From: Nitrospira sp.
GTDB taxonomy: Bacteria > Nitrospirota > Nitrospiria > Nitrospirales > Nitrospiraceae
Reading direction: 5' to 3'
DNA: 31,116 bases
Assembly: GCA_020697375.1 (NCBI GenBank)
Contig: JAJFBJ010000044.1
Span: forward strand, 1-31,116
Shown here: one piece after another, positions 1-31,116 of the stretch
How positions within the stretch are numbered: position 1 is the first letter of the stretch
Layout: each line of letters begins with the position of its first letter
Translations under genes and position numbers: made by a program
Notes under the pieces: generated by a model
What the model was told of the DNA's origin: nothing
The model's database searches: none
What the model saw: only the letters and a program-made list of their open reading frames with translations

Positions 1-497
1 CCTCCTCCACCCATCCCCCCACCAAACCCACCCCCAATACCACCGGCACCAAATGCGGGAGCAGAAGGCATATATTGATAAGTCCCAAATACTCGGAACT
101 CTCTCATTCTCGGTAAAATTCTGTTCATTGCTTGCGAAAGATCGATGCCAGTGGCCGCGTTAAATCCCACGTTATCAAGTTGTGAGTTACGTGCAAATTT
201 CTGGACGATCGCTCCAATCGACAGATTACTCTTCACCAGAGTATTGCCCTGTGTGAAGTTTAACTGAGGAGTGATTCTCGTGATGAAATCATCAGCTGTA
301 AACCCTGGCGGAAGGTTTGATTCTGGAGCAAAAAATACGTTGCTGTCATACTGTTGAATGACCGACAATGACGGGACAATACGGATTTGCTGCGCAGCAG
401 AGTCAGATATACTTCCCCACAACATAAGCCCCAGCGCCAAAATCAACCAATTAACCTGGCGGATCTTCAATAACGTGTCACGGCACAACAATGACAT
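1..497 (-). CDS. Exopolysaccharide-locus outer-membrane beta-barrel protein (partial, 5' end only)
   Basis: The minus strand stays open from an ATG at 497 to the window edge, giving the first 165 codons. The start overlaps the preceding export gene by 20 bases and has AAGG six bases upstream; a TTG at 470 is an alternative. The N-terminus is a signal peptide (LILALGLMLWG core, then SDSAAQQ). The mature part starts with a beta-barrel-like pattern including YDSNVFFAP, DDFITRITPQLNF and a FGTYQYMPS strand, then a Gly-rich run of GGG repeats at the window edge. The DSNV...TRITP pattern resembles outer-membrane proteins of exosortase (PEP-CTERM/XrtA)-type exopolysaccharide systems. The function as export-locus porin or scaffold is inferred from the two adjacent export proteins. 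The C-terminus lies outside the window. Confidence 0.7.
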   Translation of the reverse strand, partial: MSLLCRDTLLKIRQVNWLILALGLMLWGSISDSAAQQIRIVPSLSVIQQYDSNVFFAPESNLPPGFTADDFITRITPQLNFTQGNTLVKSNLSIGAIVQKFARNSQLDNVGFNAATGIDLSQAMNRILPRMREFRVFGTYQYMPSAPAFGAGGIGGGFGGGMGGG

Positions 498-1101
498 CAC
501 CAGCCTTGAGGAAGAAATTGCCCTCCGAATTCTTACCTTGAATAATGTCTTCATAGGGAACAGGAATCTGAATCTGCTTGGGCTGACCTTGACCGTTAGG
601 TACCACCCGCAGTACATGTATCTTGTTTCTCGAAGCAAAGGTAGTAAAGCCTCCGGCCAAAGAGATGCCTTGCAACACGGTCGCATATGACTTTAGTGGA
701 ACTTTGCCCGGCTTAGAAACTTCACCGAGCACATAGACATAATAACTATTCACCTCTTTGACTTGCACCGACACAGTAGGATTGGACATAAATTCTGCCA
801 ACCCGTCGGCAATTCTCTTGGCTAGCACATTGGCCGTCATTCCCGCTGCCTGCACATCGCCGATCAGCGGCATTGAGATCTTTCCGTCAGGACGAATGAT
901 CACTTCACGAGACAGCTCTTGATTGCGCCACACATTTACAATCACAATGTCTTCCGGTCCAAGCAAAAACTCATTCGGAGGAATATAAGTGACATTAAAA
1001 TCCATCTGCTCGCTGCCGATCCAACATCCGGGAACGGTCAGCAGGATACTAAAAACAATACATACCCCCCCTCGCAACCTTCTGCAACCGAAAGTTTCCA
1101 A
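478..1101 (-). CDS. Polysaccharide export protein, Wza/SLBB family (paralogue 2)
   Basis: A 207-residue periplasmic or outer-membrane polysaccharide export protein. The start is TTG at 1101, chosen because AAAGGAG lies eight bases upstream. An N-terminal hydrophobic segment ends in VPGC (Cys26), a plausible but imperfect lipobox. Residues about 46-125 form the Poly_export domain (LLGPEDIVIVNVWRN, IIRPDGKISMPLIGDV). Residues about 130-180 form an SLBB domain (YYVYVLGEVSKPGKVPL, LAGGF), and the protein ends with LKAGDVIVVP. It lacks the long C-terminal region of full Wza, as is usual for the short export proteins of exosortase-linked loci. It lies 59 bases downstream of a close paralogue and overlaps the barrel gene, so all three are probably cotranscribed. 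Confidence 0.88.
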   Translation of the reverse strand: METFGCRRLRGGVCIVFSILLTVPGCWIGSEQMDFNVTYIPPNEFLLGPEDIVIVNVWRNQELSREVIIRPDGKISMPLIGDVQAAGMTANVLAKRIADGLAEFMSNPTVSVQVKEVNSYYVYVLGEVSKPGKVPLKSYATVLQGISLAGGFTTFASRNKIHVLRVVPNGQGQPKQIQIPVPYEDIIQGKNSEGNFFLKAGDVIVVP

Positions 1102-1160
1102 TTTCCCAACTCCTTTAATCGCTTGTTCGAATTATCAAGGACACACCTAAAGTGACACCC

Positions 1161-1865
1161 TTACCTTGACGGCAATACCACCATAGTTTCAGATGGGACA
1201 ACTATTTGATCTCCGGGCTTCAACTCAATATTTTGATCTGAGCCATCTCTCAAAACAATATCGTCGTAACTCGCCTTAATCTTGTTCAGCCCTTCACCAT
1301 CTTTTCCGAATCGAAAGACTACAATTTTGTTACGTGCAGCCACCTGTGTAAAGCCGTGGGCTATCGTGATTGCCTGCAGTAAAGTCGTTTTGCTTTTTAA
1401 TGGATATTTTCCGGGAGCGTTTACTTCGCCAAGGACATAAATTTGATAACTGTTGACTTCACGAACCAGGATTGAGACTGTCGGGTTTTCCATATAGGAC
1501 TTCAATCGAGCAGAAATTTCTTCGGTTAATTGCGCCGCAGTTCGCCCCACCGCCGACACATCGCCGATTAATGGCAAAGAGATTCTTCCGTCAGGTCGAA
1601 CTTGAACCTGCTTGGAAAGATCCGCATTTTTCCAAACTGTGATCTCCAAGACATCCTCCGGCCCCATTATGTAATCAGGAGTTACCGTTAGAGAGGATTT
1701 CTCCGCCCCTTCCACGCCGTGCCGTACACCAGAGGAACTTGCCGGTGAGGAGGTTGATCCGGCCACCAATGTCAATAGAGGTATTGGATCGGAAGGCATC
1801 GCAACTGCCATACTTGCTTGGTTGCTTATAAGGAGGCTCATACAAAGGAATACTTTTAGATTCAT
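1161..1865 (-). CDS. Polysaccharide export protein, Wza/SLBB family (paralogue 1)
   Basis: A 234-residue export protein closely similar to the next gene downstream. The ATG at 1865 has GGAG nine bases upstream. An N-terminal signal peptide (VFLCMSLLISNQASMAVA) has no lipobox Cys near its end, so it probably uses signal peptidase I, unlike its neighbour. A Ser/Gly-rich stretch of about 35 residues precedes the Poly_export domain (YIMGPEDVLEITVWKN, VRPDGRISLPLIGDVSAVG). The SLBB domain follows (YQIYVLGEVNAPGKYPL), and the protein ends with LKPGDQIVVPSETMVV. It is the first gene of the visible exopolysaccharide cluster and is divergent from the LuxR-type regulator. Family assignment is firm; the exported polymer is unknown. 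Confidence 0.9.
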   Translation of the reverse strand: MNLKVFLCMSLLISNQASMAVAMPSDPIPLLTLVAGSTSSPASSSGVRHGVEGAEKSSLTVTPDYIMGPEDVLEITVWKNADLSKQVQVRPDGRISLPLIGDVSAVGRTAAQLTEEISARLKSYMENPTVSILVREVNSYQIYVLGEVNAPGKYPLKSKTTLLQAITIAHGFTQVAARNKIVVFRFGKDGEGLNKIKASYDDIVLRDGSDQNIELKPGDQIVVPSETMVVLPSR

Positions 1866-2475
1866 GACTTTGTTCTCCTGAAAAATTTCATCGATCGATT
1901 TGCACCCGATATTGGCACCTTAGTCATTCCCTGATTAGAACTTGATGCGGACAAAATAATATCCACCGTCCTCTCCTATCGAAATGACAACTAGTATGTT
2001 CATCGAACTTCAGCCAATGTCAGAGTCTCCGCTAGAACACCGGACTATGACGTACGCCTTGATTTGTTCAAGAAACGGAGCCTGTTCCACCAAAACATCA
2101 ATATCCCCCGGTGCTAATGTTCAATGACAATGCTCGAGTCGCCGCGGACTCTTTGCTCTAAACCGCCAGCGGGAATAACAACTCATAGGATGTCGGACGA
2201 AGAAGAGCTCTCTTTCAGAATGTTTTTATGGGTTAGAGCGATTGAGCAATCCCATCCTGATTGAAATGGAGGTTCGCTCTCCAAAATGGAAATCACGCAT
2301 TCAAAGGATCCCCTGTCAAAATTACTCATCACAAATGAATGGCACACGTCGGAAGGCGGGAGCCCAAACCTCCTCTAGAAGCAATCCATCTAATTTTTCC
2401 TTTGATACCGAAGTATAGAAGCAACTATCTAAACGAACAATACCCTGGCTTACGATCTTTGATCGAAAGTGGTAT
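1866..2475. other. Long AT-rich intergenic region between export genes and regulator
   Basis: About 600 bases with no intact gene. It should contain the minus-strand promoter of the exopolysaccharide genes, but I found no convincing sigma70 or sigma54 element. Near the export gene, the minus strand has two similar motifs, GGTGCCAA and GGTGCAAA (about 1897-1919), one and a half helical turns apart, a possible but unproven binding site. Between 2010 and 2182 the minus strand carries short open segments that look like decayed coding sequence (see findings). Nothing else was recognised. Confidence 0.5.
2010..2182 (-). pseudogene. Possible remnant of a third SLBB-type export protein or similar
   Basis: Two adjacent minus-strand segments in different frames read like protein. 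Reading from 2182, the first gives VVIPAGGLEQ, RVRGDSSIVIEH and then a stop. The second, from about 2120, gives LAPGDIDVLVEQ, APFLEQIKAYVIVR and ends at a TGA at 2012-2010. Joined, they loosely resemble the end of the neighbouring export proteins (RDGSDQNIELKPGDQIVVP). There is no start codon and no ribosome site. The similarity is short and could be chance, so confidence is low. Confidence 0.2.
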
Positions 2476-2504
2476 TTGACTACCTCGAAAGTATTATGTA
2501 ACAT
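2476..2504 (+). promoter_or_regulatory. Sigma70-type promoter of the LuxR-type regulator
   Basis: TTGACT (2476-2481) is followed by a 17-base spacer and TAACAT (2499-2504), matching the -35 and -10 consensus at 5/6 and 4/6 positions. Transcription would begin near 2510-2513, leaving a leader of about 75 bases before the GTG at 2587. The promoter sits inside the longest possible reading frame and so argues against any start upstream of it. Confidence 0.5.
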
Positions 2505-2506
2505 TA

Positions 2507-2528
2507 CTATAGCGACCACACGCTATAG
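2507..2528. repeat. Perfect 8-bp inverted repeat at the regulator's transcription start
   Basis: CTATAGCG (2507-2514), spacer ACCACA, then CGCTATAG (2521-2528). The two arms are exact reverse complements with centres 14 bases apart. The repeat begins two bases after the proposed -10 box and spans the expected start site, a classic repressor or autoregulator position. It could also form a hairpin at the very 5' end of the mRNA. Confidence 0.5.
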
Positions 2529-2586
2529 AGTATCAGAAAAATTCCACTTGTCTAGCAAAGGTCAACGGACCTTACGGAGTATTGCC

Positions 2587-3198
2587 GTGACTCAAAACGC
2601 GATCAGTTCTCAGGAACCCGCAGATAATCTGGCCGATCAACGCGCAGGCGCAGGAATTGTTGTCTTATCATCCACCATGCAGCTACTGCATATGAATCGG
2701 CAAGCTGCCGAGCTGTCGAAACTCATCAACATGACAGAAAATGGCGGGGTTGCATCGAAAGCCGCTCAAGGCGTACTTCCGTCGATGCTAACAGAACTGT
2801 GTGCCGAAATCCTAAAGGCTTTGCAAGTCCGTACCGAGGCGAAGGACTGGGAACAATTCGAAGTGAAGCGAATCGCGGGAAACTCAAATCAGCCTGTGCT
2901 CCTTCGTGGCTTTGGGCTTCCGGACCGAGGCGGAATACAGCATGCACGACTAGTGGTGACCTTAGAAGAGCTTGGCCGCCGCCAACACCTTAATACCGAT
3001 CAAGCCAAAGAGAGGTTTCGCCTCACGAATAGAGAGCAGTCTGTGGTTGAAAACCTTGCAAAGGGTTGGACGAACAAGGAGATTGCGAACGCCCTCAAGA
3101 TAACGGAGCAGACGGTCAAAGAACATATTAAACATATTATGAGAAAAACAAATTCGACCACCCGTACCGGTATTCTGGTTCAAGTGTTCCGTTCTTAA
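2587..3198 (+). CDS. LuxR-type transcriptional regulator with N-terminal PAS-like sensor region
   Basis: A 203-residue DNA-binding regulator. Residues about 146-200 form a GerE/LuxR helix-turn-helix (LTNREQSVVENLAKGW, NKEIANALKITEQTVKEH). The N-terminal region (GIVVLSSTMQLLHMNRQA and onward) looks like a degenerate PAS or sensor domain; there is no receiver-domain Asp pattern. GTG at 2587 is preferred because ACGGAG lies seven bases upstream and a promoter lies between it and the upstream alternative TTG at 2476. It is divergent from the exopolysaccharide genes and is the obvious candidate to regulate them, though that is inference. The palindrome over its start site suggests autoregulation. 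The signal is unknown. Confidence 0.8.
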   Translation: MTQNAISSQEPADNLADQRAGAGIVVLSSTMQLLHMNRQAAELSKLINMTENGGVASKAAQGVLPSMLTELCAEILKALQVRTEAKDWEQFEVKRIAGNSNQPVLLRGFGLPDRGGIQHARLVVTLEELGRRQHLNTDQAKERFRLTNREQSVVENLAKGWTNKEIANALKITEQTVKEHIKHIMRKTNSTTRTGILVQVFRS

Positions 3199-3449
3199 TT
3201 ACCTTGTTTTGCTCCACTTCTTCGCCATCACGCTTTCCTCCAACTGACTTTTCTGCCACAGTTACCCGGCCAGGCGTTACGCACGATGTTGGATCGGCTC
3301 CGGTGACCCGAGGTACTGTGCCCGCCTGTGGTTTTGCACGGAGGCGAACTATGGCTGCTAGCTCAACGGGAAGATAAGAACAACCGGCTGGCAGTTCGAC
3401 GCTCACCCCCTCGCATATGATGCCGGAGGCCTTAACAACCGCCACTCTT
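3199..3449. other. Convergent intergenic region between regulator and glgA
   Basis: About 250 bases between two converging genes. There is a short potential stem CGCCT (3323-3327) / AGGCG (3342-3346), with no T-run immediately after it. At the glgA end, a plus-strand T9 tract (the glgA Lys codons on the other strand) could help terminate regulator transcripts, but no clear hairpin precedes it. No known riboswitch or RNA family could be recognised. Confidence 0.3.
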
Positions 3450-4973
3450 TCATTTTTTTTTCATTAGGTGAATTAAATCTTGGAACAGCTGGATATAAAT
3501 CTCGGCGGAACGTCGCCATGAGAGATTCTGATCCATCCCTACCCTGACGAGACGCTGCCAATCCCCCTTCTTCCTATATACAAACAGTGCCAGAAGAAGA
3601 CATGTCAAAAGTGAGGCCGCGCTTGCATCAGTAAAACAAAAACCAGTGGCATAAGACCCTTTGAAGGCACGTGGCGTATAATTGACAACGGTATCGGCCA
3701 AACCTCCCGTTTTTCTCACAATGGGAACCGTTCCGTAACGCAGGCTATACAGCTGGCTGAGTCCACAGGGCTCATACCGAGAAGGCATGATAAAAATATC
3801 CGCACCAGCTTCGATTCGATGGGCTAATCCTTCGTCGAAGACGTTGCGAAATGCGATTCTTCCCGGATAATCTTCCGCCAACTCACGCACCTTCTGCTCG
3901 TACTGCACCTCCCCCGTGCCGAGAATGACGACCTGCACAGGTAACTCCATGAGCTCGGGAAGTATATCAATCACAAGGTCAATGCCTTTCTGACTCGTCA
4001 GCCGAGCAATGACTCCCAGCAGCGGATCATTGCGCCGGCGAAGACCTAGCTCCTTCTGAAGATTCTTTTTGCACTGTTGCTTCCCGGACATATCCGAAAG
4101 TGAATAGGGAACGGACACATACGAATCCTTGGCAGGATTCCAGATTTCCGTATCGATTCCGTTCACAATTCCATGCAGCCTGTGTTTGCGCTCTCGCAAC
4201 ACACCATCAAGACCAAATCCATGCTCGGCCGTCTGAATCTCTCGGCTATACGTTGGACTTACGGTGGTTAAGAGGTCGGCAAAGACAATGCCCCCTTTCA
4301 ACAGATTGACAGAACCATAAAACTCCAGCGCGGGAGTCGTGAACAAGTGGGATGGCAATCCCGTCTCCGCGAAGCTCTGAGCCGGGAATAGTCCCTGATA
4401 TCCGAGGTTGTGGATGGTCAACACGGTACGCATTCCTTTGAGTGATGGGCGATCTTGATACAACGTACGCAAATACACCGCACACAGGGCTGACTGCCAA
4501 TCGTGCAGATGTAGCAGATCAACATGCCAGGCGTCTTTCTCTTCGAAATAAACCAGCAGTTCCATAACGGCTCGACAGAAAAACGCGAATCGTTCGATAT
4601 TGTCAGGATAATCCAGACCAGCCTCTTGATACAGCGCTGGCCGCGCAAAAAACGGGTCATGACGGACGGCAAACACACGAAGGCGCCCCGTACTCGTATT
4701 CTGGAAGAAAGGGACGATGATTTCGTAAATACTCGCCTCGGCCATCCCGCGACCAGTCGGAACCGAAAGTTGAGTATAGTCCGTCATCTGACAGCCAAGT
4801 GTATCGATTTGTTTGTAGTAGGGAAGAATCACACACACATCATGCCCCAGCTTGGCAAACTCGATCGCCAGCGCACCGACAACGTCAGCCAGCCCACCCG
4901 TTTTCGCATAGGGTACGACCTCAGACGAAACCATGCAGATGTTGATGGGGCGATGATCCTGAGTGGACTTCAT
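3450..4973 (-). CDS. glgA: Glycogen synthase, ADP-glucose type
   Basis: Transfers glucose from ADP-glucose to growing alpha-1,4-glucan in the cytoplasm. The 507-residue length fits the bacterial GT5 family. The N-terminal Rossmann fold opens with MVSSEVVPYAKTGGLADVVG, with the ADP-glucose-binding K-T-G-G-L (Lys24). The C-terminal half holds VIARLTSQKGIDLV and EPCGLSQLYSLRYGTVP followed by KTGGLADTV, all GT5 signatures. The ATG at 4973 is chosen because family homology begins there; it lies 17 bases after the preceding frame's stop, with no clear Shine-Dalgarno. The last codons include a run of nine A bases (KKK), and the gene converges on the regulator. It is the last gene of the minus-strand block, and no other glycogen gene is in the window. 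Confidence 0.95.
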   Translation of the reverse strand: MKSTQDHRPINICMVSSEVVPYAKTGGLADVVGALAIEFAKLGHDVCVILPYYKQIDTLGCQMTDYTQLSVPTGRGMAEASIYEIIVPFFQNTSTGRLRVFAVRHDPFFARPALYQEAGLDYPDNIERFAFFCRAVMELLVYFEEKDAWHVDLLHLHDWQSALCAVYLRTLYQDRPSLKGMRTVLTIHNLGYQGLFPAQSFAETGLPSHLFTTPALEFYGSVNLLKGGIVFADLLTTVSPTYSREIQTAEHGFGLDGVLRERKHRLHGIVNGIDTEIWNPAKDSYVSVPYSLSDMSGKQQCKKNLQKELGLRRRNDPLLGVIARLTSQKGIDLVIDILPELMELPVQVVILGTGEVQYEQKVRELAEDYPGRIAFRNVFDEGLAHRIEAGADIFIMPSRYEPCGLSQLYSLRYGTVPIVRKTGGLADTVVNYTPRAFKGSYATGFCFTDASAASLLTCLLLALFVYRKKGDWQRLVRVGMDQNLSWRRSAEIYIQLFQDLIHLMKKK

Positions 4974-4989
4974 ATGGGGAAAGTATGGG

Positions 4990-5450
4990 CTAGTTGGCGG
5001 CCGGCAACAATTCCAGTCGTGTCTTGAATTGAGACTCGTACTTCCAGCTCTTGCCAACGGCGTGAACCTTCTCTGCAGTCATCGCTTCATGATAGACAAG
5101 TGCGCCATCGAGAAACACAAGGTAAAGTCCTTCATCCGCATAGCCTAAAAACAGCGCTACCCCAGCCTCCAGTCCCGTTTCCCAGCCTTGTGGCGATTCT
5201 CCGAGCGCCATCCGAGCTTGGGGAATCAATCGTCCGTCTTTCATGCCAAAGAAATGGGTGAACTGCTCATGTATATAAGTGGGCTGGCCCCAAGTCTCGA
5301 CGAAGGCTTTCGGTGTGAGTTGATGAACTGAAAGTCCCGATCCTGCACCATCCGCTTCTGCTGGTCGAACGAGGGCAACCCGGAACAGTCCACAAATAGG
5401 ACCCCGATAAGGATCAACCATCCCGCTCTTACCAATCGACCTGGATTCAT
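4990..5450 (-). pseudogene. Small lipoprotein gene, apparently frameshifted
   Basis: One gene seems split over two frames. The first frame starts at ATG 5450 (GGGAGAAG about 12 bases upstream) with a membrane-targeting sequence (LVRAGWLILIGVLFVDCSG) and runs to a stop at 5241, but its sequence becomes implausible after QDRDFQ. From about 5345 the -1 frame continues as HQLTPKAFVETWGQPTY, ... GLEAGVALFLGYADEGLYL, ... LELLPAAN, ending at 4990. The shift point is near 5318-5345. The downstream frame alone has only an unconvincing start at 5421 (MVDPYRGPICG). An assembly error, a real mutation or programmed frameshifting are all possible. No function is recognised; the Cys after the hydrophobic segment suggests lipid anchoring, although Asp at -1 is atypical. 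Confidence 0.55.
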
Positions 5451-5486
5451 GCGATTGAACGACTTCTCCCCTACTCTCAGTTCAGG

Positions 5487-5843
5487 TTAGAGCAGCCTCC
5501 TGGATTTTGGCTCCACTCGCTTCACCGGCTGACAGACATCGCATTGGCATAACCGCCGCAAGAAAGCATATGAGTACAGGCCGGTATCATGCCCATCGCT
5601 CCAGGTGAATTGGAAGGCGTAGCGTCCCACCGGTTGAACATCCTGCAACATAATGACCATAGGAACATCGTCCGGTTTTAATCGAAGCTCACCGGTCCAT
5701 TCATCGGTGCAGGCGGCGCAAGGGCAGTGTTGCCTGAGATACCGGACTGGATATATGGCCCTGTGACCATCGCTCCAGAGGATTCCCAATACGCCTTTTT
5801 CAATCCACTCCATATCGGTGGGTTCGAGTACGGTCTCAGTCAT
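5487..5843 (-). CDS. DUF971 / gamma-butyrobetaine hydroxylase N-terminal-like protein
   Basis: A 118-residue protein consisting of a single DUF971 (GBBH-like N-terminal) domain. It has two related halves, each with a WSDGH strand (LGILWSDGHRAIYPVRYLR and FTWSDGHDTGLYSYAFLR), plus Cys clusters HCPCAAC and CQCDVC that could bind zinc or iron. The N-terminal domain of gamma-butyrobetaine hydroxylase binds zinc, but there is no hydroxylase domain here. Stand-alone proteins of this kind are often found near Fe-S assembly genes; none is present in this window. ATG 5843 is preferred over TTG 5852 because GAGGAG would be too close to the latter. Exact role unknown. Confidence 0.85.
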   Translation of the reverse strand: MTETVLEPTDMEWIEKGVLGILWSDGHRAIYPVRYLRQHCPCAACTDEWTGELRLKPDDVPMVIMLQDVQPVGRYAFQFTWSDGHDTGLYSYAFLRRLCQCDVCQPVKRVEPKSRRLL

Positions 5844-5898
5844 AGAAACCAACGCTCCTCAGGTAGAAGACTTGTCGACTTTCCAAATTTATCGCAAT

Positions 5899-6657
5899 CT
5901 ATACGAGGCTTCCGGTTGTGAGGAAATCCACCGGCGGGAGTCGCCGCCCCGCCACCACAGTAACATAACCCTCGATCGCCGATTCGATTTCAGCCCGCAC
6001 TTGACCGACCGCATGCAACCGACTCATAAGTCCAGGTTGCATATGTACGGCCTGCTGCAGAAACGCGACGCTCCCGCGAGACAATGCCGTACAACGAAAC
6101 GGCTGTCGGCTCGCACAGCGGTCGCACACAATTCCCCCCGCAAGAGGAGAAAACTGGGTAAGCGGGCTTTGATGGACTCGACCGCAGGCCGCGCACTGCT
6201 CGGTCTGAGGCCGGAAGCCCGTGATACCCAACAAGCGAATTTGGAACAGCAACGCCGTCCATGCCGCATCCCGACTTTCCTGCAGCGTTCGCAATCCCGC
6301 TTCCAGCGCCTCAAAGACCCGTGGCTCCGCGTCACCGTCCGCCATCACCGCGCTCACGAGGTTGACCATGCGTCCAGCTGCAGCCATTAATGTCAAATCG
6401 CTGCGGAATTTGGAGAAGGGCTCATCCAGCGCGACTTGCGAAATCCGATACAGGGAATCGCCGGGTTTTTCGTACAGATCCAAATGGCACAGGCTAAAAG
6501 GCTCGATCATGCCGCCCAAGCGGCTTTTCAAGCGACGTGCTCCTCGCGCCACACCTCGCAGTTTTCCCAAGCGGATCGTATAAAACGTAACGATGCGGTC
6601 GGCATCACCCCACTTTCGGCTATGCAGTACGATGGCGGGAGTCTTCAGCAACGGCAT
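5899..6657 (-). CDS. recO: DNA repair protein RecO
   Basis: RecO anneals single strands and loads RecA with RecF/RecR during recombinational repair. The 252-residue product has the N-terminal OB-fold (LLKTPAIVLHSRKWGDADRI, LGKLRGVARGARR), the helical middle, and a zinc-type Cys cluster CAACGRVH ... CDRC in the C-terminal half. This is the normal RecO layout and length. The ATG at 6657 places MPLLKTPAIVL at the N-terminus, as usual; an in-frame ATG at 6669 would add four residues and cannot be excluded because neither has a strong ribosome site. It lies 55 bases from mgtE and 55 from the DUF971 gene, probably in the same transcript. Confidence 0.93.
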   Translation of the reverse strand: MPLLKTPAIVLHSRKWGDADRIVTFYTIRLGKLRGVARGARRLKSRLGGMIEPFSLCHLDLYEKPGDSLYRISQVALDEPFSKFRSDLTLMAAAGRMVNLVSAVMADGDAEPRVFEALEAGLRTLQESRDAAWTALLFQIRLLGITGFRPQTEQCAACGRVHQSPLTQFSPLAGGIVCDRCASRQPFRCTALSRGSVAFLQQAVHMQPGLMSRLHAVGQVRAEIESAIEGYVTVVAGRRLPPVDFLTTGSLV

Positions 6658-6712
6658 ATCACCATCCACCCAAGAGGATTACGTCAGAAAAAAAGAGCCA
6701 CAATGCAGACTG

Positions 6713-8107
6713 TTAACGAATTTGCTCGAGGAATAACGTCGCCAGTGTGAGATAAATGGCAATGCCGGTGATGTCATTGGCCGTCGTCACAAATGGACCG
6801 GCCGCAACGGCTGGATCCACTCCGATTCGCTTCAGTACGATCGGCATTACTGTGGCCATACTCGTCGAAACGAGGAAGGCCGTGATGAGAGAGACTCCCA
6901 CGACCATGCCGAGAAAGACCTGATGCCACAACCATCCGACGACGGTCAACATCAGACTACAGGCCACTCCCATCAGGAGCGCAATCTTGACTTCGCGAAA
7001 AAAAATCTTCCAGACGTCTGTAATTTCCACGAGACCTGTGGCGAGTCCCCGAATGATGAGCGTGGAGGACTGAAGACCGACATTGCCTCCCATGGCAGCA
7101 ATGACGGGAATGAAACTGACAATGGCCACCACCTCCTGAATCGTGTATCGGAATACCCATAAGAGCATGCCGGACAGCAGACTTCCCACAAGATTGGTAA
7201 ACAGCCAGGGCAAGCGCATCCGAGCGGCGGCAAAACTCGACGACTTCGATGTCGCCTCCTCTTGAATGGCCCCAGCCATTTTCAACATGTCTTCGGTCGC
7301 TTCCTCCCGAATGACATCCACAACGTCGTCGACCGTGATGATGCCGACTAATTTTCCGTCTTTCTCCACTACCGGAATAGCGAGCAGGTTGTAACTCGCG
7401 ACCTGGCGCGACACTTCTTCTTGATCCATGTCCACAGCCACGCTGATCAGATCACGAGTCATCAAATTTTTGAGCGGAGTCGCGGGAGGAACCGTCAACA
7501 GCTGTCGGAGTGATAACACTCCCACGAGCCGGTCTTCCTTATCCGTCACATAGATATAGAACACCATTTCAGCATCGGTCGCCTGCTGCAGGCGCCGAAT
7601 GGCTTCCTGAGCCGTGGCATCCTCGGAAAGCGCGAAAAACTCCGTGGTCATGATGCCGCCGGCCGTTCCCTTGGGATACTTCAACAGGTCGGCGATCTCG
7701 GTGGAATCCTCCGTCCGCATCAAGGCAAGGATTTCCTTCGCGCGATCGTTCGGAATCACACTCAAAATATGGGCGATGTCGTCAGATCCGAGGTCCTTCA
7801 ACAACCATGCGGCATCGGAAGGCAGCATATCGGACAGCACAAGAGTGATACTGTCGCCGTCCAACTCGCTGAGCACTTGCCCGCGCTTGACTTCGCCACG
7901 CACCAGCTCGAAGATTTCGCGCTTTTCCTTTAGCGACGAAAGATGATCGATGACGTTCGCGATATCCGCAGGATGCATGCGGGCCAGCATTTTTGCCAAG
8001 TTAGTGATGGCGCCTCGACGCAAGAGTCGCTGAATGGAGACCAGGCGCATGTCAGGCTTGGCCTGCTGACCCCGCTCCATTGATTCGCGAGGCGCATCTT
8101 TCCCCAA
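6713..8107 (-). CDS. mgtE: Magnesium transporter MgtE
   Basis: A 464-residue inner-membrane Mg2+ channel. In order: MgtE N-domain superhelix (about 25-145, including LARMHPADIANVIDHL and DLLKYPKGTAGGIMTTEF), paired CBS domains (about 150-275, VGVLSLRQLL and LVGIITVDDVVDVI), a connecting helix, and about five transmembrane segments from residue 300 (RLPWLFTNLVGSLLSG, VSFIPVIAAMGGNVGLQSS, PAVAAGPFVTTANDITG). The GGNVGLQ and GPF...ND motifs form the pore region in this family. In known MgtE the cytosolic CBS domains sense intracellular Mg2+ and gate the pore. No Mg2+ riboswitch is visible in the 52-base gap after era. Confidence 0.97.
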   Translation of the reverse strand: MGKDAPRESMERGQQAKPDMRLVSIQRLLRRGAITNLAKMLARMHPADIANVIDHLSSLKEKREIFELVRGEVKRGQVLSELDGDSITLVLSDMLPSDAAWLLKDLGSDDIAHILSVIPNDRAKEILALMRTEDSTEIADLLKYPKGTAGGIMTTEFFALSEDATAQEAIRRLQQATDAEMVFYIYVTDKEDRLVGVLSLRQLLTVPPATPLKNLMTRDLISVAVDMDQEEVSRQVASYNLLAIPVVEKDGKLVGIITVDDVVDVIREEATEDMLKMAGAIQEEATSKSSSFAAARMRLPWLFTNLVGSLLSGMLLWVFRYTIQEVVAIVSFIPVIAAMGGNVGLQSSTLIIRGLATGLVEITDVWKIFFREVKIALLMGVACSLMLTVVGWLWHQVFLGMVVGVSLITAFLVSTSMATVMPIVLKRIGVDPAVAAGPFVTTANDITGIAIYLTLATLFLEQIR

Positions 8108-8159
8108 CGGCTCCTTTTCGGGAAGTCGCGGACGTTCCGACGGTTGGACAGTTATTTCG

Positions 8160-9044
8160 TTAATAACCTAACTCCGCGAGGGTTTGCTCGTCCTCTCGCC
8201 ACGATTCACGCACCTTCACCCATACCTGCAAAAATACCTTCGTCCCGAACAATCGCTCCATGTCTTGCCGCGCCGCCGTCCCCACGAGCTTCAGGCGTTC
8301 GCCGTGCTTGCCGATCAAAATACCTTTTTGCGATTCCTTCTCGACCAGCACGACGGCCGCGATCTTGATCATTTTTTTTGTTTCCTCAAACCGTTCAATT
8401 TCGACCGCCACCGAGTGCGGTACCTCTTCATAGGTTTGAAGCAGGATCTTTTCACGGATCAGCTCAGCCGCCAAAGTCCGCATCGATTGATCCGTCACGA
8501 CATCCTCGCTGTAAGTACCTTCACCTTCCGACAAGAGCGACAAGGTTACCGACAGCAAGCGATCCACATTATCGGCCGTTTCCGCCGACAGCGGGACCAT
8601 TTCCGTCCACGGAAAAATCCGCAAATACTGCTCCATCAAGGGAAGGAGGCGCGCCTTATTCACCAAATCAACCTTGTTGATCACCAAGACCACCGGACGG
8701 TCTTGCTTGGCAACTGCCGTTCGCACATGGTCGATGACAGCCAGATCTCCCGGACCAGGCTGGGATGTGGCTTCAACAACCACATAGAGCACGTCCGCAT
8801 CGTCAAAGGTTTCCAGTGTCGTGCGTACCATTCGGCGGTTCAGCAAGTGATGCGGCTCGTGAAATCCCGGCGTATCGAGAAATACGATTTGGGCGCCTTC
8901 CACATGGGCCACTCCCAATATGCGCGTCCTAGTCGTTTGCGGCTTGTCGGACACGATCGCAATCTTTTCATTCAGTAGACGGTTTAAGAGCGTCGACTTT
9001 CCGACATTCGATCGACCGATAATGGCCACGCTTCCAAACCTCAT
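8160..9044 (-). CDS. era: GTPase Era
   Basis: Essential GTPase that binds the 3' end of 16S rRNA during 30S maturation. The 294-residue protein has G1 GRSNVGKST (10-18), G3 DTPG (57-60), G4 NKVD (123-126), G5 SAE (153-155), and a C-terminal KH domain with IGKHGERLKLVG (about 244-255). The usual Era G1 has Pro where this protein has Ser (GRSN rather than GRPN), a tolerated change. The start codon overlaps the stop of the ftsB-like gene by four bases (ATGA), indicating translational coupling. Confidence 0.97.
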   Translation of the reverse strand: MRFGSVAIIGRSNVGKSTLLNRLLNEKIAIVSDKPQTTRTRILGVAHVEGAQIVFLDTPGFHEPHHLLNRRMVRTTLETFDDADVLYVVVEATSQPGPGDLAVIDHVRTAVAKQDRPVVLVINKVDLVNKARLLPLMEQYLRIFPWTEMVPLSAETADNVDRLLSVTLSLLSEGEGTYSEDVVTDQSMRTLAAELIREKILLQTYEEVPHSVAVEIERFEETKKMIKIAAVVLVEKESQKGILIGKHGERLKLVGTAARQDMERLFGTKVFLQVWVKVRESWREDEQTLAELGY

Positions 9045-9400
9045 GGTGTCTTCACCGTAGGAAGCCGTTCTTTTTCTCCGATCGGGGCGAGTTGGTACAC
9101 TGTCTCTCCCTTTCGCACATAACCAAGGCGTTCCCTCGCCAGCTCCTCAATACGAGTCGGATCGTATTGAACACGATCCAGATCCGTCCGCAGTTCGCCG
9201 TTCAACCGTCGGAGGTCGGAGAGCTCCTGATCGAGCAGCTCCGCATGGTCCCGCAAATGCCAGTAACGCGAAATCCCCATCTCACCGAACAATAGCGCCC
9301 CCATCATGAGCAGCAACGCGCCAAGTCCCACCCACTTTCCGGCCGAAAACAGCTTTCGCTGCCAATCCAACCAGTCTCGACCGCGGTTCGGTTTGATCAT
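9041..9400 (-). CDS. ftsB: Septum formation initiator family protein (FtsB/DivIC-like)
   Basis: A 119-residue single-pass inner-membrane protein. A short basic N-terminus is followed by a transmembrane helix (about 22-38, WVGLGALLLMMGALLFG), then a coiled coil (about 45-85, LLDQELSDLRRLNGELRTDL), and the conserved tail YDPTRIEELARERLGYVRKGE, which is typical of FtsB/DivIC. In other bacteria these proteins join FtsL and FtsQ in the divisome. Its place directly after eno matches the common eno-ftsB arrangement. It begins eight bases after eno ends and overlaps era by four bases. No clear Shine-Dalgarno is seen, so it may rely on coupling. Confidence 0.9.
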   Translation of the reverse strand: MIKPNRGRDWLDWQRKLFSAGKWVGLGALLLMMGALLFGEMGISRYWHLRDHAELLDQELSDLRRLNGELRTDLDRVQYDPTRIEELARERLGYVRKGETVYQLAPIGEKERLPTVKTP

Positions 9401-9408
9401 ATCAGTGA

Positions 9409-10779
<1,371 letters not shown>

Positions 10780-10868
10780 TCAACCTCAGTAGATGCAGGG
10801 TTGAGGCTGCCATAATCGTATTGAATTTTTTGAGTGCCGCACGTGGCGAAAAGAAGTGAACTCCTGCT

Positions 10869-12299
10869 TCATCCATGTAGTTGCTTCTTCAGCAGCTCAT
10901 TCACCTTTCCGGGATTCGCTTTCCCTCCCGATGCCTTCATGACCTGCCCGACCAGGAAACCCAACACTTGCGATTTACCTTCCTTAAATTGTCCGACTTG
11001 AGCGGGATTGTTTGTCAAGACTTCATCAATGATTGTGACTAGAGCCTTTTCATCTGATACCTGCGTGAGCCCCTTTTCCTGAACGATCTGGGTCGGGGCC
11101 TTTCCCGAAGCGTAGACATCGGGGAAAATCTCCCGAGCTACCTTGAGGCTGATCACACCTTGATCTACAAGGGCGAGCAGATCCACCAGCCGCTCAGGGG
11201 TCACGGAGGAGGCATCGGCTTCGGTCCCGGAGTTGTTCAATTCGCGCAGCAGTTCCCCCATCACCCAATTACTTACCGTTTTGGGATGAGGATACAGTTT
11301 GATGCAAGCCTCGAAATACAACGACAACGTTTTGCTGGACGTCAGAATCCCCGCATCATACTCGGGCAGTCCGTACTCCCTAATAAACCGCTCTTGTTTC
11401 GTCGAGGACAATTCGGGCAACTCTTGGCGAAGTTCATCGATCCGGTCAGCCGTGATCTCCAGCGGAACTAGATCCGGGTCCGGAAAATACCGGTAGTCAT
11501 GCGCCTCTTCTTTGCTGCGCATCACTGCGGTCTCGCCGCGATCGAGGTCCCAGAGCCTGGTTTCCTGATGAATCTTCCCGCCCTCGCTCAGCACCTTGGT
11601 TTGTCGCTTCACTTCGTAGTCCACAGCATCTTTGACAAACTTGAATGAGTTGATGTTCTTCAGTTCGACCTTCGTCCCGAATGTGCTCTGACCCGCCGGA
11701 CGTAACGAAAGATTCGGCTCGCAGCGGAAACTTCCTTCCTCCATGTTGCCGTCACACACATCGAGGTACATTAAGAGCTCGCGCAACGTCTTGATATAGG
11801 CGACCACTTCTTCCGAGGACCTCAAGTCCGGTTCGGTCACGATTTCAAGCAAGGGCGTCCCGGCGCGGTTGAGGTCGATCAAGCTCATGCCGCTCCCGGC
11901 CTGATGCAGACTTTTCCCCGCATCCTCTTCCAGATGCGCCCGCATGATGCGCACGCGCTTGCGGTTGCCGCCGACGGCGATCTCAATCCACCCGCTCTCA
12001 CATATCGGTGCTTCGTATTGCGAAATCTGATAGCCCTTGGGCAAGTCGGGATAGAAATAGTTCTTGCGTGCAAACCGATTGCGCGTACGAATGGTGCCGT
12101 TCAACGCGAGTCCGGCACGGATCGCCATTTCCACAGCTTTCTCATTGATGACGGGCAAGCTCCCGGGCAAACCTAGACACACCGGGCATGTCTGTGAATT
12201 CGCTGCAAGACCGAACGTTCTCCCGCAAGGACAGAAAAGCTTGGACTGCGTCCGCAGTTGCGCATGCACTTCTACGCCGATCACGATTTCGTATACCAC
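10869..12299 (-). CDS. gatB: Asp-tRNA(Asn)/Glu-tRNA(Gln) amidotransferase subunit B
   Basis: GatB binds mischarged Glu-tRNA(Gln) or Asp-tRNA(Asn), phosphorylates the side chain and receives ammonia channelled from GatA. The 476 residues include the opening [20 protein letters not shown], four metal-binding Cys (C23, C25, C38, C41), [33 protein letters not shown], and the C-terminal tail domain (YqeY-like, to [16 protein letters not shown]) that holds tRNA. The start is GTG at 12299, two bases after the YtxH gene stop, with only a weak ribosome site. It is last in the gatC-panD-gatA-DUF948-YtxH-gatB run. Confidence 0.98.
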
Positions 12300-12301
12300 G
12301 T

Positions 12302-12622
12302 TCAGCTCGGCTCGCCTTTGGAGAGATGTTCCCGCTCGCGGCGCATCGCCTCTCGCCCGGCCTCAAACGCATCGCGCAAAACGGTTTTCTTCGATTCAAG
12401 AAAGCCGCGGCCTTCCTCCACCGCGCCTTCGAACCTTTCGCCGGCTTCTCCGACCAAATCCCGCAATCCATCCTCCGCGCGCCTTGCATACCCGCGCAAC
12501 AAATCGCGCGATTCCGCCCCGGTTCGCGGAGCGAGCAACAGCGCCGCCATGGCGCCTAACGCCGCTCCGCTCAGAAAACCCAGTAGAACGACTGCCGATG
12601 ATGCGCCTCGATCATCCGCCAT
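12302..12622 (-). CDS. YtxH-domain protein
   Basis: A 106-residue protein with one N-terminal transmembrane helix ([20 protein letters not shown] followed by APRTG, the YtxH hallmark) and a long charged helical region rich in Glu, Arg and Ala (about 35-106). YtxH proteins are small stress-associated membrane proteins of unknown biochemical function. The ATG at 12622 has GGAGG eight bases upstream. It overlaps the DUF948 gene by 11 bases and abuts gatB. The DUF948-YtxH pairing is common and suggests a joint envelope role unrelated to tRNA amidation. Confidence 0.87.
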
Positions 12623-13061
12623 GGTGATGCCCTCCTTCTATGCACCGTTTCTTCACGACATGTTTGGCGGCTCTGAGTCCCGCCACTATACTCGCCACAT
12701 TGGCCATGAGCGAACTTCCCGATCCTTTCACCAAACTATGGACCTGATTCACCGATTCCCCCACCTCACCCACGGCGTGCAACAACACGGACGCATGCTC
12801 GACTCCATCTCGCGCCTGATCAGTCAAGCCGTTCAGATTTTGACTCATGGTCCGCAGCTCGGTAATCAACAACGGCAATTCGCTGTTCATCTTCGCCACG
12901 AGCTGTTCCGATTCTGCCACCGTCTTTCGAATTTGAATCAGGAGCGGAATGAGGTACCCCACCAACACTGCAAAGGCAATCGCGACCAGAATAGCGGCAA
13001 CCTCAACGACCACGCGCACCCCCCTCAGGCTTACCGAATCTGCGGTTTCTTCACTCGCCAT
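12612..13061 (-). CDS. DUF948 single-pass membrane protein
   Basis: A 149-residue protein: about 15 N-terminal residues, one transmembrane segment ([20 protein letters not shown]), then a predicted helical/coiled-coil region with regularly spaced hydrophobics ([19 protein letters not shown]) and a His-rich end (GGHHHGG). This matches DUF948, which is related to methyl-accepting-like stalks and usually sits beside YtxH genes. The start at 13061 lies 31 bases inside the end of gatA, an unusually long overlap; a later start is possible but would remove the region before the membrane helix. Function unknown. Confidence 0.85.
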
Positions 13062-14506
13062 GTCGTGGCCTGCTCATAGGCATGCGCCCCGCGCAACAGG
13101 GTTTCTTCCTCGAACGGCCGACCGATCAATTGCAGACCGATCGGTAGTCCTGCCTTACTGTATCCGCAGGGAATCGCGACGGCCGGAAGCCCCGCCAGGT
13201 TCGCCGGGATCGTATAGATGTCGGACAAATACATCTGCAAGGGATCCTGAGCCTTCTCACCGATCTTAAAGGCCGTGGTCGGTGTCACCGGCGTCACAAT
13301 CAGATCGACCGCCTGAAACGCCGCGTCGAATTCCCGGCGGATCAAGGTCCGCACCGACTGCGCCTTTCCATAGTAGGCATCGTAATATCCCGCGCTCAGC
13401 ACATAGGTGCCGAGCATGATCCGGCGTTTGACTTCAGGTCCGAATCCCTCCGCTCTCGTCCGGAGATACATATCCAGGAGATCGTCGCTCTCACGCGTCC
13501 GCCGCCCATATTTCACTCCATCATATCTGGCCAAATTCGAGCTGGCCTCGGCTGTCGCAATGACATAATAGGTCGCCACGGCCGCGTCGGTGGTCGGCAG
13601 CTTGATCTCACGGACGTCGGCGCCGAGTTCTCGCAGCCCATCGATCGCCGCATGCACCGCCTGCTCCACTTCCGGATCGAGCCCATCGGCAAAATACTCG
13701 ACAGGCACCCCGACCTTGATCTTCTTCAAATCTTTTCTCTTCAGCGCCTTGAGATAATCCGGAACCGGCGCCTTCGCCGAGGTCGAATCACGAGGATCAT
13801 GGCCCGCGATGACGCCCAGCAGAAGTGCCGCATCAGCCACATCTTTCGTAATCGGGCCGATTTGATCCAGCGATGACGCAAAGGCCACTAATCCATAGCG
13901 GGAAACACGTCCGTAGGTCGGCTTCAAACCCACCACTCCGCAGAATGCCGCCGGCTGACGGATCGACCCTCCGGTATCGGATCCCAAGGCCGCAACACAT
14001 TGGTCGGCCGCCACCGCCGCAGCCGAGCCGCCGCTCGACCCTCCGGGAACGGTCTGGATGTTCCACGGATTGCGACTGGCGCCGAACGCCGAATTCTCAG
14101 TGGAGGACCCCATCGCAAATTCGTCAAGGTTCGTTTTGCCCAGCAACAGATAACTTTGCGCCCGCAGTTTGGCGACCACCGTCGCGTCGTAGGGCGGGAC
14201 GAAGGTTTCGAGCATCTTCGACGCGCAAGTCGTGCGTACGCCTTCCGTGCAAATATTGTCCTTCACCGCCAGCGGCATGGCCATCATCGGAACCGTTTTG
14301 CGCCATCCTTTCAGCGCTTGATCGAGGCTCTCCGCTTGTGCCATGGCTGCTTCTCTGCATTGCGTGAGATAGGCCTTCACTTTCGGCTCGATTTGCGTCA
14401 CCCGCAGAAAATAGGCGCGGACGATTTCCGTGGCCGTCACGTCACCGGCCGTAAACTTTCGCTGCAATTCAGACAGCGTCATCTTATGTAATGACATCAG
14501 GGACAT
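13031..14506 (-). CDS. gatA: Asp-tRNA(Asn)/Glu-tRNA(Gln) amidotransferase subunit A
   Basis: The glutaminase subunit of GatCAB, an amidase-signature enzyme that releases ammonia from glutamine. The 491-residue product shows the Ser-cisSer-Lys triad: Lys82 ([10 protein letters not shown]), Ser157 ([14 protein letters not shown]) and nucleophile Ser181 ([11 protein letters not shown]), each offset three residues from the classical GatA numbering. The C-terminus has the usual [17 protein letters not shown] and HAYEQAT motifs. The first ATG at 14506 overlaps the panD stop by one base (TGATG); in-frame ATGs nine and 24 bases further are alternatives. It is tightly coupled to panD upstream and DUF948 downstream. 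Confidence 0.98.
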
Positions 14507-14871
14507 CAGGGTTTCGTCGCCTTGTGCACCATCCGGTTTTTTCCATCGACTTGGATGATCTTCGGTTTATGCCGTTTGATCTCCTCATCACTGTAGTATT
14601 CATAACAAAAAATAATGATCTGATCCCCGACCGCGGCCTTGCGGGCTGTTGGTCCATTCAGGACGATTTCGCCGCGCCCTCGTTTGCCGCTCATGGCGTA
14701 AGTCATAAAGCGCTCGCCGTTATTGAGATTGGAACAGACAATCGCTTCGTAGGGTAGAATGCCCGCGGCTTCCAACAGATCCTCGTCGATAGTCAGACTG
14801 CCTTCGTATTCCAGACAGGCATCCGTCACCGTCGCCCGATGAATTTTTGATCGCAACATTTGCCGAAACAT
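14506..14871 (-). CDS. panD: Aspartate 1-decarboxylase (pyruvoyl-dependent)
   Basis: Makes beta-alanine from aspartate for pantothenate and CoA. The 121-residue proenzyme has [20 protein letters not shown] at the N-terminus, with Gly24-Ser25 exactly at the self-cleavage site that yields the pyruvoyl cofactor. Lys9, Arg54-region residues ([11 protein letters not shown]) and the GAAARK-like segment ([18 protein letters not shown]) follow the family pattern. The ATG at 14871 is chosen because it matches the known N-terminus; GGAG lies 12 bases upstream. Its position between gatC and gatA, with a one-base overlap with gatA, is unusual (see findings). Confidence 0.96.
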
Positions 14872-14894
14872 AATCTTCTCGTACTCCTTCGTCA

Positions 14895-15191
14895 CTAGGA
14901 CGATTCCTGGATGATTTTCGGTACCCGAAAACAAGACGCCTCCGCATCGGGAGCGTTTCCCAAGGCTTGATCCTGTGAGAGGGAGGGCTGTGCCTGATCC
15001 GGCCGGAAGACGTTCACCTGGCCCAATACGGTGGAGGTCGGTTCCACGTCATCGGTGGGAAATGTCTTCAGCTTCTGTACATACGCGACGATCTGGTTCA
15101 ACTGCTGGGAAAAGGCGGTCGTTTCAGCTTCACTCAATGCCAGCCGCGCCAGCTTCGCGACCTTCTCAACCTCCTGCCTCGTAATGTCCAC
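14895..15191 (-). CDS. gatC: Asp-tRNA(Asn)/Glu-tRNA(Gln) amidotransferase subunit C
   Basis: A 98-residue small subunit that stabilises the GatA-GatB complex. It matches GatC from end to end: ITRQEVEKVAKLARLALSE, then QLNQIVAYVQKLKTFPTDDV, VEPTSTVLGQVNVFRPD and the C-terminal APDAEASCFRVPKII. The start is GTG at 15191 with GGAG eight bases upstream. It is the first gene of the amidotransferase run and ends 23 bases before the panD start. The window thus holds all three Gat subunits. Confidence 0.96.
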   Translation of the reverse strand: MDITRQEVEKVAKLARLALSEAETTAFSQQLNQIVAYVQKLKTFPTDDVEPTSTVLGQVNVFRPDQAQPSLSQDQALGNAPDAEASCFRVPKIIQESS

Positions 15192-15308
15192 CGTTTCGGC
15201 TCCTCTTCTTTCTCATAAGCAGTACTGTGAAAGGTCCCAGCTACCGACCAGGGGAATCGCCTTCAAGTGAAAGCCGCATGAGCGCCATGCGTTCCCTGCC
15301 CTTTTATC

Positions 15309-17141
15309 TTATTCCACTGTCACGCTCTTCGCCAGATTGCGCGGCTGATCCACGTCTTCTCCACGCAATACGGCTATATGATAGGCCAGCAACTGCAACG
15401 GAATCGTAAAAAGAATCGGCGAGAGCAAGGGATGGACATCGGGAATGGTAAACACCGCATCGGCAATCTTGCCCAACTCACGCTCTCCTTCCGCCACGAA
15501 CGCAATCACCGGGGCCCGTCTAGCCTTCACTTCCATGAGATTGCTCACCGTCTTTTCATATAATCGATCACGAGGGGCCAACACCACGACCGGCATATCC
15601 TTGTCGATGAGCGCGATCGGGCCGTGCTTCATTTCTCCGGCGGCGTACCCTTCCGCATGGATGTATGAGATTTCCTTGAGCTTCAACGCTCCCTCGAGTG
15701 CGATCGGATAGTTGATTCCCCGCGCCAGATACAAGAAATCCGACTTTTTGTAATAACGCTTCGCGATCGCCAGGATCTCCGCCTCACGGCCGAGCACATG
15801 CTTGACCAGAGCCGGCAGCGTAACCAGGCGGTCGAGCCAGGCCTTTCCGTCCGCCATGGTCAATACTCCCCGGACACGCCCCAGATGCAGCGCGAGCATA
15901 TACAGCGCCGCCAATTGACTGGTGAACGCCTTGGTCGAAGCAACTCCGATTTCCGGTCCGCAATGCGTGTAGAGTACGCCGTCCGACTCGCGGGCCAACG
16001 TACTGCCCACCACGTTGACGATCGACACGACACGCGCGCCCTTTTGTTTTGCCTCGCGGGCCGCGGCCAAGGTATCGGCGGTTTCTCCTGATTGAGAGAT
16101 GGTGATGAACAGGTCGTTCTTTTCAATCAGCGGGTCGCGGTAACGGAACTCGCTGCCGATATCCACTTGCACCGGCGTGCGGACCATTTCCTCGAAAAGA
16201 TATTTCCCGACCAGGCCCGCATGCCAGCTCGTCCCGCAGGCCACGATCCAGATTCGACCAACTTCGGCGAACTCTTTCGGTGTCAACCCGATGTCCGGCA
16301 AGTCCGCCTCGCCGCTGTCATAGGAATAGCGGCCCCGGATGGTATCCAGAATCGTCTGCGGCTGCTCGTGAATTTCCTTCAACATGAAATGGGGATAGCC
16401 GCTTTTCTCGGCAGCGGAGGCATCCCACGTCACGGTGGTCTTGTTTCTCGTCACCGCACTACCGTTGAGATCCGTGAATGTCACCGTCCCGGCCGTCACC
16501 TCCACAACATCGCCTTCTTCGAGAAACGTGACATCCCGGGTATGGGACAGCATGGCCATGACGTCCGAACCGACGAAGGCCGCTTCACCGGTCCGCCCGA
16601 TCACCAGCGGACAGCCGGATCGAGCGGCCACCAACAAGCCGGGCTCGCGTGCCGAAATCACCGCGATCGCATAGCTGCCGCGAATTTCCTTGGCAGCCGA
16701 CCGTACCGCGTCCGCGAGATGGAATCCGCCTTGTTTCATATGGGTGTCGACCAAATGCGCGACCACCTCCGTATCGGTCTCGGACTGAAACTTATAACCG
16801 TCCTTGAGCAAGCGTTGCTTCAGCTCTATATAATTTTCGATTATCCCGTTGTGCACGAGGACGCAGCTTTCAGAGCGATGCGGATGAGCGTTCTGCTCCG
16901 AGGGTTTGCCGTGCGTCGCCCAGCGTGTATGACCGATCCCGCAAATCCCCGAAATGTGTTTTTGTGCCAACGATTTCTGCAGATTGATCAATTTGCCGAC
17001 GCTCCGGCGAATCTCGATGGTCTCTCCCTGCTGGATCGCCACACCGGCCGAATCATAGCCTCGGTATTCCAGCTTTGAGAGGCCGTTCAATAAAATCGGG
17101 ACCGCATCCTGATTTCCTACGTAGCCGACAATGCCACACAT
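15309..17141 (-). CDS. glmS: Glutamine-fructose-6-phosphate aminotransferase (isomerizing)
   Basis: Makes glucosamine-6-phosphate from fructose-6-phosphate and glutamine, the first step towards UDP-GlcNAc. The 610 residues comprise an N-terminal class II glutamine amidotransferase domain with the nucleophile Cys right after Met (MCGIVGYVG, then LEYRGYDSAGVAI and GIGHTRWATHG), and two SIS isomerase domains (WIVACGTSWHAGLVGKYLFE, TISQSGETADTL, GVASTKAFTSQLAAL). It ends with LAKSVTVE, the conserved C-terminus. It follows glmU after nine bases, so both are probably in one transcript. No glmS ribozyme is seen, and none would fit in the nine-base gap. Confidence 0.98.
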   Translation of the reverse strand: MCGIVGYVGNQDAVPILLNGLSKLEYRGYDSAGVAIQQGETIEIRRSVGKLINLQKSLAQKHISGICGIGHTRWATHGKPSEQNAHPHRSESCVLVHNGIIENYIELKQRLLKDGYKFQSETDTEVVAHLVDTHMKQGGFHLADAVRSAAKEIRGSYAIAVISAREPGLLVAARSGCPLVIGRTGEAAFVGSDVMAMLSHTRDVTFLEEGDVVEVTAGTVTFTDLNGSAVTRNKTTVTWDASAAEKSGYPHFMLKEIHEQPQTILDTIRGRYSYDSGEADLPDIGLTPKEFAEVGRIWIVACGTSWHAGLVGKYLFEEMVRTPVQVDIGSEFRYRDPLIEKNDLFITISQSGETADTLAAAREAKQKGARVVSIVNVVGSTLARESDGVLYTHCGPEIGVASTKAFTSQLAALYMLALHLGRVRGVLTMADGKAWLDRLVTLPALVKHVLGREAEILAIAKRYYKKSDFLYLARGINYPIALEGALKLKEISYIHAEGYAAGEMKHGPIALIDKDMPVVVLAPRDRLYEKTVSNLMEVKARRAPVIAFVAEGERELGKIADAVFTIPDVHPLLSPILFTIPLQLLAYHIAVLRGEDVDQPRNLAKSVTVE

Positions 17142-17150
17142 AGGTCGCCC

Positions 17151-18725
17151 TTACCTCCGCTTCGTACGTTGAACAGCCGGTTGCTTTTTCTTCACAGAGG
17201 TCTTCGAACTCTTCACATCGTTCGCAGGGCGCGCAGCAGGGATCGAGGCCTGCGATTGACCGTTCTGCAAAGCTCGCCGCCTGGCAGCCCAGCCCTCGCG
17301 CGTCACTTGAGGCACCCGGGAAATAACGAGCGCATCCGCCGGCACATCCTGCGTGACCGTGGTGCCGGCCGCAATCAGCGCGCCTCGTCCGACAGTCACG
17401 GGCGCCACCAGTTGCACATCACTCCCGATAAATACCTGGTCTTCGATCACAGTCTGAAATTTTTCCCAGCCATCGTAGTTGCACGTGATGGTCCCCGCGC
17501 CGATGTTCACGCCCTTCCCGACCCGCGCATCGCCGAGATAACTGAGATGGTTGGCTTTCGACCCTTCGCCGAGTTCCGTCTTCTTCATCTCCACAAAGTT
17601 ACCGACCTTCGCTTTCCGCCGCACCGTTACACCCGGTCGCACATGCGCGAACGGTCCGAGATGGGCTTCTTCCTCGATCAAGGACTCGCGCAAGATGCAG
17701 TGATCGAGAATCTCGACTCTGTTCCCGATGACGCAGTCGGTAATACGCGAACCGGAATGCACGACGGTCTCCTCGCCGAGGACCGTACGGCCTTCGAGCG
17801 TCACATTGGGATAGAGCACCGTGTCCCGGCCGATCGTGACGTCGGCATCGATCCAGGTCGAAGAGGGGTCGCGCATCGTCACCCCGGCTTCCAGCCAGCG
17901 CTCACAAATCCGACGGCGAATCACCCGTTCGGCCTCCGCCAATTGCATGCGACTGTTGATCCCCAATCCTTCATCGATCGTGCGCAGGCGCAGCGCCGAT
18001 ACAGTACGCCTCTGCTGCACCGCCATCTGCACGATGTCCGTCAGGTAGTACTCACCTTGCGCATTGCGAGGATCGAGCTTATCGAGAGCAGGAAACAAAA
18101 AATCTCCGTCTACGACATAGGTGCCGACATTGATTTCGCGGACGCGTCGTTCATCTTCGGAGGCATCCTTATCCTCAACGATGCTCTGCACCGTATTATC
18201 AGCCGCGCCCTGCAACCACTCCTCCCGTCGGCGCCGAATGACGCGCCCGTACCCCGATGCATCCTCGAGCACCGCAGTCAGCAGCGTGACCGCCGCGCGC
18301 TGAGCGTCATGCATCGCCAACAATTCCCGCACGGTGGATTCCGTCAGAAGCGGCGTGTCTCCGTTGAGGATCACATACCGGGACGGTCTTCGTTGTGATT
18401 CCGGGGCGAACACAGGACGGGCTTGCAACACGGCATGACCCGTTCCCAATTGCCGAGCCTGTTCGACCGCGACAACCCGGCTGCCTAGCGCGTCAACGAC
18501 CTTCCGCACATCGGCGCCCTGATGTCCGACCACCAGCGCCACGCCCTGTTCCGCGAGGCGGCAAGCGATGTCGAGGGGATACAACAGCATGGGACGCCCT
18601 GCCACCGGATGGAGCACCTTGGCCAGCGCCGATTTCATGCGTTTGCCGAGTCCCGCAGCCATGATAATGACGCCGAGACCGGGGATGGAAGAGGTGGATG
18701 CCTGATGAGTCAACGATAGAGTCAT
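17151..18725 (-). CDS. glmU: Bifunctional GlmU: glucosamine-1-P acetyltransferase / GlcNAc-1-P uridylyltransferase
   Basis: Converts glucosamine-1-phosphate to UDP-GlcNAc for peptidoglycan and LPS. Residues about 15-245 are the pyrophosphorylase domain (VIIMAAGLGKRM, QLGTGHAVLQA, YVILNGDTPLL, EINVGTYVVDG). Residues about 275-480 are left-handed beta-helix repeats with the acetyltransferase site (GSKANHLSYLGDARVG, GAGTITCNYDG, FIGSDVQLVAPV). Two residues differ from the usual nucleotide loop GTRM...PKVLH: Lys replaces Thr and Ala replaces Pro (GLGKRMKSALAKVLH). About 45 extra C-terminal residues are Lys/Ser-rich and basic. The ATG at 18725 has weak GGTGA upstream; a shorter N-terminus is possible. 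Confidence 0.96.
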   Translation of the reverse strand: MTLSLTHQASTSSIPGLGVIIMAAGLGKRMKSALAKVLHPVAGRPMLLYPLDIACRLAEQGVALVVGHQGADVRKVVDALGSRVVAVEQARQLGTGHAVLQARPVFAPESQRRPSRYVILNGDTPLLTESTVRELLAMHDAQRAAVTLLTAVLEDASGYGRVIRRRREEWLQGAADNTVQSIVEDKDASEDERRVREINVGTYVVDGDFLFPALDKLDPRNAQGEYYLTDIVQMAVQQRRTVSALRLRTIDEGLGINSRMQLAEAERVIRRRICERWLEAGVTMRDPSSTWIDADVTIGRDTVLYPNVTLEGRTVLGEETVVHSGSRITDCVIGNRVEILDHCILRESLIEEEAHLGPFAHVRPGVTVRRKAKVGNFVEMKKTELGEGSKANHLSYLGDARVGKGVNIGAGTITCNYDGWEKFQTVIEDQVFIGSDVQLVAPVTVGRGALIAAGTTVTQDVPADALVISRVPQVTREGWAARRRALQNGQSQASIPAARPANDVKSSKTSVKKKQPAVQRTKRR

Positions 18726-18778
18726 TGGATTTTCACCATGAAGGAACCGGCCATGACGCCGCGATGATCGTCGTTCTA

Positions 18779-19483
18779 TCAGCCGACCTGCACGCCCGCG
18801 TCAGGTTGCTTGATAGACGACCATTTCTTCCCGCCGGCCGGCGGGCTAGCGCTCGCTGGGGGGGTCGGTGTGTAGAGTCCTCCGGAGACAATCAGTTTCA
18901 TGGCTTCTTCAACCGTGATCTCCACCGCGATTACTTCGCTCTCGGGCACCAGCAGGAAATATCCCGACGTGGGATTGGGTGATGTCGGTACATACACGTG
19001 CACCAGCGGATCCGGCGAAAGCTGCTGCATTTCGCCTTTCGTGACTCCAGTCACAAACGCAAAGCAATAATGGCCGTTCTTAGGAAACTGAATCAGCACG
19101 ACGCGGCGATAGCTCTCGCGTTCAGCGAACGACAGAATGTCCATCATGGATTTGATGGTGGAATAGATTCCGCGGACGACCGGAACCCGATTGAGCAGAT
19201 TCTCCCACTGCCGCACGATATGGCGACCGATCACGTTCGCTGCGAACAATCCGGTCATGAAAATAAGCAGAACCAGCGCGGCGATGCCCAATCCCGGCAC
19301 ATAGTAGCCGGGCGTCACCAGCCGGGCGGCCACGTCTCCCAGAATTCCATCCAGGCTGACAAACAGGGTTTTCAGAATCAGGATGGTTCCCCAAATGGGA
19401 ATCATGACCAGTAAACCGGTCAAAAAATAACGTTTGAGCGAGGCTTTTAACATGTGAGTTGAGGGGTCCGGGTAGAGCGCCAT
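18779..19483 (-). CDS. DUF502 family membrane protein
   Basis: A DUF502 protein of 234 residues from ATG 19483, or 224 from ATG 19453 (MLKASLKRYFLTGLL), which is where family similarity seems to start; neither has a good ribosome site. Two transmembrane segments are visible (FLTGLLVMIPIWGTILIL and GLGIAALVLLIFMTGLFAAN). They are followed by the conserved soluble part (VPVVRGIYSTIKSMMDIL, FVTGVTKGEM, VHVYVPTSPNPTSGYFLLVP) and a Pro/Ala-rich tail (TPTPPASASPPAGG). The biochemical function of DUF502 is unknown. It is the first gene of the minus-strand block and is divergent from tmk. Confidence 0.9.
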   Translation of the reverse strand: MALYPDPSTHMLKASLKRYFLTGLLVMIPIWGTILILKTLFVSLDGILGDVAARLVTPGYYVPGLGIAALVLLIFMTGLFAANVIGRHIVRQWENLLNRVPVVRGIYSTIKSMMDILSFAERESYRRVVLIQFPKNGHYCFAFVTGVTKGEMQQLSPDPLVHVYVPTSPNPTSGYFLLVPESEVIAVEITVEEAMKLIVSGGLYTPTPPASASPPAGGKKWSSIKQPDAGVQVG

Positions 19484-19519
19484 GATACCGATCTTTGATC
19501 GATCGTCGCAAGCCTTTTC

Positions 19520-19548
19520 TTGCTATTTTCAATCACTTGGAATAGGAT
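19520..19548 (+). promoter_or_regulatory. Candidate sigma70-type promoter for tmk-holB-metG
   Basis: TTGCTA (19520-19525), a 17-base spacer and TAGGAT (19543-19548), each matching 4/6 consensus positions. It lies in the roughly 100-base divergent gap and would give a leader of about 30 bases before the tmk ATG. The match is modest. Confidence 0.3.
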
Positions 19549-19583
19549 CCGCCCTCCTTCACCAGGAATTTCAAACCTGCATC

Positions 19584-20303
19584 ATGACCCAGCTCAGACG
19601 ACGCCCCCGGGGCCTCTTCATCACACTTGAGGGTATCGAAGGTTCCGGCAAATCGACCCAGGCCAGGCTCTTGGGCGAGCATCTCCGGAATCGGGGATAT
19701 GTCACCCTTGAAACCAGAGAACCGGGCGGGACCGCCTTGGCTGAAAGAATCCGCTCGGTCCTTCTGGATCTCGCGAGTGAACCGGTTGAACCTGAGACCG
19801 AAGCCTTTCTGGTCTTCGCCGCCCGCCGCCAACATGTCGCGCAGGTCATAGAACCGGCTCTCGCACGAGGCGCCATCGTGCTCTGCGACCGCTTCAGCGA
19901 CTCGACCCTGGCCTATCAGGGCTATGCGCGAGGATTGGACCTCACGACGCTTCGTATCCTCAACCGCCTGGCCACTCGCGCGATTACGCCGGACCTGACT
20001 TTGCTGTTCGATCTCCCCGTGGCGACCGGCCTCGCCCGGCGCCGAACGACCGCCGAGACGAACCGGCTCGATCGCGAATCTCTCCGATTCCATCGAAAGG
20101 TTCGGGCCGGCTTTCTCGATGTGGCAAAGCGTGATCCCAAGCGGGTAAAAATTATCCCGGCACGGGCTGCGAAAGATTCGGTCGCACGCTCGGTCGTACA
20201 GGCTATCGCGAAGGTACTCAACCGACGCCACGACGTGACAGAAGAATCCACGCCCGGCAGGCAGGCTCCTTACATAACGGAAGCAGGCCATGCCATTCGC
20301 TGA
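19584..20303 (+). CDS. tmk: Thymidylate kinase
   Basis: Phosphorylates dTMP to dTDP for DNA synthesis. The 239-residue protein has the P-loop LEGIEGSGKST (15-25), the thymidine-binding ETREPGGT, the DR motif in LCDRFSDSTLAYQG, and an Arg-rich lid (GLARRRTTAETNRLD). It is somewhat longer than the usual 205-215 residues because of a C-terminal extension of about 25 residues. The ATG at 19584 was chosen by family alignment, since the longer open frame from 19482 has no relation to Tmk. It overlaps holB by 14 bases, the common tmk-holB arrangement. Confidence 0.96.
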   Translation: MTQLRRRPRGLFITLEGIEGSGKSTQARLLGEHLRNRGYVTLETREPGGTALAERIRSVLLDLASEPVEPETEAFLVFAARRQHVAQVIEPALARGAIVLCDRFSDSTLAYQGYARGLDLTTLRILNRLATRAITPDLTLLFDLPVATGLARRRTTAETNRLDRESLRFHRKVRAGFLDVAKRDPKRVKIIPARAAKDSVARSVVQAIAKVLNRRHDVTEESTPGRQAPYITEAGHAIR

Positions 20304-21324
20304 CATCATCGGCCATGAACGTGCGAAGACCTTGATCAAAACGGCGATCCTGCAGAATCGTCTCGCCCATGCCTACCTCTTTCACGGCGACGATCGCATC
20401 GGAAAACGCCTCCTGGCTCTGCGGGTAGCGCAAGTGCTCCTCTGCGAGACCGACCGGGCCGATCATCAACCGGATGCCTGCGGCGCCTGTCGTGCCTGCC
20501 GCCAAGTGGAGGCCCGGACTCATCCTGATTTCATGGTAATCGAACCGGATCGCGAGCTTGCCAACCCGCAAATCAAGATCGAACTCATCCGCGACATCGA
20601 ACACCAGATGATCTATCGCCCTCTGATCGGCAATCGAAAAATCTGCTTGATCGACGAGGCGGATCGAATGACCATCGGGGCCGCCAACGCGCTGCTCAAG
20701 ACACTGGAGGAGCCGCCCGACCATAGCCTGTTCCTGCTGGTCTCAAGCAGGCCGTACGCCATGCCGGCCACCATTCGATCCCGATGCCAGGCGCTGCGGC
20801 TTGCCGCGCCGGCACAAACACAAGTCGAAGCCGCCGTGATCCTGAAGCGCGAACTTCCTCCCGCGGATGCGCGCTTTCTCGCGTTGCTGAGTGATGGACA
20901 ATTGGGGCGGGCGCTGGAATCCGACCTGGACCAGGCACGGAGCATTCAGAAAGAGTTTTCACTCATCTTGTCATCGAAGGGGCTGCATTCATTTTCCGCC
21001 GTCCTCGCCGCCGCAGAGGCCCTCGCAAAAGCTGATCGTGTCCCCGAGGCTTTCGATTGGGTACTCCGTTGGTTACGCGATGTATTGCTCCTGTCCGTCG
21101 GCGCCGGCTCCGACCACTTGCTCAATGTGGACCAACGCCAAGAGATGCAGGCGCTGGCTGAATGCGTCGACATCGACGAGCTTCTGGATGTGATCAGCGA
21201 CCTCGAAAAACTGGAACGGCAAGCGAACCGCAATGTGAATCTTCAGATGGCGATGGAAACCATTTTGTTACGGGTTCGTCATCTGCTCATCCCGCAGAGC
21301 CCCGTCGGCACGGCGCCAATCTAG
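20290..21324 (+). CDS. holB: DNA polymerase III delta' subunit
   Basis: A clamp-loader subunit that helps place the beta clamp on primed DNA. The 344 residues start with FADIIGHERAKTLIKTAI and LAHAYLFHGDDRIGKR. The P-loop equivalent GDDRIGKR (33-40) lacks the Ser/Thr after Lys, consistent with a delta' that does not hydrolyse ATP. Zinc-module Cys are C52, C64, C67 and C70 (CGACRAC). The Walker B-like LIDEADRMTIGAANALLKTLEEPP and sensor region ATIRSRCQAL follow. It overlaps the end of tmk by 14 bases and is followed by metG after 39 bases. Confidence 0.94.
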   Translation: MPFADIIGHERAKTLIKTAILQNRLAHAYLFHGDDRIGKRLLALRVAQVLLCETDRADHQPDACGACRACRQVEARTHPDFMVIEPDRELANPQIKIELIRDIEHQMIYRPLIGNRKICLIDEADRMTIGAANALLKTLEEPPDHSLFLLVSSRPYAMPATIRSRCQALRLAAPAQTQVEAAVILKRELPPADARFLALLSDGQLGRALESDLDQARSIQKEFSLILSSKGLHSFSAVLAAAEALAKADRVPEAFDWVLRWLRDVLLLSVGAGSDHLLNVDQRQEMQALAECVDIDELLDVISDLEKLERQANRNVNLQMAMETILLRVRHLLIPQSPVGTAPI

Positions 21325-21363
21325 CTTTCCTCCCGACTGAACTGATATCTTGATTTTCGAGCC

Positions 21364-23364
21364 ATGAGCCTCCCGAAAACCTTCTACATCACCACGCCCA
21401 TTTACTACGTCAATGACGTGCCCCACATCGGCCATGCCTATACGACCGTGGCCGCCGATGTACTCGCGCGCTACTGGCGATTGCGCGGGCGCGAGGTGTT
21501 CTTTTTGACGGGTCTGGACGAGCATGGACAGAAAGTGCAACAGGCCGCCGCGAAAGCCGGGATCGATCCGCAAACCCATTGCGACCGGCTCGCGCCGCAG
21601 TTCATAAACCTCTGGAAACGGTTGAATATCTCCAATGACGCCTTCATTAGAACCACCGATAGCCGGCATCAATCAGTGGTTCAACGATATCTTCAGCAGT
21701 TATTCGATAACAACCTGATTTATAAAGCAGATTACACTGGGTGGTACTGCACGTTCGATGAACGGTTCTGGACGGAGAAAGATGTAGCCGATGGGCTGTG
21801 CCCGGACTGCAAGCGACCGATCGAGCGCCTCAGCGAGCACAATTATTTTTTCAAGATGGGCCGGTATCAGGACCAGCTGATCGACCACATCCGTACCCAC
21901 GAAGACTTCATTCGCCCCGCATCCAGACGCAATGAAGTCCTGGGATTTCTTCAGACGCAGAAACTGGGAGACCTATCGATCTCGCGACCAAAATCCAGGC
22001 TCGGCTGGGGCATCGAATTGCCGTTCGACAAAGACTATGTGACTTACGTCTGGTTCGATGCGCTCGTGAACTATATCTCGGCTCTCCAGTACCTGCCGGA
22101 GAAACCATCCGTCGATCGGTTCTGGCCCGCCGATGTCCATCTGGTCGGCAAGGACATCCTCACGACCCACGCCGTCTATTGGTCCACGATGTTGATGGCG
22201 CTGGATTTGCCGCTTCCGCAAACGATCTTCGCGCACGGCTGGTGGACGGTCGATGGCGAGAAGATGTCCAAGAGTCGCGGCAATGTCGTCGATCCCAACA
22301 AGATGGTCGATGAATTCGACGCAGACGCCTTCCGCTACTTCCTGTTGCGCGAGGTGCCGTTTGGGCAGGACGGAGATTTTTCGCGCGAGGCCGTGATCGG
22401 CCGTATCAACAGCGACCTGGCGAACGGCCTGGGCAACCTGCTAAGCCGGACCGTGACGATGATCGAGCGATATTGCGGGGGCAAGATTCCACCGTCTCAC
22501 TCGGGATTGGAGGAGCATGAAAACAGCCTGGAGAACGCAGTCAGGGAATCGGCACAACAGATCCAAGAATTGGTTTCAAGCTTCCAATTCAATCGCGTTT
22601 TAGAATCCATTTGGAATGTCATTCAGACCGCCGACCAATACTTTGAATCTCAGCAACCCTGGAAACTTGCCAAGGAACAAGCTCACAGAACCAGACTTGA
22701 GCAGGTGCTTTATCGAGTTGCAGAAACATTACGCCAACTCGCCTATCATCTTTCCCCTTTTATGCCCAACACTGCCGAGGAAATGATGCGACAGCTCGGC
22801 CTTACCGCGGCGGACCTGAAGAGAGACGAAGTTCTGACATGGGGACAACTTCTTCCTGGCACGCCAGTGAACAAGCGCGCGTCCCTGTTCCCTCGAATCG
22901 ATACGACCAGATCACAAGGAGCCAAAAACGTGAGCGACTCACCTGCTTCCTCGCAACCGACTACCGTCGCACCGACCGCAGCCACCACTGCGCCACAGAG
23001 CCAGGCTGCTGCTGCAGCCGCCCCTGCCCCTGCAGCCCCATCCCAGATTACCATCGATGAGTTCATGAGGGTCCAGCTCAAGACGGCAAAGGTTTTGACG
23101 GCGGAACGCGTGCCGAAATCAGAGAAGCTGCTGAAGCTTCAAGTCAGCCTGGGAAGCGAACAACGGCAGATTGTCGCCGGCATCGGCAAAAAATACGAAC
23201 CGGACGCCTTGATCGGAAAAACCATCGTCATCGTGGCGAACCTCAAGCCGGCCAAGCTGATGGGCATTGAATCGCAAGGCATGGTCCTCGCCGCAGGCGA
23301 CAGCGAGGTGCATGGGCTCGTGACCATGCTGGAAGCGGTAGAGCCCGGCACCAAAGTGAAGTGA
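21364..23364 (+). CDS. metG: Methionine-tRNA ligase with C-terminal tRNA-binding domain
   Basis: Charges tRNA(Met) with methionine. The 666-residue protein has class I signatures HIGH (21-24) and KMSKS (300-304), the catalytic GLDEHGQKVQ, and VWFDALVNYISAL. The connective peptide has a partial zinc knuckle: Cys129, Cys146 and Cys149 are present, but the second position of the first CxxC is Asp (CTFD). The anticodon-binding helical domain runs to about 515. A low-complexity Ala/Pro/Thr/Gln linker covers about 520-560, followed by an EMAPII-like tRNA-binding OB-fold (about 562-666, FMRVQLKTAKVLTAERV, GIGKKYEPDALIGKTIVIV, SQGMVLAAGD). Such domains dimerise MetRS and raise tRNA affinity. Confidence 0.97.
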   Translation: MSLPKTFYITTPIYYVNDVPHIGHAYTTVAADVLARYWRLRGREVFFLTGLDEHGQKVQQAAAKAGIDPQTHCDRLAPQFINLWKRLNISNDAFIRTTDSRHQSVVQRYLQQLFDNNLIYKADYTGWYCTFDERFWTEKDVADGLCPDCKRPIERLSEHNYFFKMGRYQDQLIDHIRTHEDFIRPASRRNEVLGFLQTQKLGDLSISRPKSRLGWGIELPFDKDYVTYVWFDALVNYISALQYLPEKPSVDRFWPADVHLVGKDILTTHAVYWSTMLMALDLPLPQTIFAHGWWTVDGEKMSKSRGNVVDPNKMVDEFDADAFRYFLLREVPFGQDGDFSREAVIGRINSDLANGLGNLLSRTVTMIERYCGGKIPPSHSGLEEHENSLENAVRESAQQIQELVSSFQFNRVLESIWNVIQTADQYFESQQPWKLAKEQAHRTRLEQVLYRVAETLRQLAYHLSPFMPNTAEEMMRQLGLTAADLKRDEVLTWGQLLPGTPVNKRASLFPRIDTTRSQGAKNVSDSPASSQPTTVAPTAATTAPQSQAAAAAAPAPAAPSQITIDEFMRVQLKTAKVLTAERVPKSEKLLKLQVSLGSEQRQIVAGIGKKYEPDALIGKTIVIVANLKPAKLMGIESQGMVLAAGDSEVHGLVTMLEAVEPGTKVK

Positions 23365-23365
23365 A

Positions 23366-24232
23366 ATGAATCCCTTTCTCTCCATTCCGTTGATCGGCGC
23401 CTGTCTTCTCATGCTGCTGAGCAGCGCTGGCGCGGCCTTTGTCCCCGAACCATCTGAATCCGAGCTCGAAGCCAAAGAACATTATAACGATCCCCTGCCC
23501 ACCACCGTCGTCGTGCGGGTCGTCGCCCATCGTTCGCTGGTCCTGGGTCATGAAGTCGGCGGCGCTCGCGTGACGATTACCGACCTGGCGACCGGTCTGC
23601 TCTTGGCGTCCGGCCTGCAGCAGGGAGAACCGGGCGACCAAAGTCAGATCATGCGTATCCCGCATCTCATGGACGAACCAGTCTACAGTGGCCGGCCGGC
23701 AGCCTCGTTCACGACTATCCTCGAACTTGCGCGTCCGACGTTGGTGGAGATTACCGCCGAAGGCCCCTTGGCCTATCCCAGCGCCTTGCAACGCGCCAGC
23801 AGGACGGTCCTGCTCATTCCCGGCCACGACTTGATCAACGACGGCATCGTGATGGATCTCTATGGATATCTGGTGCAAGTCGAAGACCCCAAACCGGGCG
23901 AGTCCCTGATCGCCAAGGAAGACGTCATGCTGCGGGCCTCCGTGCGCACCCTCTCCGGTTCCCTGGTCCGCCCGCATAGCGATTGGGATTCCCGGAAAAT
24001 TCAGATCTATGGCGAGTTGCTGATCGGAGACCGCGTGGTAGAGCGCCTGCAAATGTTCTATGCGGGAGAAAAAAGTCATTTCGAAGCGCCCTTTTTCGTG
24101 CCCGTTTCCAAAGATGCGCCCGACGGCATCACATTGCGCGTCATCGCGGCAGACGCCGCCCACGCCAACTTCGGGATGGGATCGGCTCAATTTCCGGTGC
24201 TATCCGAGCGACTCCGCCCCGCAAAGAAATAA
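23366..24232 (+). CDS. Secreted protein of unknown function
   Basis: A 288-residue protein that starts one base after the metG stop, so it is surely cotranscribed or coupled. The N-terminus is a signal peptide (FLSIPLIGACLLMLLSSAGAAF) without a lipobox Cys. The mature part is rich in beta-type alternation: a first region with VVVRVVAHRSLVLGHEVGG and ARVTITDLATG, and a second region after about 165 with DLYGYLVQVEDPKPGE and IYGELLIGDRVVERLQMFY. This suggests two beta-sandwich-like domains, exported to the periplasm or outer membrane. I do not recognise the family, and nothing links it to tRNA charging apart from position. Confidence 0.8.
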   Translation: MNPFLSIPLIGACLLMLLSSAGAAFVPEPSESELEAKEHYNDPLPTTVVVRVVAHRSLVLGHEVGGARVTITDLATGLLLASGLQQGEPGDQSQIMRIPHLMDEPVYSGRPAASFTTILELARPTLVEITAEGPLAYPSALQRASRTVLLIPGHDLINDGIVMDLYGYLVQVEDPKPGESLIAKEDVMLRASVRTLSGSLVRPHSDWDSRKIQIYGELLIGDRVVERLQMFYAGEKSHFEAPFFVPVSKDAPDGITLRVIAADAAHANFGMGSAQFPVLSERLRPAKK

Positions 24233-24329
24233 TCAATTCACGTCGGCGCCATGTGAAGAACGACGTCTCTCTGCTGGTCGTACGGCGAGACTTGCCCTTA
24301 CCGGAATGCCGTGAGACACTGAAAAAAGA

Positions 24330-25271
24330 ATGGTGTCCCATACTTACCATGAACTCCGCTCGCGGCTGAGAATTGCCCTCGCCTGCAACGCGATCATCAT
24401 CATCGCCGAGTTTGTCGGAGGTTTTCTCACTAACAGCATCGGCTTGGTCGGCGACGCGGGACACAATCTCGTCGATCAGGGCTCTCTCTTCCTGGCGTTG
24501 TATGCCCACATTCTGACGGCCAGGCCCGCGACGGACAGCCGGACCTTCGGCTACCACAGGGCCGGCATCGTGGCCGCCTTTTTGAATTCGTTCATCCTGC
24601 TGCTGACCGCCGTCGGCATCACGCTCGTCAGCTTCAAACGCCTCATGAACCCCGTCCCGGTTCCCGGCGGATGGGTGATGCTGATCGCGCTGGTCAGTTT
24701 TGTCGCGAATCTCGCGATCGCCCTTCTGCTCCAGCATGGCGCGAAAGACGACCTTAATATCCGTAGCGCCTTCTGGCATATGCTGACCGATGCCTGGGTG
24801 TCTCTCGGAGTCGTGGTCAGTGGAGGAATGATCCTGTTGACCGGATGGGCCGTTTTCGATCCGCTGGTCAGCCTTTTGGTCGTCCTGGCGATCGGCAGGG
24901 GCGCCTGGCCACTCTTTAAGGAATCGCTTGAAGTATTATTGGAATCGACGCCGCCCGGCGTGAGCCCCGCGCACGTCGCCGCGACCATCGAATCCATCCC
25001 AGGAGTGAAGAACGTCCACGACCTGCACATTTGGGCTGTCGAACCACGTCTCATCATGATGACGACTCATGTGCAAGTGGACGGCGATGACGAGGCACTG
25101 ACCAGCGACCTTCTCCAGACGATCCGGAACCGGATCACGACAGATTTCGGCATCAAGCACCTCACGATTCAGCTGGAAACGGAATGTTGCCACCCGGAAG
25201 CCGTCCATTGCGATCTCAATCATCTGGCCGGCCGGCATCCACAGCCGGAAATCCTGCATAGTCACCACTAG
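24330..25271 (+). CDS. Cation diffusion facilitator (zinc-type efflux) transporter
   Basis: A 313-residue inner-membrane metal/proton antiporter of the CDF family. Six transmembrane segments lie in the first about 200 residues. The metal site is visible as His45/Asp49 in TM2 (GDAGHNLVD) and His150/Asp154 in TM5 (HMLTD), the two-His/two-Asp set usual for zinc transporters. The cytosolic ferredoxin-like domain follows (SIPGVKNVHDLHIWAVEP, VQVDGDDE). The last about 30 residues are rich in His and Cys (C286, C287, H288, H293, C294, H298, H303, H310, H312, H313), a likely extra metal-binding tail. ATG 24330 has only a purine-rich GAAAAAAG upstream; GTG 24333 is an alternative. Confidence 0.93.
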   Translation: MVSHTYHELRSRLRIALACNAIIIIAEFVGGFLTNSIGLVGDAGHNLVDQGSLFLALYAHILTARPATDSRTFGYHRAGIVAAFLNSFILLLTAVGITLVSFKRLMNPVPVPGGWVMLIALVSFVANLAIALLLQHGAKDDLNIRSAFWHMLTDAWVSLGVVVSGGMILLTGWAVFDPLVSLLVVLAIGRGAWPLFKESLEVLLESTPPGVSPAHVAATIESIPGVKNVHDLHIWAVEPRLIMMTTHVQVDGDDEALTSDLLQTIRNRITTDFGIKHLTIQLETECCHPEAVHCDLNHLAGRHPQPEILHSHH

Positions 25272-25357
25272 CAGGGTGGTAAAAAAGGCCGGTTTCGTTC
25301 TCGGATGTTTACCCCTCTGCTAGCCCTCTCTCGGTTCAAGCGGCTACAATAGCCGTG

Positions 25358-26317
25358 ATGGCACAAACTCTTCCTGTCCCCTTCTACATCCTCTGCGGGT
25401 CGCTCGGCGCCGGCAAGACCACCCTGCTCATGCGCCTCCTCGAATTCTGGAACAGCCAGGGCCACAAGGTCGGCGTGCTGATGAACGAGGCGGGAGCGGT
25501 GAGCATCGACGGCCCGCGCGCCGGAACGCTCGCCGAGCAGGTCCTTAACCTGGCCGGCGGCTGCATCTGTTGCGATACGAAAGACGACCTGGCCTGGAGC
25601 ATCGCGCAGCTCGTGCAGGACTATGAATCCACCCTGATCGTCTTGGAATGTTCCGGCATGGCCGATCCGGCGGAAGTCGTCGATGCGGTGACGGATGCAT
25701 ACGTCTCACGGATGGCGAAGCTCGAACGGATCTTGGCGATGTTGCATCCCGTGCCCCTGCCCGATACCGGCATGGCAGAACTTGTGACCCGCAACGCCAT
25801 TCGGTATGCGGACGATCTGATCCTCAATAAGCGGGATCTGTACATACCCGGTCACTGGGAGCAGTTTCGTGAGACCATTACGCGCCACAACCCATACGGG
25901 CGGATCTGGGAAACCAACCATGCCAGGCTGGATATCGCCGCCCTGCTGGCCGCCCCCGTGACGCGATCCGTCCCGACCAACGTCTCGTTCGGGAAACCGC
26001 CCGCTGCGGACGACAGGCACGACGCCCGCGATCCTCATCACCCGATGGTGACCACCGTGCCACTACCGAAGCCGCTGGATCGCAAAAAGTTCATGGAATG
26101 GACGAAGTCGTTACCGGAGGGCATGGAACGGGCGAAGGGCTTCTTTCGCTTTGAGCAGGAACCGGAGCTGATGGAGTTTCAATTTTTTCCGCCGCGCACC
26201 AGCACGGTCGCACCGGTTATGCTGCTCGACGAACCGGACCATGTCCTGGTGTTGATCGGACGAGCCTACGACCAGGAAGGCTGTCGCGCCTCCCTCCTCG
26301 CCTGCCGTGCTTCATGA
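25358..26317 (+). CDS. COG0523/CobW-family GTP-binding metallochaperone
   Basis: A 319-residue G3E-family GTPase. It has P-loop GSLGAGKT (14-21), the metal-binding GCICC motif with Cys69, Cys71 and Cys72 (NLAGGCICCDTKDDL), the LECSGMADP segment, and NKRD (157-160). A His/Asp-rich loop (DDRHDARDPHHP, about 218-229) separates it from a CobW C-terminal domain (AKGFFRFEQEPELMEFQFF). Members deliver zinc, cobalt or other metals to target proteins; the specific metal cannot be read here. ATG 25358 follows an in-frame GTG directly and has no strong ribosome site. It lies 86 bases after the CDF gene, so the two may share metal homeostasis. It ends five bases from the convergent PAP2 gene. Confidence 0.88.
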   Translation: MAQTLPVPFYILCGSLGAGKTTLLMRLLEFWNSQGHKVGVLMNEAGAVSIDGPRAGTLAEQVLNLAGGCICCDTKDDLAWSIAQLVQDYESTLIVLECSGMADPAEVVDAVTDAYVSRMAKLERILAMLHPVPLPDTGMAELVTRNAIRYADDLILNKRDLYIPGHWEQFRETITRHNPYGRIWETNHARLDIAALLAAPVTRSVPTNVSFGKPPAADDRHDARDPHHPMVTTVPLPKPLDRKKFMEWTKSLPEGMERAKGFFRFEQEPELMEFQFFPPRTSTVAPVMLLDEPDHVLVLIGRAYDQEGCRASLLACRAS

Positions 26318-26322
26318 CATTG

Positions 26323-26910
26323 TCAGGAGATCGAACCGGCTGAAGGCTGCCGCACGCCGGCGGGAGCCATGCGCTCAGCAGGCGGCCGAAATCGCGACCA
26401 ACGGGTGAGCCGCCAGGCCACACCCGCCCCGATCATCCCACCCACCACCCACCCGCCGATCACATCCGTCATGTAATGGGCGCCGATGTAAACTCGGGAG
26501 AGGCCGATCGCCAGCACCAGCGGCCAGCTGATCCAGCCGGACCGTGGATACAGGACTTGAAAGAAGGCCGCAGCCGCCGCTGTGTTGGCGGCGTGGTTGG
26601 AAGGAAATGCAAATGCCCCGCCGCAGCCCAGCAATTGATGCACGTCCGCAAGCGTGACGCAGGGCCGCGGGCGCTGCACCAGGCCCTTGAGCTGTGTTCC
26701 CATCGCATCCGCGACGCCGATGACAGCGGCCAGCATCGCCGAGCCGATCAGGAACTCCCGCCGGTTGTTCCACAGCCAATAGCAGGCGGCGAGCATCACG
26801 GGATAGAACAGATTGCCCGGCTTGGCGAGCTCCACCATGATCCAGTCAAGGGTGGCCGACCGGCCGGCCATGCCGTTGATCGCGTGAAACAGGCTCTCGT
26901 CCCAGTACAT
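26323..26910 (-). CDS. PAP2-family membrane phosphatase
   Basis: A 195-residue integral membrane lipid-phosphatase-like protein. All three PAP2 motifs are intact: KGLVQRPRP (K75, R80, P81), PSNH (103-106), and SRVYIGAHYMTD (S138, R139, H145, D149). Several hydrophobic helices surround them (FYPVMLAACYWLW, AMLAAVIGVADAMG, LVLAIGLSRV, VVGGMIGAGVAW). The size and motifs fit undecaprenyl-diphosphatase (BcrC-like) or a phosphatidylglycerophosphate/lipid A phosphatase; sequence alone cannot choose. ATG 26910 (MYWDESLFHAING) is preferred to a TTG at 26946. It is transcribed alone towards the CobW gene and away from the phospholipase D gene. Confidence 0.92.
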   Translation of the reverse strand: MYWDESLFHAINGMAGRSATLDWIMVELAKPGNLFYPVMLAACYWLWNNRREFLIGSAMLAAVIGVADAMGTQLKGLVQRPRPCVTLADVHQLLGCGGAFAFPSNHAANTAAAAAFFQVLYPRSGWISWPLVLAIGLSRVYIGAHYMTDVIGGWVVGGMIGAGVAWRLTRWSRFRPPAERMAPAGVRQPSAGSIS

Positions 26911-27319
26911 GGGAAGGACGATAAGGCCTCGCGCGCCATTCGTCAATCGTCAACGCCGATGGATCCATTTGCGGACGCGGCGGGAATAATTTTCCAGCGC
27001 CTGCTTTACCATCCTGCTTCACGCGACCATTCCGCATGACACGTATTTCGACTGACTCTGCGGTTGACAGCCTGTGATCAGCGTTGTACCTTTCGGCACC
27101 TTCATGCGATGGTCTCCCCCTATCGCAATGTCACGCAGAGGTCTCATGCGGATGACAGGAAACATCCGATCTTCACCACATCATGTTCATGGAAGTGACA
27201 GGTCTGTCCGCGCAGGGCAAAGATGCCGATCGCGGCATGCGGAGGAGACAAGTCTCTCAGTGCGGGCATCAGCGTGAGTTGCGGCACAGCATAACGTTGC
27301 TTCCTGGAAAACGGCGGAC
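26911..27319. other. Intergenic region upstream of the phospholipase D / DUF6603 pair
   Basis: About 409 bases between divergent genes. It holds a candidate plus-strand promoter (27064-27092) and no coding sequence that looks real; a 67-codon plus-strand frame at 27074 has no family features or ribosome site. Two short repeats of TGACAGG occur (about 27153 and 27197). If the promoter is used, the leader is about 220 bases, long enough for regulation, but no known RNA motif was recognised. Confidence 0.45.
27064..27092 (+). promoter_or_regulatory. Candidate promoter of the phospholipase D / DUF6603 unit
   Basis: A perfect TTGACA (27064-27069) followed by a 17-base spacer and TACCTT (27087-27092). 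The -35 box matches 6/6 but the -10 only 3/6. It is the only convincing element in the 409-base gap. Confidence 0.35.
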
Positions 27320-29425
27320 ATGGCCAATACAGGTGTGCGAGGGCGAGTGGTCTATGCCGGAACGACGACCGGCATCGAGGGGTTGGAGATCGTGGCCGTC
27401 GATCTCGATCCTTTTTTCTCCGAAGATATTTTGAACGATCCCCCTGCCAAGACAGACTCCAACGGACATTTCAACATTTCGTATTCCGCTGGCTCCTTCG
27501 ATGATTGGATACCGGGGAGAAACCCCGACATCATCGTGCGCGTCTATGCCCCCGGCGGGCGCCTGATCCACGAAACCTCCGAGCAGAGCAATGTCAGCGA
27601 CAGCCTGCTGGCCATGGCCACCATGGAAATTCATCGAGCCAACGTCGAAGGATGGCTCTCGACCAACGCAACGCTCAACCCGACCAACCCCGCCCTTCGT
27701 CCTGATGGTACGCCCCTCACCTGGACCAAAGGCAATCATGTCGAACTCCTGCAGGACGGCGTCACGCTCTTCCCGGCACTCACCGATGCGGTCAACCAGG
27801 CCCAGCAGTCGATCAGACTCATGAATATGAACTTCTGGTTGAGCGACAACCTCATGACCAAATTCACTCCCGATCCTCCGCCCGACAATGTGCCGGTACA
27901 GGGAGTGCGAATCCACGAAAGTCTCAAGGCCAGATCGAAGATTGTGGCCACCACTAATATTCTCGTTCAAGACGTGCCGTTCTTCGGTCGCATCTTCGGC
28001 GCCGATACCGACGGACTGGTCAAAGACTTCTTTAAGGAAGACAACGTCGCCGTTCGCGCGCTGCCTATTTTTCTCTCCCTGCTCAATCTTCCCTCATTCA
28101 TGCATGCGAAGGCCGTTGTGCTCGACGGGACGACTGCGTTCGTGCTCGGCTCGACCATGTCGCAATCCTACTTCGGCGCCCACGATCACCAGATCCGCGA
28201 TCCCCGGCATGGGGGTTCGCTCGTCCATGACATGAGCCTGAAGGTCCAGGGTCCCGCGGTCGAGCATATCGACCGAACGTTCACCACCCTCTGGAACGCG
28301 GCTGATTCCGACGCCTCCGCCCTTTCACCTTCAACCGGCCAATCGCCTGCGACGCAGGATGACCTCGGCCTTCAAATCGTCCGCACGCTTCCCGGAGGGA
28401 CGATCACGGCCTCGCACACCGGAGGTTCCGCCCTTCCCCATGGAGAAACGAGCGCGTTGGAGGCTTATCAGCGCGCGATTGCCCTGGCCCAACAATATAT
28501 TTATCTCGAAGACCAGTACTTTACCGCGCCGGAAGTCTTCGATGCCCTGCTGCGCCGGATGAAGCAGGCGCCCGACCTGGAACTCATTCTGGTGCTGAAT
28601 TGCAATCCGGATGTGTCGGGCTATCCCGAAAAGCAGGTGCAGCTCCTCGAACAGTTCCGATCCGACCTCGCCAAGACACTGGGAGCGGCTCAAGCCGAGA
28701 AACGCCTGGGCCTTTTCACCATCTGGAGTTGCGATGAGCAGGCAACGCCCTATGAGATCATGCCGATCTATGTGCACAGCAAGACCGCCATCATCGACGA
28801 TGTATGGGCGACGATCGGAAGCGCCAATCTCGACGGGGCATCCTTGAACCACATTCAACTAGCCACGATCGTACAACAGAAACTGGCTGATGCGATCGAG
28901 GACGGCAAGTGGTGGAAACGGCTCTTGCTCGGCCTTACGATCTTTGCGCTGACGCCGCTGGTCATGGCCATGGTCCTGGCCATGAAAATCGGGATCACCA
29001 GACCTTCCCAACATGCCAACCCTGGACAGTCGCGACAACCGATCCGCTCATCGGAACTCAATGTCGTCATCTGCGAACAGAATCCACAACTCTCCATCCC
29101 GAACAAGACGGTGAAGCAGTTCCGGGAAGCTCTGTGGGGGGAGCATCTCGGCTTGGGGACATCCCTTCCACCGATTGGAAACGGATGGGTCGACCTGTGG
29201 CAGCGCCGTGCCAGGGAGAAACTGGCCAGTCTGCAGTCCGACCCTTCGAAACCTGTGGGCCAGCGGAGCAAGCATCCGGCCAAGATCCTTGCATGGACCG
29301 CGGAGACGGATCCGGAACCATATCTGCGGGCATGCCTTGGCGCCGAACTGCGCGACCGAAAAATCCGTCTCCGTTCGAAAGCCGATAAGTTCAATTTCAA
29401 AACCGGGACGTGGGAACGCAGGTAA
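27320..29425 (+). CDS. Phospholipase D-like protein with transthyretin-like N-domain and internal membrane segment
   Basis: A 701-residue HKD-type phosphodiesterase, probably acting on phospholipids. Residues about 5-95 look like a transthyretin/carboxypeptidase-regulatory-like beta fold (VRGRVVYAGTTTGIEGLEI, TDSNGHFNISY, DIIVRVYAPGGRLIHE). Two intact HKD motifs follow: H262-A-K264-xxxx-D269 (HAKAVVLD, then LGSTMSQSYFG) and H486-S-K488-xxxx-D493 (HSKTAIIDD, then IGSANLDGASLNH). Typical family elements YIYLEDQYF (393-401) and FREALWGEHLGLG (601-613) are also present. Between the second HKD and the expected SELNVVICE strand (578-586) lies about 60 residues with a hydrophobic stretch (RLLLGLTIFALTPLVMAMVL), so the enzyme is probably membrane-attached. 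There is no N-terminal signal peptide. ATG 27320 has a weak ribosome site (GGCGGA close by). It ends eight bases before the DUF6603-like gene. Confidence 0.88.
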   Translation: MANTGVRGRVVYAGTTTGIEGLEIVAVDLDPFFSEDILNDPPAKTDSNGHFNISYSAGSFDDWIPGRNPDIIVRVYAPGGRLIHETSEQSNVSDSLLAMATMEIHRANVEGWLSTNATLNPTNPALRPDGTPLTWTKGNHVELLQDGVTLFPALTDAVNQAQQSIRLMNMNFWLSDNLMTKFTPDPPPDNVPVQGVRIHESLKARSKIVATTNILVQDVPFFGRIFGADTDGLVKDFFKEDNVAVRALPIFLSLLNLPSFMHAKAVVLDGTTAFVLGSTMSQSYFGAHDHQIRDPRHGGSLVHDMSLKVQGPAVEHIDRTFTTLWNAADSDASALSPSTGQSPATQDDLGLQIVRTLPGGTITASHTGGSALPHGETSALEAYQRAIALAQQYIYLEDQYFTAPEVFDALLRRMKQAPDLELILVLNCNPDVSGYPEKQVQLLEQFRSDLAKTLGAAQAEKRLGLFTIWSCDEQATPYEIMPIYVHSKTAIIDDVWATIGSANLDGASLNHIQLATIVQQKLADAIEDGKWWKRLLLGLTIFALTPLVMAMVLAMKIGITRPSQHANPGQSRQPIRSSELNVVICEQNPQLSIPNKTVKQFREALWGEHLGLGTSLPPIGNGWVDLWQRRAREKLASLQSDPSKPVGQRSKHPAKILAWTAETDPEPYLRACLGAELRDRKIRLRSKADKFNFKTGTWERR

Positions 29426-29433
29426 CCATCGAC

Positions 29434-31116
29434 ATGGCCAATACCGTCACCACACTTGCAATTGCCCTGGGACAACTTCTCTCGACATTGAAGGAAGTGG
29501 CCGGAGGGGCAGCGCAGACGAAGACCTTCATCAACTTTCTTGGCTGGAGATTGCCGCCCGGGCTCGATGACATCGGACTGGCCGCGATCGACCTTTCGGA
29601 ATTTCTAGAGACACTCCGCGTCGTCGTGGACTCTTCCGACGTGGAATGGAACGATGAGCTGATCATGGCCGCCCGTATCGGGAATCTCGCCCTGGCCATG
29701 AGCCGGCTCGTTCAGCAAATCCAGCAACTCGCCGAAACAATTCCCTCGCGACTCGACCAACAAGAGGACTATATCGCGCGTACGAATATCCACAAGGAAC
29801 TTCCAAGACGAATATTCGATCTGCTGGTCGCGAGCTACCTGTCCAACAAGTCTTATCTGGTTTCCTCGCTGCTCCACCTGGTGAATATTCTCGAATTCAA
29901 ACACTTCGAGGCCGACGAGGCGAACTATCAGGTCGAGCACATCCGCGCTATCGTGCACTACGATCACCTCCATGCGTTCCTGTCCGATCCTTCCCGCCAC
30001 ATGCAACAGACATACGGGTGGGGCACGGCGGCATTTGCCGGCCAAGAGCTGATAGGTCGCATCGACCAGGTCCTTCGAGCAGTCGGGGCTTCAGTGATCC
30101 TCCGGCTCATGGATCAGCGTGCGGAAGAGGTGCTGCTCGGTCGTCCTCTCGCCGCAATCGAGACCGATGCCATGCCGCAACTGTTGATCACGCTCTATGA
30201 GGAACTGGGCGCCTTCGCCGGAGTCAAGGCCGGGCTATCTGTTTTTGCCCTTCGTCCCAGCTCGCCCGGAGGCTCCGATGGAGGCATCGGCCTCCTCCCG
30301 TTCGCACGAGGTCACGGGGAAGGCGACATTCCGCTCCACCTGTTCAAGGATACGGTGATCGAATTTTCGGCCCATGCCGATCTGCTCAAGCGTATCGCGT
30401 TGCTCATCCGTCCCGACCAACCGCCGCGCCTCAAGACGGCACACAGCTTGGGCGAATTGGCCGACGGCCGATTTGCGATCGGTATCCGCCACGGCAGGCC
30501 GGAAACGGCGCCTCAGACATTGGTGACGCTCCCGGGCGGTTCGAGCCTGAGTTTCCAGCAATTCAGACTGACAGGCGGTATGGAAAAGAGGGAGGGCGTC
30601 TCTCCGGAAAGTTTCTTGGAGTTGGGATTGCTCGGCTGCCGCGTTGAGTATTCGCTGGGCGAGGCGGATGCATTCCTGAGCGAGAGCATTTCAAGGGATT
30701 CGGTCGCAGTGCCCTTCGACCTGCGTCTCGGATGGAGCAGTGCCAAGGGGATCTATTTCCATGGTAGCGGAGGCCTGCATGCGACGCTGCCCTTGCATCT
30801 CGCCCTGGGACCGTTGCTGCTGGAATCGCTCTATCTCGCTCTCGACACGAAGGAAACAGGATTCGACGTCGAAACGAGCACGAGCGGTCGCCTGAGCCTT
30901 GGCCCATTGACCGTGACGGTGGAGCGAATAGGGTTGTCCGTCAATGTTTCTTTCCAAGGGGGCAACTTAGGTCTCTTCGGGCTCTCACCACGCTTCAAGC
31001 CCCCGACGGGCCTCGGGCTGGCGATCGCGGCGCCGGGGGTCGTGGGCGGGGGCTTTCTGGGCTTCGATCCCCAGCGGGCCGACTACAGCGGCATCCTCCA
31101 ACTGGAGCTGGCCGAG
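29434..31116 (+). CDS. DUF6603-like large protein (partial, N-terminal 561 residues)
   Basis: The frame stays open from ATG 29434 to the window edge and is not complete. Residues 1-265 appear mostly helical (LRVVVDSSDVEWNDELIMAA, LVQQIQQLAETI, VSSLLHLVNILEFKHFEA). From about 266 the sequence turns beta-rich with alternating hydrophobics and many Gly/Leu strands. The stretch FKPPTGLGLAI ... GGGFLGFDPQRADYSG (522-552) is the kind of motif that marks DUF6603 proteins, which are long and of unknown function. No signal peptide is visible. It starts eight bases after the phospholipase D gene, and the 14 bases around both start codons (GACATGGCCAATAC) are identical. Cotranscription and joint function are inferred; the DUF6603 label rests on remembered motif style, not on a search. 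Confidence 0.75.
   Translation, partial: MANTVTTLAIALGQLLSTLKEVAGGAAQTKTFINFLGWRLPPGLDDIGLAAIDLSEFLETLRVVVDSSDVEWNDELIMAARIGNLALAMSRLVQQIQQLAETIPSRLDQQEDYIARTNIHKELPRRIFDLLVASYLSNKSYLVSSLLHLVNILEFKHFEADEANYQVEHIRAIVHYDHLHAFLSDPSRHMQQTYGWGTAAFAGQELIGRIDQVLRAVGASVILRLMDQRAEEVLLGRPLAAIETDAMPQLLITLYEELGAFAGVKAGLSVFALRPSSPGGSDGGIGLLPFARGHGEGDIPLHLFKDTVIEFSAHADLLKRIALLIRPDQPPRLKTAHSLGELADGRFAIGIRHGRPETAPQTLVTLPGGSSLSFQQFRLTGGMEKREGVSPESFLELGLLGCRVEYSLGEADAFLSESISRDSVAVPFDLRLGWSSAKGIYFHGSGGLHATLPLHLALGPLLLESLYLALDTKETGFDVETSTSGRLSLGPLTVTVERIGLSVNVSFQGGNLGLFGLSPRFKPPTGLGLAIAAPGVVGGGFLGFDPQRADYSGILQLELAE

What the first reader, a model, noticed from the sequence alone, without database searches (positions are those of the whole stretch)
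27320..31116. Phospholipase D plus DUF6603-like protein: candidate undescribed membrane/lipid-acting two-gene system
A catalytically complete HKD phospholipase D is followed after eight bases by a large protein of unknown function with a helical N-half and a Gly/Leu beta-rich part. The unit stands alone after a 409-base gap, with its own candidate promoter, next to housekeeping genes. Neither protein has a signal peptide, so both may act at the inner face of the membrane, or be exported or injected by another route. Possible roles include lipid remodelling, lipid transfer along a beta-groove, or effector/antiphage activity. All roles are inference; only the gene pair and motifs are seen.
Basis: partly seen in the sequence, partly recalled or inferred. 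Interest (0 to 1): 0.75.

Follow-up and report, generated by a model that had tools for sequence, protein, structure and literature searches.

The report
Swappable enzyme cassette feeding unknown machine
The gene pair is the front end of an undescribed multi-gene system, found in bacteria and archaea, in which a constant set of very large proteins appears to be loaded with exchangeable enzymes (lipases, phosphatases, proteases, a cell-wall amidase) through an adaptor protein whose front half changes together with the enzyme.

Summary
The gene pair is real: a phospholipase D with both HKD motifs (27320-29425), 8 bases, then a DUF6603 protein (29434 to the contig end). The window matches Nitrospira. 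It is not a two-gene lipid system.

In relatives the pair starts a longer cluster: enzyme, DUF6603, then three large conserved proteins without Pfam match in N. defluvii (about 870, 1770 and 580 aa). The enzyme slot varies: phospholipase D, PhoD-like, metallo-beta-lactamase fold, M64, subtilisin, trypsin-like, Amidase_2. Thirteen Nitrospirota genomes carry two stacked enzyme-DUF6603 units.

In stacked units the DUF6603 halves differ sharply: the front is about 20-30% identical, the back 91-100%, as 1.5-2.6 kb direct repeats. The front half's nearest neighbour has the same enzyme class in 42 of 42 cases; the back half follows the genome (25 of 26). The window's own gene looks mosaic near the same point.

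Best reading: DUF6603 is a chimeric adaptor. Its front half holds a particular enzyme, its back half docks to the constant core, and enzyme plus front half move as a cassette by recombination in the back half. What the core does, and where, is not shown; leaderless delivery of enzymes to other cells is my favoured guess.

The parts
27320..29425 (+). payload gene: phospholipase D, 701 aa, two HKD motifs
28103..28126 (+). HKD motif 1 (HAKAVVLD, residues 262-269)
28775..28798 (+). HKD motif 2 (HSKTAIID, residues 486-493)
28919..28975 (+). hydrophobic, membrane-like stretch (residues 534-552); similar stretch starting at 537-549 in the L006, L013 and L015 PLDs, elsewhere in the three more distant PLDs
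29426..29433 (+). 8-base gap between the two genes
29434..30984 (+). DUF6603 gene, front half (residues 1-517): inferred enzyme-specific adaptor
   Evidence: residues 1-250 / 251-430 are 60 / 52% identical to L006, 41-46% to N. defluvii-type copies with PLD, 14-23% to copies with other enzymes; residues 431-517 do not discriminate (55% to L006, 54-61% to N. defluvii-type PLD copies)
30985..31116 (+). DUF6603 gene, first 44 residues of the constant back half (residues 518-561), cut by the contig end
   Evidence: 82-89% identical to N. defluvii-type PLD copies, 66-84% to copies with other enzymes, 68% to L006; repeat start in tandem relatives
26911..27319 (.). 409-base intergenic region before the cluster; no + strand sigma-70-like site
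26323..26946 (-). neighbouring gene (reads as PAP2-like; name recalled); marks the chromosomal site shared with L008, L009, L011, L014
   Evidence: 74-80% identical in those loci
24330..26317 (+). two neighbouring genes of the same site (read as cation efflux 24330-25271 and CobW-like GTPase 25355-26317; names recalled)
   Evidence: 85-91% identical in L008, L009, L014; the second also in L011 (89%), where the first was not matched

Best explanation
The pair is one payload cassette of a modular system: enzyme (here PLD), then DUF6603 adaptor, then a constant core (C871, a coiled-coil protein in Nitrospira, C1772, C578). Shown by comparison: the enzyme slot is variable; DUF6603 is a chimera whose front half (to about residue 520 in most stacked pairs read, about 415 in one) covaries with the enzyme class and whose back half is kept uniform within a genome; stacked cassettes lead into one C871; direct repeats of the back half flank the second cassette. 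Inferred: the front half binds its own enzyme, the back half docks to the core, and cassettes are exchanged or stacked by homologous recombination in the back half. In the window, an L006-like PLD plus front half sits on an N. defluvii-like back half at a site shared with other Nitrospira. More speculative (about 0.45): the core is a leaderless particle or machine that carries the enzymes out of the cell against distantly related organisms.
For: Slot survey. Gene order across phyla. C871 in 28 of 295 Nitrospirota genomes, all 28 among the 30 with DUF6603. Front-half nearest neighbour has the same enzyme class in 42 of 42, against a permutation mean of 11 and maximum of 24 in 2000; back half 26 of 42, or 4 of 42 once neighbours of 50% or more are excluded, front half still 42 of 42. 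In 13 stacked pairs the back half's nearest neighbour is the partner in the same genome in 25 of 26 and never of the same enzyme class (0 of 26). Direct repeats of 1549-2558 bp, 87-100% identical, in the same 13 genomes, including the complete N. defluvii chromosome. In G151 the repeat runs into the start of C871 and leaves a C871 fragment behind the upstream Amidase_2 cassette. Window gene itself mosaic. A shared domain of about 120 aa in subtilisin, trypsin-like and other slot proteins: 19 hits in 5886 ORFs, all in slot proteins (7 of them the model's own seeds); the front halves behind the three non-subtilisin cases find each other and subtilisin partners first, across phyla. Stop and start codons overlap by 4 bases in 16 of 61 enzyme/DUF6603 pairs (start codons chosen mechanically).
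Against: I found no report of binding, secretion or activity. Covariation of front half and enzyme could come from linkage alone. In 8 of 45 family-seeded copies the slot holds no recognised hydrolase. The slot labels rest on profiles I built from slot proteins; Pfam confirmed only representatives, and three PhoD-like and one M64 fell under cut-off. All 13 stacked cases are Nitrospirota. The boundary is not identical in all pairs (about 415 in G151; softer in G096), and one back half (G096, L107) is closer to another genome than to its partner. The window mosaic rests on 44 residues of back half, and L006 rather than the window could be the recombinant. DUF6603 of the MBL-partnered type lacks a convincing C871 in the stretches read (only a 12-bit match in L082). 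No component that I checked has a clear leader, so export is conjecture. The DUF6603 model has pTM 0.48.
Confidence: 0.65

Rival explanations
1. Linkage without binding: enzyme and front half travel together only because they are neighbours on the recombining segment; the back half is homogenised by gene conversion because it is long and repeated. DUF6603 is then a structural subunit with a fast-evolving front half and no adaptor role.
For: The recombination signal alone requires nothing more.
Against: Gene pairing and front-half similarity persist across phyla, where linkage should long have decayed: tail-bearing partners in the Gemmatirosa (L004) and Paraburkholderia (L005) plasmids and Nitrospirota (L068) find each other first. 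The four-base overlap of many enzyme/DUF6603 pairs suggests co-assembly.
Confidence: 0.2
2. Intracellular conflict system: the large core proteins sense an invader and release a hydrolase effector inside the cell, as proposed for other multi-effector systems (recalled).
For: No clear leader peptides on the proteins checked; PADLOC matches of slot subtilisins to a subtilase model (1e-27 to 2e-27) and, more weakly, to IetS, and of the window PLD to DrmC (8e-6).
Against: In N. defluvii the core proteins C871, C1772 and C578 gave no Pfam, NCBIfam, PADLOC or PHROG match, hence no NTPase or sensor domain. A cell-wall amidase and a peptidoglycan-binding domain in the slot make more sense outside the cytoplasm. 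The FG-GAP and lamin-tail domains in core-position proteins of Streptomyces and haloarchaea are often extracellular (the last point recalled).
Confidence: 0.2
3. Payloads are loaded on a contractile injection machine encoded elsewhere in the genome, and the cluster is only a loading complex for it.
For: A sheath family (PF04984) is found elsewhere in 9 of 12 cluster-bearing genomes, 7 over cut-off. One slot subtilisin (L008) has a head-decoration-like stretch (phrog_20658, 6e-10) and another (L014) a marginal tail-fibre match (0.03).
Against: Three of the 12 (G041, G149, G151) show no sheath match (incomplete genomes possible). No spike, tube or baseplate family was matched among the core genes tested. 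PF04984 also occurs in prophages (recalled).
Confidence: 0.1
4. One reading: a two-gene membrane or lipid-acting unit, with lipid remodelling or transfer along the beta-groove of DUF6603.
For: PLD chemistry; strongly two-faced beta strands in the DUF6603 back half (charged 3% on one face, 31% on the other); distant resemblance to outer-membrane barrels and apolipoprotein B.
Against: PLD is the partner in only 11 of 45 family-seeded copies, and the fixed partners of DUF6603 are the core proteins.
Confidence: 0.05

Closest known systems
T6SS effector loading by adaptors (Tap/Tec DUF4123, Eag DUF1795, DUF2169) onto VgrG/PAAR (PMC10433429, passages seen)
   Same: an adaptor gene couples a particular effector to a constant machine
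   Different: no spike, tube, sheath or T6SS adaptor family matched in the cluster; here the adaptor is a chimera of about 1100 aa with a uniform docking half
Polymorphic toxin systems and Rhs/CDI cassette displacement (PMC3482391, passages; PMC3967940, search listing and start of abstract); V. cholerae T6SS effector displacement (PMC5361080, abstract, part of the introduction and section list)
   Same: variable payloads exchanged by recombination in a constant part; displaced remnants left behind (here the C871 fragment in G151)
   Different: those swap a C-terminal toxin domain or an effector-immunity pair; here a separate upstream enzyme gene plus the N-terminal half of the next gene is swapped, and in several stacks there is no room for an immunity gene
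PVC/eCIS toxins (PMC3482391, passages)
   Same: that paper notes that many PVC-delivered toxins lack adjacent immunity genes, perhaps because they act on distant organisms, and lists Nitrospirae and Euryarchaeota among the carriers
   Different: the phage-tail/base-plate proteins, VgrG and CDC48-like ATPase listed there as signature neighbours were not matched in the cluster
Eukaryotic-type PLD1/PLD2 (PDB 6ohr, 6u8z, 6ohm)
   Same: HKD chemistry; nearest solved structures by sequence
   Different: E-values only 4e-5 to 2e-4 with short matches; different domain build

Membership tests
HKD phospholipase D superfamily | two HxKx4D motifs in PLDc folds | tested here: met
   residues 262 and 486; PLDc_2 and PLDc over cut-off
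Cardiolipin synthase ClsB / DISARM DrmC | score over the curated NCBIfam cut-off | tested here: not met
   61.3 of 281 bits and 27.8 of 133 bits
DUF6603 (PF20248) | score over Pfam cut-off | tested here: met
   58.3 bits, cut-off 27, on the first 95 of 502 model positions; the full-length L006 relative matches positions 1-501
Polymorphic toxin system | variable toxin domain at the C-terminus of a trafficking protein | tested here: not met
   payload is a separate gene; the variable half of DUF6603 is N-terminal
Polymorphic toxin system | adjacent immunity gene | tested here: inconclusive
   no room in six stacks (10-14 bases before the next cassette in L012, L014, L071, L073, L098, L101); 194-283 bases in L008, L013, G096; in G151 other genes of unknown role lie between the cassettes; genes outside the clusters not examined systematically
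T6SS / eCIS | structural genes (sheath, tube, spike, baseplate) in the cluster | tested here: not met
   no such Pfam, NCBIfam or PHROG match among the N. defluvii core genes tested; a sheath elsewhere in 9 of 12 genomes
Tc (ABC) toxin | TcA/TcB/TcC domain families | tested here: inconclusive
   no Pfam match in C871, C1772 or C578 of N. defluvii; folds of C1772 and C578 not predicted
Outer-membrane beta-barrel | closed barrel, signal peptide, outer membrane | tested here: inconclusive
Lipid-transfer groove proteins (AsmA/TamB/VPS13-like) | open beta-groove with lipid | tested here: inconclusive
   amphipathic strands; no such entry among the rows listed, which excludes nothing

The most novel reading that the evidence does not exclude
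A previously unrecognised class of protein machine in bacteria and haloarchaea, built from DUF6603, C871, C1772 and C578. It is loaded with interchangeable hydrolases by a chimeric adaptor and re-armed by recombination between 1.7-kb direct repeats; it carries leaderless enzymes to other cells without immunity genes.
Probability: 0.4. Interest if true: 0.92.

Novelty: categorically new. Interest (0 to 1): 0.8.

Why it matters
DUF6603 and C871 are large families (at least 1177 and 3962 relatives passed E 1e-3 among about 8000 scored candidates each), and I found no function in print for DUF6603. The comparison gives DUF6603 a testable job, payload adaptor, and turns an annotated unknown into a marker for finding payload enzymes by position. 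The recombination pattern is sharp enough to predict which enzyme belongs to which adaptor and where a new one would be inserted. If the core is a delivery machine, it is one that the family libraries used here do not name, in nitrifiers, actinobacteria and haloarchaea.

Tried and rejected

Dropped before counting: two DUF6603 copies whose slot gene was cut by the edge of the first fetch (L063, L065) were replaced by their refetch (L107, L108). Sequences under 890 aa or under 400 bits were left out of the half-by-half comparison (54 kept, of which 42 have a classmate). The L112 slot was counted as unknown because the DUF6603 ORF was over-extended, and as PhoD after (704.8 bits). L114 and L115 were fetched for family hits, but their DUF6603 fell under 20 bits with my profile and they are in no count.

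Bias: loci L006-L022 were found with front-half patterns, so their 17 of 17 PLD partners are not an independent frequency. The family-seeded counts cover loci L059-L115 only: hits already held as L013, L014, L015, L018, L020 and L021, and some weak or cut hits, were not fetched again and are not in them. My slot profiles were built from slot proteins.

Not-in-print claim rests on searches for DUF6603 (0 papers), PF20248 (0 papers) and word combinations, in open-licence PMC only.

Full report
WHAT IS THERE. The window carries a 701-aa phospholipase D at 27320-29425 and, eight bases on, a DUF6603 protein from 29434 that is cut at the contig end after 561 aa. Both HKD motifs are intact. The three nearest upstream genes are 74-91% identical to Nitrospira genes that also lie upstream of a PLD-DUF6603 cluster in L008, L009, L011 and L014 (distances to the PLD gene vary, 1.4-5.5 kb there). 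A further gene (21364-23364) matches L014 at only 53% over 286 residues. The window is therefore a Nitrospira-like contig. No whole genome is held for it. The proposed promoter was not found.

IT IS PART OF A LARGER CLUSTER. A scan seeded with an alignment of window relatives (patterns from the DUF6603 front half) gave 17 loci; all 17 have a PLD gene directly upstream. Reading on from DUF6603 in N. defluvii shows DUF6603, C871 (871 aa), a coiled-coil protein (269 aa), C1772 (1772 aa) and C578 (578 aa); L006 has the same order. C871, C1772 and C578 of N. defluvii have no Pfam or NCBIfam match at E 0.1, none in PHROGs at 0.1 and none in PADLOC at 0.01. DUF6603 followed by C871 and C1772 homologues is also found in Anaerolineae L015, Paraburkholderia L005, haloarchaea L001/L003, Gemmatirosa L004, actinobacterial L089-L092, L085 (phylum of the Anaerolineae genome) and L112 (phylum of the Pyrinomonadaceae genome); C578 was matched in L005, L085, L090 and L112. 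In the haloarchaea the C578-position protein begins with a similar RQWQ motif (by eye). In Nitrospirota, DUF6603 was found in 30 of 295 genomes and C871 in 28 of 295; all 28 are among the 30. Family counts in other sampled phyla: 9 of 296 (that of Amycolatopsis), 9 of 301 (that of the Anaerolineae genome), 5 of 247 (that of the Pyrinomonadaceae genome), 2 of 145 (that of the Verrucomicrobiota genome). Among 45 well-scoring family-seeded copies, C871 follows directly in 29, another enzyme cassette in 8, and nothing or an unlabelled ORF in 8, mostly at contig ends.

THE SLOT BEFORE DUF6603 IS VARIABLE. Pfam on slot proteins gave PLD, PhoD-like, M64 (IgA peptidase), S8 subtilisin, trypsin-like, metallo-beta-lactamase fold, PG_binding_1, DUF4056 and WD40. 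The Amidase_2 model matches the 764-aa frame at G151:C1:1223051-1223584 (30.2 bits, cut-off 26), which is the slot gene of that cassette. With profiles built here, 45 well-scoring DUF6603 copies from family-seeded genome loci had PhoD-like 14, PLD 11, S8 7, M64 4, Amidase_2 1; the other 8 were DUF4056, WD40, a tail-bearing protein of unidentified class, a 970-aa unknown and 4 unknown or absent. Counting also the weakly scoring copies (58 in all), MBL-fold partners add 7 and PLD 1. Three PhoD-like and one M64 representative are under the Pfam cut-off. Catalytic patterns are present in the two S8 and three M64 proteins checked; in PhoD they were not established.

DUF6603 IS A CHIMERA. I compared 54 DUF6603 proteins in two parts. 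Between cassettes of one genome with different enzymes, the front part (reference residues 12-430) is 19-32% identical. Of the five stacked pairs read position by position, four stay mostly under 40% up to about residue 520 and then jump, three of them to about 100% and the G096 pair to 70-100%; in G151 the jump is at about residue 415. On residues 530-1090 the 13 pairs are 91-100% identical. At DNA level these are direct repeats of 1549-2558 bp, 87-100% identical, in 13 genomes. They include the complete N. defluvii chromosome (1772 bp, 99.6%) and megabase contigs (G147, G143, G151), so short-read artefact is unlikely. The front part's nearest neighbour has the same enzyme class in 42 of 42 proteins with a classmate, also after excluding neighbours of 50% or more. 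Shuffled labels give a mean of 11 and at most 24 in 2000 runs. The back part gives 26 of 42, and 4 of 42 after the same exclusion. For residues 530-1090 the nearest neighbour is the partner in the same genome in 25 of 26 and shares the enzyme class in 0 of 26; for the front part it shares the class in 24 of 26, the other two having no classmate. The front part goes with the enzyme, the back part with the genome.

TRACES OF EXCHANGE. In G151 the repeat (2558 bp, 99.6%) runs on into C871, and the upstream Amidase_2 cassette ends in an ORF of 105 codons that starts like C871 and diverges where the repeat ends: the remnant expected if a new cassette was inserted by recombination in the shared part. 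The window shows a similar discordance at its own site. Residues 1-430 of its DUF6603 resemble L006 (60% and 52%) more than the N. defluvii type (41-46%); residues 431-517 do not discriminate; residues 518-561 are 82-89% identical to N. defluvii-type PLD copies and 68% to L006. Its PLD is 67% identical to that of L006 but 38% to that of L014, whose three matching flanking genes are 80-91% identical to the window's. So an L006-type cassette sits on a local back half; which of the two lineages received it is open, and only 44 back-half residues are available. The window contig ends 44 residues into the repeated half. Of 13 DUF6603 genes cut by the end of their sequence, 5 end within 60 residues after position 518 (interval chosen after seeing the data). 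This is what an assembler does at a repeat, so the window organism probably has a second cassette (inference).

A SHARED DOCKING DOMAIN. A domain of about 120 aa recurs, usually at the C-terminus, in S8, trypsin-like and other slot proteins: 19 of 5886 ORFs, all of them in the gene or run of genes before DUF6603; seven are the model's own seeds and two are refetched duplicates. A model built without the S8 sequences still finds the S8 proteins at 4e-18 to 2e-14. The DUF6603 front halves behind L004, L005 and L068 have as their six best hits only partners of such tail-bearing proteins, from three phyla. PLD, PhoD, M64 and MBL partners were not found with this model. This points to recognition of the tail by the front half, but is not proof.

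MECHANISM. Most likely DUF6603 is the adaptor between an interchangeable hydrolase and a constant core. Shown: modular exchange and the chimeric structure. Inferred: physical binding. Guessed: that the core is a leaderless device for delivering the enzymes to other organisms. The last rests on the make-up of the payload set (lipase, phosphatase, proteases, cell-wall amidase), on PG-binding, FG-GAP and lamin-tail domains in relatives, and on the lack of room for immunity genes in six stacks, which PMC3482391 interprets for PVC toxins as action on distant organisms (passage). The leader check is a hydrophobicity scan only; the L014 subtilisin and the Halalkalicoccus C1772 homologue have borderline stretches near residues 36-38. 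An intracellular conflict system remains possible.

LITERATURE. No held paper contains DUF6603 or PF20248. T6SS adaptors (PMC10433429, passages) are the nearest functional analogy; cassette displacement in V. cholerae T6SS (PMC5361080, abstract) and in Rhs/polymorphic toxins (PMC3967940, search listing; PMC3482391, passages) the nearest evolutionary one. The machinery of these systems was not matched in the cluster, so I do not file it under them. I call it categorically new because the core families are unnamed in the libraries used, although the logic of swapping payloads is known.

Noticed in passing
L079-L084, L086 (phyla of the Anaerolineae and Amycolatopsis genomes): A divergent DUF6603 type of 1430-1532 aa, preceded by a metallo-beta-lactamase-fold gene in 7 of 7 and without a convincing C871: probably a sister system with its own core.
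   Followed up: partly
L088, L113: Giant proteins (3233 and 3364 aa) with a DUF6603-like stretch in the last third; the N-terminal two thirds are unexplained.
   Followed up: no
L023:11076-12230 (N. defluvii chromosome): A Fic-domain gene about 290 bases after C578; not seen after C578 in L006's genome; others not examined systematically.
   Followed up: no
L065/L108 (G151): Regions of about 430 bp upstream of both cassettes are 75% identical (possible shared promoter region), and a 278-aa protein that reads as peptidoglycan-binding (by eye) precedes the PhoD cassette.
   Followed up: partly
L094, L095 (Halalkalicoccus, Salinigranum plasmids): C578-position proteins carry a C-terminal lamin tail domain, and the Halalkalicoccus C1772 homologue (3124 aa) carries decapeptide repeats.
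   Followed up: partly
window 28919-28975: All 7 PLDs checked have a membrane-like hydrophobic stretch, but at different positions in different lineages.
   Followed up: no
G096 (L063/L064/L107): One genome holds a stacked M64/unknown cluster and, about 0.7 Mb away, a second cluster with a DUF4056 slot gene and its own C871, C1772 and C578.
   Followed up: no
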